DNA of 64,000 nucleotides from an uncultured Pseudomonadota bacterium (GCA_913061235.1 CAJXTB010000032.1:1-64000), one strand, 5' to 3'; shown: positions 1-64,000, counted from the first letter of the stretch. Notes: generated by a model not told the origin, from the letters alone. Numbers and translations are program-made.

Positions 1-360
1 TCGTTGTTCGCGTCGTCGGGACACTCATCGACGTCGCCACACAGGCCGTCGTCATCCGCGTCGTTGTTCGCGTCATCCGGGCAGGCATCCACATCACCGC
101 AGATGCCGTCGTCGTCCGCGTCGTTGTTTGCGTCGTCGGGGCAGTCATCCACATCACCGCACAGGCCGTCGTCGTCCGCGTCGTTGTTTGCGTCGTCGGG
201 ACACTCATCCACGTCGCCGCACAGGCCATCGTCGTCAGCGTCGTTGTCCGGGTCGTCAGGGCAGGTGTCGTCAGCGGTGCACAGCCCGTCGTCGTCCGCG
301 TCGTTCAGTGGGTCGTTGGGACAGGGGTCTTCACTGGGACACAAGCCGTCGTCGTCTTCG
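1..360. repeat. 60-bp tandem coding repeat, about six units
   Basis: Units start at 1, 61, 121, 181, 241 and 301. The first four are nearly identical in DNA; the last two are more diverged. Each encodes 20 residues of the thrombospondin type 3 repeat of the minus-strand gene. The 60-bp period keeps the frame, so unit number could change without breaking the protein. The array may continue left of the window. Confidence 0.9.
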
Positions 361-1055
361 TCTGTGCCGTCTTCGTCTGGGCACAGGTCGCAGGCGTCAG
401 GAATGCCGTCGTCATCTCCGTCTAGGGTGTCGTCACCCAGCGGGCAGATGTCTTGCACGTCTAGGACGCCGTCATCGTCTTCGTCATTGCACAGGCCTTC
501 GCCGCTTCCGACGAGCGGACCCGCGTCTGGGGACAGTTCGTCTACGAAGATGGCCCAATCCGTGCCGTCAACTGGGTTGGGTGTGTGTACCAAGAAGTCG
601 GTATTCAAGCCTTCGAGAGCATACGAACCGCCAGAGGTGTTCGGAAAGACGCGCGTTCCATCGGTCACGGTCAGGTTGTCGACGCCGGACAACAGAACGG
701 GAAGAAAGCCGTAGTCGATGTTGGAATTGCCGCCGTTTTCGCGCAGGTAGACGATGAGTCGTTCTACCGGTTGTTCGAACACGAGCACGTGGGGGCTGCC
801 AAGGTGCAGGACATCCGAGTTTGCGACGGGTGGGTCGAAGTCGGGTGTGTTGAAGGAGTTGCTGCTGTCCGTTGTGCTGTGGCCGCAGCAGGTCGAGAAA
901 GCGGACTGGCAGACCGCCCAGCCCACGCCATTGCTCGTTCCGTACGCCGGGCCCGACGTGCTGAAGAAATCAACGTCGAACTGGCGCTGAGGCGCCTCCT
1001 GTGCCGACGCAACCGACACCGCACACAGACCCATCCCTACAAACAAAACACGCAT
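1..1055 (-). CDS. Secreted thrombospondin type 3 repeat protein, C-terminus beyond window
   Basis: A Sec signal peptide (about residues 1-18, ending SVASA) is followed by a Ser/Asn-rich globular part to about residue 180. Then come Asp-rich, Cys-containing repeats of the thrombospondin type 3 kind (for example DADDDGLCGDVDECPDD), which in this family bind calcium in extracellular proteins. At least six 20-residue units are visible and the frame is still open at base 1, so the C-terminus is missing. The start is the ATG at 1055, with GAGGGGG just upstream. It is divergent from the gene at 1188. The N-terminal part (VFEQPVERLIVYLRENGG) is not recognised. Role inferred: cell-surface or secreted structural protein. 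Confidence 0.85.
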   Translation of the reverse strand, partial: MRVLFVGMGLCAVSVASAQEAPQRQFDVDFFSTSGPAYGTSNGVGWAVCQSAFSTCCGHSTTDSSNSFNTPDFDPPVANSDVLHLGSPHVLVFEQPVERLIVYLRENGGNSNIDYGFLPVLLSGVDNLTVTDGTRVFPNTSGGSYALEGLNTDFLVHTPNPVDGTDWAIFVDELSPDAGPLVGSGEGLCNDEDDDGVLDVQDICPLGDDTLDGDDDGIPDACDLCPDEDGTDEDDDGLCPSEDPCPNDPLNDADDDGLCTADDTCPDDPDNDADDDGLCGDVDECPDDANNDADDDGLCGDVDDCPDDANNDADDDGICGDVDACPDDANNDADDDGLCGDVDECPDDANN

Positions 1056-1187
1056 TCTTGCCCCCTCACCCTTGAACGCCGAGAGTACCGCGAAGCGTGT
1101 GTGAACGGTTGGAAAAGCCATGGAACCAAAGCTGGGAACGCTTGTCGGAACGGGAGCACAGCCTCACCGTCTCGCCGGGAGTCCCAC

Positions 1188-2519
1188 ATGAGCCGCCCAA
1201 CATCCACCGTCAAGGTCCTCAGAATCGCCGTTCTCTGCAGCGGCCGAATCCTCACGGAACGCTTGATCGATGCCGACGCCAACGTCCGTATTGGCAGTGA
1301 TTCTCTCAACGATCTGGTCCTGAACAGCGACGCCTTCGGTGCGTCCACCGCGCTGTTCACGTTCACTCCGGCTGGCTACGCGCTGACCACGCTTGCCACC
1401 ATGAGCGGCAAAGTGACCGTACACGAACAACCGGCATCCATTCGCAGCCTCGTTGCAGACGGTGCGACGTCGGTCAGTCTGTGTCAGGACGACCGCGGAA
1501 AGCTGGTCGTTGGCGACACAACGGTGCTGTTCCAGTTCGTGGCTCCCCCTCCAACCGCCGCACATCTTCTGCCCGGCAGCCTGGACTTTCGGCCACGGCT
1601 ATTCGAAGAAGACGACCCGATTTTTGTTGGGGCAACCGCTATCTTCACGGGTCTCGCCGCCGTCATGTTGGCATGGGTGTACACGAGTCCCCCACCGAGC
1701 GTTGTCCAGATGATTGAGCTGGACCCACGCATTGCCCGCGTGTTCTTGCAGCCCACGCCACAGACGCCGGAACCGGCGGTCGAGGTCGACCCCATTGCAC
1801 CGCCTGTTCCTGCACCCGCGGAGTCCCAGGAGCCCGAAATCGCGGACGTCACGCCACCGGCCGATGGCGTACTGCCGGATGGACGGAACATTGCCGACAT
1901 GACCGACGAAGAGCGCCTCGAGGAGGTGATGAACAATGACCTGGTCATCGGCATCATCGCGGGTCTCGGAGAAGCCGCTGGCCCCGCTACAGCGGGTGTC
2001 TTCGGGCAGCACGACGTCGCCCTCGACAGACTAGACGTCGTATTGGACGGGGTTCAGGGCGTGCGAGTTGCAGACCGATCCGATGACGGTCCGCGCACGG
2101 TTGACGGCACGAACAACGGCGACGTAGACATCAGTGGCTTGCACCATTTCCAAGGCGGTAATCCAATAGACATCGAGCAGGTTGTTGTGGAGCTCGAGGG
2201 CGAAGTCTACTCCCCAGAGTTCCAGCCAGAGCCCGACATCGAAGACCCAGAAGCCATTCAAGATGCGGTCGAGGCCAACCACGGCCGACTCGTCGCCTGC
2301 TACGACCGCATTCTCAAGAACGACCCCACCCTACAGGGACGCGTAGACGTGGAGTTCTACATCTCACAGGGGCGCGTCACACAAGCCGAAGTGTTCGCGG
2401 ACACCACGCACAATAGCGAGTTCACGGGCTGCCTGACCGGCGCCATCCGACGCATCCGGTTCCCCACAGAGACCACCGGCGAGGTCGTGTTTCCGTTCAT
2501 CTTCAGTGCACGAAACTAG
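1188..2519 (+). CDS. AgmX/PglI C-terminal domain protein with FHA-like N-terminus
   Basis: 443 residues. Residues 1-130 look like a small beta-rich FHA-like domain (VRIGSDSLNDLVL). One membrane helix lies near 142-167, then a Pro/Glu-rich linker. The last ~85 residues (from about 361, RLVACYDRILKNDP, ending FPFIF) match the AgmX/PglI C-terminal domain of myxobacterial envelope and motility proteins, which is TonB-like and usually periplasmic. The start is the ATG at 1188, with GGGAG six bases upstream; the frame is open further upstream but has no ribosome site there and overlaps the divergent gene. A single-pass inner-membrane protein reaching across the periplasm is inferred. The stop overlaps that of the convergent gene at 2516. 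Confidence 0.8.
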   Translation: MSRPTSTVKVLRIAVLCSGRILTERLIDADANVRIGSDSLNDLVLNSDAFGASTALFTFTPAGYALTTLATMSGKVTVHEQPASIRSLVADGATSVSLCQDDRGKLVVGDTTVLFQFVAPPPTAAHLLPGSLDFRPRLFEEDDPIFVGATAIFTGLAAVMLAWVYTSPPPSVVQMIELDPRIARVFLQPTPQTPEPAVEVDPIAPPVPAPAESQEPEIADVTPPADGVLPDGRNIADMTDEERLEEVMNNDLVIGIIAGLGEAAGPATAGVFGQHDVALDRLDVVLDGVQGVRVADRSDDGPRTVDGTNNGDVDISGLHHFQGGNPIDIEQVVVELEGEVYSPEFQPEPDIEDPEAIQDAVEANHGRLVACYDRILKNDPTLQGRVDVEFYISQGRVTQAEVFADTTHNSEFTGCLTGAIRRIRFPTETTGEVVFPFIFSARN

Positions 2520-3679
2520 CGCATCAGCTGAACGGTGAGTGCGGTGTAGTCAGGTCCCGAGTGGTAGCACCACGGGCTTGAGGTGCTGCGGCAGTACACG
2601 CGGACCTGCAGCGTGTCACCGACCTCGAAGTAGCTGACCACACTGGTGGCATGACGCCGCCAGCTCGCACTTGGTGCGATGAACGAGTGTGACAGATGCA
2701 GCCGTTGGCCGTTCTTCCACGTCTCGACATGGTTTCCATCGCCCGAGTTGTAGGTGATGGTCCGCATGTCGACGCGGTAGTAGCCAGCAGTCTGGAAGGT
2801 GAGGCCATTGCTGCCGTCCCACACGAAGTGCTGACCGTTCGAGTCCGTATTGAACGCTTCCCGGTCAAACGTCATGAACTCGTATTGGTTGCTCGAGCTG
2901 GAGTACGAGGAAACCGGGTACCATTCGCCCACGATGGGCCCGCCGAACGCCTGGCCATCGACCGAGATCTGACCCGCCTGAAGAGTTCCGACAATCAGTG
3001 TGTCTGCGGTAATCCCGGCATCGACCTCAATGCTGCCCGTCGACAAGCTGTCCGTCAGGACATCCGCCAAGATGGTGTCGCCGTCGACCTCTAGACCACT
3101 GGTCAACAGACTGTTCGACAGAACATCTCCAAGGACAGCATCGCCACTGACCTCAAGTTCAGACGCGCTGATGTCGGACGCTACGATTGAGTCGGTCGAC
3201 ACGCTTGCAGAGCTGACCGCCCCCGCAACGTTGAGTGAATCACCAGAAATAGTGCCGTTAATCGTTGCGCTATCGGCGCTTAGCGTGGTTGCTTCTACGG
3301 TTCCACCGCGCAGGTTGCGAGTCTCTTCGGTGCGAATGGCGAAGGGCACACTGGACAGTGGCGTGGTGCTCTGGACCGCGCCGCCATCAATGACAACCCC
3401 GATGTTTACGGCATCTGCGGACAGGTCTTGCGTCTGGAGCGGGACACCAGAGCCCAGAACAAGCGCGAAGTAGCCACCCTGCACTGGAACGTCGGTGAAG
3501 GTGTCCGACCACAGCTCGTCGCCAGCGTCATTCGTCAGCTGGACCGTCAGGTTGTGGGCGCCGTCAATCGGCCCACCTGCTGAATCCAGCAGTCTACCAG
3601 TGTGGGTCATGGTCATAGGCACAGCCGCCGCTGTGGCCGCCAAGGTCAACGCAAGTACGCCAAATACAAACCGCTTCAT
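2516..3679 (-). CDS. Secreted fibre-like protein with possible C1q-like head
   Basis: 387 residues. A signal peptide (MKRFVFGVLALTLAATAAA) precedes an N-terminal domain of the HTGRLLDSAGGPIDG type, the module that begins many bacterial collagen-like or tail-fibre-like surface proteins; the same module begins the protein at 35183. The middle (about 110-250) is Ser/Asp/Val-rich with repeated SxxLxVxGDxxLxD units, suggesting a beta-solenoid shaft. The last ~135 residues (GYYRVDMRTITYN, FEVGDTLQVRVYC) resemble a C1q/TNF-type jelly roll; that part is tentative. The start at 3679 has GGGAG upstream. The stop shares the CTAG at 2516-2519 with the convergent gene. Confidence 0.75.
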   Translation of the reverse strand: MKRFVFGVLALTLAATAAAVPMTMTHTGRLLDSAGGPIDGAHNLTVQLTNDAGDELWSDTFTDVPVQGGYFALVLGSGVPLQTQDLSADAVNIGVVIDGGAVQSTTPLSSVPFAIRTEETRNLRGGTVEATTLSADSATINGTISGDSLNVAGAVSSASVSTDSIVASDISASELEVSGDAVLGDVLSNSLLTSGLEVDGDTILADVLTDSLSTGSIEVDAGITADTLIVGTLQAGQISVDGQAFGGPIVGEWYPVSSYSSSSNQYEFMTFDREAFNTDSNGQHFVWDGSNGLTFQTAGYYRVDMRTITYNSGDGNHVETWKNGQRLHLSHSFIAPSASWRRHATSVVSYFEVGDTLQVRVYCRSTSSPWCYHSGPDYTALTVQLMR

Positions 3680-3732
3680 GGGTTCTCCCTTCACAATCGT
3701 GCGTGAAGGGTACCACCAGAGCGAAGTTCTAC

Positions 3733-3996
3733 CTAAAAGAGGCCGCCGCCGAGTCCACAGCGAATGAAGCCGAGTCCGCCGCACAGCAGGCCGGTGACCA
3801 ACGCGAGCAAGTGAGCGAGCTGCGCTTGGGGCTTACCGAGGTTGTCGCGGTCAAAGAGCAGCCCAACGGCGCCGGTCACAATCGCGCCAGCAGCAACGAC
3901 AGCGCCGAACCACTGCACCCAGCCCAGACACGGGAACATGCCCACCACAACAAGGCAGATGACGGTCACGGTGAGACTGGTGGATGCGGACTTCAT
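3733..3996 (-). CDS. Small membrane protein
   Basis: 87 residues with two or three hydrophobic segments (SLTVTVICLVVVGMFPCLGW, WFGAVVAAGAIVTGAVGLL, and a C-terminal segment LLALVTGLLCGGLGF). The ATG at 3996 has GGAG at suitable spacing. No catalytic motif is visible. It lies between the minus-strand fibre-like gene and the divergent acyl-CoA operon. The family is not recognised; an inner-membrane protein is inferred from hydrophobicity alone. Confidence 0.6.
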   Translation of the reverse strand: MKSASTSLTVTVICLVVVGMFPCLGWVQWFGAVVAAGAIVTGAVGLLFDRDNLGKPQAQLAHLLALVTGLLCGGLGFIRCGLGGGLF

Positions 3997-4115
3997 GGGC
4001 GACTCCAAGGTACGCAACACATACGCGCACGATGGGGTCACTATTTCGACGCGCGGTCGTACGGGCAAGGAAGTTGGCTGCTGTGTGGGCTATGAGCGGC
4101 GCGTGGAGGTCGAGA

Positions 4116-4970
4116 ATGCAGACGGTTGCAGTCATAGGTGCAGGGACAATGGGACACGGCATTGCGCAGGTCTTCGCAATGGCCAACTACGATGTGACGT
4201 TGGTGGACGCGTCAGAGGCGGCCCTCGACAAGGGCCTCGCGGCAGTCGTTCGCAACCTCGACAAGGGCGTGGACCGCGGAAAGGTGACGGAGGAGCAGCG
4301 CACGAGCACCTTGGCACGGCTCTCCGGAGCGGCCGACCTGGCAGACGCGGTGGAAGACGCGGACCTGGTCATTGAGGCCGTTCCCGAGTCGCTACAGCTC
4401 AAGCAGTCGCTGTTCACACACGCCCAGGCCTCCGCGCCAGACAGCGCCATCTTCGCGACGAACACGTCGTCTCTGTCTGTTGCCAAGATTGCCGGCGTGC
4501 TCGACGACCCCAGTCGCGTCATTGGCATGCACTTCTTCAACCCCGTGCACATCATGGCCTTGCTCGAAGTCGTCGTCGGCGAAGACACCCGTGATGACGT
4601 GCTCAGTGCCGTGAAGACCGCCGGCGAACGCATTGGAAAAGAGGTCATTGTTGTCCGTGACAGCCCCGGATTTGCGACCTCTCGCTTGGGTGTGTGCTTG
4701 GGTATGGAAGCGATTCGCATGGTCGAAGAAGGCGTTGCGAGCCCGGCAGATATCGACAAGGCCATGGTCCTTGGCTACCGCCACCCGATTGGGCCGCTGA
4801 AGCTCACGGACTTGGTCGGCCTGGACGTCCGCATGGCTATTGGCGAGTACCTGGCCAAAGAACTCGGAAATGACGCGTTCACTCCTCCGCAGCTGATGCG
4901 CGAGATGGTGGCCGCTGGAAACGTTGGCAAGAAGTCCGGCAAGGGCTTCTTCGACTGGAGTGCTTCATGA
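4116..4970 (+). CDS. 3-hydroxyacyl-CoA (3-hydroxybutyryl-CoA) dehydrogenase
   Basis: 284 residues, the usual length of single-domain-pair Hbd/PaaH/FadB2 enzymes. The N-terminal Rossmann motif is [15 protein letters not shown]. The family signatures IEAVPE, TNTSSLS and [11 protein letters not shown] carry the active-site region, and the C-terminal helical domain contains DSPGFATSR and [18 protein letters not shown]. It oxidises 3-hydroxyacyl-CoA with NAD(P)+ in the cytoplasm. The start at 4116 has GGAGG upstream. The stop overlaps the next start (ATGA), so it is translationally coupled to the thiolase, its natural next step. The exact chain-length substrate cannot be read from sequence. Confidence 0.93.
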
Positions 4971-6163
4971 GTCACGCTGTTCTTGTAGACGCCGTCCGTA
5001 CACCTATCGGTCGCTTTCAAGGTGGACTGTCCAAGGTCCGCCCAGACGACTTGGCTGCTCACGTCATCAAAGCCCTCACCGAGCGCATGGCGCTGGACCC
5101 ATCGGTCGTGGAAGAGGTGTTCTTCGGCTGTGCCAACCAGGCCGGTGAAGACAACCGAAACGTGGCTCGCATGGCCCTTCTGCTCGCAGGCTACCCGGAC
5201 TCTGTGCCCGGAATCACCGTCAATCGCCTGTGTGCGTCCGGCTTGTCTGCGGTCAACCAGGCGGCACGAATGATTGCTGCCGGAGACGCCGACGTCTGCG
5301 TTGCTGGGGGCGTTGAGGTCATGTCGCGAGCTCCGTACAGCGTTCCACGCGGACCGAACTTGCCCAAGGCGGGCAACGTCACAATGTGGGACACCACTCT
5401 GGGCTGGCGCTACCCGAACCCAAAGATGGCGGAGATGTTCCCCCTCGAAGCCATGGGCGAGACCGCCGAGAACTTGGTCAACAAGTACAGTATCTCCCGC
5501 GAAGACCAAGACGCTTTCGCGTTCAACAGTCACCAAAAAGCACTCAAGGCGTGGGAGAACGGCTGGTTCGACAATGAAGTGGTCCCGGTCACCGTTCCCG
5601 GCCGCAAGACGAGCACCGTTGTGGACCGTGATGAAGGCCCACGCGCAGACACCGCCCTGGACAAGCTGGCGGCGCTCAGGACCATCTTCCGCACACCCGG
5701 AACGGTCACTGCTGGCAACAGCTCCCCCCTCAACGACGGCGCTGCTGCCTTGCTCATTGCAAGTGAGCAGTCCACGGCTGAGCATGGCTGGACACCGCGA
5801 GCACGCATCGTTGCCTGTCAGTCCGCAGGCGTCGATCCCACCCTGATGGGCATTGGTCCGGTCCCCGCAACGCAGAAGGCACTTGTACGCGCTGGATGGA
5901 CCGTGGATGACGTGGACGTGTGGGAGCTCAACGAGGCTTTTGCGTCCCAGTCCCTCGCCGTCATTCGCGAGCTGGGGCTCGACCCGGAGAAGGTGAACCT
6001 GAACGGCGGCGCGATTGCCCTAGGCCACCCGCTGGGCTGTTCCGGCGCGCGCATCCTCACCACGCTGCTCAACGTCATGGAACGTACTGGAGCCAAGCGC
6101 GGTGCGGCAACGCTCTGCGTGGGTGTGGGTCAGGGCGTGTGTACGCTGATTGAGCGGGTGTAG
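4967..6163 (+). CDS. Acetyl-CoA acetyltransferase / 3-ketoacyl-CoA thiolase
   Basis: 398 residues, normal for thiolases. The nucleophile is Cys89 in [10 protein letters not shown]; His354 lies in [11 protein letters not shown] and Cys384 in [10 protein letters not shown], so the catalytic set is complete. It cleaves or condenses 3-ketoacyl-CoA with CoA. It overlaps the dehydrogenase by 4 bp, with GGAG inside the end of that gene. Together they perform the last two steps of beta-oxidation or their reversal. Acetoacetyl-CoA and 3-oxoadipyl-CoA thiolases are close relatives, so the substrate is left open. Confidence 0.93.
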
Positions 6164-6169
6164 GGGATT

Positions 6170-6202
6170 GGCCGTGAGGTCCGTCGTTCGAACCTCACAG
6201 CC
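6170..6202. terminator. Hairpin between convergent genes
   Basis: GGC-c-GTGAGGT, an 11-base loop, then ACCTCAC-a-GCC: ten base pairs with one mismatch, between the thiolase stop (6163) and the convergent stop at 6210. There is no T-tract. A bidirectional terminator or transcript 3' end is inferred. Confidence 0.55.
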
Positions 6203-6209
6203 ACCGTTC

Positions 6210-8723
6210 CTACCGAAGCCACATACTGAAGCTGCCGTCGATCTGGGTTGTGTCATTCGGTGAGTCGTTGCCACACTCCAGGCGAATGCCCGCAAACCCT
6301 GGGTGGAAGCCAATCGCAATCTGCGGGACGTCCGTTCGGTTGGAGTCAGACACTCCCGGAGCCGTCGCGCACATGCCCAGCTGCCAGCCGTCAGGACTGG
6401 TGCCCTGTGACGAGTTTCCAGAGCCACAGATGTGCCAGCTGCCCCAGTAGCCAGCGTTCGACCAGGTCAGGTACACGGCCGGTGTGGAGCCAATGCCGTC
6501 GTAGGTGTAGGCCACGTCCGTCGTGGTGGTGTTGTAGCCAACGGAGTTCATCAGGGCGTCGCGGTCCACGGTGGCCAGGTCGAGTACGGCAGAGGCGGTA
6601 TGACCACGGGTGACGTCCTCACAGGCGTAGCGGAGCTCGCTGGCGCCTTGCCACATGGCGGTTCCGTCGAACATGCCGAAGTTGGTGCCGTCTAGCAGCA
6701 CGCCGCCGTTGTCGGAGACGACGGTCGGTGTGTTCATGCCCTGAACGAAGGGGGTCGTGAGGAAGCGGTCGCCTCGGTACACAGACGCTTGGTCACGGGG
6801 TCCCGCTTCGAGGTGAGCCACGCGCATCCAGCCGTCGCCGTCACACCAGGCTTCGAAGGCCTCACCCGCATCGGTCGCAATCCAAGTGGTGCCTTCTGAG
6901 CCGTCTTGCGGACACTCGGTGACGGTGCAGGAGTCGTCTCCACCAGGAAAGATGAGCGCATCGTCGTCTGTACAGTCGGCGTCGTTGTCGGCGTAGCCGT
7001 CTAGGTCACAGACAATGACGATGTCGGAGCCAGGAGCGCCGTAGCCGTCGCCGTCTGAGTCGATGTAGGCGAGGGTGCCGTCGATAGCGTCGTTGTCGAC
7101 AACCTCGTCGCAGTCGTCGTCAATATCGTTGCACAGCTCGGGGGCACCTGGGAAGGTCAGGCGGCGGTCGTCATCGCAGTCGGTCCCGTCCGCAACGAAG
7201 CCGTCCGGGGCTGAACAGGCTTGTTCGATGGTGTCGGGAGAGCCGTAGCGGTCACCGTCGACGTCGGCGTAGTAGGTGTACAGGTTGATGGCGTCTTCGT
7301 CGATCTCGCCGTCGCAGTCGTCATCTGCGCTGTTGCAGCGCTCGTCCGCTTCTGGGTAGGCCAAGGCGTCGCCGTCATCACAGTCGGTGCTGTCGGAGAC
7401 GAAGCCGTCGGGGGCTTCGCAGGCTTGAACTTGCACGTTCTGGGCACCGAATCCGTCTTCGTCGCTGTCGCCGTAGAAGGTCAGTGCGTCGGTGGCGGAC
7501 TCGTCGGTCTCGCCGTCGCAGTCGTCGTCCGTGCCGTTGCAGGTCTCGGGGGTAAACGGCGCGATGGCGCTGTTGTCGTCGGCGCAGTCGGTCTGGTTGG
7601 CCGCGTAGCCGTCGGGCACTTCGCACACCTCAATCGAGCTGCTACCGCGCTGGCCGAAGCCGTCACCGTCGCTGTCTACCCACGCGGGGTTGGTGTCTGC
7701 GGCGTCGTCATCAATCTCGCCGTTGCAGTCGTCATCTAGGCCGTTGCACAGCTCGGTGCCGCCGGGGAAGACGCGGTCGCGGGTGTCGTCGCAGTCGGCG
7801 TTGTTCTCGACCGCACCCTCGGGTAGCAAGCAGGCGAGCACGGTGTTTTCGGGGTCGCCGTAGTTGTCTTGGTCGGCGTCTACGTAGAAGATGCTGGGGT
7901 CTACGGCGTCTTCGTCAACGAAGCCGTCGCAGTTGTCGTCGAGCTCGTTGCAGGTCTCGATGGCACCGGGGAAGGCCTCGTCACGCGAGTCATCGCAGTC
8001 TTGGCTGTTGTCGGTGAAGCCGGGAGGAGCGGCACACGCTTCTTCGGTCAGGCTGTCGCTGCCGTAGCCGTCGCCGTCAATGTCCACGTAGAACAGGGTG
8101 ACGTCTCCGGCGTTGTCGTCAATGTCGCCGTCGCAGTCGTCATCAATACCGTTGCACAGCTCGGGAGCACCTGGGTAGGCGGTGTCCAGGGTGTCGTCGC
8201 AGTCGGTCGGGTCGAGGCTCGCACCGTCTGGCAACGCGCACGCGAGGAACGAGGACTCTGGGTCACCGAGGCCGTCACCGTCGGCGTCTGTGTAGAACAG
8301 GTCGCCGTCTACAGCGTCGTTGTCGATCAGGCCGTCACAGTCTTCGTCTACGCCGTCGCAGGTCTCGGTGCCGTCGGGGTTGATGTCGTCGTCGCCGTCG
8401 TCGCAGTCACCGCCTTGGAGGATGCGGTCGGCAGGGGGGTCACAGGCCATGACGCTGTCGGTCTCGTCACCGAAGCCGTCGCGGTCGCCGTCGCGGTACC
8501 AGAGCAAGGCATCCACAGCGTCTTCGTCGATGGCTTCGTTGCAGTTGTTGTCGATTCCGTCGCACAGTTCGTCGGCATCTGGAAAGACCGTGGCGTCGTC
8601 ATCGTTGCAGTCATCTGCTGCTACAACGCCGTCACCATCGAGGTCTTCGGTGAATGAGATATCTTCAATTGTCTTGCGACAAGCGGACACTGCTAACAGC
8701 AGAGCCAACGGCCAAATACGCAT
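6210..8723 (-). CDS. MopE-repeat lipoprotein with fibrinogen-like C-terminus
   Basis: 837 residues. A lipoprotein signal ends at Cys15 (LLAVSAC). There follow eight units of roughly 68-70 residues with the MopE-type metal-binding pattern (DCNDDDATVFPDADELCDG, then CxxxDxxCxxxxDxxA). MopE-type repeats are linked to copper or calcium binding in secreted proteins. After about residue 600 the repeats stop and a Cys-rich domain begins (FEAWCDGDGWMRVAHL), resembling a diverged bacterial fibrinogen-like YCDxxxxGGGW domain, ending SFSMWLR. The start has GGGGG upstream. It is a large surface lipoprotein. A neighbouring lipoprotein at 8768 lies upstream on the same strand with a short gap. Confidence 0.85.
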   Translation of the reverse strand: MRIWPLALLLAVSACRKTIEDISFTEDLDGDGVVAADDCNDDDATVFPDADELCDGIDNNCNEAIDEDAVDALLWYRDGDRDGFGDETDSVMACDPPADRILQGGDCDDGDDDINPDGTETCDGVDEDCDGLIDNDAVDGDLFYTDADGDGLGDPESSFLACALPDGASLDPTDCDDTLDTAYPGAPELCNGIDDDCDGDIDDNAGDVTLFYVDIDGDGYGSDSLTEEACAAPPGFTDNSQDCDDSRDEAFPGAIETCNELDDNCDGFVDEDAVDPSIFYVDADQDNYGDPENTVLACLLPEGAVENNADCDDTRDRVFPGGTELCNGLDDDCNGEIDDDAADTNPAWVDSDGDGFGQRGSSSIEVCEVPDGYAANQTDCADDNSAIAPFTPETCNGTDDDCDGETDESATDALTFYGDSDEDGFGAQNVQVQACEAPDGFVSDSTDCDDGDALAYPEADERCNSADDDCDGEIDEDAINLYTYYADVDGDRYGSPDTIEQACSAPDGFVADGTDCDDDRRLTFPGAPELCNDIDDDCDEVVDNDAIDGTLAYIDSDGDGYGAPGSDIVIVCDLDGYADNDADCTDDDALIFPGGDDSCTVTECPQDGSEGTTWIATDAGEAFEAWCDGDGWMRVAHLEAGPRDQASVYRGDRFLTTPFVQGMNTPTVVSDNGGVLLDGTNFGMFDGTAMWQGASELRYACEDVTRGHTASAVLDLATVDRDALMNSVGYNTTTTDVAYTYDGIGSTPAVYLTWSNAGYWGSWHICGSGNSSQGTSPDGWQLGMCATAPGVSDSNRTDVPQIAIGFHPGFAGIRLECGNDSPNDTTQIDGSFSMWLR

Positions 8724-8767
8724 ATGAACCCCCTAACGGCGGCCAGTCTAGCGCATTGCGAGGGGCC

Positions 8768-10171
8768 TTACGGGAAGAAATTCAAGCAGGTGTCGTTCGC
8801 AGTACCCGGCGTCGCCCGGTCCATTGAGCCAATGAAGGTCGAGCTGTAGCACCACGCGTTTGCGATGCCTGGGTCTGCAAACGCACGAGGGTCCAGATTC
8901 CACGAGCGACCAACCTGGCCCGTTGTGTAAACGACGGACGCCGCCAAAGGCTCAACGCCTAACGGCGCAAACAGAGAGACCTGCTCGCCGTTACCGTTCG
9001 AAAGAGCAACTTGGCCAATGTACGAACCATCCCGCTCCACTCCGAACGCACCCCAGCCCCAGACTGGGTTGTTACCGCGAAAGAACACAGCGTAGCTGTT
9101 GTTTGCGATCACAACGTCTGAGGTAACCTCCGCTTCGTTGGAGCTGTCGTGAATCATCAGTCCATCAAGGTTCACCGAAACTCCGGACTGGTTGTACACC
9201 TCGACGAACTCGTTGTCGTCATCGAAACCCACCGTATCTGACGGATTGAAACCGACTTCGGTAATGATGACGTCGCCCGCCAACAGGTCGTCTACACACA
9301 AAATAGCCGGGCAGCTACCCGTGCCAGAGAACGGGGGAATGTCGAGGGCGAAGCGCGGCTGAATCTTGAACGAGCCGAAGCTGAAGTCGAGCACACCGGT
9401 GATGCTGTCGTAGCGGTCTCCCACGACAGGCGTGTCGTTGTAGAAGACGTCATCCACACGGACTTGGGGCCCGCCACCAAGAGGTTCGACCAAGAAGACG
9501 CCAAAGTTGTCCGGTCCCAAGACGACCTCGCTTGGGCCAATGGACACCAAGGTGCTCTCGTTGTCTTCTGCCGTTGCCGGGGACGCCAGCGTTGCGTGAG
9601 TGACGTCGTTCACCCGCTCATTGTTCAACGTGCCGGTGACCTGAACGGCGTCGGACGCGTTGACAAAGACTTCAGAGAGTGAGCCGGTACCACTCGTAAA
9701 CTCAATGTACTCGCCGCTGACGGTGACTCGGTCGCCAATCTCGACCTGCGCTACAGTCGTTGTGCCGTCGTAGACGTAGATGCCCGAGTTGGGTCCACCC
9801 GCAGCCGACTGAATCCAGAAGCCATTGAGGGTCTGTGGCGAGATCACGCGAACACCGGCGACTCGGACCATGGTGCCTTGGGCCACCGTGCCTTGACGCA
9901 GCTGCGGAATGGTCGCGTTGGTGATGATGCCCGTTGGCTCGGTATCGGAGTCGGTGTCTGGGTCCGTATCGGGGTCGGTGTCTGGGTCCGTATCGGGATC
10001 GGTGTCTGGGTCGGTGTCCGGATCAGTATCGGGGTCCGTGTCCGCATCCGTGCCTTCGCCGGTGTCCACGTCGTCGGTTCCTTCGGAATCACCGTCTACA
10101 TAGTCGTCATATGGGCCGGGCAAAAACGGCCAACAACCTGACAAAAGTAACAATGCCCAAGACAACCGCAT
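8768..10171 (-). CDS. Lipoprotein with OB-fold-like and lamin-tail domains
   Basis: 467 residues. The signal ends at the lipobox Cys in LLLLSGC. A long Asp/Pro/Thr linker follows, then a beta domain (LRQGTVAQGTMVRVAGVRVI, GIYVYDGTT) resembling the OB-fold domains attached to extracellular nucleases. The C-terminal part (GDVIITEVGFNPSDTVGFDD, NEFVEVYNQSG, ending in ATPGTAND) is a clear lamin-tail domain, common in exported bacterial proteins. No nuclease catalytic domain is present, so binding or structure is more likely than catalysis. The start at 10171 has GGGAG upstream; a longer reading start at 10237 lacks a ribosome site. Confidence 0.82.
   Translation of the reverse strand: MRLSWALLLLSGCWPFLPGPYDDYVDGDSEGTDDVDTGEGTDADTDPDTDPDTDPDTDPDTDPDTDPDTDPDTDSDTEPTGIITNATIPQLRQGTVAQGTMVRVAGVRVISPQTLNGFWIQSAAGGPNSGIYVYDGTTTVAQVEIGDRVTVSGEYIEFTSGTGSLSEVFVNASDAVQVTGTLNNERVNDVTHATLASPATAEDNESTLVSIGPSEVVLGPDNFGVFLVEPLGGGPQVRVDDVFYNDTPVVGDRYDSITGVLDFSFGSFKIQPRFALDIPPFSGTGSCPAILCVDDLLAGDVIITEVGFNPSDTVGFDDDNEFVEVYNQSGVSVNLDGLMIHDSSNEAEVTSDVVIANNSYAVFFRGNNPVWGWGAFGVERDGSYIGQVALSNGNGEQVSLFAPLGVEPLAASVVYTTGQVGRSWNLDPRAFADPGIANAWCYSSTFIGSMDRATPGTANDTCLNFFP
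9941..10052. repeat. Hexanucleotide/12-bp array coding an Asp-Pro-Asp-Thr linker
   Basis: Alternating 6-bp units (ggtgtc, tgggtc, cgtatc, ggggtc) form a 12-bp period. On the minus strand they encode the acidic linker just after the lipidated Cys of the lamin-tail lipoprotein. Length changes by whole units would keep the frame. Confidence 0.85.
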
Positions 10172-10230
10172 GTGCTTCTCCCAATCGTAGAGCGCGGGAT
10201 AGCTCGCTGCCAACCCGCATTCCATGACAG

Positions 10231-10400
10231 GTCTCACACTCTGGACAGGGCACCGTCAAGACGAATCCTCTCTGGGGTCGGAGAAGAGATGTTCCCAGGG
10301 TGCTGTCTGGATGGCCGGCTTCTCTCACCACGCTCGCGCGCCGACGCGGTTCGGCCGGGAACGACTCGCGGGCGCCCACACTCCGCACAACACACGAACT
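10231..10400 (-). pseudogene. C-terminal remnant of a short-chain dehydrogenase
   Basis: On the minus strand 10231-10272 matches 13819-13860, the end of the intact SDR gene, at about 35 of 42 bases with the stop codon in register (RIRLDGALSRV-stop against TIRLDGALRMV-stop). A little upstream, in another frame, STLGTSLLRPQ parallels SILDTPYLNAQ, and further up ARESF parallels IRESL, so the fragment probably extends to about 10400 and has lost its frame. This is the recognisable content of the 366-bp stretch 10172-10537; the rest is presumably the promoter of the gene at 10538. Confidence 0.65.
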
Positions 10401-10537
10401 CGGGTCATGAACTACCCAGCGAGATAGGACAGTCATGCGGAACCTCGTTGATTAGTACGCCTGGCTGAAAACCAACTTTCGTCATGCCTTAAGCATGCTT
10501 CTCTCGCAGCAGCATCGCGCCACAGCGGAGAGTCACG

Positions 10538-11959
10538 ATGCGACTTCTACCTATTCTTGGGCTTTTAGCAGCCCCATTTGCCAATGCCGCCGACCTGGAC
10601 AGCAATGGCTGCCAAGACGCCTACGAGACGGACGGAGCCTGCGTAGACACGACTGCCGTCATTGGCACCGACAGTGTTGTTGGAGCCGCCGCAAGCGTTG
10701 GAGCCCAGACAGCTTTGGGAGACCGGGTGACCCTGGCCCGCGGTGTCGCGTTGGGTGGACGAGTCAGTCATGCCAACAACCCCATCCTTGTTGGCAACGA
10801 CACGTTTATCGGACGTCGAAGTAGCATTTCGACTGACCACATGATTGGTACGGACAACACAATCGGTCGTCTTGTGGTCGCTGGGGCCAACCTGACAACA
10901 GGCGTAGGTGTGAGCGTTGGCTACGCGAGCCAGGTCGGCCATGACGTTGACCTACTCAACGGAGCGATTGTAGGAAATCTCGTTGAGATTGGTGACTACA
11001 CCACTGTCGGATTCAACGCCGTCCTGGCCCGCTCCGTCGTGGTTGACAGTGCAGCCAACGCAGGCACGGCGTCTGTCATCGAAGGCATTGTTGGACCCAA
11101 CACCCACATTGGGACCGATGTGTTCATTCAAGCGGGTGCTCGCGTCCGAAAGGACACCACGATCTCGTCCGGTGCCGACCTGTTCAGTACCGCCAGAGTG
11201 GGCCGCGGCGCCCAGATTCTAGCGGACGCCCAAGTTCACGGAATGGTAGGCGCTTACGCGACTATCGGAGCGGGTGCGACTGTGAGCGCTAACGCAATTG
11301 TAGGACGTGGCGCCGAGGTCTGCGCCAACTCGGTCCTCGGTGACGGAGAGCGCGTTCAATCCGGCGGAACCCATCCCGAGAGCGGCTGTGCGGCGCTCGC
11401 GAGCTGTAAGGACATCCGAGATGCTGGCGGCAGTCCAACGAGCGGTATCTACACAGTCGACCCCGACGGCACTGGGAGTGCGGCTCCGGTGGATGTCTAC
11501 TGTGACATGAGCACCGAAGGCGGAGGCTGGACCCTTGTAGCCATCAAGGGTGTTGACCCAACCAACACGGCAGAGCAGGCTGATGGTCCCGCAGGCGCTA
11601 TCGACGCCAGCGGCACGAATGCGAACGCCACCAGCTACAAGGCCTTCCCGTCAGCCACCATCTGGTCGCTGATCACCGAGACCGCCCGAATCCGTTCAGC
11701 AGACGACACCGCCCATGTCTTCTGGCGCCCTATTGGTGGCCCCTACAACCTGTTCTCACAGCTAGGGGGGCAACAGCAATGCCGCGCGGAGCTCATTGAC
11801 CCGTGGAGCGTGACCTTCTCGGAGACGTGTTGTCACAAGGGTGGCTTCAACACGTGGTCGTCGCAGGCCGGCGTCACCATGTGCGGATTCGGCTACCAGT
11901 GGTCCGACACCCGGGGCACGCGCAACCAATTCGATGGCTACACCATCTGGGTGCGGTAG
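10538..11959 (+). CDS. Exported left-handed beta-helix protein with fibrinogen-like head
   Basis: 473 residues. Signal peptide (MRLLPILGLLAAPFANA), then DSNGCQDAYETDGACVD, a short Cys/Asp motif shared with the proteins at 12167 and 32834. Residues ~40-285 are continuous hexapeptide repeats ([I/V]GxxxxV type: IGTDNTIGRLVVAGANL), which fold as a left-handed beta-helix. From about 290 (CKDIRDAGGSPTSGIYTVD) a bacterial fibrinogen-like domain follows, with VYCDMSTEGGGWTLV and ending DGYTIWVR. Cytoplasmic hexapeptide proteins are acyltransferases; this one is exported and has no transferase region. A surface fibre or lectin-like role is inferred. It lies between two SDR fragments. Confidence 0.88.
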   Translation: MRLLPILGLLAAPFANAADLDSNGCQDAYETDGACVDTTAVIGTDSVVGAAASVGAQTALGDRVTLARGVALGGRVSHANNPILVGNDTFIGRRSSISTDHMIGTDNTIGRLVVAGANLTTGVGVSVGYASQVGHDVDLLNGAIVGNLVEIGDYTTVGFNAVLARSVVVDSAANAGTASVIEGIVGPNTHIGTDVFIQAGARVRKDTTISSGADLFSTARVGRGAQILADAQVHGMVGAYATIGAGATVSANAIVGRGAEVCANSVLGDGERVQSGGTHPESGCAALASCKDIRDAGGSPTSGIYTVDPDGTGSAAPVDVYCDMSTEGGGWTLVAIKGVDPTNTAEQADGPAGAIDASGTNANATSYKAFPSATIWSLITETARIRSADDTAHVFWRPIGGPYNLFSQLGGQQQCRAELIDPWSVTFSETCCHKGGFNTWSSQAGVTMCGFGYQWSDTRGTRNQFDGYTIWVR

Positions 11960-11976
11960 TCCTTTGGAACGGGTGG

Positions 11977-12001
11977 TGAGGCCCCGAAAGCGAGGGCCTC
12001 A
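11977..12001 (+). terminator. Terminator hairpin after the beta-helix gene
   Basis: TGAGGCCC, a nine-base loop, GGGCCTCA: a perfect 8-bp stem 18 bases after the stop codon. No strong T-tract follows. Confidence 0.65.
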
Positions 12002-12009
12002 ACCAGCGC

Positions 12010-12140
12010 AGGCAGCCTGCTGGACGCCACAGGAGGCGTAATGCCTGCGATGGCGGCCTTGGATGCGGCGTAGTTGACCAGGCCCTTCTGGCCGTCGAAC
12101 GCGGCGACGGAAGCGGTCTGGACGAGGAGCCCGGCGAATA
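12010..12140 (-). pseudogene. Internal remnant of a short-chain dehydrogenase (active-site region)
   Basis: Minus-strand 12041-12128 matches 14072-14159 of the intact SDR at about 80 of 88 bases. It encodes TASVAAFDGQKGLVNYAASK, so it still has the Ser and YxxxK catalytic residues, but no start, no cofactor-binding N-terminus and no C-terminus. It lies in the right order and strand relative to the C-terminal remnant at 10231, the two being separated by the gene at 10538. Confidence 0.8.
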
Positions 12141-12166
12141 CGCGCCAGAGTTCCCTGCGGCGGCCA

Positions 12167-13657
12167 CTAGCGGACGTACCACCACGAATCGTGGTTCCAG
12201 CTATTGTTCCCGCCCATGCCGGTACCCCAGTAGGTTCCGAGGGTGGTGGAGTGCAACAGCGCGAGGTAGGCGGCACTTCCGTTGGTTCGCGTGTACCACT
12301 GAGTGGTGCTGCATGCGTTGGACGTACCACCGCCTGAAAAGCCACCGCTCGTCGTGGTTCGGTAGTTGAATCCGGTGGCGAGGCCCACGCACGGAAGCGG
12401 GCCGCTGTTGAAGCCAGGGTGCCCATTCGCGTATTGGTAGACGACAATCTTGTTTGCGCTGGCGGCGGTGGCCGGGACTGCGGAGTCGAGCGTGACCATC
12501 ATCTCTGTGTGCGGCAGATTGGGGAGAATTCGGCCAGCAGCGCTGTACAACGCGTTGGGATCCCCGCGATTCGGGTCATAGGTCCCCTGGTCGGAGAAGA
12601 AGCCGGTAGCGCCCGAGTTGCTATTGACGTGGCCGAAGAAGGTCCAGCCTCCTCCGTCTGTGGTCATGTCACAGTACACGTCAAACGCATCCGCTCCGCC
12701 GTCCCCGTCCGGGTCAATGCTGTAGACGCCGTCTGCTGCACTTGGGTTTGACACTTTGATGGTCTGGCAAGAGGTAGACACAATGCAGCCTTCAACCGGC
12801 CACGTACCGTCCCCCACCACCTGTGAACCGCTGGGAAGCGTGTTCCCAGCACAGACCTCGCCGCCGCGAGCCACCGAAGCGCCCGCCTCCACTGTGGCCC
12901 CAGCTCCGACCCTCGCTGTGGGAGCTACGCGGCCGTAGACCGTGGCTCCTGCTTCGATGACAGCACCGCGACCAATACGAGCCGTCGACTCAATCGCCGC
13001 ACCTGCACCAATATCGGCCTGTTTACGGACACGCGCACCCAGTTCAATGCGTGAGCCCGCAGCAATGAGCACATCGGGTCCAACAATGCCGTTGACCGCA
13101 GCGCCATCACCGGAGTTGGCACCGTTCAAAATCGTTACGCTACGGGCGACAACCGCGCCGTCCCCCAAAGTCGCGAAGTCTCCGATGGTGACCAGGTTAC
13201 CGGCCACGGCATTGGCGCCAATCGTGACATCGTCACCCACCTGCGCTGCGTACCCAATCGTTCCACCGGCGGCGACGGTCAGGCGCGCACCTGCAACAGC
13301 GGACCGTCCAATCGTGACGTCATTTCCAAGCACATGGTCTGCGCCAAGCTGAGCACCACGACCAATGACCGTGTTGGCTCCAATCGGGAGGGGGTTGCTT
13401 GAGTGAGCGACACGTCCGGCAAGCGATGCACGCGAGGCCACCACGACATTTGACCCCAGAGCAACTTCGGGTCCAATCGTGGCTTCTTCGCGCACCTGAG
13501 CGTTGGCGCCCACCGAGCTCGAGCCATCGACAGTTGCATCTACGTCTACACAGGCTCCATTGCCGGCGAACTCATCTTGGCAACCGTCGCCGTTGCTGTC
13601 CGCAGCAAGCGCCACGGAGCTGGTGACCAAGCCGAACACCACACTACGCATCATCAT
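12167..13657 (-). CDS. Exported left-handed beta-helix protein with fibrinogen-like head
   Basis: 496 residues. Signal peptide (to SSVALA), then DSNGDGCQDEFAGNGACVDV. Residues ~35-300 are hexapeptide repeats (IGANTVIGRGAQLGADHVLG). A fibrinogen-like domain follows from about 315 (CQTIKVSNPSAADGVYSIDP, VYCDMTTDGGGWTF) to the C-terminal SWNHDSWWYVR. The beta-helix is very similar to that of the protein at 32834, but the two heads differ after YCDM. The start is the first of three consecutive ATGs at 13657, with GGGGAG upstream. The gene sits between an SDR fragment and the intact SDR, convergent to 10538. A surface adhesin or binding role is inferred. Confidence 0.88.
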   Translation of the reverse strand: MMMRSVVFGLVTSSVALAADSNGDGCQDEFAGNGACVDVDATVDGSSSVGANAQVREEATIGPEVALGSNVVVASRASLAGRVAHSSNPLPIGANTVIGRGAQLGADHVLGNDVTIGRSAVAGARLTVAAGGTIGYAAQVGDDVTIGANAVAGNLVTIGDFATLGDGAVVARSVTILNGANSGDGAAVNGIVGPDVLIAAGSRIELGARVRKQADIGAGAAIESTARIGRGAVIEAGATVYGRVAPTARVGAGATVEAGASVARGGEVCAGNTLPSGSQVVGDGTWPVEGCIVSTSCQTIKVSNPSAADGVYSIDPDGDGGADAFDVYCDMTTDGGGWTFFGHVNSNSGATGFFSDQGTYDPNRGDPNALYSAAGRILPNLPHTEMMVTLDSAVPATAASANKIVVYQYANGHPGFNSGPLPCVGLATGFNYRTTTSGGFSGGGTSNACSTTQWYTRTNGSAAYLALLHSTTLGTYWGTGMGGNNSWNHDSWWYVR

Positions 13658-13775
13658 ATGTTCTCCCCGATTCTCTATCGACTTAGTCTACCACTCGGAG
13701 CAATCTCCAGAACGACTACTCGCTCCTTACATCGAGGCGGTTACGCGGTTCTAGAGAATGTCGCTCCGTGCTGTA

Positions 13776-13815
13776 GACGGCCGACTTGCGGAGCCCGAAC
13801 CACAAGTCGACCGTC
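13776..13815 (-). terminator. Hairpin after the SDR gene
   Basis: GACGGcCGACTTG, a 14-base loop, CAAGTCGaCCGTC: 12 of 13 positions pair, a few bases past the SDR stop (13822). Confidence 0.6.
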
Positions 13816-13821
13816 GGCGTC

Positions 13822-14583
13822 TCACACCATGCGCAGGGCACCATCAAGACGAATCGTCTGAGCGTTCAAGTACGGGGTGTCCAGAATGCTCTGAACGAAC
13901 TCTGCGTACTCTTCCGGGAAGCCCAAACGTGAGGGGTTCGGAACGGACTTGGCGAGGGACTCGCGAATAGCCTCGGGCACGGTCTGCATCATGGGCGTGT
14001 CGAACACACCGGGAGCGATGGTGACAACGCGGATGCCATTGCGAGCCAAGTCACGGGCCAGAGGAAGCGTCATGCCTGCGATGGCGGCCTTGGATGCGGC
14101 GTAGCCGACCTGACCCTTCTGGCCGTCGAATGCGGCCACGGAAGCAGTGTGGACGAGCACGCCACGCTGGTTCGCGTCGTCTGCGTCTTGGCTGCACATC
14201 TTGGCGGCGGCCAAGCGGGCGACGTTGAACGTGCCGATGAGGTTGATGCTGATGATCTTGCTAAACAAGTCCAACTTGTGAGGACTGCCATCACGACCCA
14301 CGGTCTTTGCGGCCCAGCCAACGCCGGCACAACACACCGAAGCACGCAGGGGAGCGGCGGCAGCGGCGAGCTCAATGGCTTCGGCGACGGCGACTTCATC
14401 CGTAACGTCAGCCTTGTGGAAGACCACGTTGCTGCCGAGCTCTTTGGCCAAGGCCATGCCGCGCTCTTCGTCCAGGTCAATGGCGACCACGCGGGTCATG
14501 TACTGAGCAAGCCGGCGAACCGTTGCCGCTCCAAGTCCACTCGCTCCACCCGTCACTACTGCTGATGCCGATTCCCAAGCCAT
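13822..14583 (-). CDS. Short-chain dehydrogenase, 3-hydroxyacyl-CoA dehydrogenase type 2-like
   Basis: 253 residues, usual for classical SDRs. The cofactor motif is TGGASGLG (11-18), with a following Asp (VVAIDLDE) that favours NAD. The catalytic residues are Ser148 (HTAS), Tyr161 and Lys165 (YAASK), and APGVFDTPMM follows. The GGASGLG plus APGVFDTPMM combination and the IRLDGALRM ending are typical of the HSD17B10-like group acting on 3-hydroxyacyl-CoA or hydroxysteroids. The start has GGAGG upstream. Fragments of a second copy lie at 10231 and 12010. Confidence 0.9.
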   Translation of the reverse strand: MAWESASAVVTGGASGLGAATVRRLAQYMTRVVAIDLDEERGMALAKELGSNVVFHKADVTDEVAVAEAIELAAAAAPLRASVCCAGVGWAAKTVGRDGSPHKLDLFSKIISINLIGTFNVARLAAAKMCSQDADDANQRGVLVHTASVAAFDGQKGQVGYAASKAAIAGMTLPLARDLARNGIRVVTIAPGVFDTPMMQTVPEAIRESLAKSVPNPSRLGFPEEYAEFVQSILDTPYLNAQTIRLDGALRMV

Positions 14584-14899
14584 GATGCCTCCAGATACGT
14601 TGGCGGCGCGCGTATCCGGTACGGGCCGCTTGGACCGACATCAGACGGGCGCGTTTTGTAAAAGCGCGACAGCTCATGATGCTGAGCACGTGGACGACGG
14701 CATCTCAGTGCACACTTTATGAACAAGGCGTCCACCGTCCAGCCAGACGCTGAGCCACTCCAGCACAGCGTTGTGATTTGGCACACCTGTGCATACAGGA
14801 CTGTGTGATTCGCCCCACTACCTACGGAAGAAAGGAAGTAATGGGTTGATTAGGCGGTGGCCCGCCCCTTGCAGTGGTCTAGCTCCTACCGGAGATAGA

Positions 14900-15904
14900 A
14901 TGACCCGCAGCACAAATGACAGCCCCACCAGCGAACTGCTCAACACGGCACCACCAGCCGTCAACGCAACACCAGCTGTCAAAGCACCACTAGCTGTCAA
15001 AGCACCACCAGTGGTCGAAGCAGCCCTTGTTGCCGAAGCGGCCGACACAGAGACTGGCGTGGTCGAAGATGAGTCGCGTTTCGGCGTCACCATCGGCGCG
15101 GGTCGTCGTCGTGGCAAGGCCTATGCGCCTGACAGTGACCTGAAGGGCTCGCTACGACGCATGCCGAACCGCCAGTACCTTGACCTGATCACGCCGCTGC
15201 ACGTGGAGCTACTGAAGCTACAGAACCACGTCAAAGAGACCGGCGAGCGCGTCCTGGCTATCTTCGAGGGACGCGATGCCGCAGGCAAGGGCGGCACCAT
15301 CAAGCGGTTCGTCGAGCACATGAACCCTCGCGGCTGCCGCGTCATTGCTCTTGAAAAGCCCAGCAATGTCGAGCAGACCCAGTGGTACTTTCAGCGGTAC
15401 GTAGAGCACCTGCCAAGTGCAGGAGAAATCGTGCTTTTCGACCGATCCTGGTACAATCGCGCCGGCGTTGAGCGTGTGATGGGATTCTGCACAGGGGCAC
15501 AGGTCAAGGACTTCCTTCGCTCGGTTCCCGAGCTTGAGCGCATGTTCATCCGCTCCGGTGTGCGCATGTTCAAGTTCTACTTCTCCGTCAGCAAGGAGGA
15601 GCAGAACCGGCGATTTGGCAAGCGCACGACCGACCCGCTCAAGCAATGGAAGCTGTCCCCCATCGACCGGGAATCCCAGAATCACTGGGACGACTACACG
15701 GCAGCCAAGGAAGACATGTTCTTCTACACGTCCACCGCCGACAGTCCGTGGGTCATCATCAAGTCCGATGACAAGAAGCGAGCACGAATCAACGCTATTC
15801 GGTACTTCCTGTCACGGATGGACTACCCGGGTAAGCGCGAAGAGCTGCTGGCTTACGACACTCGGATTGTCCGCACGGTCGATCAAGAGCTCGGCATCGA
15901 CTGA
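14900..15904 (+). CDS. ppk2: Polyphosphate kinase 2
   Basis: 334 residues. After a variable Ala/Pro/Val-rich N-terminus (about 1-70, with repeated PAVKAPLAVKAPP-like units) comes a one-domain PPK2 core: Walker A FEGRDAAGKGGTIKRF near 121, DRSWYNRAGVERVMGF near 181, and the lid region with NRRFGKRTTDPLKQWKLSP. PPK2 enzymes transfer phosphate between polyphosphate and nucleotides. The start at 14900 has GGAG upstream; the extended frame upstream lacks a ribosome site. The Ala/Val/Pro extension is unusual in length and may be disordered. The 3' end overlaps the convergent gene by 22 bp. Confidence 0.93.
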   Translation: MTRSTNDSPTSELLNTAPPAVNATPAVKAPLAVKAPPVVEAALVAEAADTETGVVEDESRFGVTIGAGRRRGKAYAPDSDLKGSLRRMPNRQYLDLITPLHVELLKLQNHVKETGERVLAIFEGRDAAGKGGTIKRFVEHMNPRGCRVIALEKPSNVEQTQWYFQRYVEHLPSAGEIVLFDRSWYNRAGVERVMGFCTGAQVKDFLRSVPELERMFIRSGVRMFKFYFSVSKEEQNRRFGKRTTDPLKQWKLSPIDRESQNHWDDYTAAKEDMFFYTSTADSPWVIIKSDDKKRARINAIRYFLSRMDYPGKREELLAYDTRIVRTVDQELGID

Positions 15905-17166
15905 CGAACGGCAGCGCCGCCGAACGATGCGGTGAGGACCTCTTGGGTCCTCACCGCATCTGTCGGCGCAACCAGGACATCCATGGCTGCCCATGGCGCC
16001 AGGAAGTGGGTCAGCTGACGAAGGCGGACCCCACGAATGTGTGCGTCAATGCCCGCAGACTCCAGCGCATCTAGGGTGACCTGTACGTCTCGCACCCGAT
16101 GAACCGACGCCGCTACAACCAGCGACCGTCCAGCGCGGGCGCGCCACTCTGCGACCACGTCCCACACCAGAACCAGAGCCACGACGACCGTGCCAGGGTT
16201 CAGGTACAGCGGCGTGTCTGCGTCGGTCGACGTCCACCACACCGCACAAATCACCGCACTGAACGCAACACCAGCGGCCACTGCGCGCCACCGGTCGCGC
16301 TCAAACCCTTTGCTGTCCGCTACCTGCTCACCAAACGTCGCTTCGGGTTGGGACTGCAGGAGTCCCAGGATCACTGTGGTCCCCAAGATAGCGAGTCCCG
16401 TTGCGGCCAATCCCGTGTAGCTCCATAGGCCAGGCGCCATCAGAGCGAGAAATAACAGACCATTCAGGCCGAACGAGAACGGCACAATGCCTGCCGTAGA
16501 CAGCCACATTCCTGTCTTTCCGCGCGCATTGACCAACCAAAACGTCGCCACGCTGACCACCGCGACAGAGATGGCGACCGGCAGCACATCATCCAGGGTC
16601 AAGACGTCCATATGAGACACAACCGGACCTAGGGTCAGCAGCTCCACGAACAGCTCTGCCCCAACGAACCACACAAACAGCGCGCCAAGACCAAGACGGC
16701 CCATCTGCATGGCCGTCCAACCCACAAGCGCACTCGCGCCCGTCATGGTGAACACAAACACGATGCGCCAAAGCCAGCCTGGCTCAATCACGACCGACAG
16801 GTAGCCAACTCTCATCTGCTCCAGCCCAACCGCCATCCCGTAGGCCTGAGTCAGACAGATAGCGAACCAAGCCACCCGCACCGCCAAGTCCACACGAGAG
16901 CGGTCCGCCCCAACAACCCGCAGCCTGCGCCAAGCCGGCACCACCAGAAGAGCCAACTCCACGACAACAAACGCCGTCACCCAGGGAGCCAAAGCCATGA
17001 CACCAATCGAGAACATCCCCGACCCAAGGTCGTACATCTCCCACAACAAATACCGGTCAACCCCCGGTACCAGGATGCGATGTACTCCCCAAAAGACCAG
17101 CAGCCCCAACCCCGTCACAATCAAACGCCAAAGCCTGTCGCTCAACACCCCTCCCCAACCAAGCAC
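15883..17166 (-). CDS. Polytopic membrane protein with DUF2007-like C-terminus
   Basis: 427 residues. About ten hydrophobic segments fill residues 1-345. The last ~70 residues (VRDVQVTLDALESAGIDAHI, then AAMDVLVAPTDAVRTQEVL) resemble the DUF2007 putative signal-transducing domain, a small alpha/beta domain usually found alone or on short membrane proteins. The fusion to a long membrane region is notable. The first codon is GTG at 17166 with only a weak ribosome site, so the true start may be a little further in (GTG/TTG near residues 7-8). The 3' end overlaps ppk2, and its coding sequence contains the ppk2 hairpin. Confidence 0.7.
   Translation of the reverse strand: MLGWGGVLSDRLWRLIVTGLGLLVFWGVHRILVPGVDRYLLWEMYDLGSGMFSIGVMALAPWVTAFVVVELALLVVPAWRRLRVVGADRSRVDLAVRVAWFAICLTQAYGMAVGLEQMRVGYLSVVIEPGWLWRIVFVFTMTGASALVGWTAMQMGRLGLGALFVWFVGAELFVELLTLGPVVSHMDVLTLDDVLPVAISVAVVSVATFWLVNARGKTGMWLSTAGIVPFSFGLNGLLFLALMAPGLWSYTGLAATGLAILGTTVILGLLQSQPEATFGEQVADSKGFERDRWRAVAAGVAFSAVICAVWWTSTDADTPLYLNPGTVVVALVLVWDVVAEWRARAGRSLVVAASVHRVRDVQVTLDALESAGIDAHIRGVRLRQLTHFLAPWAAMDVLVAPTDAVRTQEVLTASFGGAAVRQSMPSS
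15926..15960 (+). terminator. Perfect 15-bp hairpin downstream of ppk2
   Basis: GATGCGGTGAGGACC, a five-base loop (TCTTG), GGTCCTCACCGCATC: a perfect 15-bp stem 21 bases after the ppk2 stop. It lies wholly inside the coding sequence of the opposite-strand membrane protein, where it encodes DAVRTQEVLTA. No T-tract follows. A transcription terminator or RNA-stabilising hairpin is inferred. Confidence 0.75.
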
Positions 17167-17199
17167 TCACCAACCCAAGCATAGACCAGGCACACCCCA

Positions 17200-17458
17200 C
17201 CCCCGACGCGAAGCAGCGCGATGCGAAGCAGGAGACGTCAACGTTGCGAAGCAACGTCAAAGCCTACCTACAGCCCCCCGAGGGGCGGGAGAGTGGGTAC
17301 GAGGCAAGGAGCCAACGCCGACGCGTAGCTCGCTACGCTAGAAGTGCAGCGACGCAGAATCGTGCCTGCTATCCCGCCACTCGGAGGCGAGGAGCAAGCG
17401 CCGAAGCGTGCTCGCTACGTGAAGGGGTGCAGCGACGCCGAATCGCGCCGCGTATCGC
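17200..17458. repeat. Intergenic region of palindromes and an imperfect ~83-bp tandem repeat
   Basis: The 292-bp gap between two minus-strand genes holds no gene. It has a direct GCGAAGCAG repeat, a 7-bp hairpin (ACGTTGC-gaa-GCAACGT, 17241-17257), another (GCGTAGC-tc-GCTACGC, 17323-17338), and two imperfect copies of a ~70-base unit at 17301-17371 and 17384-17457, both running from gaggc-aggagc through GCTCGCTACG and GTGCAGCGACGC. It may belong to a dispersed repeat family. It also must hold the OmpA transcript end and the promoter of the next gene. Confidence 0.6.
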
Positions 17459-19510
17459 CTATCGGGGCCCCCAGGGGTTGCCACCGCGGCGTAACGTCTC
17501 TTCGAGGTCATCACTGGGACCCGCGCCGTCATCGCCATCATCCATGCCTTCCGGCAAAATCAAGTCGTTCACGACAGGCTCGGCAGGCACTTCCTCGACA
17601 ACGTCCTCAATGACGTCTTCCACAATGTCCTCTGCCTGGTCCACGGGCGCCTCATCAGCAGGCATTGTCCACGGACTGTCGCCTGGAGTCGGACGCTCCA
17701 TTGGAGCCGGTGCATCTGGAGTGGCCGTCGGGAGGGTCGGCTGGATGCGTGGCGCTGGGGCCGCTGGAGAGGCTGGGGTCACGGCGGCGGGAGCTGCAGG
17801 ACCTGGAGCCGGTGGAACCGTGACTTCGACAGGAGTCGTCTCGGTAATGGTGAACTCAACGCGGCGGTTCGTGGCCCGTCCGGCGGTGGTCCGGTTGGTG
17901 TCGATAGGGCGCTCTTGGCCAAATCCACGTGCGTCTAGACGCGAGCTGCTCACGCCCTTACCAACCAAGTAGGTCATGACCGCTTCGGCGCGGGACTGCG
18001 ACAGACGCTGGTTGTTTGCTGCGTCTCCACGGTCATCTGTATGGCCACCGACCTGAATCTTACGGGCCTGCGGGTTTTCCTTGATGATGCTGGCTACGTC
18101 GTCCAGCAAGCCGTAGCTGTCTGGCCGGATGGTCGCGCGACCAGTATCGAAGTTGACGCGCTCGGTGATGCGAATGGCACCGTCAACCACGTACACGCGG
18201 CTCGGACAACCGTTGGAGGTCTCAGCCACAGCGTCTTCGGGAATCGGCTCATCCGGACACTCGTCGCGGAAGTCCGGCACCTTGTCGCCATCGCGGTCGG
18301 GGCAGCCCTGCATGGCGGGTTCACCCGGTTCATCTGGACACGCATCGTCCTTGTCAGCGGTGCCGTCGCGGTCACTATCGGGGCAGCCGCGCATGTCAGG
18401 CGGTCCGAGAATATCGGGGCACTCATCGGTCACGTCTGGCGTGACATCACCGTCATTGTCTGGGTCGGGACAGCCGTCTTCGTCTTCCCATCCGTCCATG
18501 TCTTCGACGTCCATTGGACAGCCGTCGGCAAGGTCCAAGATTCCGTCTTCGTCGTTGTCGCTGTCTGGACAACCGTCTTCGTCTTCGAACATGTCGAAGT
18601 CTTCTGCCGCAGAGGGGCAGCCGTCTTCCGCATCACGGTAGCCGTCGCCGTCTGCGTCTGGGAAGAGCGGTGCGTAAGTCAGGCCTGCGAACAAGCGGTA
18701 CTCAGGAGCACCAACGCCAGAACCAGTTCCAAGGCCGACAGTCATGCCGATGCCCTGGGGACTGGTGATTTGAGCGAACAGGTCAGCGGTCGCGAGCGAC
18801 TGGCGACGTTCGTCCTCTGCGCGCGACAGTCCCATGAGGCCCTGACCTTCAAGACCCACGCGGAAGGCGTCATCTACGCGGTAGTAGACAGTTCCCTTGG
18901 CATCGACATCGCTGCCGACGGTGACGTCTCCGATGCTGTCGGAACCGGACAGGGTCAAGCCCACGTTGCCCGCCCAACCAAGCCCCATATCCGTCTCTCC
19001 GCCGACTACAGCCACAGCCCCAAAGCTGGTTCCGCGACGAAGTAGCGCATTGCCCGTTCCAGTCGGCAAGGTCAACCGCGGCATCAAGGCGAAGCCGAAG
19101 CTGTCGCCATTGTCAACGATGGGGAACAACGCTTGAATGCGGAGATCACCAAAGGCGGGACCTGCAAAGTCCTGACCCGGTGCATCCACGTAGCCGTACG
19201 CAGGAATGAAGGCTTCTACGCGGAAAATATCCTTGTAGGTGTAGCCTCCATACAGCGACAGAGCGAGAGTGCTGTCGAGAACAGCGACCTCGGAGCCATC
19301 GGAGAACTCGTTGACGACCAACGACTCCGCAATGTTTGCCAGCAAGCCAGCGGACACGCCTTGGGCGGTGAGCGTAGGTGCTTCGGTGAGAATGCCACCG
19401 GCACCATGGGAAATGCTTCCAGACGGGTCAAAGGGGTCGCCATCAGCTGCCCAAGCCAACGTGGGCATAGCAATGAACAACACAACCGTTTTAGACCATT
19501 GATGCGACAT
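17459..19510 (-). CDS. OmpA-family outer-membrane protein with thrombospondin type 3 repeats
   Basis: 683 residues. Signal peptide (ends PTLAWA); a beta-barrel-like N-terminal part to about 285; several Asp-rich thrombospondin type 3 repeats (DADGDGYRDAEDGCP) to about 430; a peptidoglycan-binding OmpA C-terminal domain about 440-550 (VNFDTGRATIRPDS, GHTDDRGDAANNQRLSQSRA, NRRVEFTI). Unusually, about 130 residues follow the OmpA domain: Pro/Ala-rich, then very acidic (EDIVEDVIEDVVEEV). It would anchor the outer membrane to the cell wall. The start has GGAGGA upstream. It lies 90 bp downstream of the regB-regA pair on the same strand. Confidence 0.92.
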   Translation of the reverse strand: MSHQWSKTVVLFIAMPTLAWAADGDPFDPSGSISHGAGGILTEAPTLTAQGVSAGLLANIAESLVVNEFSDGSEVAVLDSTLALSLYGGYTYKDIFRVEAFIPAYGYVDAPGQDFAGPAFGDLRIQALFPIVDNGDSFGFALMPRLTLPTGTGNALLRRGTSFGAVAVVGGETDMGLGWAGNVGLTLSGSDSIGDVTVGSDVDAKGTVYYRVDDAFRVGLEGQGLMGLSRAEDERRQSLATADLFAQITSPQGIGMTVGLGTGSGVGAPEYRLFAGLTYAPLFPDADGDGYRDAEDGCPSAAEDFDMFEDEDGCPDSDNDEDGILDLADGCPMDVEDMDGWEDEDGCPDPDNDGDVTPDVTDECPDILGPPDMRGCPDSDRDGTADKDDACPDEPGEPAMQGCPDRDGDKVPDFRDECPDEPIPEDAVAETSNGCPSRVYVVDGAIRITERVNFDTGRATIRPDSYGLLDDVASIIKENPQARKIQVGGHTDDRGDAANNQRLSQSRAEAVMTYLVGKGVSSSRLDARGFGQERPIDTNRTTAGRATNRRVEFTITETTPVEVTVPPAPGPAAPAAVTPASPAAPAPRIQPTLPTATPDAPAPMERPTPGDSPWTMPADEAPVDQAEDIVEDVIEDVVEEVPAEPVVNDLILPEGMDDGDDGAGPSDDLEETLRRGGNPWGPR

Positions 19511-19600
19511 TCGTCCTCCGACCGCGCCGCACCCTAGCCGACTTGGTGCCGTTTCGGTATGCCCTGCCGCATCTGAAGCCCGAATCTGCGGATATCGAGG

Positions 19601-20152
19601 CTACTTGCGCGGTGGATACTTCCGCAGCTTTCGCTGCAAACTCTGCCGATGCAAGCCCAAACGGCGCGCCGCCTCACTGATGTTTCCGCCGGTGGCAGCG
19701 AGTACATACTCAATGTACTCACGCTCGTGGCGGGCAAGAGACGGAGGCGACATGGACACCGTGACGGTCGGGTCGCCTTCGGTCGCTTCAAACGCCTTGA
19801 CGATGGCATCCGGATCGACAGGCTTGGTCAAGTAGTGCGCGGCACCGAGCTTCACCGCTTCCACGGCGGTCGCAATCGAGCCGTAGCCAGTGAGAACAAC
19901 AGCGCGGCATTCTGGGAGCAACTCCTTGAGTTCTTTGAGCACCTCCAGACCCCGTTCTCCGGCGAGCCGCAGATCGATCACGGCGTACCCGGGTCGGTGC
20001 ATGCTAGCGAGACCAATGGCACTCTTGTGGTCAGGGGCGAGAAGTACCTGGAAACCGCGGTCGGTGAACTCCAGCTCCATGGCCTCGCGAAACGCATCAT
20101 CATCATCGACCACCAGCATCTTCCGCTTCGGTCGGGCTCGTGTGACTTTCAT
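19601..20152 (-). CDS. regA: RegA/PrrA/ActR-type redox response regulator
   Basis: 183 residues, the size of RegA. Receiver domain: acidic cluster VVDDDDAF, phosphoacceptor Asp60 (VIDLRLAGERG), Thr in VLTGYGS and Lys in LTKPVD. After a short Pro linker comes a Fis-type helix-turn-helix (NISEAARRLGLHRQSLQRKL), nearly the RegA signature. RegA activates or represses energy and carbon metabolism genes when phosphorylated by RegB. The start overlaps the regB stop by 4 bp. Targets are not evident here; the OmpA gene lies just downstream. Confidence 0.92.
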   Translation of the reverse strand: MKVTRARPKRKMLVVDDDDAFREAMELEFTDRGFQVLLAPDHKSAIGLASMHRPGYAVIDLRLAGERGLEVLKELKELLPECRAVVLTGYGSIATAVEAVKLGAAHYLTKPVDPDAIVKAFEATEGDPTVTVSMSPPSLARHEREYIEYVLAATGGNISEAARRLGLHRQSLQRKLRKYPPRK

Positions 20153-21438
20153 TGGAGTCTCCTAGTTGCAGTTGGAAATGACCACCGCGCTTCCGTGCAG
20201 CCAGGTCGGCTCACGTAGCGAAGTCCGCCACCGGTACCGTCGGCTACTGCTCGCGCGACGAACACTCCGAGGCCGGTACCTGTGGCTTTAGTTGTGTAAA
20301 AGGGCTCACCCACGCGGTCGTTGTCGTCTGGTAGGCCAGTCCCGTGGTCGCGAACGATGACAGTCGCAAATCCGCGCTTGCACACGAGCTCAATCTCAAT
20401 CGGTACATCATTGTTGGCTTCGAGCTGGGCTTCGCGAGCGTTCTCGAGAAGGTTGACAAGCCCCTGTACGAAAGCTGTTCGTGGGACTTCGACCTCGGCC
20501 TCATCGCTCTCGTCCATCACGTTCACGTCCACCCCGTTTCCGTGAGACCACATGCCGACCGTGTCGTCCACGAAGTCGGACAAAGCGCCTCGCATCAGGT
20601 GGCTTGCGGAGGGGTCTCCAGCGCCGATCAACAGCTGCTGCACAATGTCGTTGCACCGAACGAGCTGGGAGCGAATCGCGGCGAGGTCCCCTACGGTGTC
20701 CTCGTCTTGATGACGACGCGTCACTCGACGCAACCGAAGGTCGATCGTAGACAAGGGTGTGTTCAACTCATGGGCAGCACCGGCCGCCATGGTGCCGACG
20801 GAGCGAAGTCTGTCCGTTGCCGCGGTACGTTCTTGCGACTGTCGCAGCAGCTTCTCCCGCCATCGAAGAGTGCTCGCTAGGCCCACTACGAAGTACGAGA
20901 CGGTGACGGCCGCAATCGTCAGTGCCACCAAGTTTCCGGCCACTAGCAACGCTGGCTCGCCAAGGACATGGCGCTCCAGGTGCAGAGGCCATTGGGAAAG
21001 GTGCAACGCGCCATAGCAGGCAACCACAACCCCGGTGAGACTCGCTGCAAACCGCGCTGGAAGCATGACAGCGCCCATGGCCACGTGGACCATGTACAGC
21101 ACAATAAACGGGTTGTCGGGCCCACCGGAGAGCAGCAGAAACGTGCTCAACACCGCGACATCTAGCCCAAGCTGGGCAAGCAACACCCGCGGTCCAACCG
21201 GCACTGAGACCGACAACCGTCGGATGGCCTGAATGTTCGCGCCAAGCAAGACTGCGGACGCAAGCAGGAGCACCGGAATGCTCCAGCTCGCGTCAAACAA
21301 GCGACTAACCACTGTGATGGTCAGCAGTTGAGCGACCAGAGCAACCCAGCGCAGGCGAACAATCCACGTCAGCCAGACCGCGCCCTCTCCCTCACGGGAC
21401 AACGAATGGCGCCAGTTTGGTATGGATATGATCGACAT
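20149..21438 (-). CDS. regB: RegB/PrrB-type redox-sensing histidine kinase
   Basis: 429 residues. About six membrane helices; the quinone-site loop GGPDNPF at 105-111 is the hallmark of RegB. The H-box is MAAGAAHELNTPLSTIDLRL with His223; Cys262 in RSQLVRCNDIV corresponds, as far as I can judge, to the redox-active Cys of RegB. The ATPase domain has NLLENAREA and GTGLGVFVARA. RegB responds to quinone redox state and oxygen. The start at 21438 has GGGGAAG upstream; the longer frame lacks a ribosome site. It is coupled to regA through an ATGA overlap. Confidence 0.92.
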   Translation of the reverse strand: MSIISIPNWRHSLSREGEGAVWLTWIVRLRWVALVAQLLTITVVSRLFDASWSIPVLLLASAVLLGANIQAIRRLSVSVPVGPRVLLAQLGLDVAVLSTFLLLSGGPDNPFIVLYMVHVAMGAVMLPARFAASLTGVVVACYGALHLSQWPLHLERHVLGEPALLVAGNLVALTIAAVTVSYFVVGLASTLRWREKLLRQSQERTAATDRLRSVGTMAAGAAHELNTPLSTIDLRLRRVTRRHQDEDTVGDLAAIRSQLVRCNDIVQQLLIGAGDPSASHLMRGALSDFVDDTVGMWSHGNGVDVNVMDESDEAEVEVPRTAFVQGLVNLLENAREAQLEANNDVPIEIELVCKRGFATVIVRDHGTGLPDDNDRVGEPFYTTKATGTGLGVFVARAVADGTGGGLRYVSRPGCTEARWSFPTATRRLQ

Positions 21439-21657
21439 GGCTTCCCCTATCGTGTGTACGCGAACGCGATTGCAACGGATAGTCGCGCTTTGAGTCGATT
21501 CACGTCGAATGCAATGCGCGAGGATGGGTGATGTCCCAGGCCAATTCACATCGCCATTGGAGCATCTTCGCCGCAATGCAACGCAGCAATGAAAGAGCTA
21601 TCGCTACCTACAACGCGCACTCTAAGCTATACCAAACGGGATTCCCCAGGGGCTACC

Positions 21658-22128
21658 GTGCCGGACGTCGACCACTTGCTCATTCTCCACGTCGAAGACA
21701 ACGACGGGGATGCATTCCTGTTCCGGGAACACGTGACCCAAGGCGCCCAGGGATTAATGAGGGTGGAGCGGGTTCGCTCGCTCGCTGAAGCGTATACAGC
21801 ACTCGTTGTCTGCAAGTACGGTCTGGCAGTTGTAGACCTCACTCTGCCCGACTCCATGGGCTTGCCCACCGTTCAGGGTCTACTCGACCACTCCTCCGAG
21901 CTGCCAGTGGTCGTGCTCACTGGACGAGATGACCTCGTCAGCGCGGCGCGCGCCATCCGCTTGGGTGTTCAGGACGTTCTGTTCAAAGGCAACCAGACCC
22001 CTGGAGAGCTGATTCGGTCGCTCATCCTATCGGTTGAACGTGCCCAAACGCAGGAGAGCGGCAAGCACCAGCTCTCCTCCAGTGCCCGGGTTCATCCCGC
22101 CGCGGCGTCGTCTTCCGAGTCTTCCTGA
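21658..22128 (+). CDS. Stand-alone response-regulator receiver protein
   Basis: 156 residues from the GTG at 21658, which has AGGGG five bases upstream; an in-frame ATG at 21589 would add 23 unconvincing residues. One receiver domain: HVEDNDGDAFLF, Asp60 in VVDLTLPDSMGLPT, Thr in VVLTGRDD and Lys in LFKGNQ. The DLxLPDxxGL form is common in single-domain receivers of phosphorelays. The tail is Ser/Gln-rich. Divergent from regB, so it could be functionally linked, but the partner kinase is not identified. The end overlaps lgt by 37 bp. Confidence 0.8.
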   Translation: MPDVDHLLILHVEDNDGDAFLFREHVTQGAQGLMRVERVRSLAEAYTALVVCKYGLAVVDLTLPDSMGLPTVQGLLDHSSELPVVVLTGRDDLVSAARAIRLGVQDVLFKGNQTPGELIRSLILSVERAQTQESGKHQLSSSARVHPAAASSSESS

Positions 22129-23000
22129 TCGATCACAGTTCCTGGGCTCATATCGCCGCTACGAACGCGCCAGATCAGCAAGCCCACGCAGACGACGAAG
22201 AACACCAGCGACCACCACTGCCCTGGAGTGAATCCACCAATGCGGCCGTCCGTGGCTTCGCTTCGGAGAAAGTCCATTGCGAAACGAACGGGTCCGTAGG
22301 CGGCTCCGAGCAGGAGTGCGTAGATGCCAGCAGTGCGCGGAACGCGGTCTAGGACGCGGAACACGCCGTACATGCTCAACGACCATAGAGCCTCGTAAAA
22401 GCCCATGTCATGCGCTGCGACGACGTTCGGATCGGTCCGACACGGGCCCCAGGCTCCGCCACGGTGATCCGCGTCTACCATGAAGTCAGGCAGCTCTAGG
22501 GTGTGCCCTTCGACCGGACGGCAGTGGATGCCAAGGAAGAAGTCGTCTGCGGGTGTACCGGGGTGGTCGTGGGCCACGGTGCAGCCCATGCGTCCAAGGA
22601 ACCAGCCGATGGTCAGCCCGTAGGCAAGGCAGTCCACATAGGGCCAGACCGGAACTTTGTTCACGCGAAAGTAGATGACCGACAGGGGTACGCAGACCAA
22701 AAATCCGCCGAAGCTAGACAGGCCACCCCATGGGTACAGAAACAGACTTGGGTCAGCAGAGTACGCGGCCCAGTCGTACATAAGGCCATACCCAAGCTTT
22801 CCGCCCACGAACGTTCCAACGACCAACCAACCGATGAGGCGATTGATAATGTCGGCGTCTAGGCCGAGTCGCTTGGCGCGTTCCGTTGACAGATGGCCAC
22901 CAATCACGAATCCCAAGGCGACCAGGATACCGAATCCATGGATCGGCAAAGGGCCTATTTGGAAGATTGGAACATCAAAATATGGAATCAGCGGGCCCAC
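22092..23000 (-). CDS. lgt: Prolipoprotein diacylglyceryl transferase
   Basis: 302 residues. Polytopic inner-membrane enzyme that moves diacylglycerol from phosphatidylglycerol to the lipobox Cys of prolipoproteins, here needed by the many lipoproteins in the window. Motifs: PIHGFGILVALGF, the GRMGCTVAHDHPG region (family GRxGxFxN) and AYGPVRFAMDFLRS near the C-terminus. I chose the GTG at 23000 because GAGGAG lies five bases upstream and the protein then starts like other Lgt proteins (GPLIPYFDVPIFQIGPL). Convergent with the lone receiver gene. Confidence 0.93.
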   Translation of the reverse strand: MGPLIPYFDVPIFQIGPLPIHGFGILVALGFVIGGHLSTERAKRLGLDADIINRLIGWLVVGTFVGGKLGYGLMYDWAAYSADPSLFLYPWGGLSSFGGFLVCVPLSVIYFRVNKVPVWPYVDCLAYGLTIGWFLGRMGCTVAHDHPGTPADDFFLGIHCRPVEGHTLELPDFMVDADHRGGAWGPCRTDPNVVAAHDMGFYEALWSLSMYGVFRVLDRVPRTAGIYALLLGAAYGPVRFAMDFLRSEATDGRIGGFTPGQWWSLVFFVVCVGLLIWRVRSGDMSPGTVIDQEDSEDDAAAG

Positions 23001-23061
23001 ACGGTCTCCTCGTCGGCGGCAGGTCGTAACGCGACCAGCGGTGTTAGGGTGCTGTACCCCC

Positions 23062-24174
23062 ATGGCACAGCTCAACTTCGCGCGACGCGAGATCACAACC
23101 AAGATTGTCTACTTTGGTGCTCGTAGCTCCGGAGTCAGCACAAACGTTGAGCGCTTAGCCGCGAGCGTACTGCCGTCACGTCGGTCGTCTGTGTTGTCCT
23201 TCGCGCCCCCAGGCGACCACCTCCAGACCGTATGCTTTGAGGTCGCTCTAGACGGTCACACCGCGAAGGGTTTTCCCCTTTTCTCAACGATCTACGGTGT
23301 TCCTGGTGCACTGCGCCATGTCGGTTTGCGCAACGAAGTGATGGCCTCCGTGGACGCGGTGGTGTTCGTTGCTGACGCCCGGGCAAGCCAGGAATCGGCA
23401 AACATCGAGAGCTTACTGGAGCTTGAGCGCGTGCTTCGCGACGTTGGATTCGAGCTCACCGATCTTCCGATGGTCCTTCAGATCAACCACAGTGACGCGG
23501 AAGATGCCCGCTCCATGCACAGCGTGGCCATGGATCTCAACCCGTACGGATTTCCGGTTCACGAAGCGTCAGCCATTGACGGAACGGGAGTCCGCGAGAC
23601 CTTGGACACGGTGATGGGCCTGTTGGCCTTGCGAATTTCGGCAAAGCTCTCAGGAGAGTCTGCCGGGATTCGTCTAGAAGCCCTCCAAGAAAAACAGCCA
23701 CCGGACCTACAAGAACGGGTCGACGCACACTTAGCCGGTATCCAACGTGCCGAGGCCGAGGCCAAGAGCGCCTCAGACCCACGCCTTCGCTACTCGTCAC
23801 TAGAACTGTCGAACACCGTACGGGTGCGCTACCAAAACGAGAGTCTTCGCGGCACACGTCCGACCATCATCTTGAGCGCTGAGCTGGAGGGCGAAGACAT
23901 TGTCTTGGACCTTGTCCACGAGCGCATCAATGGCGGCGAAGCCCAACGCATCAGCGTGGTCATCGAGAACCGCCCTACGGACATGGATGTACTTCCAACA
24001 CACCAAGCATTGTTGAGCACTACGGTAAGCGCCGTCGCCTCCCTCCCAGAAGTCATCACCTTTCCAGACCCTGAGCCAGAGCCCTCAGACTGGCCACCAC
24101 TGGCATACGGCATCATCGGCGTGGCTTGCGGTGCCGTGCTCGGCCTCCTAGTAGGCGTGATTCTCCTGTACTGA
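23062..24174 (+). CDS. MglA-like GTPase homologue with degenerate nucleotide site and C-terminal membrane anchor
   Basis: 370 residues. Residues 1-195 follow the MglA-type Ras fold: REITTKIVYFGARSSGVSTN (P-loop), FSTIYGVPGALRHVGLRNEV (switch II region), SVDAVVFVADARA, and VLQINHSD at about 139-145. The P-loop Lys is replaced by Val25 and the base-recognition NKxD reads NHSD. A linker with charged helices follows, then a beta-rich part and a single C-terminal membrane helix (GIIGVACGAVLGLLVGVIL). MglA is the polarity GTPase of Myxococcus. This one looks like a membrane-anchored pseudo-GTPase. The ribosome site before the ATG at 23062 is weak. Confidence 0.75.
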   Translation: MAQLNFARREITTKIVYFGARSSGVSTNVERLAASVLPSRRSSVLSFAPPGDHLQTVCFEVALDGHTAKGFPLFSTIYGVPGALRHVGLRNEVMASVDAVVFVADARASQESANIESLLELERVLRDVGFELTDLPMVLQINHSDAEDARSMHSVAMDLNPYGFPVHEASAIDGTGVRETLDTVMGLLALRISAKLSGESAGIRLEALQEKQPPDLQERVDAHLAGIQRAEAEAKSASDPRLRYSSLELSNTVRVRYQNESLRGTRPTIILSAELEGEDIVLDLVHERINGGEAQRISVVIENRPTDMDVLPTHQALLSTTVSAVASLPEVITFPDPEPEPSDWPPLAYGIIGVACGAVLGLLVGVILLY

Positions 24175-24184
24175 GGCAAACAAC

Positions 24185-25909
24185 GTGACCCCTTCGATGA
24201 CCGGCGCTCTGTGGGAACGCACCATTGTCACCGACGAGGCGCTCACCAACGCCCGAGAACAAGGCTTGTCCGAAGTGATGAGCCGCTGTGTCGCCTCGCG
24301 CTGGGCGCCTGAAGAGGTGTCGCGAACGGTGTTCGAGCCACCCACGTTGGACCATCTGCACAACCCCCATGACATGCACAACATGGGACCGGCGCTCGAC
24401 CGACTGCGCAAGGCAACGCACGATGGCGAGCCGATTCGCATCATTACTGACTACGACGTTGACGGCACAACATCATCGCTCATTTTGCAGGCAGCTCTGT
24501 CTCTTTCGGCGCCCGGGCACACCCTCGACTACCACATCCCCAACCGCTTGACGGAAGGCTACGGATTCAGCGTTCAGGCGGCTGAAAAGGCCGCTGCAGC
24601 AGGTATCAAGCTCATTGTGACCGCCGATATTGGCGTCCGAGACCACGCCGCGGTGCATCGCGCCCGAGAGCTGGGTGTCGATGTTCTGATCTGCGACCAC
24701 CACCTGCCGGCTGGTGAGAGCGTTCCGAGCGACGCGATTGTGCTGTGCCCGCCTCAGATGGATTGCGACTACCCCAACGCACACCTCGCAGCCTGCGGCG
24801 TCAGCCTGAAGGTCGCCCAAGCACTTCTTGAGGGCCGCGCAAACGCAGACCGCATCACCAAGTCCCTGCTCAAGCTTGCCGCCATTGGGACGGTGGCCGA
24901 CATGGTCCCGCTGACCTCCCTCGAGAACCGTGCCATCGTCACTCTCGGCCTCGCTGAGCTCAATCGGGGCCCCCACTCTGCTGGACTCGCCGCCCTGCTC
25001 AACGTCGCTGGGCTGGCGGACCACATTGCTGCCAGTGACCTGGGCTTCCGCATTGGTCCGCGCATCAACGCAGCCGGACGCGTGGCCGACGCAAGCCTCA
25101 TCGTTCGCCTGCTCACCTGCCGAGACCCCGAACAAGCCAAGGCTCTGGCAGAACAGGTCGAGCAACACAATCGGGACCGCCGAGAGCTGCAAGACACGCT
25201 CATCAAGCGGGCCTCCGACCAACTGGGCAGTGACGCTGGAAGCTTTGTCGTGGTTGCCGGACACGAAAACGACGGCTGGCACCGTGGCGTTGTTGGAATC
25301 GTTGCGGCCAAGCTCAAGGACCAGAGCCACCGCTCCGCCGCCGTCATCTCCATTCAGGGCGACCATGCAGTAGGCAGTATTCGCTCAGCCCGAGGCGTTC
25401 ATGCGGTGAAAGCTCTGGAATCTGCAGAAGACTTGCTGGTGCGCTTCGGCGGACACCCCGCCGCTGCTGGCTTCACGGTGCCCACCGCGAATATCGACGC
25501 ACTCCGCGAGCGATTGTGCGCATACGTCGACGCTAACGCGTCAGAAAGCTTGGTCGCACGTCGCACTTATGACGCCGACGTCGACGCAGGCGAGCTCACC
25601 GACACTCTGCATTCGGACCTGGAGAGCTTGGGTCCCTTCGGGCAAGGCAACCCCTCCCCTCGCTTGGTCATCACGAACGTCCGTGCACAGCGGGTCAGCC
25701 TACTGGGTGCGGCACAGAAGATGGTCAAGTTCCGCATTCCACGCCCAGGACGCGACGGGCTTGATGCCATCTGGTGGGACAAGGCCGAGCACGTTCCAGC
25801 GCTGAACAGCGGACCCGTGGACATTCTCGGAACGCTCACCGAGAACATCTACCGTGGGCGACGCTCGCTGCAGATGCGGGTCAGCGACGTTCGCGTCAGT
25901 CAACCATAG
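24185..25909 (+). CDS. recJ: Single-stranded-DNA-specific 5'-3' exonuclease RecJ
   Basis: 574 residues. DHH-family motifs: DYDVDGTTSS (motif I), TADIGVRDH, ICDHHLPAG (the DHH) and DHHA1 motifs GWHRGVVGIVAAKLK and RFGGHPAAAGFT. RecJ trims 5' single strands in recombination and mismatch repair. I take the GTG at 24185 as start since GAGG lies eight bases upstream; an ATG at 24197 is the alternative. Ten bases after the MglA-like gene on the same strand. The 3' end overlaps the convergent lipoprotein gene by 14 bp. Confidence 0.95.
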   Translation: MTPSMTGALWERTIVTDEALTNAREQGLSEVMSRCVASRWAPEEVSRTVFEPPTLDHLHNPHDMHNMGPALDRLRKATHDGEPIRIITDYDVDGTTSSLILQAALSLSAPGHTLDYHIPNRLTEGYGFSVQAAEKAAAAGIKLIVTADIGVRDHAAVHRARELGVDVLICDHHLPAGESVPSDAIVLCPPQMDCDYPNAHLAACGVSLKVAQALLEGRANADRITKSLLKLAAIGTVADMVPLTSLENRAIVTLGLAELNRGPHSAGLAALLNVAGLADHIAASDLGFRIGPRINAAGRVADASLIVRLLTCRDPEQAKALAEQVEQHNRDRRELQDTLIKRASDQLGSDAGSFVVVAGHENDGWHRGVVGIVAAKLKDQSHRSAAVISIQGDHAVGSIRSARGVHAVKALESAEDLLVRFGGHPAAAGFTVPTANIDALRERLCAYVDANASESLVARRTYDADVDAGELTDTLHSDLESLGPFGQGNPSPRLVITNVRAQRVSLLGAAQKMVKFRIPRPGRDGLDAIWWDKAEHVPALNSGPVDILGTLTENIYRGRRSLQMRVSDVRVSQP

Positions 25910-26615
25910 CGGCATTCACAATGCGTTGGCCCCGGCGGCCACGAGCCACAGTGAGCCAAGCCCCTACAGCCTGGCGTACAGCGTCTTCCGCCTGTGCCTG
26001 AAACGTCTCACCAGTGCCTACAAAGGGCCGGTCGAGATGAGCGGTGCTCTCATCGATCTCGTAGACATAGTCCTTGCCCACAAACCCAACGCGTCTGGCG
26101 ATAGCCACGCTGTGCTTGGCCCGAAAGCGACTGTAGATGAAGCCTTGTACTCCGGGCGGGCCGTAGCCAAGGGCTGAGTCAGGGCTGCGCACACAGGCTG
26201 CCCACTGCTCACCAACCGGACACCAGCCAACGTGAACCGTCAGGCTCATGGCTGCGGGAATATCCGCCTCTAGTAGGGTCTCAAGTCGTGCTGGTAGGCC
26301 GCCGGCCTCGGTAGTTGTCGCGGTCGCCGATACCGACACGCCAAGAGCGGTACCCAGCAGCTGAAGGGTCTGGACAGCGACAGCATCCAGAGCGGGACGG
26401 TCAACAGCGGGCAGCGCCGGCACCTCCAGAGCCGGCTGTTGTGGGAGGGTCAGCGGGGCGTCTTCGTGGACCTCCACCACAAGGTCAATCAGCTCAACCT
26501 GGGTCTCCTTCAACCCGCCTTCGCGCGCCAGGCCCATCTGACGGGCATCACGCAACGGAGACGCCGCACACGCCCCAAACACGAACACAAGCGCCACAGC
26601 GCACACGCGGTTCAT
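25896..26615 (-). CDS. Lipoprotein of unknown function (last gene of seven-gene operon)
   Basis: 239 residues with a lipoprotein signal (VALVFVFGAC). An Ala/Pro/Leu-rich stretch (about 55-85) precedes a small domain with three Cys (VGWCPVGEQWAACVRSPDS) and a C-terminal helix (FQAQAEDAVRQAVGAWLTVA). Not recognised. Its start overlaps the stop of the gene before it by 4 bp, and it ends inside the 3' end of recJ. Predicted to be anchored in the outer or inner membrane facing the periplasm. Confidence 0.75.
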   Translation of the reverse strand: MNRVCAVALVFVFGACAASPLRDARQMGLAREGGLKETQVELIDLVVEVHEDAPLTLPQQPALEVPALPAVDRPALDAVAVQTLQLLGTALGVSVSATATTTEAGGLPARLETLLEADIPAAMSLTVHVGWCPVGEQWAACVRSPDSALGYGPPGVQGFIYSRFRAKHSVAIARRVGFVGKDYVYEIDESTAHLDRPFVGTGETFQAQAEDAVRQAVGAWLTVARGRRGQRIVNAAMVD

Positions 26616-27289
26616 CGGTTCTCCTTGCGGACTTGGCGACGAATACGACGGCCTTCAATGCGACCCGGAGCCCCTCGAACAGCGGTGAAGTCCAGTCCAA
26701 AGTACGGCTGCCAGAGGACTTCTTGCAGTACCGAGTACCGCACATCCGCCGACGCCCCAATCGCCAGACGGCCTACTTCCCACTGCACGCGACCGCCGAG
26801 CTGTGGCTGTACAACGGCCCAGGTGACGTCTTCTTGGAGGAAAGCACCGTCAGGGTCATTGGCGACGAATCGGTGCGACACCGTCACGCGCGGCGCCACC
26901 GCTACCGACAGCGTTGGCGTGACTTGAAACTCTGCCATCACCGGTAGGGAGACGTCGAAGAACCCGGCGTATTGGTCTCCAATCGGAGAGTTCGAGAACG
27001 AGACACCATTTCCAACCAGCGCAATTCCCGGCGCTGTTGCCAAGTGGAACCGCTCACTGCGGAAGAAGCGGACGCGAACGTCCGTGCCTACGCTCAGGTT
27101 CCGTACGGTGAGTCCAAGGTCGACATCGGGCGCTAGACCTTGCCGAATCTGAACGGTCTGCACTTGGTTGGACACGCCCACCTGAACCGTTGTCTGACCT
27201 GGGTCATTGGGACGAGCACCATTGAGGGTGGTCATTCCAACGCAGCCGCTGCTCACCATGCCGAGCGCTGACAACCAGACCCACCGCAT
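26612..27289 (-). CDS. Lipoprotein, predicted beta-barrel-like
   Basis: 225 residues from the ATG at 27289; the signal ends at Cys in GMVSSGC. The rest alternates polar and hydrophobic residues with repeated Gly, as in outer-membrane beta-barrels (LGLTVRNLSVGTDVRVRFF, LSVAVAPRVTVSHRF). No known family. TGATG overlap with the upstream stop (1 bp), 4 bp overlap with the next gene. A surface or outer-membrane lipoprotein is inferred from the operon as well as its own sequence. Confidence 0.7.
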   Translation of the reverse strand: MRWVWLSALGMVSSGCVGMTTLNGARPNDPGQTTVQVGVSNQVQTVQIRQGLAPDVDLGLTVRNLSVGTDVRVRFFRSERFHLATAPGIALVGNGVSFSNSPIGDQYAGFFDVSLPVMAEFQVTPTLSVAVAPRVTVSHRFVANDPDGAFLQEDVTWAVVQPQLGGRVQWEVGRLAIGASADVRYSVLQEVLWQPYFGLDFTAVRGAPGRIEGRRIRRQVRKENR

Positions 27290-27810
27290 CACGAACCACC
27301 AAGAGCGAAGGACAACGACGCCAGCGAATCCCAGTCCACACCCGCCGTGTGCGCGACCGCACCGACTCCCACGCCCCACTCAAGTCGCTGTCCAATGTCA
27401 CCGGTGACACCCGTTCGTACCCGAACACCAGGCCGCAGACGGGTGCCCGAAAACTCCGCCGAGCCGCCCTGCAAGCGCGTGGACACAATCCGCAGAGCAG
27501 GCCCAACGCCGCCATACACGCCAAGCGTCTGGCGGTACATGCGACCGTCCACAGTCGCGCTCAGACGAGCGGGCGTCGTGACTTGTTCTCCGCCGGGATT
27601 GGACTCTCCGAACTGACCAATGGTGGTCTGAAACCCAAGGGATAGCTGCGGGCGCACCGGGATGTCGACGTGCAGACCCGGGGTCAAAATGAAGCCGTGG
27701 CTCGCCGCTTTCTGCACAGCGGTCGCCCCAATGTCCACGCCTACGCGAACCGGTTCAGCCACGGCCTGCGAGCACAGCGACAGCGCAATGAGCGTGACTA
27801 GCGTCCGCAT
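27289..27810 (-). CDS. Small outer-membrane beta-barrel-like protein
   Basis: 173 residues; signal peptide (LIALSLCSQAVA). The mature part has Gly-rich amphipathic strands (LSLGFQTTIGQFGE, YGGVGPALRIVSTRL, LEWGVGVGAVAHTAG) and resembles small outer-membrane barrels; family not recognised. The ATG at 27810 is preceded by GGTGGG and overlaps the upstream metallopeptidase stop by 13 bp, a junction whose sequence is repeated at 28832-28844. Confidence 0.65.
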   Translation of the reverse strand: MRTLVTLIALSLCSQAVAEPVRVGVDIGATAVQKAASHGFILTPGLHVDIPVRPQLSLGFQTTIGQFGESNPGGEQVTTPARLSATVDGRMYRQTLGVYGGVGPALRIVSTRLQGGSAEFSGTRLRPGVRVRTGVTGDIGQRLEWGVGVGAVAHTAGVDWDSLASLSFALGGS

Positions 27811-28844
27811 CTGCCCACCAGATCTGGGAAACGAAACAGCCACATCTCGCACAACGCGGGGTCGTCGATCTCCGTTGCGTATTGGTCATACAGCATCAGG
27901 CCGAACTGCTGAGTCGTCTCATTGCTTTCGGGAAACGAAAGGAAATCGGAGAAGTCTTGAAGTGCGGCGATTGTCAGCTCCAGCGTACGGTCTGCATCGT
28001 CCGACAGGGTGCGGGCGTCCCAGGCAAACGCAGCGAAGACACTGGCGAGCTCGTAGGGGTCTTCCGACTCTAGATAGGCGTCCGTTGTGTGCGGAAGACG
28101 AGGGTCTCGGCCGTCAAAGTCGATAGCCATGGGGTCATCGAGGGACAGAATGGCGTACGTATCTGCGAAGCCTTCATTGAGGGCTCGCCTGTCCCTGATC
28201 ACCCGGTTTCCGTTGAACAGCGGCCGCATCAGCACCTGGAACCAGGCGTGCGCGAACTCATGACGTGCGATTCCAGCGTGGCCAGCCAACGGAATGGAGT
28301 CGTTGGCGTCTTCAAGCAGAACAAACACGGAGAAGTTGCTGACCTCAAGGGTCTGCTCGGTGATGTGTAGGGCATTTTCAATCGGCCCAGTTGGGTCGGC
28401 CATCTGCGCTGGAATCCACGCAATGGCGGTCACCGGAAAGATGGCGTCCATGTCGTCTTGCCAGCCACGAGCGGCCACGTCATCGCGCGCTCCTGCGAGG
28501 TGATGGTAGAAGGACAACAGCATCAAGCCTTGGTCGTCCAGTGGCACAAGAACACCGTCATCTACGACATAGTCGAGGGTGACCGGTGCGCCATCTTGCC
28601 AGATTCCCCGACCGTCAACATCCAAGACCCGGCCGCCGACCGTGGCGGGTCCGAGCTCACCGTCTACGCGAACAACATCCGTCAGCGCAGGCGTCTGCAC
28701 CGGCCGGACCTCATGCACGCCGTCGCCCAAGTAGTCGTAGGCCAGGTGTTGGTTGAAATCGTCCGTACATCCGGCGAAGAGCCACACCGCTGCAAGCACG
28801 CCGTGCAGCGGCATGTTTGGGAGGATGCACCCTACCGACCGCAT
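27798..28844 (-). CDS. HExxH metallopeptidase-like lipoprotein (paralogue 2)
   Basis: 348 residues. Lipoprotein signal to Cys in VWLFAGC, then a region shared almost residue for residue with the upstream paralogue (HLAYDYLGDGVHEV). The metal site is HEFAH with a downstream NEGFAD that supplies a Glu, the arrangement of thermolysin-like gluzincins. Ends RFPDLVGRCGR, exactly like the paralogue. The start at 28844 (MRSVGCILPN) overlaps the upstream gene by 13 bp; an internal ATG at 28814 is possible. A periplasmic or surface peptidase is inferred; substrate unknown. Confidence 0.8.
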   Translation of the reverse strand: MRSVGCILPNMPLHGVLAAVWLFAGCTDDFNQHLAYDYLGDGVHEVRPVQTPALTDVVRVDGELGPATVGGRVLDVDGRGIWQDGAPVTLDYVVDDGVLVPLDDQGLMLLSFYHHLAGARDDVAARGWQDDMDAIFPVTAIAWIPAQMADPTGPIENALHITEQTLEVSNFSVFVLLEDANDSIPLAGHAGIARHEFAHAWFQVLMRPLFNGNRVIRDRRALNEGFADTYAILSLDDPMAIDFDGRDPRLPHTTDAYLESEDPYELASVFAAFAWDARTLSDDADRTLELTIAALQDFSDFLSFPESNETTQQFGLMLYDQYATEIDDPALCEMWLFRFPDLVGRCGR

Positions 28845-29845
28845 CTGCCCACCAGATCTGGAAAGCGAATACGCCACGCTTGGCACAGGCGAAAATCGTT
28901 GATCTCGCTCGAATACCGGTCGTACAGCATCAGCCCAAACTGCTGCGCTGTGCCGTCGCTCTCTTCGGTGAAGAGGAACTCACGGAAGTCTTCGAGAGCG
29001 CCAACGGTCAGCTCAAGCGTCTGCTCGGCGTCGTTCGACAAGACCCGGGCATCCCACGCGAATCCAGCAAAGACGACGCCCAGGGAGTACGGGTCGTCTG
29101 ACCCTGTAAACCCGTCTGTGGTGTGGGCCAAACGGGGGTTTCGCTCTACGAATGGAATGGCCATGGGGTCGTCGAGAGACAAGATGGCCACCATGTCCGC
29201 AAACCCTTCGTTGACGGCTCGAAGGTCCTCCACAACGGGGTCTCCGTTCAACGCACGCTCCACAACGGGCAGCATGAGCACCTGGAACCACGCATGGCCA
29301 AACTCATGGCGAACCACACCGGCATGAGCGCCGAGGGGGATATTGTTGTTCGCGTCTTCATACAGGATGAACGCATTGATTCCGCCGGACAGGTACGCGG
29401 CGTTCTCAATCGGCGTGGCCGCGCTCACCAGCTGCTCGGGTGTCCAGGCAATGGTGGTGACCGGGAAGATAGCGTCCATGTCGTCCTGCCAGCCGCGCCC
29501 GGACAGGTCATCACGCACGCCTGCGAGGTGGTGGTAGAACGACAGCAGCACCAAGCCTTGGTCGTCTGTGGGCACGAAGACCCCGTCATCTACGACATAG
29601 TCCAGGGTAATATCGGCGCCGTCTTGCCAGAACAGGCGGCTGTCGGACACCCGTAGACGACCACCGAACGACGCACTGCCGAGCTCACCCTTCACGCTCA
29701 CGGTGTCCGCCAGCGCAGGTGTCTGTACGGGTGCGACCTCGTGCACTCCGTCGCCCAGGTAGTCGTAGGCGAGGTGCTGTTCAAAGGTGTCTACGCATCC
29801 CAGTAGCATCACGAAGGGAAGTACGAACAGGAAGCGTCCGGTCAC
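28832..29845 (-). CDS. HExxH metallopeptidase-like lipoprotein (paralogue 1)
   Basis: 337 residues; lipobox Cys in PFVMLLGC. Contains HEFGH in VVRHEFGHAWFQVLM and NEGFADMVAILSLDDP, giving the two His and downstream Glu of a gluzincin zinc site. It shares the whole length with the next gene, including DDMDAIFPVTTIAW and the C-terminal RFPDLVGRCGR. Tandem duplication is clear. The start overlaps the TPR lipoprotein stop (ATGA). No propeptide-like region is seen. Whether both copies are active cannot be told, but both keep the zinc residues. Confidence 0.82.
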   Translation of the reverse strand: MTGRFLFVLPFVMLLGCVDTFEQHLAYDYLGDGVHEVAPVQTPALADTVSVKGELGSASFGGRLRVSDSRLFWQDGADITLDYVVDDGVFVPTDDQGLVLLSFYHHLAGVRDDLSGRGWQDDMDAIFPVTTIAWTPEQLVSAATPIENAAYLSGGINAFILYEDANNNIPLGAHAGVVRHEFGHAWFQVLMLPVVERALNGDPVVEDLRAVNEGFADMVAILSLDDPMAIPFVERNPRLAHTTDGFTGSDDPYSLGVVFAGFAWDARVLSNDAEQTLELTVGALEDFREFLFTEESDGTAQQFGLMLYDRYSSEINDFRLCQAWRIRFPDLVGRCGR

Positions 29846-30861
29846 CGGTGGAGCCAGCGCAGCAGGGCATCGAAGTCGTCGGGGGTCTGGTCTGGACAGG
29901 CGTTGACCCGTTCGATGAGCACGTCAATGACCTCGTCGTTGAGAGGAGCAGCCTGCCATGCACTCCAGGCACCGTCTACACCCAGGCACCCCACTGGGAC
30001 GGCTTCTGACACACAGCGCTTGCTGGGGCCACGTCCACGACGGCCGTCTGGCATGGGCGGCGCACTGGCATCCGCTTCCGCCAACATCCACGGGTCCCCG
30101 ACACGCCGCGCAATCGACGCCGCTACGCGTCCCCAGGCCGGATCTACCCGACTGATGAAGGCGTTTCCTTGAGCAACCCGCCAGGCGTCCCCCAGCCGAC
30201 ACGCACGGCCTGCTGCGTCCAACAGAAGCTCACCGGCTGGCGGTGGGGCCATGAGCCAGTCGGCGGTGAGTAGGTCGTCCACCACGGCATCATCGTAGCC
30301 AAACTCATACGACAGGCGAGCGCGGTCGAACACGTCATCTTGCGAGACGGGCTCGGTCAGCCACGCTTCGAGAACGAGGCTTGCAGCTTCTTGTTGACCG
30401 GTCATTGCGAGAGCACGCGCGTAGAAGTGACGACCTTGTGAATGGCCTCGCTCAGAGGCTTCGGAGAGCGCCGGTAGGCCCGCCTCCACATTCCCACTAC
30501 GAACCGCACAGGCCCCAAAGGCCAAGTGGGCTTCGGCAAGCTCGGAGTCTTCCTGGATGGCTCGGCCATAGGCCTCCAGTGCATCGTCCCACCGACGCTG
30601 CCGCTCCAAAAAGCGCCCAAGAGCCAGCCACGGCCACGGACTCGAGGCGTCCAAGCGCGTGACCCAGCGGTACTGGGTCTCAGCACGCTCATCGTCACCT
30701 CTGCGCTCGGCAACGGCGGCCTGAAGGTACCGCTGACGCGCATCTCCGGGCACGGTGAGGGGCACCGCAATGACCGTTGGCGGGGCTGCATCTACAGTCG
30801 GAGGCGGCAGCGGTGTCGGACGACACGCCACAAGCACCGCGGCGAGAGCGACTAGTCGCAC
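29842..30861 (-). CDS. TPR-repeat lipoprotein
   Basis: 339 residues; lipobox Cys in AAVLVAC followed by a Pro-rich linker. Residues ~40-160 are tetratricopeptide repeats (WPWLALGRFLERQRRWDDAL, LAEAHLAFGACAVRSGNVEA); the rest is helical without clear motif. TPR lipoproteins scaffold envelope assemblies. The start overlaps the upstream gene by 10 bp and the end overlaps the metallopeptidase start by 4 bp. Confidence 0.78.
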   Translation of the reverse strand: MRLVALAAVLVACRPTPLPPPTVDAAPPTVIAVPLTVPGDARQRYLQAAVAERRGDDERAETQYRWVTRLDASSPWPWLALGRFLERQRRWDDALEAYGRAIQEDSELAEAHLAFGACAVRSGNVEAGLPALSEASERGHSQGRHFYARALAMTGQQEAASLVLEAWLTEPVSQDDVFDRARLSYEFGYDDAVVDDLLTADWLMAPPPAGELLLDAAGRACRLGDAWRVAQGNAFISRVDPAWGRVAASIARRVGDPWMLAEADASAPPMPDGRRGRGPSKRCVSEAVPVGCLGVDGAWSAWQAAPLNDEVIDVLIERVNACPDQTPDDFDALLRWLHR

Positions 30862-32318
30862 ATCACCGACACGATGCCACGACCCGTCAGGACGGCCGCC
30901 GTTCCTTTGACGCCGTCCAGCTCTTCAAGGCCAAGGACGTCTCCGCTCGCTGCAATGCGGCAGCCAGTGGGGTCGATGGGCATCCACACCGGCGTTGAGG
31001 CTGCGTACGGAATGCGGATGTCGTACTGGCTGCCCTTGCGCTTGACCCGCCAACCAGTGGCCGGTCCAAGTCCAAGCCGGAAGCTCCCTTCGACCTCCAG
31101 AGCACGCATGGGTGTCGTGGTTGGCCCGAGCGCCGTGACGGTGGAGGGTAGCGGGTGCTCGAAGGGATTGAAGACGTCAACCCGGCGGTCAACGCCGTCA
31201 GCCCGAACAATATTGCGGTAGGTATTGGGCAGTTGTGCGAGCACAATGGGATGGACCTGGCGGCCAGCAATGAAGGTGTAGGTGTCGTCCGCTTCACCGA
31301 CCGCGACCTCTCCGTATCCCCAGTCTACCGCCAGACTTACGTTGGTAAAGCCGAGTTCAAGCGGCACTTCCATTCCAGCAATCCACTCGGACGTGACCAT
31401 GCCAGCAGCAGGGGTCGTGTCCAGTAGGTAGCCCGCAGCCCAGCGCGCCTGCGGAACAGACTCTTCAATGATGACGACGTGTTCACCAGGTTCTAGGTCA
31501 GTATATTCAAGGTCCAAGTAGGTATCGACCGTGAATTCCCCGTCCAGCAACAGCGTTGCGGCGGTGGTCGCACGCTGAAGCTGTGCCTGCAGATAGGCCA
31601 GTCGCTCGTCTGCACGTTCGGCACCCGTGAGCGTGGTGTGCGCCATGCCCGAGAGCTGTGCTTCGACCAAATCTAAATCGTAGCGCGGAGAGGTCTGTTC
31701 ACGCTTCTGCGCGTCTTCAACAGCCGCAATGGTGAGACGCAGCTGTTCGCGCTGCTCGTCGATCTCAGCGAGCTCGGCTTGGGTGTCCAAGATGACAACC
31801 TCGACCGTGCGCGTATTGGCGCTGATGGGAAGCGGCATGAGGGCAACGGCCTCTTCTGGCTCGCTGTCGTCGCTGGCCTCGGGCTCAGCGTCGGAATCGG
31901 AGTCCGAGTCGCTGTCTACATCCGACGCTTCGTCACCCTCGGCGCCTTCGGCAACGGGCAGACTAAAGGCCATGTCGCCGGTTGGCCCGTTCGCGTGACG
32001 CAGGCGCACGGTCACAACGTCTGGCTCAGGCAGCTCAGTATCGTCGTCTACGTCCTCTTCTTCCTCTTCCTCTCCTTCGACCGGAAGTGGCGGTTGTGGG
32101 ATGGAGAAGTTCACCACGCGGCGCAGCAAGACCGAGCCATCGGGCTGTAGGACGAGGGAGTCAGTCGTCAGGTAGGCAGTTGCTGCGAAGACAGGACCTG
32201 CCTCCTCAACGGCATCTTCGGACGCAGTCTCTTCGGATGGCACTTCTTCGGAAGGAGCGTCTACCGGTTCTTCGGCAAAGGCCAATGAGAGGACGAGACA
32301 GAGCAGACCAGACAACAT
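30852..32318 (-). CDS. Large exported acidic protein, first gene of the envelope operon
   Basis: 488 residues. I start at the ATG at 32318 because AGGAG lies five bases upstream; an upstream codon at 32339 does not have one. Signal peptide (LLCLVLSLAFA), very acidic low-complexity segments (GEEEEEEDVDDDTE and DSDSDSDSD), a coiled-coil stretch near the middle (ELAEIDEQREQLRLTIAAVE), then a beta-rich C-terminal half (VDVFNPFEHPLPSTVTALG). Not assigned to a family. It leads seven genes that all overlap, so all are likely made together. Exported, probably periplasmic. Confidence 0.72.
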   Translation of the reverse strand: MLSGLLCLVLSLAFAEEPVDAPSEEVPSEETASEDAVEEAGPVFAATAYLTTDSLVLQPDGSVLLRRVVNFSIPQPPLPVEGEEEEEEDVDDDTELPEPDVVTVRLRHANGPTGDMAFSLPVAEGAEGDEASDVDSDSDSDSDAEPEASDDSEPEEAVALMPLPISANTRTVEVVILDTQAELAEIDEQREQLRLTIAAVEDAQKREQTSPRYDLDLVEAQLSGMAHTTLTGAERADERLAYLQAQLQRATTAATLLLDGEFTVDTYLDLEYTDLEPGEHVVIIEESVPQARWAAGYLLDTTPAAGMVTSEWIAGMEVPLELGFTNVSLAVDWGYGEVAVGEADDTYTFIAGRQVHPIVLAQLPNTYRNIVRADGVDRRVDVFNPFEHPLPSTVTALGPTTTPMRALEVEGSFRLGLGPATGWRVKRKGSQYDIRIPYAASTPVWMPIDPTGCRIAASGDVLGLEELDGVKGTAAVLTGRGIVSVMCD

Positions 32319-32486
32319 GAAGACTCCTAAAGACGGCACGAGGACACCTGAGGCGCCTGTGGCCCTCCCTATCTCCCCACGTCACTCATGGCGCAATAGT
32401 CACGGTGTGTGACGGATTAGGCAGGACGAACAGGGAAACGGTAGACGGGCACGTCCGGACAAAACCCCCGCGACACAGGAGTCTCG

Positions 32487-32831
32487 ATGTCCCATCCTGC
32501 CCAGGCCGATAGCGCCGCCCAAGTCATCGGCGGATTCCATTCAGACGTCATTGCAGAGGTCCAAAAGGTCGTGGAGAGCGACCATGTAGTGGTCGTGGGC
32601 ATGGGATGGAACCCGCACGTAGGCTCCACGCGCAAGGCACTCGACGCCGCCGGAATCACCTACACCTACTTGGGGTACGGCAACTACGTCAGCCAGTGGA
32701 AGCCTCGTCTAGCGATCAAGATGTGGTCGCAGTGGCCCACATTCCCGCAGGTGTTCGTGGACGGTGCACTGATTGGCGGTGCCGACCTGTGCAAAGCCGC
32801 GATTGCCGACGGAACGCTGAAGAACGCGTAG
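32487..32831 (+). CDS. Glutaredoxin-fold protein without active-site cysteine
   Basis: 114 residues. The C-terminal half is plainly glutaredoxin-like: WPTFPQVFVDGALIGGADL has the cis-Pro loop and the GG-D glutathione-site residues of monothiol glutaredoxins. At the place of the CGFS/CPYC motif it reads GWNPHVGSTRKAL, so the nucleophilic Cys is absent. The only Cys is in ADLCKAA. The role may be iron-sulphur or glutathione binding rather than redox chemistry. AGGAG precedes the ATG. Divergent from the envelope operon; its end is 2 bp from the convergent beta-helix gene. Confidence 0.85.
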   Translation: MSHPAQADSAAQVIGGFHSDVIAEVQKVVESDHVVVVGMGWNPHVGSTRKALDAAGITYTYLGYGNYVSQWKPRLAIKMWSQWPTFPQVFVDGALIGGADLCKAAIADGTLKNA

Positions 32832-32833
32832 CC

Positions 32834-34357
32834 TCAGCGAACGTAGGTCTGAATGCAGCCAGCGGTGGTCTGCGGGGTGTGGTCCCAGCCCGAACCAGCG
32901 ATGTGGCTGACGCCATTGTAGTTGCCGAGACCATCGATCTGGCCCCATTGCATTCCGCCTGCGCCCCATACCGAACACTCGCAACCGAGCGACGGGATAT
33001 CGTGGGGCTCAGAACCTCCGTTGTTGTGCTGCCAAGACATCGAACACGAGGCGCCTGTCGACCCCGACAACGGTGTCCCCATGGCCTGGCAGGAGTTGAT
33101 GTTGCGCGTCAGTCCATTCAGCAGAACCTCCATCTGATTGACGCCGGAGACCGCGGTGCTCCAGTTAAACAGATAGCCATTACCCCCTGTGAAATCGCTG
33201 GTGAACCGAACCACGCTGGGGCTCATCGCGGACACGGTGGCGAAGGGGACACTGGCAGGTCCCGGTGTTGTGGGGGTGATGGGCAGGCTGTGGTCCAACG
33301 AGAAGATGGTGCCGGGAGAGTCCTGGCACATCGTGTACACCATCGTCCAACCCTCGGTGCCGTCCATGTCACAGTAGACGTCGTACGCAGGCTGCCCCCC
33401 CACGCCATCCGGGTCGATGGTGTAGGTGCCGTCGGCGGCAACGGGATTGGTGGTCCGGATGGACTGGCACGTCGTGTTCACCTGACACCCCTCGACCGGC
33501 CACGTTCCGTCGTTCAGCACCTGTGAGCCTGTAGGCAGCGTGTTCCCGGCACACACTTCACCGCCGCGCGCGACTGTAGCGCCAGCCTCAACCGTGGCTC
33601 CAGCGCCGACCGTTGCGTTCGCGCCAACGCGTCCGAAGACCGTGGCTCCAGCTTCGATGACGGCACCACGACCGACGCGACCACTCGACTCAATCGCCGC
33701 ACCTGCGCCAATGTCGGCCTGCTTTCGGACGCGTGCGCCCTGTTCAATCCGTGAACCGGCGGCAATGAGTACATCGGGTCCAACAATGCCGTTGACCGAA
33801 GCACCATTGCCAACGTTGAGACCGTCCGAGATGGTCACGCTACGAGAGACGACTGCGTTGTCACCCAAGGTGGCGAAATCACCAAGTGTGACCAGGTTGC
33901 CGGCGACCGCGCCCGCTCCGATGGTCACGTCCGTTCCGACCTGGGCGGCATACCCAAGGCTTCCGTTGGCAGCGACGGTCAGGCGAGCACCGGCGACGAC
34001 GGACCGGCCGATGGTGGCGTCAGTTCCAATCATATGGTCAGCGCCTAGCTGAGCACCACGACCGATGACGGTGTTGGCTCCAACCGTCACGGGGTTGTTT
34101 GCATGGGACACTCGTCCCGCAAGGGACGCGCGTGCAGCGACAACAACGCCGCTGCCTAGGGCAACTTCAGGTCCGATAGTGGCGCCTTCCATGACAGAGG
34201 CGCTTGAGCCCACGGTGCTGGTGCCATCCACGGTCGCATCGACGTCTACACAGGCTCCGTTCGACGCGTGCTCGTCTTGGCATCCATCCCCGTTGCTATC
34301 CGCAGCAAACGCGACAGAACCGGCGGCCAACCAAACCAAAAAGCTGCTTCGAATCAT
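32834..34357 (-). CDS. Exported left-handed beta-helix protein with fibrinogen-like head
   Basis: 507 residues. Signal peptide (LVWLAAGSVAFA), DSNGDGCQDEHASNGACVDV, hexapeptide-repeat beta-helix to about 300 (IGANTVIGRGAQLG is not unique to it: the region is close to identical with that of 12167), then a fibrinogen-like head from about 315 (CQSIRTTNPVAADGTYTIDP, VYCDMDGTEGWTMVYTMCQD) ending QTTAGCIQTYVR. The head closely matches that of 35183, not that of 12167. The start at 34357 has GGGGAG upstream; an upstream extension lacks a ribosome site. Surface binding role inferred. Confidence 0.88.
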   Translation of the reverse strand: MIRSSFLVWLAAGSVAFAADSNGDGCQDEHASNGACVDVDATVDGTSTVGSSASVMEGATIGPEVALGSGVVVAARASLAGRVSHANNPVTVGANTVIGRGAQLGADHMIGTDATIGRSVVAGARLTVAANGSLGYAAQVGTDVTIGAGAVAGNLVTLGDFATLGDNAVVSRSVTISDGLNVGNGASVNGIVGPDVLIAAGSRIEQGARVRKQADIGAGAAIESSGRVGRGAVIEAGATVFGRVGANATVGAGATVEAGATVARGGEVCAGNTLPTGSQVLNDGTWPVEGCQVNTTCQSIRTTNPVAADGTYTIDPDGVGGQPAYDVYCDMDGTEGWTMVYTMCQDSPGTIFSLDHSLPITPTTPGPASVPFATVSAMSPSVVRFTSDFTGGNGYLFNWSTAVSGVNQMEVLLNGLTRNINSCQAMGTPLSGSTGASCSMSWQHNNGGSEPHDIPSLGCECSVWGAGGMQWGQIDGLGNYNGVSHIAGSGWDHTPQTTAGCIQTYVR

Positions 34358-34528
34358 GTGTTCTCCCCAATTGATACTGGGGAACATCCTACACGAATAC
34401 GCCAACTTGAAAAGGTTCCGGCAGACAGAACGCATGACAGTTGAGAGCACGACCGTGGACTGTCTACAAAACGCCCAGGAAAGGCCGTGATTTCCCATGC
34501 AACGCTTAGGATCACGCAGAGCTTAATC

Positions 34529-35077
34529 CTACTCGGTCGCCTTCCGCGTAAGGTGAAGCTGGAGCATCCCCCCATAGCGGACCTGACGGGTGCACTCGAG
34601 CGCGTGCCGCTGCTCCCCGCCATACAGCGGGATGCCTCGTCCCAAGAAGGTGGGGACCATGGTCAAAATCCACTCATCCACGCGGTCCGCATCCATGGCC
34701 TGGCGGATGAGGCTTCCGCCGTCCACGTAGACGTCGGCCCCATCGGCGTCGGACAACGCTGAATCGAGCACGGCGGACATCTCACCGGAGACCGCCCGTA
34801 CAGTAGACGGAATGTCTTCCGGCAGCTCGCGGTGGGTCAATACGCGGACCTGAACGTCTCCGTAGGGCCATTCGCCAAACCCTCGAACGACATCGAAGGT
34901 CCGTCGTCCCATGAGGATGACGCCGACGTCCGCCATGAACGCCTCGTAGGTGACAACCCCCTCTTCTGCGACCGGTTCACCATCCTGTGGTCCAGGAAGC
35001 CAAGACAGGTCATCCTCTTCACCTGCCAAGAACCCATCCAGTGAACACGCTGAATACACCCGAATCTGCCCAGCCAT
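34529..35077 (-). CDS. RibD C-terminal/dihydrofolate reductase-like protein
   Basis: 182 residues, typical of stand-alone RibD_C proteins. Motifs: YSACSLDGFLAG at the N-terminus, VILMGRRTFDVVRGFGEWPY, ADVYVDGGSLIRQAM and LGRGIPLYGG. The fold binds NADPH; members of this family (YwjB/YyaP type) are reductases of mostly unknown substrate. GGAGG precedes the ATG at 35077. It lies between two fibrinogen-like surface genes on the same strand, with no evident functional tie. Confidence 0.88.
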   Translation of the reverse strand: MAGQIRVYSACSLDGFLAGEEDDLSWLPGPQDGEPVAEEGVVTYEAFMADVGVILMGRRTFDVVRGFGEWPYGDVQVRVLTHRELPEDIPSTVRAVSGEMSAVLDSALSDADGADVYVDGGSLIRQAMDADRVDEWILTMVPTFLGRGIPLYGGEQRHALECTRQVRYGGMLQLHLTRKATE

Positions 35078-35182
35078 TGGCTTACCTCCGCCACCCGAAG
35101 CCCAGGAGCTTCCAGGCGTGTTGCGGCAACACGTCCAGCATACTCTCTGAAGACGAGCGAGGGTCACCACGCGGGTTGTTAG

Positions 35183-36421
35183 TCAGCGGACGTAGGTCTG
35201 AATGCAGCCGGACGTGGTCTGAGGCGAGTGGTCCCAGCTTGTACCGGTGATGTGGCTGACGCCGTTGTAGTTGCCGAGACCGTCGATCTGGCCCCACTGC
35301 ATACCGGTCGAGCTCCAGACCGAGCACGCACAACCCAGTGTTGGGATGTCGTGGGGTTCGGAGCCCCCGTTGTTGTGCTGCCAAGACATCGAACACGACG
35401 TGCCTGACGACCCGGGCAGAGGCTGGCCCATCGCCTGGCAGCTGTTGATGCTGCGCGTCATCCCCTCCAGCAACGTCTCCATCTGGTTGACGCCCGAGAC
35501 CGTGGTGTTCCAGTCGAACAAATATCCCGTTCCCCCCGTGAAATCGCTGGTGAACCGAACCACGCTGGGGTTCATTGCGGACACCCTAGAGTAGGGAACA
35601 CCGGCAGGCCCAGGGGTTGTCGGGGTGATCGGAAGGTTGTGGTCAATGGACTGGATGGTGCCGGGAGAGTCCTGGCACATCAGGTACACCATCGCCCAGC
35701 CAACGGTTCCGACCATGTCGCAGTACACCGCGTAGGCTGGCTGAGAGCCCGTGCCGTCGGGGTCGATGAAGTAAGTCGAGTCCACGGCAGCCGGGTTGGC
35801 GTCCAAGATAGATTGGCAACTCTGCGCTGGATTGTCCGCCGTTCCAATCGCGGTGCTAGCCGTTGAGATGGTCACCCAGGAACCACCACTGCACACGCGC
35901 AGGGACTGGTTGTCAGCGTCCACACCAAAGGTTCCGTCTGCACAAGACCCGGTACCGTCACCGGTGTCTAAGACCAAGCGACCGGCGACATCCGCCGTGT
36001 CGGCATGTTCTGCCTGTGAAGCCTGCTCAGCCGTGTCGGCATGTTCAGCCGTCGCGGCATGTTCAGCCGTCGCGGCGTGCTCGGCCACCATGGCGTACGG
36101 CACACTGGACAGGCGCGTCCGCGGCCCGAGAGGGTCCCCGCTGCCAACCTGAATCTCCAGCCACACCTCAACGTGATTGAACACCTCGGTGGAGAGCTCT
36201 GGGGTGCCGTCCGTAAGGAGGATGTTGAAGTACCCGTCCGCCAACGTCACCGGCGTTGGGTTCGTCCACAACTGTGTGCCGCTGACGTCATCGTTGAACA
36301 GGCGGGTCGTGATGACCTGCGGACCGGTCAACGGCCCCCCGGCGGCGTCGGTCAGCCTGGCTGAGTGCTCGATCTGCATAGGGGCGGCAGAGGCCAAAAG
36401 GACGGAAAGAATCCAGATCAT
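35183..36421 (-). CDS. Secreted fibre-like protein with fibrinogen-like head
   Basis: 412 residues. Signal peptide (MIWILSVLLASAAP), then the fibre-type N-terminal domain (IEHSARLTDAAGGPLTG to RTRLSSVPYAM), as in 2516-3679. Residues ~120-150 are Ala/Glu/His/Thr repeats (AEHAATAEHAATAEHADTAE), probably a trimeric coiled stalk, followed by a small Cys-containing segment and a fibrinogen-like head (CQSILDANPAAVDSTYFIDP, VYCDMVGTVGWAMVYLMCQD) ending QTTSGCIQTYVR. The head is nearly that of 32834. The start at 36421 has GGAG upstream. A surface fibre or adhesin is inferred. Confidence 0.87.
   Translation of the reverse strand: MIWILSVLLASAAPMQIEHSARLTDAAGGPLTGPQVITTRLFNDDVSGTQLWTNPTPVTLADGYFNILLTDGTPELSTEVFNHVEVWLEIQVGSGDPLGPRTRLSSVPYAMVAEHAATAEHAATAEHADTAEQASQAEHADTADVAGRLVLDTGDGTGSCADGTFGVDADNQSLRVCSGGSWVTISTASTAIGTADNPAQSCQSILDANPAAVDSTYFIDPDGTGSQPAYAVYCDMVGTVGWAMVYLMCQDSPGTIQSIDHNLPITPTTPGPAGVPYSRVSAMNPSVVRFTSDFTGGTGYLFDWNTTVSGVNQMETLLEGMTRSINSCQAMGQPLPGSSGTSCSMSWQHNNGGSEPHDIPTLGCACSVWSSTGMQWGQIDGLGNYNGVSHITGTSWDHSPQTTSGCIQTYVR
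35995..36090. repeat. 18-bp tandem coding repeat in the stalk
   Basis: Units of the type catgttcagccgtcgcgg recur about five times with small changes and encode the six-residue AEHAAT repeat of the fibre-like protein on the minus strand. Frame-preserving length change is possible. Confidence 0.75.
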
Positions 36422-36541
36422 GGCGACTCCAATGTGGGCATGCCGCGCACGGTATCGCATCCCGCACCCCGTGTGGTGGACCGCATTCACACATCCGCCA
36501 CCCATCGGCGGCCATGGCGGTCCAGACCGGTAGCGCCAGCT

Positions 36542-36958
36542 CTAGGACATGGCGCGTCCCATGACCTCGTCGCCAGTCATCCGCTTGTGGTCGCCCACAA
36601 ACGCGTAGGCAGATGGCTTGTTGTCGATGAACAGCTCGTACCCAAGCTCGATTCCGCTGGTGTCATCAAGCGAGCCCAAGGCAATATTGGTCTGTCCCTT
36701 CCTCGGGCCGTCCACGGTCAGTCGGTAGAACAAGGTCGAGCCACAGGTTCCGCAGAAGCCACGCTCTGCCCATTCGGACGATGTGTACGCTCGCAGAGTC
36801 GCGTCTGACTGGAAGGTTATCGACGTGGTTTGCACACCAAAGAACGGTCCACCCGCCCAAGACAGGCAGGTGTCGCAGTGGCAGGCGCCAGTGGATGAGC
36901 CAGCGAGCTCAGCGGTGAAGCGGACGTCGCCGCACAGGCAACCACCGGAATGGGACAT
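36542..36958 (-). CDS. GFA-family zinc-binding protein
   Basis: 138 residues. Has the Cys pattern of the glutathione-dependent formaldehyde-activating/CENP-V fold: GGCLCGDVRF, ACHCDTCLSWAGG and FCGTCGSTLFYR, which bind two zinc ions. The domain's general biochemical role is uncertain; S-hydroxymethylglutathione synthesis is known for only a few members. The start at 36958 has GGAG upstream. No operon partner is obvious. Confidence 0.92.
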   Translation of the reverse strand: MSHSGGCLCGDVRFTAELAGSSTGACHCDTCLSWAGGPFFGVQTTSITFQSDATLRAYTSSEWAERGFCGTCGSTLFYRLTVDGPRKGQTNIALGSLDDTSGIELGYELFIDNKPSAYAFVGDHKRMTGDEVMGRAMS

Positions 36959-37049
36959 GGGTTCTCCTGCAGACGTCTTCCAACCCGTGAAATTGGGCCA
37001 AAGACGGCGCAGGACTAGTAGCACACAGTGGGCGACCCAGAGACCGGAA

Positions 37050-37790
37050 CTAGCCCTGACTCTTCTCGACCGCGCGGCTCTCCTTCACGGCTTGTCTCTG
37101 CGCGGCTTTCGACCAGCCGAACGTTCCAAACACCACATCCCACAGGGGGGAGCTGATGCCCATGTTCAGGTGGAACAGCTGGTAGTGGTGAACCGCGTGC
37201 GACCGGCGAATCACCTTACCCAGCCAAAACCGAGGATTACGCGCGTGATGCGTGTAGTAGTGGGCCCAATCGTAGAACAGGTACCCTGCACAGGTGCCCG
37301 CGAACGCAATCCACATGACACTTGGAATGAGCAGCCAATACAGACCGATGAGAATCGCCGCGAGAGGCCAGCTCATCAGCGGCGGCGCGACTAGGCGGGT
37401 CTTGTCGTTGGGAAACTGATGGTGGTAGCCGTGCATGAGGAACAGGCGCAGGCGTCCACGCCGCTTGTCACCGCCGTGCCAATGGAATGGAAAGCGGTGG
37501 AGCAAATACTCGATCAGCGTAAAGCCCAACGCGCCGAGCGCAATGAGCCCGAACCCCATCAACGGGCCAGTCCAGCCGGTGAAGGCGACGTAGATGCCGT
37601 AGGCGATGAACGGCCCAAACCACAACCCCGGAAGAGCGGGATGGGAGGTTGCGAGCACGTTCTCTACAAAGGAGTTCTTGTAGACCCGGATACGGTTCTT
37701 CTTGCGATTCTCAACGCTAGGGGCAGCAACGGTGCCGTCCCATGCCGCAAAGACCTCTTCGAACTCATCGGTAAACGCAAACGGATTCAT
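37050..37790 (-). CDS. Fatty acid hydroxylase / sterol desaturase family membrane enzyme
   Basis: 246 residues with four or more hydrophobic segments. His clusters of the family are complete: HRFPFHWHGGD, HGYHHQFPND, HYYTHHARNP and HAVHHYQLFHLN, which bind a di-iron centre. The closest architecture is fatty acid 2-hydroxylase (Scs7/FA2H core) without a cytochrome b5 domain. It would hydroxylate membrane lipids or sphingolipid-like fatty acids. Its start overlaps the HPPD stop by 4 bp, so it is translationally coupled to HPPD, an odd pairing. Confidence 0.87.
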   Translation of the reverse strand: MNPFAFTDEFEEVFAAWDGTVAAPSVENRKKNRIRVYKNSFVENVLATSHPALPGLWFGPFIAYGIYVAFTGWTGPLMGFGLIALGALGFTLIEYLLHRFPFHWHGGDKRRGRLRLFLMHGYHHQFPNDKTRLVAPPLMSWPLAAILIGLYWLLIPSVMWIAFAGTCAGYLFYDWAHYYTHHARNPRFWLGKVIRRSHAVHHYQLFHLNMGISSPLWDVVFGTFGWSKAAQRQAVKESRAVEKSQG

Positions 37791-38809
37791 AGGACGCCTC
37801 TGCGGGCTTGGTCCCGCTCAATCGACCGGAACAACGCACCAAAGTTCCCCTCGCCAAAGGAGAGATGGTTCTTGCGCTGAATCATCTCGATAAAGATGGG
37901 ACCCACCAGGTTTCGGGTGAAGATCTGAAGCAAATAGCCTTCTGCGTCTCCATCGACGAGCACTTGGTGGTCACGAATTCGCTGGTGGTCCTCGGTGACG
38001 TCTGGAACGCGCTGAAAGACCTCCTCGTAGTACTCGTCATCCATGTCGAGCGTCTCGATATTGCTGCCGGCCAACCGGTCGAGCGAACCGAGTAGGTCGT
38101 CCGTGATGAAGGCCAGGTGCTGAATGCCGGGGCCGTCGTACTCGCGCAGGTACTCTTCGATCTGAGACTTGTCTTCGTTGCCTTCGTTGATGGGAATGCA
38201 GAAGCTGCCATCTGGGGAGCGCAGGGCGTACGACGTCAGACCGGTCTTGGCGCCCTTGATGTCGAAGTAACGCACTTCTGTAAAGCCAAAGATGTCCTTG
38301 TAGAAGCTCGCCCAAGTCTGCATGGTGCCCTTGTGCACGTTGTTCGTGAGGTGGTCGATGGAGAGGAATCCCATCCCCTCAACAAGGTCCGGCTCGGTCA
38401 GTGTGACGAAGGACTGGGCGATAGGGCCGGCATCGTCAATAAAGTAGATGAGGCTGTCGCCAATGCCGTAGACAGCCGGAGCTGTCAGGGTGCCGCCATC
38501 ACCAACGTACGGTCGTGCGCCGCGAGACACCGCCACATCAAAGGCGACCTGAGCGTCTTTGACGCGAAAGCCCATGGAGCAGATGCTGGGACCGTGAACC
38601 TTCTGGAACGACGCCGCGAAGGAATCGTCAGAGGTGTTCAACAAGAACGTGATGTCGTTTTGGCTGTACAAGTCGACGTTGAGGGTCTTGTGAGCCGACA
38701 CGCGCGAGAAGCCGAAGGCCAAGAACAGGTCGTGCAGCTTGCCCGGTTCTGGCGACGCGAACTCAATAAAGTCGATGCCGTGCAGTCCTGTGGGGTTGTT
38801 CGCGTCCAT
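37787..38809 (-). CDS. hppD: 4-hydroxyphenylpyruvate dioxygenase
   Basis: 340 residues, normal for bacterial HPPD. Iron ligands: His in FLSIDHLTNNV, His in GIQHLAFITDD, Glu in IFIEMIQR; the C-terminal signature is GEGNFGALFRSIERDQ. It converts 4-hydroxyphenylpyruvate to homogentisate in tyrosine breakdown. I use the ATG at 38809 because AAGGAG lies five bases upstream; a GTG two codons earlier is less likely. Divergent from the LysR gene at 38931, which may control it. Confidence 0.94.
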   Translation of the reverse strand: MDANNPTGLHGIDFIEFASPEPGKLHDLFLAFGFSRVSAHKTLNVDLYSQNDITFLLNTSDDSFAASFQKVHGPSICSMGFRVKDAQVAFDVAVSRGARPYVGDGGTLTAPAVYGIGDSLIYFIDDAGPIAQSFVTLTEPDLVEGMGFLSIDHLTNNVHKGTMQTWASFYKDIFGFTEVRYFDIKGAKTGLTSYALRSPDGSFCIPINEGNEDKSQIEEYLREYDGPGIQHLAFITDDLLGSLDRLAGSNIETLDMDDEYYEEVFQRVPDVTEDHQRIRDHQVLVDGDAEGYLLQIFTRNLVGPIFIEMIQRKNHLSFGEGNFGALFRSIERDQARRGVL

Positions 38810-38896
38810 GTCCACTCCTTGAGTCCGTCAGGCACGAAGGTCGAGCCTCACACCACCTCCTAAAAGCGCACTTCATCCAAAGAAAGACGATAAATT

Positions 38897-38931
38897 TGGC
38901 TATATCCATCTAATAATGTGATGGATTGCCA
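38897..38931. promoter_or_regulatory. Dyad operator candidate between hppD and LysR gene
   Basis: TGGC-n3-ATCCATC-n9-GATGGAT-n1-GCCA: a nested inverted repeat in the divergent intergenic region, with the outermost A being the first base of the LysR ATG. Size and placing suit a LysR-type binding site that represses its own gene. The surrounding AT-rich bases could hold promoters both ways. Confidence 0.55.
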
Positions 38932-39809
38932 TGAAGTTCTCTCTCGACGCTATTGAAACCCTCGACGCCATCGACCAACATGGCTCATTCGCCGCTGCAG
39001 CAGCGTCGCTGCACAAGGCACAGTCGGCGGTCAGCTACGCAGTAAAACAGCTCGAAGGCGTGCTGGGCGTCGCCCTGTTTGACCGCAGCGGACACCGGGC
39101 AACCCTCACTCCAGCGGGTCTCGTCATCCTAGAGGAAGGCCGCTACTTGCTCACCCGAGCGCGCCGCATCGAGCGCCTAGGAGAGCAGTTTGCGACCGGC
39201 TGGGAACCGCGCTTGCAGGTGGTCATCGACGGCGTCTTGCCTGTGCGTCCCATCATGGAGGCCCTCAAAGACCTGGCCGACGACGAGACCCCCACCCGCA
39301 TTCGCGTGACCATGGAGTTCCTCGGCGGCGTGCAGCGACGCTTTGAGCGCGACACCGCCGACTTCATGCTCACGCTCAGCTACACCCCTGCCCCGCATCT
39401 TCAGGCCCACGTGTTGCCGGACCGCGAGCTTGTTCTCGTTGCCGCCAGTGATCACGCCCTTGCGGAGACAACGCACAACGCCGCGTCCCTCCAGAGGCAC
39501 TTAGAGCTCTCCGTGCACGACAGCAGCGACCTCACCGAAGCACGAGACACCCACACGACCGGGGGTGCGCGGGTCTTCTACCTGTCGGACTTCCACACCA
39601 TGCGTCAGGCACTCCGAATGGGGCTGGGATTCGGCTGGATGCCAGTTCCCCTAATCACGGAGGACCTGGCTTCTGGTGCACTGGTTGAGCTTGTCATGGA
39701 CGGAGGCTCGCGCCGCACCATCACCCCCGTCCTGGTGCAGCGCATCGACCAGCCGCTGGGACTTGCGGGGCAGCGGCTGTTCGATGGAATCCGGGCCCGT
39801 TGGCACTAA
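38931..39809 (+). CDS. LysR-type transcriptional regulator
   Basis: 292 residues. N-terminal winged helix (FSLDAIETLDAIDQHGSFAA, AQSAVSYAVKQLEGVLGVAL, FDRSGHRATLTPAG) and a substrate-binding domain of periplasmic-protein type. Divergent from hppD and the hydroxylase, so likely their regulator, with a tyrosine-breakdown intermediate as possible ligand (inference). The ribosome site is poor (GGA). Ends PLGLAGQRLFDGIRARWH; a copy of this end is found at 42153. Confidence 0.9.
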   Translation: MKFSLDAIETLDAIDQHGSFAAAAASLHKAQSAVSYAVKQLEGVLGVALFDRSGHRATLTPAGLVILEEGRYLLTRARRIERLGEQFATGWEPRLQVVIDGVLPVRPIMEALKDLADDETPTRIRVTMEFLGGVQRRFERDTADFMLTLSYTPAPHLQAHVLPDRELVLVAASDHALAETTHNAASLQRHLELSVHDSSDLTEARDTHTTGGARVFYLSDFHTMRQALRMGLGFGWMPVPLITEDLASGALVELVMDGGSRRTITPVLVQRIDQPLGLAGQRLFDGIRARWH

Positions 39810-39903
39810 GCGTTTGGCGTCTTCCTCTCCCCCGAAAGCGCCAACTACACTGTGTCTCGGCTATGCGAAAAACCATCAACGTAGGCTGACTCTGTCTATG
39901 CAA

Positions 39904-41157
<1,254 letters not shown>

Positions 41158-41236
41158 TGGTTTTCCTCGTGTGGAGTTACAAGGGCCAAATAACGAACGT
41201 ATTTTGTCAGGCTCGGGTTGTTATCGAAGACACCTT

Positions 41237-41250
41237 GTGCATAAATGCAC
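41237..41250. promoter_or_regulatory. Palindrome just before the second LysR gene
   Basis: GTGCAT-AA-ATGCAC, a perfect 6+6 inverted repeat ending two bases before the ATG at 41253. No ribosome site is visible there, so the message may be leaderless. Operator for self-regulation or for the divergent hydrolase gene is inferred. Confidence 0.5.
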
Positions 41251-41252
41251 GC

Positions 41253-42128
41253 ATGGATTGGGACAACCTTCGCTTCGTACTCGCCATCTCTCGTGAGGGG
41301 AACCTCTCTCGGGCGGCGGCGGCGTTAGGAGTCACGCATACGACTGTTGGGCGGCGGCTTAAGTCCAGTGAGGAGCAACTCGGTGTACGCCTGTTCGACC
41401 GCACCCCCGAAGGCTTTATTCTTACCCCGGCCGGGGAAGACCTCGTCGGGACCGCCGAACAGGTAGAAGCCAACGTGCTGTCGGCCCAGAGTCGCCTCAT
41501 GGGACGCGACGCTGAGCTGCGCGGCTCATTGATCGTGTCCTCCCTGGACTTCCTCTACCCGCTGATTCATGACGCCTTCGTCGTCTTCTTGGAGCGCTAT
41601 CCGCGTGTCGAGGTCACCATCACGGTGCCTATGGACCCCGTCTCGCTGACCCGCCGCGAGGCCGATGTCGCCCTCCGCATGTCCAACTCACCACCCGAAG
41701 GCCTGGTTGGACAGAAGGTAGGACGCCTGTCGTTCGCTGCCTACGCGAGCCCCGATCTGGTGGCACGTATCGGAGCCGACCAGCCTCTCGAGGACTACCC
41801 GTGGCTCAGCCTGGACAAGCGTCTCAATCAACAATGGCTCGACGCCTGGTTCCGAAAGAACGCACCGGGAGCGCGAATCGTGGCCCGCGTCGACGAAAAT
41901 ACGATGCTGGTGCGCGCGATGGTCATGGGCGGCGTCGGCGCGTTCTTCATGCCGACCTTCGAGGGGAAGGCCCGAGGCCTTGTTCAGCTCGGCCCAGTGC
42001 AAGACCAATACACAACCGACCTGTGGCTACTCACACTGCCCGAGCTGCGTCACACCAGCCGCGTTCGCGTCTTCATGGACCACATCGCCGCCGCGCTGCG
42101 TGCGCAGGGAATTGGAGCAAGCAGCTAG
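41253..42128 (+). CDS. LysR-type transcriptional regulator
   Basis: 291 residues. Winged helix: MDWDNLRFVLAISREGNLSR, VTHTTVGRRLKSSEEQLGV, LFDRTPEGFILTPAG; then the effector domain (LIHDAFVVFLERYPRVEV, ADVALRMSNSPPEGL). The THTTVGRRL subgroup commonly regulates a divergent neighbour; here that is the lipoprotein hydrolase, 95 bp away. The ATG at 41253 lacks a clear ribosome site; an upstream ATG at 41157 would give 32 unlikely residues overlapping the other gene. Confidence 0.9.
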   Translation: MDWDNLRFVLAISREGNLSRAAAALGVTHTTVGRRLKSSEEQLGVRLFDRTPEGFILTPAGEDLVGTAEQVEANVLSAQSRLMGRDAELRGSLIVSSLDFLYPLIHDAFVVFLERYPRVEVTITVPMDPVSLTRREADVALRMSNSPPEGLVGQKVGRLSFAAYASPDLVARIGADQPLEDYPWLSLDKRLNQQWLDAWFRKNAPGARIVARVDENTMLVRAMVMGGVGAFFMPTFEGKARGLVQLGPVQDQYTTDLWLLTLPELRHTSRVRVFMDHIAAALRAQGIGASS

Positions 42129-42152
42129 GCCGCGACCGAAAGTCCATGGGAA

Positions 42153-42213
42153 CCGTCCCCTCGGACTTGCGGGGCAGCGGCTCTTCGATGGAATCCGGCA
42201 CCGCTGTAAGCGA
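42153..42213 (+). pseudogene. 3'-end fragment of a LysR gene
   Basis: Matches 39748-39812, the 3' end of the LysR gene at 38931, with a central exact run (ggacttgcggggcagcggct) and further identity through tcgatggaatccgg. It encodes RPLGLAGQRLFDGIRHRC against QPLGLAGQRLFDGIRARWH. It starts 24 bases after the stop of the second LysR gene and has no start of its own. Confidence 0.7.
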
Positions 42214-42236
42214 TTGCGTCGCCCACAGATCGGCCG

Positions 42237-42932
42237 TTATGCCAGCCCGGCGTAGATCTCGTGAACATCGTCGTCTTCGTCGAGCGCCGCCAAGAAGGCC
42301 TCGACCTCGGCCAAGGCGTCCCCGTCCAGGGTCACTGGGTTCTTCGGAATCCAGACAAGCTTCTGGCTGCTGACCGTCCAGCCGCGCTCAGTCAGCGCCA
42401 ACCCCACCACGTTCACATCCGTGGGCTCGGTGATGAAGCGCGACCCGTCCTCGTCAGGCTCGACATCTTGCGCCCCTGCTTCGATGGCCGCCTCTTCCGG
42501 ATCTTCACCTCCGACGGGGGGCAAGGCTTCGATGGAACCGCAGCGGTCGAAGTCCCACGAAACCGAGCCCGAGGCACCCAGCGACCCCTTGCGAAAGAGC
42601 ACCCGCATGTTGGGGGCCGTTCGCTTCTGGTTGTCGGTGAGGCACTCAACAATCACCGGCACGTTGTGTGGGGCATAGCCCTCGTACGTGACCATGCTGA
42701 AGTCCACCGGGTCGTCCAGCAGGCCCGCCCCTTTCTTGATGGCGCGCTCAACGGTGTCTTTGGGCATGGAGTTCTTGCGGGCGTTCTCGAGTGCCATGCG
42801 CAGAGCGGCGTTCATCGAGGGGTCAGCCCCGCCTCGTGCCGCAATCATGATCTCCTTGGACATCTTGCCGAACATTCGCCCACGTGCATTGGCGCCTGCG
42901 GCCTGCCACTTCGCTTTCCACTGCTTGCCCAT
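42237..42932 (-). CDS. yebC: YebC/PmpR-family DNA-binding or ribosome-rescue protein
   Basis: 231 residues. Starts [20 protein letters not shown], then [20 protein letters not shown] and the central [19 protein letters not shown], all diagnostic of YebC/TACO1. Members act as transcription regulators or help translate proline stretches. GGAGAGGAG precedes the ATG at 42932; an upstream extension is not needed. The start MGKQWK rather than MAGHSKW is a known variant group. Confidence 0.93.
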
Positions 42933-43070
42933 CAGGTTCTCCTCTCCAGAAACATTGCCGCTCCCATCCCCTCGTAGGCCGCTCAGGCGGATGGCGCAGC
43001 CGTGTCGTGCTGGATTGGTTCCCTCTAGACACGTCCACCTCAGACCCGAGCGGCGGCCGAAAGGCAGCAC

Positions 43071-44210
43071 CTACACCCAATACGGTAGCGGAGGCAGGTT
43101 GTCGGCTGCACGCCGCCCGACTTCACCCGTAGGGTCTAGCTCCGACGCCGAACCTCGCAGCGCTTGAGCCCTCTGGGGGTCTAGTGTCTCCACCGCGCAC
43201 GCGAGACGGTGCATGACACCCGCCCTGCGACGGGGCGGTTCGTCTTCAGTAGACAGCAGCACCTCTGTCACCACACGCAATGCCGCTTCATCGTCACCTT
43301 CAAGCGCGAGACAGCGCGCCGAATTGGCCTGCGCATACGGGTGCAAATGCCCCCAAAACATGGAGCGGGCAGAACGCTGTTCCGCATGTTGGGTCGCGAG
43401 AGGCACGCTGTGTCCGAGCTGCAAGGCTACATCTGAAAGACCCATGGACCCAACCGGGTGTTCGGGTGCGGCGTTGTGCAGCGCCAAGAAGGCTGGCAGC
43501 GCGACGTCGGGCTCTTCGCGAGCCAACACACACAGATACGCGGCATGAATCGAAGCCGTGCGTCTGCGTCCTGGTACAGGTCCTACAAGGTCCGTCGCAG
43601 CTCCCGGCGCATTCAGGACCTGAAAGGCGAGGCTGCGTACATCCACGCGCTCCGCGCCCGGAAGCCACTTGAGTGCCCACAGCGCATGGGTATCGTCTCC
43701 GGATGCGAGCCATCGTCGAAGCAAAAGCCCCGTAAGTACCGGGACGCCGAACAACGCGACGAACATCCAAACAAACGAGAGCTGGCCGACACCCACACCT
43801 AGCTGCATATCGAACCCGATAGTCAGCACCAAAGGACCCATGGAAATCAAGCCTACCAGCGCAATTATGATGCCGCCAAACACACCCGCGACACGCACCT
43901 GATGGGTATCGCTCTTTTCCGTCCACTCCTCTCGCGGAAGCTCCATCCTCAATGGCAGCGACAGACCATTTACGGCAGACCGTTGCTGCACAATCACGCC
44001 AAGATGAACGAACGTGCCAAGCACACCCAGGCACGCGGAGACGATCAAGAGCCCCCTCGGAACCTGCCCGAACAGCAACTCTGGAGGAATGATATTGACC
44101 GCGATGACGGTCCCATACCCAATCACTCCCATGCCCAAAGTTACCCAGCGGACGAATCGCCGGGAGCGGACCCTTGTCTGCGAGTCTTCACGGTCAATAT
44201 CGAAAGACAT
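43071..44210 (-). CDS. Membrane protein with helical repeat C-terminus
   Basis: 379 residues. Four hydrophobic segments in residues 20-165 (WVTLGMGVIGYGTVIAV, LLIVSACLGVLGTFVHLGVI, GGIIIALVGLISMGP, FVWMFVALFGVPVL). The C-terminal 200 residues are helical and Ala/Leu-rich, perhaps TPR- or Sel1-like (ANSARCLALEGDDEAALRVV). Not assigned. The ribosome site is weak. Divergent from the lipoprotein at 44373. Confidence 0.72.
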   Translation of the reverse strand: MSFDIDREDSQTRVRSRRFVRWVTLGMGVIGYGTVIAVNIIPPELLFGQVPRGLLIVSACLGVLGTFVHLGVIVQQRSAVNGLSLPLRMELPREEWTEKSDTHQVRVAGVFGGIIIALVGLISMGPLVLTIGFDMQLGVGVGQLSFVWMFVALFGVPVLTGLLLRRWLASGDDTHALWALKWLPGAERVDVRSLAFQVLNAPGAATDLVGPVPGRRRTASIHAAYLCVLAREEPDVALPAFLALHNAAPEHPVGSMGLSDVALQLGHSVPLATQHAEQRSARSMFWGHLHPYAQANSARCLALEGDDEAALRVVTEVLLSTEDEPPRRRAGVMHRLACAVETLDPQRAQALRGSASELDPTGEVGRRAADNLPPLPYWV

Positions 44211-44372
44211 GAGTCACTCAGGAGGGTCGATTTCGAACGTAGGCGACGGAGAAAGCACCGCCGTATCCCGAGACCGTTGCAAACCGTAACGTCCGATAAT
44301 GAAACCTGGACCCGGGCTGCTTGGGAACCATCCCCGTCGGCGCATGTCGGACGTCACACCCCTGGAGATTCC

Positions 44373-45047
44373 ATGTTCCTGCTCCTCCTCACCACCCTTG
44401 CGTGTGCTGACGAGGCACCGCCCGACCCAGAGCGTGAGTGGATTGCAGACGGAGACTGGTCCGTCACCGAGTCCGACGTTGAACAGCACGTCATAGACGC
44501 ACTCCTGGCCGCCAATCGTGTGCGCTTTACACAGGTTCAGGCAGAGGGAGACAAACGACTCGCAACCGGTGGCCAAGCGGAGTGGCTGCCCGATGACCTC
44601 TCAAACCTTCAGCCCCTCGGTCACCTTCTCGTGGTGTCGGATGTCACTTGGGCACCCACCCAGCTCGACACGCGCGAGGCCACCAACTCACTATTCGCGG
44701 GTGGCCTTCAGCAGAGCGACCAATGGTCCACAGAGACGGTCGTGTGGGCGGATTCCGCGCGTCAGGTACCTCAATCGGTGGTCATCACCGGCCACCGTTT
44801 GCATGTTGGACGCGGCATGTTCGAATACCAGGATTCCTACCTTTTGGGTTACGAATCGGGCCACGTGACGTCCGTCTACCACGCCTCGTCGCTCGTCATG
44901 GAGGACGGTCCCATGGAGCCGTACGAGACGGTCACGCAGCTGTCGTACACCTCCCTAGGACAGGTAGGAGGGTGGACGACTCTGGACGCGAACAGTCGCC
45001 GTCAACGGGTGGTGACCCTCTTAGAACCACGTATTGGACGACGATAA
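44373..45047 (+). CDS. Small lipoprotein of unknown function
   Basis: 224 residues. Lipobox Cys in LLLLTTLAC right at the N-terminus, then a mostly beta-rich mature part (WIADGDWSVTESDVEQHVID, GHLLVVSDVTWAPTQ, SVVITGHRLHVGRGMFEYQD). No family recognised. GGAG lies six bases before the ATG at 44373; the frame is open well upstream but that would read through the divergent gene. A hairpin follows at 45054. Confidence 0.75.
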   Translation: MFLLLLTTLACADEAPPDPEREWIADGDWSVTESDVEQHVIDALLAANRVRFTQVQAEGDKRLATGGQAEWLPDDLSNLQPLGHLLVVSDVTWAPTQLDTREATNSLFAGGLQQSDQWSTETVVWADSARQVPQSVVITGHRLHVGRGMFEYQDSYLLGYESGHVTSVYHASSLVMEDGPMEPYETVTQLSYTSLGQVGGWTTLDANSRRQRVVTLLEPRIGRR

Positions 45048-45053
45048 GACCAC

Positions 45054-45079
45054 ACACCGACGGACGCCGCGGTCGGTGT
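45054..45079. terminator. Hairpin between convergent genes
   Basis: ACACCGAC, ten-base loop, GTCGGTGT: a perfect 8-bp stem seven bases after the stop of 44373-45047 and before the convergent stop at 45111. A two-way terminator is likely. Confidence 0.65.
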
Positions 45080-45110
45080 CCAGCAAGCCTCTACCGGAGG
45101 TGTTCTCGCG

Positions 45111-45743
45111 CTACGGATGAGAACCACAGGGGTTGGCCGGTGGGTCGACCAGGAACGCATCAAAGCAGTCACAGTCGTTTCCGAACAGCTCTCGCGAGCG
45201 ATGCCCCCAGATGGCGCACTCCGAGCCGAAACTCACGTTGTCAGGCTCAGCTTGGATTCGAAACGCAGCGTCGGCGAACAGACCGGACTCAGTGGGCCCC
45301 AGGGCCGTGCAGTCGAGCGTTGTCTGTCCAGCATCACGGCTGTACACCTCCGCTTCGATAAGGGTGTAGCTCCATTGGTCACAGCTACCGTCTTCGCAGA
45401 AGTCGATGTTGGCGCTGACGGGAAACGGGAAGGTCTCTAGGCGGTCGTCATCGCGAGAGGCGTAGACGTCCAGCGTCACGTCAGCAGCCCAGGACTGTAG
45501 ATCGACCACCACCTCAAACTCAGCGACCCCACCCACAACCGTGCACGTAGCCCCAATGCTGTTGACGACGGGGGGCCCTTGCCAGCCCGTCGGGTCGTCA
45601 TCTTCCCACCACTGCGTGTCAGCAGGAGGACGCGGCGGCTGCTCGGCACCCGGTCGGCCCGGTCCCCACCCGAGGTTCTGATTGAGCCACTCGCAACCCG
45701 GCAGAACAACCAAAGCGATAATCAGGGGCAAGCTGGACTTCAT
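45111..45743 (-). CDS. Cys-containing lipoprotein of unknown function
   Basis: 210 residues. Lipobox Cys in LIIALVVLPGC, then a Pro/Gly/Trp-rich linker (GPGRPGAEQPPRPPADTQWW). The mature domain has several Cys (GATCTVVGGVAEF, FCEDGSCDQWSYTL, CDCFDAFLVDPPANPCGSHP), suggesting disulphides. Family not recognised. GGAG precedes the ATG at 45743. Divergent from the glycan-binding gene at 45898. Confidence 0.75.
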   Translation of the reverse strand: MKSSLPLIIALVVLPGCEWLNQNLGWGPGRPGAEQPPRPPADTQWWEDDDPTGWQGPPVVNSIGATCTVVGGVAEFEVVVDLQSWAADVTLDVYASRDDDRLETFPFPVSANIDFCEDGSCDQWSYTLIEAEVYSRDAGQTTLDCTALGPTESGLFADAAFRIQAEPDNVSFGSECAIWGHRSRELFGNDCDCFDAFLVDPPANPCGSHP

Positions 45744-45897
45744 AGGGCTCTCCGGGGTCATTAGAGCATGGTGTTGCCACAGGTTCAACCGAACATGCGC
45801 TCCCACTGTTCGACGGTCTATGCGACGGTCGGTGCCTACGGTCGGTGGGCTGCAATGGAGCGCAGGTGCTAGCATGCGGGCATGCAAGGAGTCTTCC

Positions 45898-47235
45898 GTG
45901 AACCGAGTCATCGCCGCGCTGCCCACCATCGCACTCTTGGCCCTCTCCACCACCGCAGTCGCCGACGAGGTGGTGTGGACCGAGCTTCGCTCACCGGGCG
46001 CCGATTCCACGAGCTACCTCCAGACCAACTGGAATCGCTTCACCGAGAACTACCATCCGACCTACGTCCTGGACGAAGACCCGACAACGGCTTGGATTGA
46101 AGGAGTGGAGGGCAACGGTGAGGGCCAGGTCTTGACTCTCCCCCTCACCCACGTCCGGACCGCGCGTCAGGTCCGCGTGCGCATCCGCAATGGCTACCAA
46201 AAATCGCGTGGCCTGCTCCGCTCGAACGCCGCTCCCAACCAGGTCCGCTTGCGCATGGTGGACGCATCCGGGGCCGTCACCGGACAGGTCGAGACGAGCC
46301 TCGAGAAGGCCATGGGTTGGCAGACCGTGCTCATTCCGATGGAGGGTGGCGGGTTCGACCACCTGGAGATTGAGGTGGTCACCACCCATGACGGCTCGCG
46401 CTACAAAGACACCTGCATCAGCGATGTGCTGGTAGACGTAGACAGCGACGAGCAGTGGTCGCAGCAGGTCGAGCGCGGCCGGCTGCACGTCGCAAAGACG
46501 TGGATTTCGGAGCGGGTGGAAGCCGCGGAATACTTCGCCAACCAACCCAGCGACTACCCATTTATTGCTGCCGGCTACGAGTCGAGCGAGGCCGTGGTTC
46601 AGCCAGCCATCATCGACCAAAAAATGGACGGTCAACGTGTAACTTTCGCCCGAATGCAAGCGCTACCCACGTGGTACGACACGTCTGCGACCAAGACGAT
46701 TACATCCACCGACGGTCTGTGGATGTTGGAAGATGTGCTGCAGGAATTTGCCCCGTACAACCTCGCATGGTTCGAGACGGAGCGGGCCGAGGGCAACCAC
46801 CAAGAAATCCGCATCGACGACGAGGACGGGGGTGAAGGCTGGGTCGTTGGCGAGTCGTGGCGAAGCAACACGAAGATCGAGTGGGCAGACCAAGCAAACA
46901 ACCTGCCGCGCCGATTGTACGTCCGCGTAAAGAATGCGTCGTACGGGCGTGGAACCTCCATCTCGGAGACCGACTATGTCCTGGCCTACAACGACGCGGG
47001 CCGGGTCGCGTCAATGTACACGTCGAGCAATTCGTCGGAGGAAGGCGACGACTCGACGTTCGAGTCGCACTACGTCTTTTCCTACAATGGCGAGGGCAAG
47101 ATTGCCTCGTGGACGCAGTCCACGCGGTCCGTCATTCCGGACTGGTTGACGGAAGTGCAGCAGCCGGACGGTTCAGTCACTCGCGGCACCAAGGTCAGGC
47201 ATTTCGCCTACATCAGCACCGCCATTGGCGGCTAG
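45898..47235 (+). CDS. Exported protein with NADase-type glycan-binding domain (paralogue 1)
   Basis: 445 residues from the GTG at 45898, with AAGGAG six bases upstream. Signal peptide (ALPTIALLALSTTAVA). Residues ~35-170: NYHPTYVLDEDPTTAWIEGV, GEGQVLTLPL and VRVRIRNGYQKSRGLLRSN match the discoidin-like glycan-binding domain first described on streptococcal NADase. The rest (about 180-445) is shared with the next gene and is not recognised; its C-terminus is beta-strand-rich (YVLAYNDAGRVASMYTSS). The next paralogue begins 4 bp after the stop. Confidence 0.83.
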   Translation: MNRVIAALPTIALLALSTTAVADEVVWTELRSPGADSTSYLQTNWNRFTENYHPTYVLDEDPTTAWIEGVEGNGEGQVLTLPLTHVRTARQVRVRIRNGYQKSRGLLRSNAAPNQVRLRMVDASGAVTGQVETSLEKAMGWQTVLIPMEGGGFDHLEIEVVTTHDGSRYKDTCISDVLVDVDSDEQWSQQVERGRLHVAKTWISERVEAAEYFANQPSDYPFIAAGYESSEAVVQPAIIDQKMDGQRVTFARMQALPTWYDTSATKTITSTDGLWMLEDVLQEFAPYNLAWFETERAEGNHQEIRIDDEDGGEGWVVGESWRSNTKIEWADQANNLPRRLYVRVKNASYGRGTSISETDYVLAYNDAGRVASMYTSSNSSEEGDDSTFESHYVFSYNGEGKIASWTQSTRSVIPDWLTEVQQPDGSVTRGTKVRHFAYISTAIGG

Positions 47236-47239
47236 AGCG

Positions 47240-48553
47240 ATGTCTCCAGTTCACCTACTTGCACTGTTGTTGGTCGCGAGCCCGGCTTCCGCCGAAGACG
47301 GCCTCTTTCAGCCACTGCACTCCCCCGACGCACAAGCGACCAGCTACCTGCAGACCAACTGGAATCGGTTCACCGAGAACTACCACCCAACCTACGTGCT
47401 CGACGACAACCCGAACACCGCTTGGGTCGAGGGTGTGGACGGTCTCGGCGAAGGCCAAGTGCTGACGCTGCCGCTGTCGCGCGTGCGTCAGGCAGACGAG
47501 GTCCGGGTGCGTATTCGCAACGGCTACCAGAAGTCTCCGGCCTTGCTGTTGGCAAACGCCGCTCCAGACCTGGTTCGTATTCGCCTGATGGACCGGCAGG
47601 GTGCGGTTGCAGGCGAGGTCGAGGTGAACCTGGCCAAGGCGATGGACTGGCAAGACATCCTCATCTCCGTAGGCGGGCGCGAGTTCGAGCGGTTGCAGCT
47701 CGAGGTGCTGTCGGTCCATGAGGGCAGTCGGTACCGCGACACCTGCATCAGCGATGTGAGGGTGGACGTCCACGGCAGCGGCCCCTACTCGTCCGCCATG
47801 GAGTCAAAGCGGCTCGAGACGGCCAAGACCTGGATTGCCGAGCGTGTCCAGGCGGCGGCCTACTTCGCCTCGCAGCCTGCTGACTACCCGTTCGTGTCCA
47901 ACGCCTTCCACACGGTTGAGACTCAGCAGCACATTGACACCGTCACACCGTTGCTTCAGGCGGCGCGGGTGGATCTGGCCGCTCTGACGAGCAGCTCGGT
48001 GTGGTACCGCTCCTCACGTACCCGGCCTGCAGTGTGGCTGCCCGAGGGAGGAGACGACCTGTCGGCCATTGTGGGCGCGCTGACTACGACGGAACGCGCG
48101 TGGTTTGAAGCCGACGAGCCGATTGCCTCCCACGTCCATGAGGTGGGAGACGGCGACAACGAGGACGACGAATGGTGGGTCTACAACGACCGCATTTCCT
48201 GGGCTGACGAGGCGAAGTCGACTCCCACGCGGGTGCTTGGCTTCCGCAAGGACATCTCCAACGGTCGTGGGCTGTGGGTCCAGGAAACATCGACTCTGCT
48301 GGACTACGACGAGCAAGGACGACTGACGCGCGCCTACATCATCAGCGATAGCCAGAGTGATCTGGACTCGCCATCCATGCACGAACAGCTGTACCAGCTG
48401 GAGTGGAACGGCGCGGATATTGTTGGCTGGACGCTTGCGTATCGGAGTGCAGAACGAGCGTTCTCGATGGAACAGAACACCGAACTTACCTGGTGGATGA
48501 ACGAGGAAATCGCCTCGTACCAATACTCGGACTACCGCCCTGCGACGCCGTAG
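47240..48553 (+). CDS. Exported protein with NADase-type glycan-binding domain (paralogue 2)
   Basis: 437 residues from the ATG at 47240; signal peptide (LLALLLVASPASA). The glycan-binding domain (NYHPTYVLDDNPNTAWVEGV, RVRIRNGYQKSPALLLAN, RYRDTCISDVRVDV) is close to that of the preceding gene, and the later half also aligns (ISWADEAKSTPTRVLGFRKD). Clear tandem duplication. The message continues into the five-haem cytochrome, which overlaps this gene's end by 14 bp if its signal peptide is included. Confidence 0.83.
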   Translation: MSPVHLLALLLVASPASAEDGLFQPLHSPDAQATSYLQTNWNRFTENYHPTYVLDDNPNTAWVEGVDGLGEGQVLTLPLSRVRQADEVRVRIRNGYQKSPALLLANAAPDLVRIRLMDRQGAVAGEVEVNLAKAMDWQDILISVGGREFERLQLEVLSVHEGSRYRDTCISDVRVDVHGSGPYSSAMESKRLETAKTWIAERVQAAAYFASQPADYPFVSNAFHTVETQQHIDTVTPLLQAARVDLAALTSSSVWYRSSRTRPAVWLPEGGDDLSAIVGALTTTERAWFEADEPIASHVHEVGDGDNEDDEWWVYNDRISWADEAKSTPTRVLGFRKDISNGRGLWVQETSTLLDYDEQGRLTRAYIISDSQSDLDSPSMHEQLYQLEWNGADIVGWTLAYRSAERAFSMEQNTELTWWMNEEIASYQYSDYRPATP

Positions 48554-49580
48554 TCTGGTCTTAGTAGCGGTCGTTCTCGGCGGGACCGCGTGGGCGACTG
48601 AGTTGCTCGATCTAGGCTTCTCCCGCGGAGTTTCTGCGGTAGATGAGGACTTCGTATCCGCGGACCGGTGCGCTACTTGCCATGCCGAAGAGCACGCCGC
48701 GTGGAGCACATCCCGACACGCGATTTCCCACAGCAACGACATCTACACACGCGGCCTCATCGACGAGCCGCTGGCCTTCTGCGTGCGCTGCCACAGCCCC
48801 CTACGTGAGCAGGTCGACGAGGTCTTGGCCAACGAGACCTGGTACCGTCAGCAGCATGAACGCTTTCGCGGCCTCGCAACCGCAGAGCGCGCGCCGGAGC
48901 CAATGGCCGACGAGGGCATCACCTGCGTGGTCTGCCACAAGCGCGACGGCGAGATTCTGGCGACGTCGGACTCTGGCCGCTCGCCGCACCGAATCCGCGT
49001 CGAACCCGAGTTTGGCACCGCCGCACTGTGTGGCAACTGCCACGAGTTCGAGATGTTCGCGGTGCGACCCGATGGGCTGCACTTCACCGGCGAGCTGATG
49101 CAGTCCACGTTCACCGAGTGGCAGAGATGGGGCGGTAAGAAGCAGTGCGCCGACTGCCACATGCCCGATGGCGCGCATACCTTCCGAGGTGCCCACGACC
49201 GGGAGTGGCTCCAGCAGAGCATCGAGGTACGCCACAGGCGTGGTCGGCTTCGCATTCGCAGCGTGGGTGTGGGACACGAGCACCCAACCGGCGACCTGTT
49301 CCGCCACATGACTGTCGAGGTGGACTCTGGAACCGGCTTCGAGGACATCTACCGAATCGGCCGAACATTTGAGGTTGTGCATGAGGCCGACACTGTCATC
49401 AAGAAGCTCTCCGGCAACACGTCCTTGATCCCAGGCGAATGGCGAGACATCCCGCTTCCAGATGATGCGATTCGCTGGCGGATTCGGTACCACTACGGCT
49501 CAGAGTATGACGAGTTCCGGGCAATCTTGCCAACGGACGACCTCATGGTCACGCTCGCCGAGGGCGACGTGTCGCGCTGA
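48540..49580 (+). CDS. Five-haem c-type cytochrome
   Basis: 346 residues if read from CTG at 48540. Five CxxCH haem sites: CATCH (44-48), CVRCH (81-85), CVVCH (129-133), CGNCH (164-168), CADCH (203-207), a cytochrome c554-like spacing; the last ~130 residues are haem-free and beta-rich. No ATG, GTG or TTG lies in frame between the stop at 48498 and TTG 48603, yet the translated 48540-48602 stretch is an ideal signal peptide (RRRSLVLVAVVLGGTAWA). Haem attachment needs export, so I take CTG 48540 as start. Periplasmic electron transfer is inferred; partner unknown. Confidence 0.8.
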   Translation: MRRRSLVLVAVVLGGTAWATELLDLGFSRGVSAVDEDFVSADRCATCHAEEHAAWSTSRHAISHSNDIYTRGLIDEPLAFCVRCHSPLREQVDEVLANETWYRQQHERFRGLATAERAPEPMADEGITCVVCHKRDGEILATSDSGRSPHRIRVEPEFGTAALCGNCHEFEMFAVRPDGLHFTGELMQSTFTEWQRWGGKKQCADCHMPDGAHTFRGAHDREWLQQSIEVRHRRGRLRIRSVGVGHEHPTGDLFRHMTVEVDSGTGFEDIYRIGRTFEVVHEADTVIKKLSGNTSLIPGEWRDIPLPDDAIRWRIRYHYGSEYDEFRAILPTDDLMVTLAEGDVSR

Positions 49581-49662
49581 GTCGTCCAGCCCCGCAAGCA
49601 ACGTCAGTAGCCCTCAAGGATGGGTGACCCGCTGGGAGCGCAAGGCGCCTGGCAGCCCGCGT

Positions 49663-51288
49663 CTACTCCACCGCCCGCAGTCCCGGAGCTTCCCGACCTG
49701 TTGAGGTGACGTACTCGTTGTAGTCGCCCAGAAACGGCTTCGGGTCACCCGGGTTGAGCTCCAACACCCGCGTTGCGAGCTGGCGCAAGAAGTCGCGGTC
49801 ATGGCTGACGAAGATGACCGTGCCCTCGTACGCTTTGAGCGCCCTGACCAACATGCGCTTTGTGACGACGTCCAAGTGGTTGGTGGGCTCATCCAAGACC
49901 AACAAGTTGGGAGACGCAAACAGCATCTTACACAACGCCAGTCGGGTCTTCTCACCACCGCTGAGCACGTGAATAGGCTTGTCGACGTCGTCGCCGGTGA
50001 AGCCGAATCCACCCGCGAGGTTCTTCAAGATACCCAGGCCAGTCGCCGGGAACGAACCGACGAGGTCGCCAATGACGGTGTTGTCTCCGCTCAGATTCTC
50101 AGCGTGGTGCTGGGCGAAGTAGGCCATATCAACGGCACTACCAATGCGAACGGTGCCCGCATCCGGGTCCGTCACACCCGCAATCATGCGCAATAGAGTG
50201 CTCTTACCAGCCCCATTTTCGCCCATGATGGCCCAGCGTTCACCGCGGCGGATGAGCAGGTTCAGACCGTCATGCACCACCACGTCTCCGTAGTGTTTGC
50301 TCAGCCCCTTCATGCTGACGACTTCGTCTCCAGAGCGTGAGCACGCAGCCAGGGCAAAGTCGCGCTCGACATGACGCTTGGGTTCTTGAATACGCTCAAT
50401 CTTCCCCACCATCTTGGCGCGGCTCTGTACCGCCGATGACTTGCTCGGTTGACCGCGAAAACGTTCGATGAAGCGCATCTCTTTGGCAAGCATGGCTTGT
50501 TGGCGTGAGTACTCGGCTTCGTGCTTGACTGCGAGCTCGGCACGCTGGGCATCGTAGAAGTCGTAGTCGCCGCTGTAGCTACGGATAGCGCCGCCATCAA
50601 TCTCCACAATGCGCGACACAACGCGGTTCATGACGTCGCGGTCATGGCAGGTCATGACCACCGTCCCCGGGTAGTCTTGCAGGAACTGTTCGAGCCACAG
50701 AATGGACTCAATGTCCAAGTGGTTGGTGGGCTCATCGAGCAGCAGAACCTCGGGACGCTTGAGCAGCACCTGTGCCAAGGCCACACGCATCTTCCAACCG
50801 CCAGAGAGTGCGTCGATCTGTCCTTCGATCTGCGAGGCACTCAGCCCAAGCCCCGCCAAGACACGCGCTGCTCGCGCTTCGAGGTCGTAGCCGCCGAGCA
50901 TGCTGAACTGGTCTTGCACGTCTCCAAAGCGGTCGAGCACCTTGTCGTAGTCGTCTGCGTCGACATCACCCAGGCGGTCTTCCAGGTGAGCGAGCTCTAC
51001 GCGCAGATCTGCGATGAGACCCGCGCCCTGGATGGTCTGCTCAAGCGCGCTGACGCCGGACCAGTCGCCTACTTCCTGACGAAAGTAGCCTGTGGTCAGC
51101 TTCTTAGGACGCTCAACGCTGCCTTCGTCGACCGTCTCTTCGCCTTCGATGAGTCTGAAGATGGTCGACTTTCCAGCGCCGTTTGGACCCACGAGTCCAA
51201 TCTTGTTGCCGGGGTCGATCTGGAAGCTGGCGTCGACGAACAACACCTGCGAACCATACTGCTTGGTGACTTTGGAGAAACTAATCAT
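49663..51288 (-). CDS. ABC-F family ATPase
   Basis: 541 residues with two complete ABC domains and no membrane segment. Domain 1: GLVGPNGAGKST, LSGGWKMRVALA, LLLDEPTNHLD; domain 2: IMGENGAGKST, LSGGEKTRLALC, LVLDEPTNHLD. The linker between has a charged helical arm (HEAEYSRQQAMLAKEMRFIE). ABC-F proteins of this YbiT/Uup-like kind work on ribosomes. The ribosome site before the ATG is weak. Convergent with the cytochrome gene. Confidence 0.94.
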   Translation of the reverse strand: MISFSKVTKQYGSQVLFVDASFQIDPGNKIGLVGPNGAGKSTIFRLIEGEETVDEGSVERPKKLTTGYFRQEVGDWSGVSALEQTIQGAGLIADLRVELAHLEDRLGDVDADDYDKVLDRFGDVQDQFSMLGGYDLEARAARVLAGLGLSASQIEGQIDALSGGWKMRVALAQVLLKRPEVLLLDEPTNHLDIESILWLEQFLQDYPGTVVMTCHDRDVMNRVVSRIVEIDGGAIRSYSGDYDFYDAQRAELAVKHEAEYSRQQAMLAKEMRFIERFRGQPSKSSAVQSRAKMVGKIERIQEPKRHVERDFALAACSRSGDEVVSMKGLSKHYGDVVVHDGLNLLIRRGERWAIMGENGAGKSTLLRMIAGVTDPDAGTVRIGSAVDMAYFAQHHAENLSGDNTVIGDLVGSFPATGLGILKNLAGGFGFTGDDVDKPIHVLSGGEKTRLALCKMLFASPNLLVLDEPTNHLDVVTKRMLVRALKAYEGTVIFVSHDRDFLRQLATRVLELNPGDPKPFLGDYNEYVTSTGREAPGLRAVE

Positions 51289-51312
51289 GGGCGCCAGCTA
51301 GCCCGCTGCGCG

Positions 51313-52737
51313 TCAGTGGGCTTGGCTTGCTAGATTCACGACTTCTGCCGCAGAGAGTGGGCGGTCGTAGATGTACAGCTCGTCCACATCTCCGGAGTAC
51401 GGCTCCGTGCTCACGGCGTTGCCCAGTGTGAGCGCGGTGGGGTCCGTCCTAGGATTCCAATCCACGGTCTGGGTGTGGATGACAACACCGTCTAGGTAGG
51501 CGGTCCACTGACCATTGCCTTGGACCATGGCCACATGGTGCCACTGGTTCTGCGCGAGGTACAGGTTCTGGCTCGCTACCTGACCCGAGGGGCCCCGTGT
51601 GACGACACCCAACCGTGTGCCGCTGGACTCACGACCAAAGCGCATCTCAAAGCTGCCGGAGTTGAAGTAGCCGTTGGAGACAACGCCCCGGTAATCGCCC
51701 GCTCTCCCGCTCCACCGAATCCACAGCGCGACGGACAGTCCGTTTGCCCACGACTGATTGGCGGTGGACGGTACATGGTAGGTGGATGACCCGTTGAAGT
51801 AGGCCCAACCCGAGCTGTAGTCGACGGTTCCGGTGCGGGCGAGGCCGTCATTTCCGTTGCCCGCGTCATCATTGAGTGGGTCTGCGGGGTTGTTGTAAGA
51901 ATGATGCACAACGCCGGTCAACAGAGGCGCGCACACCGATGGAGTGCCGGCATCACCGGTGGAGTCTTTGAACACCTCGCCGCGAACAACACGCGCTCCC
52001 GCCGGCACGACCGCTCCCGGAGCAATCTCCGCATTGGCACGAATCACCGCGCCGGTGCCAATCACCGCACCAGCCCCCACGGTCACACCTCGGCCCACCT
52101 TGGCGCCCGCTAGAATGCGCGACCGGTCGTACACCGTGCTCTGCTTACGAAGCCGTACATCAGGCTCCAAGCACACCGAATCGTGAATGCGAACGTCCGG
52201 CCCAATCACGCCGTCCAAATCCGAGCGCTCACCGACCTGTACACCCCGAGCGAGCACGGTACCGTCCGCAATCTCAACGTCCACATCGATAGAGGCGACC
52301 GAGCCAATCACGACCTGATCACCAACAATCGCGTCTGCACCGAGCGCCGAGGCGTAGCCCAGATGAAGTCCGTTTCCGACGGCACTCCGAGCGCCGACTT
52401 CCGCGCTGCGTGCCACAGTGACGTCGTTGCCAACCTGGGCATCCTCACCAATGACCGCCGACCGCCCCACAATGAAGTCGGTCCCCGCCGTAGTAATCGG
52501 AGCGCCCGATGAGCTGCCGTGAACGGTTGCTCGTGGGGCAATCACAGCACCCGCGCCGAAGCTGACGCCGTGACCGACCAACGCGCGACTGCCCACAGAG
52601 GAGTCCGTCCCCAGCGACTCCGTAGTGAGGACCGTGGCATCCGCGTGCACACAGGCCTGCGCAAAGTCTGGGTCACAGTCCTGGGCCGAAGCCACGCCGG
52701 GTACACTCAACGCCGCAAGTCCGAGCCACCTAAACAT
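51313..52737 (-). CDS. Exported left-handed beta-helix protein with LamG-like head
   Basis: 474 residues. Signal peptide (LAALSVPGVASA), a short Cys motif (DCDPDFAQACVHADATV), then hexapeptide repeats to about 265 (VGRSAVIGEDAQVGNDVTVA). The head from about 290 is a concanavalin/LamG-like domain (GLSVALWIRWSGRAGDY, QWHHVAMVQGNGQWTAYLDG, GDVDELYIYDRPLSAAEV), the common carbohydrate-binding fold of exported proteins. It is the same plan as the other beta-helix proteins but with another head. GGGGAGGGG precedes the ATG. Confidence 0.88.
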   Translation of the reverse strand: MFRWLGLAALSVPGVASAQDCDPDFAQACVHADATVLTTESLGTDSSVGSRALVGHGVSFGAGAVIAPRATVHGSSSGAPITTAGTDFIVGRSAVIGEDAQVGNDVTVARSAEVGARSAVGNGLHLGYASALGADAIVGDQVVIGSVASIDVDVEIADGTVLARGVQVGERSDLDGVIGPDVRIHDSVCLEPDVRLRKQSTVYDRSRILAGAKVGRGVTVGAGAVIGTGAVIRANAEIAPGAVVPAGARVVRGEVFKDSTGDAGTPSVCAPLLTGVVHHSYNNPADPLNDDAGNGNDGLARTGTVDYSSGWAYFNGSSTYHVPSTANQSWANGLSVALWIRWSGRAGDYRGVVSNGYFNSGSFEMRFGRESSGTRLGVVTRGPSGQVASQNLYLAQNQWHHVAMVQGNGQWTAYLDGVVIHTQTVDWNPRTDPTALTLGNAVSTEPYSGDVDELYIYDRPLSAAEVVNLASQAH

Positions 52738-52792
52738 CGTCCCCTCCCCAGTTCACACCCGTCTTACCCGACTCGGCCCGATTGAGGAATCA

Positions 52793-52825
52793 ATGAAAGT
52801 CACTTGGCAGATCACCTCATGGTGA
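52793..52825 (+). CDS. Possible 10-codon leader overlapping glgX start
   Basis: GAGGA four bases before an ATG begins [10 protein letters not shown] and stops at TGA 52823-52825, across the likely glgX ATG (52819) in another frame. It has the best ribosome site of the region. Could couple or limit glgX translation; could also be chance. Confidence 0.3.
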   Translation: MKVTWQITSW

Positions 52826-54744
52826 AGGGTCCTGGCGCCCATTGGACCCCCCAAGCTACCGAGTTCTCGGTGTTTGCAGGCTCCGCAACCTCCGTATGGT
52901 TGGCATTGGTCTCTCCAATCCAACAGTGCGTGCGCATGCAGAAAGCAACCGTCGGCTGGTGGACGGTGACGGTTGACAATGTGCAGGTCGGGCAGTCCTA
53001 CGGCTACCGCACAGACGGACCTCGGGCGTGGCCAGAACTCCATCATCCAAGCATGCTGTTGTTTGACCCGTACGCGCGCGCTGCTACTGGTTACCGCGAG
53101 TGGCACCCCTCAACAGACGCCGAGAATGACCGAGACAGCGGTCCATTCGTGCCCCACAGTGTGGTCGTAGCGCCGACAAAACCGCACACGTGGAACCGTC
53201 CGCGTCATCCAGACAGCGCACTTGTGGTCTACGAGACCCACGTCAAGGGTCTAACCAAGCGTCATCCCGACGTTCCCCCTGCTCTTCGCGGCACCTACGC
53301 CGGTCTCGCACACCCGAGCGTCCTGCAACACCTAAAGCGGCTTGGAGTGACTGCGATTGAGTTGCTACCCATCCACGCCCATGTGGATGAAACCCACCTT
53401 CTCGCAGGGGGACGCAGCAACTACTGGGGCTACAATACGCTCGGGTTCTTTGCCCTTCACCATCCGTATACGGCCTGCGAACGACCAGAGGACGGTCCCG
53501 ACGAGTTCCGCGCGATGGTCCGGGCCTTTCACTCAGCGGGCATCGAGGTGTGGATTGATGTGGTGTACAACCACACGGCGGAAGGAGGCCGCGGAGGCTC
53601 CGTCTTGTCGTGGAAGGGACTGGATAACTTCACGTACTACCGGCACAAGAACGGGCACTACCAAGACGTGACCGGCTGCGGCAATACGCTGGATGTCGGT
53701 CAACCGGTCGTGCAGGAGCTCATTGTCGACTCGCTTCGCTACTGGGTCCAGGAGATGGGCGTAGACGGGTTCCGCTTCGATCTGGCCATGGCCCTGGCGC
53801 GGGGCAAGAGGGGCGTAAACCCACGAGGACCGCTGCTTGAGCGCATTGCGAACGACCCCGTTCTCTCCGATATCCGGCTCATCGCAGAGCCTTGGGACCT
53901 GGGACCGAACGGTTATGGCATGGGACGCTTCGGACCGCGCTGGCGAGAATGGAACGGCCCCTTTCGCGACACCGTGCGCGACCTCTGGTCCGGTCGAGAC
54001 CCCGCTCCAAAGGTCCTGCATGACCGTCTGTGCGGCAGCCCAGACATCTTTGAATCACGCGGGGCACGGGCGTCGCTGAACTTCATCACCTGTCATGACG
54101 GCTTCACTCTCGCGGACTGGACAGCCTTCCATCGCAAGAGAAACCTAGCCAATGGTGAGAACAATCGAGACGGCAGCAATGACAACCGCACGCCAAATAC
54201 CGGCACGGACGGTCCCAGCAGCGATGCGGCAGTCCTGGCGCTGAGGGCGCGACTTCAACGTGCAATGCTCGCCACCTTAGTGCTTGCAGACGGCATTGTT
54301 CTGCTGCTCGGCGGCGACGAGATGGGACGCACCCAGCGCGGAAACAACAACGCCTACTGCCAAGACAATGCACTGTCGTGGACAGACTGGCAGTCGGCAG
54401 ACGACACCCTCATCCAGTGGGTTGCAGACCTGCTCACTCTTCGACAAGACCACCCGCTGCTCGGCCGTATGCAAGGCCCGCCAGCCAAGGACACTCTCAC
54501 CCACCAGGGCTGCGCGTGGGTGTGGTACCGAGCCAGCGCAGAACGTGCGCTGCTCATCGTGTTGTGTACCGGGGATGCCCAGGTCATCACGCCCCCCGAA
54601 GGTGCATGGGAACGGCGGTGGACCAGCGAGACCCCCGCAGGTGACACCCCCATGTTGGTGGCCGCCCAATCCGTGACCGTGTTCGAAGCGCCAGCCACAC
54701 CCAAACGACTCGAAGCGTCGGAAGGTCTCAGCAGCGTTCGCTGA
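52819..54744 (+). CDS. glgX: Glycogen debranching enzyme (isoamylase type)
   Basis: 641 residues from the ATG at 52819 (a TTG at 52804 is also possible). N-terminal early-set domain ([20 protein letters not shown]), then a GH13 barrel: [40 protein letters not shown] (nucleophile Asp), IAEPWDLGP (acid/base Glu), [13 protein letters not shown]; a C-terminal beta domain. It removes alpha-1,6 branches in glycogen breakdown. It is shorter than some GlgX proteins but complete. The N-terminal start is the uncertain point. A hairpin covers the stop. Confidence 0.93.
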
Positions 54745-54750
54745 GACTTT
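54725..54750 (+). terminator. Intrinsic terminator of glgX
   Basis: GTCTCAGC, seven-base loop, GCTGAGAC followed by TTT: a perfect 8-bp stem that includes the glgX stop codon. Confidence 0.75.
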
Positions 54751-54903
54751 CCGGCGCCCACTGCTCGAAGGGTTCACAGCGCAAGACGCGCTGCGACGCC
54801 GAGGCCGCCTAGGGCAGTGAGGCCCACGTCCACCGCAACTCCGGCATTCACGGGGGGTTCGACCGTGACCACTGACCTAAGCGGCGGGTCAGCGGTCGTG
54901 TGC

Positions 54904-55503
54904 TCACTGACTCGGACGCTGGCTTCCAGACGCCGCACGCTCTGTGCGCTCTTCCGACGACAGCTCGCCGTCTTCATCTATGTCGAAGTACAGAGCAGAG
55001 GCGTCTCCGACGGACTGTGCCAGGGTGTCGTGTAGCGGACTTCCCGGCTCCACGTCCGACAGGGGTTGCGCCAGCTCGAGCCACGACGGAAACGCAAGTT
55101 CGGCAACGTAGCCGTCTCCGTGGGCGTGTAGATCCACATCTTCGGGGACCAGTCGGACCTCGGGTACCGTGAGCTGCAGACGGACCGTACGCCCATCGTC
55201 TGCGATGCCTTGGTAGCGAATGTCCCCCCCGAAATGAAGGGTGACACGGCGCCAGTCCCCTTCAGGTATCTCCAAGCTATCGTTCCCCAGCAAGTCGAAC
55301 GTTTCGCCAACGTTGGTCCGAAACACGTTTCCGTCGTCATCGCGAACGCCAACTCCGTTGAGTCGAACCTGGCCCGATGTCAGCGTGATTCCTGCACTTC
55401 GTGCCGTGGTGATGGTCGTCAGGCTGGGGTTGCCCACGCTGATGCCTTCATGAACGGTTTCAGCGGAACACGCTGCGAGAATTATCAGGAGCAAACATCT
55501 CAT
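54904..55503 (-). CDS. Lipoprotein with EF-hand-like C-terminus
   Basis: 199 residues. Lipobox Cys12 (LIILAAC), a beta-rich domain (ITLTSGQVRLNGVGVRD, WRRVTLHFGGDIRYQG) reminiscent of DUF4382-type lipoproteins, and near the end DIDEDGELSSEE, which looks like a calcium loop. The start overlaps the TIGR02147 stop by 4 bp, so the two are one operon. A surface lipoprotein is inferred. Confidence 0.75.
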   Translation of the reverse strand: MRCLLLIILAACSAETVHEGISVGNPSLTTITTARSAGITLTSGQVRLNGVGVRDDDGNVFRTNVGETFDLLGNDSLEIPEGDWRRVTLHFGGDIRYQGIADDGRTVRLQLTVPEVRLVPEDVDLHAHGDGYVAELAFPSWLELAQPLSDVEPGSPLHDTLAQSVGDASALYFDIDEDGELSSEERTERAASGSQRPSQ

Positions 55504-56354
55504 CCATCACTCCGACGCGACAACGGGAACAGCTGCATGTTGAACTGGTAGACCTCTTCCGCAGGGGCCTCACTCGCATCACACAGGTTGAGAATATGCT
55601 CCTGAAACCGCGCGAGCTCCTGTTTTAACTCGGGAACCAGCGAACGAGGGATTGCCGCGGTCACCGCCCCCAAGTGCCGCGCGTCCGACGCCGTGCGCTC
55701 CATGCTCTGTGCCCCCAACGCAATCATGCCCTGGTGGTAGTTGTGCACGGCCAGCTGTCCAGCCTCGTGTGGGGTGGTCAGGCTGACATTCGTAGGCTCG
55801 ACCCGACTGTCCGCGTGACGAACCAGCAACCCAAGCTCGAAGAGAAGGTCCAAGGCGTGTTGGGCGTCCGATTCATCAATCTGAGGCACCAAGTGTGCAG
55901 CGACCCACGACGCCGATGCTTCAAACTCCGGCAAGCGAGCCAGCTCATGTGTGGCGGCCACCCACCACGTGGAGAGCAGCTCGAAGGCTCCCATTTCGAG
56001 GGGCCGTGCATCGCGAAAGCGGCGCGTGGCGGCGATCGCAGCCCAAATGCTATTGCGCTTTTCATCGCTGGCGGCGGCCTCGAACTCGACGATGAGTCGG
56101 AAGAACATCGCGTCATCGTCGTCGAGGTTGAGCGCGCTCACCACACCGTCCATTGTACGATCGGTGAGGTTGCGTTTGCCTTGCATCACCAGCAGGAGCA
56201 GGCTTGGATTGGATAGGCCCGCCCTTCGGGCGAACAGACGATGGCTGTATCGTGGGTTTACCTGCTGCTTATGGCTAAACCAATCGGACAGAAAGGTCCG
56301 ATGATTCAAGTAGTCGAACACACAGGGCGGCGTGGCGTCGGTGGCAGGCTTCAT
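55500..56354 (-). CDS. TIGR02147 family protein
   Basis: 284 residues. N-terminal FDYLNHRTFLSDWFSHKQQ and YSHRLFARRAGLSNPSLLLL are typical of TIGR02147 proteins, whose N-terminus looks like a helix-turn-helix; members are abundant in Fibrobacteres and deltaproteobacteria and usually sit beside a lipoprotein, as here. C-terminal: LKQELARFQEHILNLCDASE. Regulation of the adjacent lipoprotein is inferred. The ATG at 56354 has AAGGAT some distance upstream, so the start is moderately certain. Confidence 0.85.
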   Translation of the reverse strand: MKPATDATPPCVFDYLNHRTFLSDWFSHKQQVNPRYSHRLFARRAGLSNPSLLLLVMQGKRNLTDRTMDGVVSALNLDDDDAMFFRLIVEFEAAASDEKRNSIWAAIAATRRFRDARPLEMGAFELLSTWWVAATHELARLPEFEASASWVAAHLVPQIDESDAQHALDLLFELGLLVRHADSRVEPTNVSLTTPHEAGQLAVHNYHQGMIALGAQSMERTASDARHLGAVTAAIPRSLVPELKQELARFQEHILNLCDASEAPAEEVYQFNMQLFPLSRRSDG

Positions 56355-56429
56355 GACGATGTCTATCCTTGCCAGTGTTGGCCCGTAGATGCCCATTCAT
56401 ACACTGTATTCGCTGTGAATACGGACGGT

Positions 56430-57746
56430 TTATGGCTGACGTTCCAAGGTGACAATCCAGATGTTCCCGGTTGTCCGTGCGCCGCCGCCCACAGCGATGG
56501 TTGCTTGGTTACCGTCGACTCCGAGCAGCGACAATGAACGTCCCCAGCGCCCGAGCATGGGCGTGGAGACCCCGGGAATCTGCTGCTCGCCCCACTTCAC
56601 TTGGCTGTCGACCTGGCCGGTGGATGTCAGCGTCAACGCATACAGTGCGCCGGCGTCTTCGAAGGTGTCGTCGTCTCGATTCGCGCCACTGACCACCACG
56701 GGGACGTCACTAAAGGGCAACACAATGACCGCGTGGCCAAAGTTGTCATTGGCGTCGAGCACGCTTGTGAATCCGCCGAGACCATTGCCAATTGACGTAC
56801 CACTCAGTGCGCTGCCCGTGTCGTCCAGCAGCACCACCCAGGTCCGGCCGCGGCCGTCGTCGGCTGCAAATGCGCCAACGACGATGTCCGGCCAGCCGTC
56901 ACCATTGACGTCGCCCACAGGTGCGATGCTACGACCTCCGAAGCCGTCGTCTGTCGTCAATGAGAGCTCGTCGACCCCAATGCTTCCGACCGTCGTCAGC
57001 TCGCCGGTGGGAGACGTTGACAACCAGGTCAGCTCCCCCGCACCTCTGCCCGCATTCGGGTTGCCTGCGGCAATCTCGGCAATCCCGTCCCCGTCAAAGT
57101 CGTAGGTGCTGCTTAGGGCCCACGCATCGACGAGACCGTCGTGCTGAACGGCATCGCGCACGGTGCCATCGGCGTTGAGGAACAGCACGAAGAGCGTGCC
57201 GGTCGTGGGAGACGACGTGATGAGGTCGGGTACTCCGTCACTGTCGAGGTCTCCTGGCGCTGCGAATGCGTAGCCAAAAAAGCCGCCCTCGGGCAGTGGC
57301 TGTTCGAGGTGTGCACTCAATCCGCCTTCAACTGCCGATACCTTCTGAACGTCGCGAATATCGTTGTCGGACGTCAGAAAGAGCACGTAAAAGGCACCCG
57401 CATCGGTCGCACCGTCATCGTCCGAGCGCCCCCCGACAACAAGGTCGCCGACGCCGTCACCATCCACATCTCCGACGGCAATGTGGGCTCTGGCAAAGCG
57501 GTCTCCAGAGTCTAAGCGGCCCGTAAGCAATGGGTGAGAGCCATCGATGAGCTGCGCGTCGATGGGCACTGGGATGGGCATGGTGGTAGCCGCCGTGTCC
57601 GTGTCCGTGTCCGTGTCCGTGTCCGTGTCCGTGTCCGTGTCCGTGTCCGGGTCGCCTAGTTCGGTTCCGTCGGTACCCGAGTCGTCGACGCTGAGACTTG
57701 GGTCGGTGCAGGCACAAAAGAAGGACAGGGCGAGGATGTATTTCAC
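56430..57746 (-). CDS. FG-GAP repeat lipoprotein
   Basis: 438 residues from the GTG at 57746, with AGGAG five bases upstream. Lipobox Cys (ALSFFCAC), a long Asp-Thr linker, then integrin-alpha-like FG-GAP blades with calcium loops: VGDVDGDGVGDLVVGG, PGDLDSDGVPDLITSS, TYDFDGDGIAEIAAG, VGDVNGDGWPDIVVGA. These make a beta-propeller for ligand binding on the cell surface. No catalytic domain. No operon partner; the next gene upstream is far away. Confidence 0.92.
   Translation of the reverse strand: MKYILALSFFCACTDPSLSVDDSGTDGTELGDPDTDTDTDTDTDTDTDTDTAATTMPIPVPIDAQLIDGSHPLLTGRLDSGDRFARAHIAVGDVDGDGVGDLVVGGRSDDDGATDAGAFYVLFLTSDNDIRDVQKVSAVEGGLSAHLEQPLPEGGFFGYAFAAPGDLDSDGVPDLITSSPTTGTLFVLFLNADGTVRDAVQHDGLVDAWALSSTYDFDGDGIAEIAAGNPNAGRGAGELTWLSTSPTGELTTVGSIGVDELSLTTDDGFGGRSIAPVGDVNGDGWPDIVVGAFAADDGRGRTWVVLLDDTGSALSGTSIGNGLGGFTSVLDANDNFGHAVIVLPFSDVPVVVSGANRDDDTFEDAGALYALTLTSTGQVDSQVKWGEQQIPGVSTPMLGRWGRSLSLLGVDGNQATIAVGGGARTTGNIWIVTLERQP
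57595..57648. repeat. Hexanucleotide array, nine GTGTCC units
   Basis: Nine exact GTGTCC units encode the Asp-Thr linker of the FG-GAP lipoprotein on the minus strand. It is the longest perfect array in the window and a likely site of length variation. Confidence 0.92.
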
Positions 57747-58171
57747 GTGGACTCCTGGATGTACCTACGACCTATTCGGGGCGTGAAATGTGGTTTGAAC
57801 GTTTCGTATCCGCCGAAGATACTGAGCCCGGTTCCTACCGATGTCAGACAGGACCGGAACGGTACGCCAACCACAGTTCGCTAGTCGAAGGCGATGAGGT
57901 CCACTTCGAGTCGGAACGCGCCGTCCACGGACAGCTCAGACGTGAACTCCATGTACAGGGATTTCTTCACTTTCCTGCGCTCGCGCATGCTCGTCGATCG
58001 CTTCGAAACGGGCCATCGGAGTCGTCTATTAGGGAGTTCAGAGAGAATGGGCGAGGTGTGATGATGTCGGGACGCAGTCGTTGCGCAGGGGAAGCTAAGC
58101 GCGTGCATGGGCGGCGCAGCCCGGGTCAACCTGGAGCGGCACCGCTGTAATGTCCGCGTGCCGCACCCCCC
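57747..58171. other. 425-bp stretch without a recognised gene
   Basis: No convincing gene. On the minus strand 57881-57985 reads SLYMEFTSELSVDGAFRLEV then a stop, which looks like the end of a beta-rich secreted protein, but nothing upstream supports it and codon use is poor. It may be a remnant. The promoter of the FG-GAP gene must lie at its left end. Confidence 0.4.
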
Positions 58172-59323
58172 TCACAGCCAGCGCCGTAGCACTCGTACGG
58201 CCACCGCATGGGCCCGGCGCTTCCACCGCCAGTCCGCCCGAGGATGCCGAATCCTCTGGCTGCCAGGGTCGACCCGCAGGTCCGCAAACACGGTGGCCAC
58301 GGCGCTCACCACCCGAGCGTCCTCGGTCGCCAGCATCGCCTCAGTGACGACATCGTGCGCTGCATTATCTAAGTTGTAGCTACCGAAAATTGCGAGGCTG
58401 TCGTCGACCAAGACGAGCTTGCTGTGCTCTCCGCCCGCCACTTCGTGCACCGCGACACCGGCGCCGAGAAGTGCTGGGTAGTCGAGGGCCGCCGCCAGCC
58501 ACGAGCTCTCCATACCGCCAAGGGCATCGGGGCCGGAGTGGAACACCTCCACAACCACACCACGCCGGGCTGCACCCAGGATGGCTGCACGCAGGTTCGC
58601 TTCGGGCTTCACGTAGAAGCTGGAGATGGACACAGAGCGTCGTGCCGCATCGATACTGCGGATGAGGCCGTCGGTGATGGGGTTGGCGAGGCCCCGACGG
58701 AGGGGGGCGAACGGCGTGGGGTCTGCGCTCGGGTCGAACCACCACCACTCGAAGCGAAGGGGGTCGTCGCCTAGCGGGCGCGGGTCGAGGCGTTCAGGTT
58801 GCGAATCAGGGATGACCGCCTGGAGTGCGGCCAGGAAGGTCTCCACCACGGGCCCATCCAGAAGCGCGGAGAACTCCCCCCAAGACTCGAAGGAGTGGTG
58901 TGAAAGGTTGCTGCTGGCGAACAGCGCTGGGCCGCTCTCACACAGCTGAATCTTCACGTGATGGCCGCCCCCCACCAGTCTTCGAGTCCAAGTTGTTGGA
59001 GATGTCCACACGACCTGCACGCCGCGTGCCTCGGCTTCGGCGAACCACCCATCAACGCGGCGGGTCTCTGTCGGGCCCCACGCGGATGCGCCCAGCCACT
59101 GTCCGAACCAGTCGACGACGAGGGTGCAGCGAACGCCGCGCTCGGCGGCGTCTCCGAGGGCGGCGAGCACGTCATGGCCCACGGTGTCGGGGCCGACGTA
59201 GTAAGTGGAGCTGTACAGGAACCGTTTGGCGCGGCGAATCATGGCCAGGCGGGCGTCCCATTCGGCTGTCCTGCTACGGAGTGGCTCGAACGAGGATGCG
59301 AAGACTTCGACCGGACTGGGCAT
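58172..59323 (-). CDS. Phospholipase D-like (cardiolipin synthase-like) protein
   Basis: 383 residues from the ATG at 59323 (GGAAA upstream; ATG 59338 or TTG 59380 are alternatives). Two PLD-type halves. The second HKD is intact: GEHSKLVLVDDSLAIFGSYN. The first reads HHVKIQLCESGPALFASSN, with Glu in place of the usual Asp. No signal peptide is clear; the N-terminus is EVFASSFEPLRSRTAEWDAR. It could transfer phosphatidyl groups or be a nuclease-like relative. C-terminus is Arg-rich (RWKRRAHAVAVRVLRRWL). Confidence 0.85.
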   Translation of the reverse strand: MPSPVEVFASSFEPLRSRTAEWDARLAMIRRAKRFLYSSTYYVGPDTVGHDVLAALGDAAERGVRCTLVVDWFGQWLGASAWGPTETRRVDGWFAEAEARGVQVVWTSPTTWTRRLVGGGHHVKIQLCESGPALFASSNLSHHSFESWGEFSALLDGPVVETFLAALQAVIPDSQPERLDPRPLGDDPLRFEWWWFDPSADPTPFAPLRRGLANPITDGLIRSIDAARRSVSISSFYVKPEANLRAAILGAARRGVVVEVFHSGPDALGGMESSWLAAALDYPALLGAGVAVHEVAGGEHSKLVLVDDSLAIFGSYNLDNAAHDVVTEAMLATEDARVVSAVATVFADLRVDPGSQRIRHPRADWRWKRRAHAVAVRVLRRWL

Positions 59324-60144
59324 GAGTTTCCGTTGCATTGTGACGGCTGGGCTTGTCCGTAGTGTGAACTGCAGCGCCAAGATGTAGGCGCCTAGCCCCC
59401 GGTGTTGTCAACGACGGGCACCCTCGTCTCGAGGGATGCGACTGCGGACGATGTAGCGCAATGGGACTGCCACAGCGGCGAGGGTCCGGAGCAACGCGGG
59501 CGTCTCGAACACGCGCATGGGGATGATTTGGACCGGTTGCCCCTCATTACGGGAGGGCCCGCCTCTTGGGGTTGCGTGGAGACTCCTCTGGGCAGATCTG
59601 CGCCCCCGGGGCGGTCATGGCGATGGTGGTGGCCGTAGGGCCACTTTGCCTGAATGAGTCACTCTGGCAGCTGGAGCCGCATTCGCCGATTCGGAGGCGA
59701 CGGTCTGGATTGGCTGAGCACGATTGCAGCGCTGCCAAACGGAAACCTCGCTATTGGGGGCATGTTCTGGAGCACGCTGAACGGGGTTCCGATGCGCTGG
59801 TGTCCGGCCTTACCCCCCAGGAGTACGGCGATGGCATCGTCATCATCGCAAACGCCTCGGGTACGCCACTGTATGCGGGCGCAGTGCCTGAGGCCGGGTA
59901 GCAACCAGACTCACCACTTGGCAGTCCGCGGCAGTACTCTGGTCGCGCCCAGCTCGTTCTCCGGCAGCTTGTCCTTCAGTGCAAAACCTGAGACGGACTC
60001 CGGGCCAGGTCGACCAGGTTGGTCGTGAGCCTTCGCAAAGGTCACTCTGAATCACCCAAGTCCCGACTTCACACTTCTTCACAGTGCGCTCAACAGTGGC
60101 GCAACACGGGGGACGCATCTGGAGGGGGAACCTAGGAGGGTTTA
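59324..60144. other. Long non-coding stretch containing one gene remnant
   Basis: About 820 bp without an intact gene. It holds the 5' flank of the PLD-like gene, the beta-propeller remnant at 59654-59901, and the promoter of the His-rich operon (GGAGGG just before 60145). Nothing else is recognised. Confidence 0.6.
59654..59901 (+). pseudogene. Frameshifted fragment of a secreted beta-propeller protein
   Basis: Reads FGGDGLDWLSTIAALPNGNL, then AIGGMFWSTLNG in one frame, and after about 59787 GSDALVSGLTPQEYGDGIVI, then IANASGTPLYAGA in another frame, to a TAG at 59899. Joined, it is one blade and a half of the SBBP-type repeat (GGxGxD...IAxxxxGN...GGxFxxTL...GsDAlVxxL). It lacks start and signal peptide and has a frameshift, so it is a relic. 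Confidence 0.65.
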
Positions 60145-60648
60145 ATGTTCGGAATACTACTCGGAACGGTCTGTTTGTTCGGTCTTATCGGCGTGGCCAA
60201 GAGCCATCGCCACCGGCACCACTATCACCACGGCCACTGTGAAGGCCGGGGCTATCGAGGCGGCCCACATCGTCGAGGACGTCGAGGACGTTCAGGACGT
60301 CGAGGACGGGGCTTTGACCGGGCCATGGGCGAGGCCGTCAAGCGCGGTCTGCACGTGGACCGCGACCAAGAAGACCTCGTTGACCACGCGCTCGGTGACG
60401 TTCGCGACTCGCTGCGCGAATTCAAAGACGTCATGAAGGAGAGCCGGCAGGACGCAGCAGCAGCCTTCGAAGGCGACACGGTCGATGACGCCGCACTGGA
60501 TGCCATCTTCGAGACCCAAGATGCTGCACTCACCCAAACGCGCCGGCAAGTTGTGTCGGCGCTCAAACAAATCCACGCCGTGCTCGATGACGAGCAGCGC
60601 GCCACCGCTGTTCAGTGGTTGGCGAGCGGCCCCACCTGGAGGCGATAG
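60145..60648 (+). CDS. Spy/CpxP-like His-rich exported protein
   Basis: 167 residues. Hydrophobic N-terminus (MFGILLGTVCLFGLIGVA), then SHRHRHHYHHGHC, an Arg/Gly-rich segment (RRGRRGRSGRRGRG, made by 9-bp gtcgaggac repeats) and a helical domain (about 85-165: LREFKDVMKESRQDAAAAFE, LKQIHAVLDDEQRATAVQWL) like the four-helix Spy/CpxP/CnrX periplasmic sensors. The His cluster suggests metal binding. GGAGG precedes the ATG. It heads a four-gene operon with a small His-containing protein, a regulator and a kinase. Confidence 0.78.
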   Translation: MFGILLGTVCLFGLIGVAKSHRHRHHYHHGHCEGRGYRGGPHRRGRRGRSGRRGRGFDRAMGEAVKRGLHVDRDQEDLVDHALGDVRDSLREFKDVMKESRQDAAAAFEGDTVDDAALDAIFETQDAALTQTRRQVVSALKQIHAVLDDEQRATAVQWLASGPTWRR

Positions 60649-60650
60649 TC

Positions 60651-60833
60651 ATGCGTCGTACACTTCTAGTCTTGTTGTTAGCCATGGGAATGGTGCTCGG
60701 ATTCGGCAGCACCGCGGTGCGCCTCGCCTTTGGCGGGTACCATCACGGTCCTCACGCCTGCTCCCAGGCAGACGGCCCTACCTGGGGCCGGCACAACCGA
60801 CACAATCGCGTAGAATCAGCCCCCGAGCCGTAG
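60651..60833 (+). CDS. Small exported His-rich protein
   Basis: 60 residues. Signal-like helix (RRTLLVLLLAMGMVLGFGST), then GGYHHGPHACSQADG and GRHNRHN. The HHGPHAC motif has metal-binding residues. GGAGG lies upstream inside the end of the preceding gene; its TAG touches the ATG of the regulator (TAGATG). It is probably a periplasmic metal carrier or an accessory of the sensor (inference). Confidence 0.7.
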   Translation: MRRTLLVLLLAMGMVLGFGSTAVRLAFGGYHHGPHACSQADGPTWGRHNRHNRVESAPEP

Positions 60834-61520
60834 ATGCCCACCCGTGTTCTTCTCATTGATGACGACCCGAAGCTGCATGCGCTTCTTCAGACCTACCTGG
60901 CCCCGCACGAGGTAGTTCTGGCGCATGCTCCTGACGGTCGACGCGGCTTGGCTGCGGTGGCGGAGGGCGGCGTCGACCTCATCGTACTGGACGTCATGAT
61001 GCCCGGCATGGACGGGCTCGACGTGCTGCGCGCTCTCCGCAAGACCTCCGCCCTACCCGTCATTATGCTCACGGCGCGGGGAGACGAGGCAGACCGGGTG
61101 GTGGGGCTGGAACTGGGTGCTGATGACTACTTGAGCAAGCCGGTCTACCCGCGAGAATTGCTGGCGCGCATTCGCGCCGTACTGCGTCGCGTCGCCCCAC
61201 GACTGGAGGCGGAGCGAATCATCGTGGCAGACCTAGAGATTGATGTGAACCGGCGCAGCGCGCGCATTGGGGCCAACGAACTCGTCCTGACGGCGCTGGA
61301 GTTCGACCTACTCTTGGCCCTTGCAAGCCGCGCGGGTCGCGTCATCTCTCGGGACGCCCTGTGGGAAGCAGCGGGACGTGGCGAGGTTCGCGTTGGTGAC
61401 CGCACCGTAGACGTACACGTGTCTCGTCTGCGTGCGAAACTTGGCGACGACGCTCGCAATCCGAGCCGTCTGCAGACCGTTCGTGGCATGGGCTACATGC
61501 TCGTCAGAGGGCCGGGATGA
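60834..61520 (+). CDS. OmpR/PhoB-family response regulator (CpxR-like)
   Basis: 228 residues. Receiver: LLIDDDPKLH, Asp53 in IVLDVMMPGMDGLDVL, TARGDEADR, LSKPVYPRELLARI. Output: winged helix (ELVLTALEFDLLLALASRAG, GDRTVDVHVSRLRAKLGDD, LQTVRGMGYMLV). The start follows the previous stop without a gap; its end overlaps the kinase start by 4 bp (ATGA). With the Spy-like gene, the layout copies cpxP-cpxR-cpxA. Probable target: its own operon. Confidence 0.93.
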   Translation: MPTRVLLIDDDPKLHALLQTYLAPHEVVLAHAPDGRRGLAAVAEGGVDLIVLDVMMPGMDGLDVLRALRKTSALPVIMLTARGDEADRVVGLELGADDYLSKPVYPRELLARIRAVLRRVAPRLEAERIIVADLEIDVNRRSARIGANELVLTALEFDLLLALASRAGRVISRDALWEAAGRGEVRVGDRTVDVHVSRLRAKLGDDARNPSRLQTVRGMGYMLVRGPG

Positions 61521-62596
61521 GGCGTCGTAGACACGGGCCACACTGGCGCCACCGGCACGGACACCCCCACCCACATGGACATCCACCCCATCGCTTCGGC
61601 GGTCGTTTAGGGCCTCGTCCTTGGCAAATCGCACGCGGCATCCATCGCCAAGTGTTCGGGCTCACCATCATCGCCCTCAGCATCGGAGCCGGTGGTGGCT
61701 GGCTCCTGCACAGTGCATGGGTCCACGGCTGGTCTTTGGGCCGCTTTGCCTGTGCTGCGAGTGTTGTCGTGGGGCTGGCATGGCCCTTCGCGTGGTTGGC
61801 AACGGTGCGAATTGCACGCCCCATGTGGGAAGTGGCGAAGATTGCTCGCGAGCTTAGAGGCGGCCGCTTGCGCAGTCGTGAAGAGCTGACCACCGGAGAG
61901 CACGAGGTCGGAGAGGTGGCTAGAGCGCTTCGGGACATGTCAGACCGCGTGGCTGAGCAGCTCAGCGCCCAACGTGCCCTACTCGCTGCCGTATCTCACG
62001 AGCTTCGCAGCCCACTGGGTCGTGTGCGTATCCTTGTCGAGCTGGCCCGTGAGGGACGCGCTCCCGACAACCTGCACGACGACCTTCAGAGCGAAATCGA
62101 CGGCATGGACTCCCTCGTCGCAGACCTCCTCACCGCAGCGCGCATCGACTTCGAGGCTGTGTCTCCCCTGCCCTTTGACGTTGTCGAGCTCGCCAGCCGC
62201 AGCCTGACGGACGCCGGCCTGGACGCCAACAATCTGTCCGTTCACGGAGAGGCAACTACCTTGGTGGCCGACAGCACCCTGGTCGCATGGGCCCTGCGAA
62301 CGCTCATCGACAACGCCATTCGCTACGGCGGCAGCGTTGTGGAGCTGTCCATCACCCAAGACGGTGACCAGCTGATTGTCGCCGTACAAGACGATGGCCC
62401 CGGCTTTGCGGAAGGCGAAGAAGAACAAGCGTTTCAGCCGTTCTGGCGTCGCTCACCCGACCAGGAGGTGGCCGGCGTAGGGCTTGGACTCGCACTGGTC
62501 CGGCAAATCGCTCAGGCACACGGCGGGACAGCCAGCGCGACCAACCGGCCCAGCGGCGGCGCTCGTGTACAGATGGCGTTCAACAACCCAATCTAA
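61517..62596 (+). CDS. Sensor histidine kinase with His-rich N-terminus
   Basis: 359 residues. The first 26 residues hold nine His (HGPHWRHRHGHPHPHGHPPH) before the first membrane helix (FGLTIIALSIGAGGGWLL); a second helix follows after only about ten residues (CAASVVVGLAWPFAWLA), so there is almost no periplasmic sensor loop. HAMP-like segment, H-box AAVSHELRSPLGRVRI with His161, N-box RTLIDNAIRYGG, and DDGPGF, GVGLGLALVRQ. The His tail on the cytoplasmic side could bind metal directly. A weak terminator overlaps its stop. Confidence 0.92.
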   Translation: MRRRRHGPHWRHRHGHPHPHGHPPHRFGGRLGPRPWQIARGIHRQVFGLTIIALSIGAGGGWLLHSAWVHGWSLGRFACAASVVVGLAWPFAWLATVRIARPMWEVAKIARELRGGRLRSREELTTGEHEVGEVARALRDMSDRVAEQLSAQRALLAAVSHELRSPLGRVRILVELAREGRAPDNLHDDLQSEIDGMDSLVADLLTAARIDFEAVSPLPFDVVELASRSLTDAGLDANNLSVHGEATTLVADSTLVAWALRTLIDNAIRYGGSVVELSITQDGDQLIVAVQDDGPGFAEGEEEQAFQPFWRRSPDQEVAGVGLGLALVRQIAQAHGGTASATNRPSGGARVQMAFNNPI

Positions 62597-62608
62597 CGGT
62601 AGATTTTT
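62590..62608 (+). terminator. Weak intrinsic terminator of the His-rich operon
   Basis: AATCTA, four-base loop, TAGATT, then TTT: a 6-bp AT-rich stem with T-tract that overlaps the kinase stop codon. Short, so efficiency is uncertain. Confidence 0.5.
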
Positions 62609-62685
62609 CGGCTGCCGGGCTCAACAATACCGGGCGAGACGAACTCAACCGGATGCACCGCAATCAGTGGTATGGAGGAGACGCC

Positions 62686-63276
62686 ATGAACCACACCCTT
62701 GCTCTCATCCTCCTTCTCCCTGCGCTCACACAGGCTGCGGAGCTGCCCTGTGAACTCAATCCGGCAGATGCGCTGGTGTTTGATGGGGTCACGTTTGCCC
62801 TGGGAAACCGAGCCTTTGCCGACCGGGTTGTGCGCTACCGCCCCGGGGCTGGCGTTGGCCCCGAGTACAGCTTCGCAAATACGGCCATCGGAATGCCCAA
62901 CTGGGCCGACGGAGTGGGCGCCGTCTCACTGGGCTACCGCACCGAAACGCAGCCCGCAGCACTAGTTCTCGGCTTCACCCAAGCCGCTATCTTCAACGGT
63001 CCCGGTGCAGACCTCTACGTGTTCGAGGTCGGGCCTGTCGTTGAGGCCACAGACGTCAGTCTTAGTGTCGACGGACGCGATTGGGTGTCCGTTGGCCGCA
63101 TTGAAGGGGCCACTCGCGCCATCGACCTCGACGACGTGCCCGGAAGCCAACCGGGCGCAGCCTACAGGTACATCAAGTTGGTAAATGCCGGCGGCCGCTC
63201 GAGTGCGCCCTACGCAGGCGCCGACATCGACGCTGTGGGCATTATGGGCGCGTGCCCGGCACCACGAGAGATCTAG
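62686..63276 (+). CDS. Secreted beta-sandwich protein of cell-surface type
   Basis: 196 residues. Signal peptide (LALILLLPALTQA). The mature part has NTAIGMPNWADGVGAVSLGY, NGPGADLYVFEVGPVVEATD, SVDGRDWVSVGRIEG and AYRYIKLVNAGGRSSAPYAG ending ADIDAVGIMG, a pattern seen in secreted beta-sandwich proteins of cyanobacteria and other envelope-rich bacteria, similar to discoidin-like modules. Two Cys at opposite ends may pair. GGAGGAG precedes the ATG at 62686. Function unknown; surface location inferred. Confidence 0.8.
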   Translation: MNHTLALILLLPALTQAAELPCELNPADALVFDGVTFALGNRAFADRVVRYRPGAGVGPEYSFANTAIGMPNWADGVGAVSLGYRTETQPAALVLGFTQAAIFNGPGADLYVFEVGPVVEATDVSLSVDGRDWVSVGRIEGATRAIDLDDVPGSQPGAAYRYIKLVNAGGRSSAPYAGADIDAVGIMGACPAPREI

Positions 63277-63369
63277 GGACACCGAGAATCGGGAAACCAC
63301 AACAAGTACCCACCCAATACGGGAACCGACGCATGGCTTGCTGGTTGTGACACGACCCGACCAACACGG

Positions 63370-64000
63370 TCAGACCGTGCGGCGACGGACCAGCAGGCCG
63401 GTCAGGCCGACGAGGAACAGCAGACTGTACGGTGCTGGAGCGGACGAGCAGGACAGGCCGCCACCAATGACCGGGCTCAGCGCGTCGCTGCAGTCTTGGT
63501 CGATGCCGTCGTCGAGGATGTCTTCCATGTCCGGACCCATCGCGGGGTTCACGTCGTTGCAGTCGGTCACCGGCAGGTCGCCGGTGTAGGGACGGAATCT
63601 ACCAGCCACACACTGGGAACGGACCCGCAGAGCCACTCGCGAAGCTGTTGCAGCTCCCACTGTTCGCCGAGTTGCACACCTGCGTCCAGCTCGTGTGGTT
63701 GTTGCCACCGTGGTTTCCGCTCCCCACAGCCGCGTAGAAGGTCCCGCCGCCGATGCGCACCTGAGACCCGACGATATAGTTGCCGCCGTTCGCCGCCGAG
63801 CACTGGGATCCGCCTGGCAGGGTGAAGGGTGTGATCTGGCGGTACGCGGCGGAGTTGGAACGCGCGGTCTGGCTGCTGTTGCAGCCCCCGTTGATGCGGA
63901 TGTCCATGTCTAAGCGCACGCTCCGGGACGTTCCGTGTGCTTCGCCGAATCGGGTCGACAGTCGCTCTGCTTCCGCGAAGTCCGCGGGTACTTCCAGATG
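63370..64000 (-). pseudogene. Secreted protein with MopE motif and MYXO-CTERM-like tail, frameshifted and cut by window edge
   Basis: The frame is open at base 64000 and reads VRLDMDIRINGGCNSSQ and NNHTSWTQVCNSANSGS to a stop at 63599. In another frame, open from 63708 to 63370, the DNA encodes TDCNDVNPAMGPDMEDILDD (a MopE unit) and then SCSSAPAPYSLLFLVGLTGL followed by Arg residues, a MYXO-CTERM-like sorting tail. Such a tail only makes sense at the end of an exported protein, so the two parts are probably one gene with a frameshift between about 63599 and 63708. The N-terminus is outside the window. A true mutation, a sequencing error or programmed shifting are all possible. Confidence 0.6.

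Follow-up and report, generated by a model that had tools for sequence, protein, structure and literature searches.

Exported carbohydrate binding and a c-type cytochrome are combined in Cbp2D and Cbp2E of Cellvibrio japonicus (PMC8981238, PMC12542752), where a small cytochrome domain lies in one chain with other domains (CBM-cytochrome). In the streptococcal NADase, Tyr120, Tyr121, Tyr151 and His177 were reported for sugar recognition (PMC9887584); the four residues are reported for that protein and do not define the PF25302/NF047619 family, to which the translocation domain of the Streptococcus pyogenes NAD-glycohydrolase (7ji1) belongs. On the cytochrome side, the penta-haem c552 of Thermochromatium tepidum (5ze8) carries five c haems and a C-terminal beta (Ig-like) domain. 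We describe here a locus in which both kinds of protein are encoded side by side. Both halves are known families; the literature searched yielded nothing on their pairing, nor on NF047619 or MccSep.

The window, that is, the whole stretch of DNA analysed, is 64,000 nucleotides long; its phylum is taken as Myxococcota, to which the NCBI lineages assign two related records (L053, L054). The initial annotation had described two exported paralogues (here proteins A and B) 4 bp apart and running into a five-haem cytochrome. Gene calls, profile matches and the count of five CXXCH motifs in the product of the third gene agreed with that description. A signal peptide is present in both A and B. The tight packing was likewise borne out: with a 4 bp gap and a 14 nt overlap, the three genes form one translationally overlapping unit. 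A promoter and terminator scan of 45600-49750, uninformative for this organism, gave no sigma70-consensus promoter on the + strand and no terminator.

Table 1. Features of the three-gene unit (45898-49580, +) and its upstream region; positions are those of the window.
Feature	Position	Strand	Remarks
Stand-alone exported C-terminal module	44373..45047	+	third paralogue, upstream; lacks a discoidin domain
Lipoprotein gene	about 45111-45743	opposite strand	between the stand-alone module and the operon
Divergent intergenic region, 154 bp	45744..45897	.	5' of the operon, whose promoter is expected here
Exported NADase-type discoidin protein A	45898..47235	+	GTG start, 445 aa; signal peptide, discoidin domain, C-terminal module
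C-terminal module of protein A	46468..47232	+	no Pfam family
Exported NADase-type discoidin protein B	47240..48553	+	ATG start, 437 aa; layout as in protein A
C-terminal module of protein B	47798..48550	+	two predicted helices, then ~9 antiparallel strands
Five-haem c-type cytochrome	48540..49580	+	signal peptide, C-terminal Ig-like domain; probable CTG start
MQ-x-T-x-x-E-W motif (Met187 to Trp194)	49098..49121	+	inside the cytochrome gene

The cytochrome frame can be extended upstream, with no stop codon in between, as far as a CTG at 48540 (LRRRSLVLVAVVLGGTAWA...). In contig C14 of the same genome, the paralogous cytochrome has its GTG start at the aligned position, and in both operons the cytochrome gene shares its first 14 nt with the end of the gene upstream. 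A mechanically called TTG start at 48603 was rejected, as it would remove the signal peptide. The TTG lies behind the signal peptide, and the CTG is the likely start of the cytochrome. CTG is a rare start codon, here possibly used under translational coupling; the paralogous operon has GTG.

Elsewhere in the window, 51313-52737 (-) encodes an exported protein in which a left-handed beta-helix (hexapeptide repeats) is unusually paired with a lectin-like domain, Laminin_G_3. A lipoprotein at 39904-41157 (-) joins a DT-repeat linker (DTDTDTDTDT) to an alpha/beta hydrolase of the PETase/PAF-acetylhydrolase type. At 55500-56396 (-), a DUF4423-domain protein, probably a regulator of the TIGR02147 type, adjoins a small lipoprotein gene (54904-55503).

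Proteins A and B matched PF25302 (NADase_transloc) with 64 and 68 bits (cut-off 27) and NF047619 (NADase_discoid) with 86 and 87 bits (cut-off 38). They share 45% identity over 404 aa, C-terminal halves included. The discoidin domain of protein A covers about residues 37-179. An AlphaFold model of protein B (mean pLDDT 74) showed the discoidin/F5-8C jelly-roll fold; in a structure search it matched 7ji1 (E 4.8e-4), and also CBM32, lectinolysin and muskelin (Z about 10), galactose-oxidase and lectin domains. When the streptococcal residues were mapped, through a weak alignment (E 0.05), the Tyr120 site was Leu in 17 of 17 discoidin proteins, the Tyr121 and Tyr151 sites held no conserved Tyr, and His177 was kept in part. 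The label 'glycan-binding' given by the initial annotation follows the family name. Glycan binding by these proteins is possible. Most members carry a plain cleavable signal peptide. A lipobox was found in four linked proteins, namely two partners (G059, G313) and two cytochromes (G140, G301). The lipoboxes place the system in the envelope; they do not tell the side of the outer membrane, and the surface-bound assembly suggested by the initial annotation would be one possibility.

The C-terminal halves, which the initial annotation had left unassigned, indeed matched no Pfam model. In the full-length model of protein B, the second part consists of two helices followed by roughly nine antiparallel strands; the module was predicted only inside the full protein, and the discoidin domain filled the matches of the structure search. 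The stand-alone module upstream of the operon was matched at the protein level over 44478-44993, with 72 bits for the module profile. It has a possible lipobox (TTLAC) and is separated from the operon by the lipoprotein gene of the other strand.

The product of the third gene matched PF22113, the MtrC/MtrF pentahaem domain, with 45 bits (cut-off 30). Its predicted model had a mean pLDDT of 59, low in the haem domain and much better in the C-terminal domain. Foldseek placed the model closest to 5ze8 (E 1.2e-8), far above all other solved structures, and VIA-align superposed residues 39-346 on 5ze8 with a Z of 13.3 (253 residues, rmsd 4.8). Both 5ze8 and MccSep, a selenoprotein, were matched by a nine-sequence profile at E values of about 1e-12. 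All 17 linked cytochromes that were aligned have five CXXCH motifs. The cytochrome was shown to be of the penta-haem c552/MtrC-domain type with an Ig-like C-terminal domain.

The pairing of the two families was followed through related genomes. In the host genome (7.2 Mb), a second such operon, with one discoidin gene and one cytochrome, lies in C14. Four cytochromes used as queries against public genomes retrieved five loci, and an order-wide search added more. All nine cytochromes closest by sequence have a discoidin or C-module neighbour. The order is discoidin to cytochrome in the host's own two operons, G059 and L054, and cytochrome to discoidin in G019, G052 and G053; in G044 the two genes are convergent. 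L054 is also tandem, its second discoidin copy being frameshifted; the frameshifted gene (about 4263-4775, +) lies between the intact copy and the cytochrome and is apparently a decaying tandem copy. A discoidin-only search of the class and phylum gave eight more evaluable genes, forming a second clade (G038, G033, G028, G140, G157, G301, G108, G313), and here a five-haem cytochrome adjoins on the same strand in 8 of 8 with a spacing of -4 to +32 nt. Over all same-strand pairs measured, the spacing was -14 to +38 nt. Two more genes above 130 bits (G019 C280, G313 C14) were not judged, the sequence ending too early.

After the rule had been formed, two class searches were run as a follow-up. 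They gave six new genes, and 4 of the 4 judgeable ones adjoin a cytochrome, one of these cytochromes being cut by a contig end; the remaining two genes were cut off by contig ends and not judged. In all, 21 of 21 evaluable discoidin genes of this subtype, at 20 loci in Myxococcota, adjoin a five-haem cytochrome: nine at eight loci in the first clade (taking only the intact copy in L054), eight at eight in the second, and four at four in the follow-up. Among discoidin genes below 100 bits, the host's other copies included, a multihaem gene within about 5 kb was found for 0 of 10. Plasmid and viral collections gave no relatives. A neighbourhood recurring at 20 loci is more than chance, and the conservation whose absence the initial annotation had named as speaking against the grouping was found together with changed gene order. 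The pairing was shown to persist where the gene order differs and where the partner is present in a different number of copies. Judged from these comparisons, the discoidin-cytochrome pair is a real conserved unit of Myxococcota, a predicted two-protein redox unit.

Partner and cytochrome distances were correlated over 16 loci (r=0.90; 0.63 and 0.86 within the clades), a mirror-tree correlation that is partly explained by shared species history. Such correlated identities, and the fact that all cases lie in one phylum, would suit a neighbourhood inherited by descent with no functional link. We regard this as very improbable: adjacency stays while gene order shuffles, pairs at about 27-31% identity are still adjacent, flanking genes are not conserved, and the partner changes in a sister clade, as described below.

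One further locus, G016, is the 21st and stands outside the count of 20 discoidin loci. It has two C-modules, without a discoidin domain, in front of the cytochrome. Since modules and cytochrome are present there and the discoidin domain is not, discoidin docking cannot be essential everywhere. From G016 it had been supposed that the discoidin domain is merely optional; this was dropped as a general rule once the second clade was found. Profile comparison with hhalign showed the C-modules of both clades to be homologous (probability 94%, E 1.5e-7), and the C-module together with the cytochrome is what every case keeps.

The linked cytochromes fall within a group of 28 members. Within the same group, the non-discoidin cytochromes of G053, G052, G058, G056, G044 and G013 adjoin a different exported protein, which begins with a weak FG-GAP match and ends in a bacterial SH3-like part; neither reaches its Pfam cut-off. 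This partner was present in 6 of the 6 loci that could be judged in that subgroup, so it seems that each cytochrome of the group is accompanied by an exported partner of its own, with a binding domain that differs between cytochrome subgroups. Non-discoidin five-haem cytochromes adjoining an exported FG-GAP-like/SH3-like protein are seen in L119, L120, L121, L122, L135 and L030. No carbohydrate-binding-module family was found in the sister partner.

Strict pairing, overlapping genes and the exchange of partners between cytochrome subgroups might also be expected if the partner were a dedicated chaperone for maturation or export of the cytochrome, with no standing complex between them. However, c-type cytochromes mature through the general Ccm/Ccs machinery, and the tandem duplication of the partner per cytochrome and the partners with a lipobox fit a structural role better. 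We consider a chaperone improbable.

The sister partner also bears on a polysaccharide-directed redox function, in which the discoidin domain would bind an external polysaccharide and the cytochrome would feed an oxidative enzyme, like Cbp2D/Cbp2E with LPMOs. CBM-cytochrome proteins reducing LPMOs are known, and CBM32, galactose-oxidase and lectin domains are among the matches of the discoidin fold. On the other hand, no third gene is conserved across the linked loci, and genes for an LPMO, an oxidase or a glycoside hydrolase in particular do not recur next to the pair; by the weak alignment the tyrosines of sugar recognition are not kept, and the sister partner is without a CBM family. Such a function appears unlikely.

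Outside the CXXCH motifs, the only invariant histidines in the 17 linked cytochromes are His60, His150, His213 and His246, and all four are common to most or all of 32 unlinked relatives. Met187 is invariant in 17 of 17 linked cytochromes and in 3 of 3 new full-length ones; it is present in 2 of the 32 unlinked relatives and replaced in the other 30. G352, which is unlinked and near the linked cytochromes, also has the Met. The sequence Q-x-T-x-x-[EQ]-[WF] right after the Met187 site is common to most rows of the alignment and anchors it, so misalignment is an unlikely cause of the pattern. We infer Met187 to be a candidate ligand of the fifth haem. An IQ-TREE phylogeny resolved the linked cytochromes into two well supported clades within the 28-member group. 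On this tree the linked label has to change twice, and the AU test does not reject one common linked clade (p-AU 0.22). The Met may then have been inherited, or have arisen convergently, and have nothing to do with the pairing.

The same residues bear on whether the cytochrome is itself catalytic, a small-molecule reductase of the NrfA or MccA type with the partner as a stability subunit. Relatives in the profile searches do include nitrite reductases, MccA and MccSep. Yet the four invariant non-motif histidines and Met187 could between them supply the sixth ligand of every haem, and a catalytic signature such as the CXXCK of NrfA is absent, all five motifs being CXXCH; no NCBIfam model scored above its cut-off. 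A reductase is accordingly given a low probability, similar to that of the polysaccharide-directed function.

As the best explanation, to which we give an even chance, we propose that an exported protein for electron transfer is held in place in the cell envelope by a binding partner dedicated to it. Cytochrome and partner would associate outside the cytoplasm, with the partner as the positioning subunit: its discoidin domain would probably dock to a carbohydrate of the envelope or outside the cell, and its C-terminal module would probably dock it to the cytochrome. The cytochrome would move electrons from a periplasmic donor to an acceptor at the docking place. In the discoidin-linked subtype, Met187 would be the likely sixth ligand of one haem, with His60, His150, His213 and His246 serving the other four. 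Ligation by Met187 and four His would give a carrier with all haems six-coordinate and one haem of raised potential, and not a reductase with an open haem site. More tentatively, these cytochromes may belong to a modular family of envelope-anchored penta-haem carriers in Myxococcota, each subtype having its own non-haem docking protein, either discoidin with C-module or FG-GAP/SH3, in which the discoidin subtype would be tuned by His/Met ligation and would provide a carbohydrate-addressed electron route outside the cytoplasm.

Relatives of the myxobacteria encode many exported cytochromes of unknown use. Partner exchange and the Met marker offer handles on how electron carriers are placed outside the cytoplasm in these organisms, and the conserved pairing yields a prediction, open to experiment, for proteins that so far carry just the names 'NADase-type glycan-binding domain-containing protein' and 'multihaem cytochrome c'.

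The locus can be set beside the described systems as follows. Proteins A and B are of the same family as the translocation domain of the S. pyogenes NADase by curated profiles and by fold, but they are without the NADase catalytic domain, do not keep the recognition tyrosines as far as the weak alignment shows, and have the discoidin domain fused to the C-terminal module. The cytochrome shares with the c552 of T. tepidum, besides the domain layout, an H-x-x-PTG...FRN motif (profile E 1e-12); identity is about 20%, and 5ze8 has Leu where Met187 aligns. MtrC/OmcA (pentahaem domains II/IV) and MccSep (9wt8) are of the same pentahaem domain family (PF22113). Compared with the decahaem MtrC/OmcA, there are five haems and not ten, in one pentahaem domain and not two; no MtrAB-type third gene is conserved, nor does a conserved porin or MtrA-like gene adjoin. 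The initial annotation had found electron transfer beside glycan binding an unfamiliar combination, for which Cbp2D of Cellvibrio is a precedent (PMC8981238, PMC12542752). Because Cbp2D/Cbp2E join a cytochrome and carbohydrate binding in another form, the pairing described here is a variant of a known combination, one with separate genes, five haems and unrelated domains.
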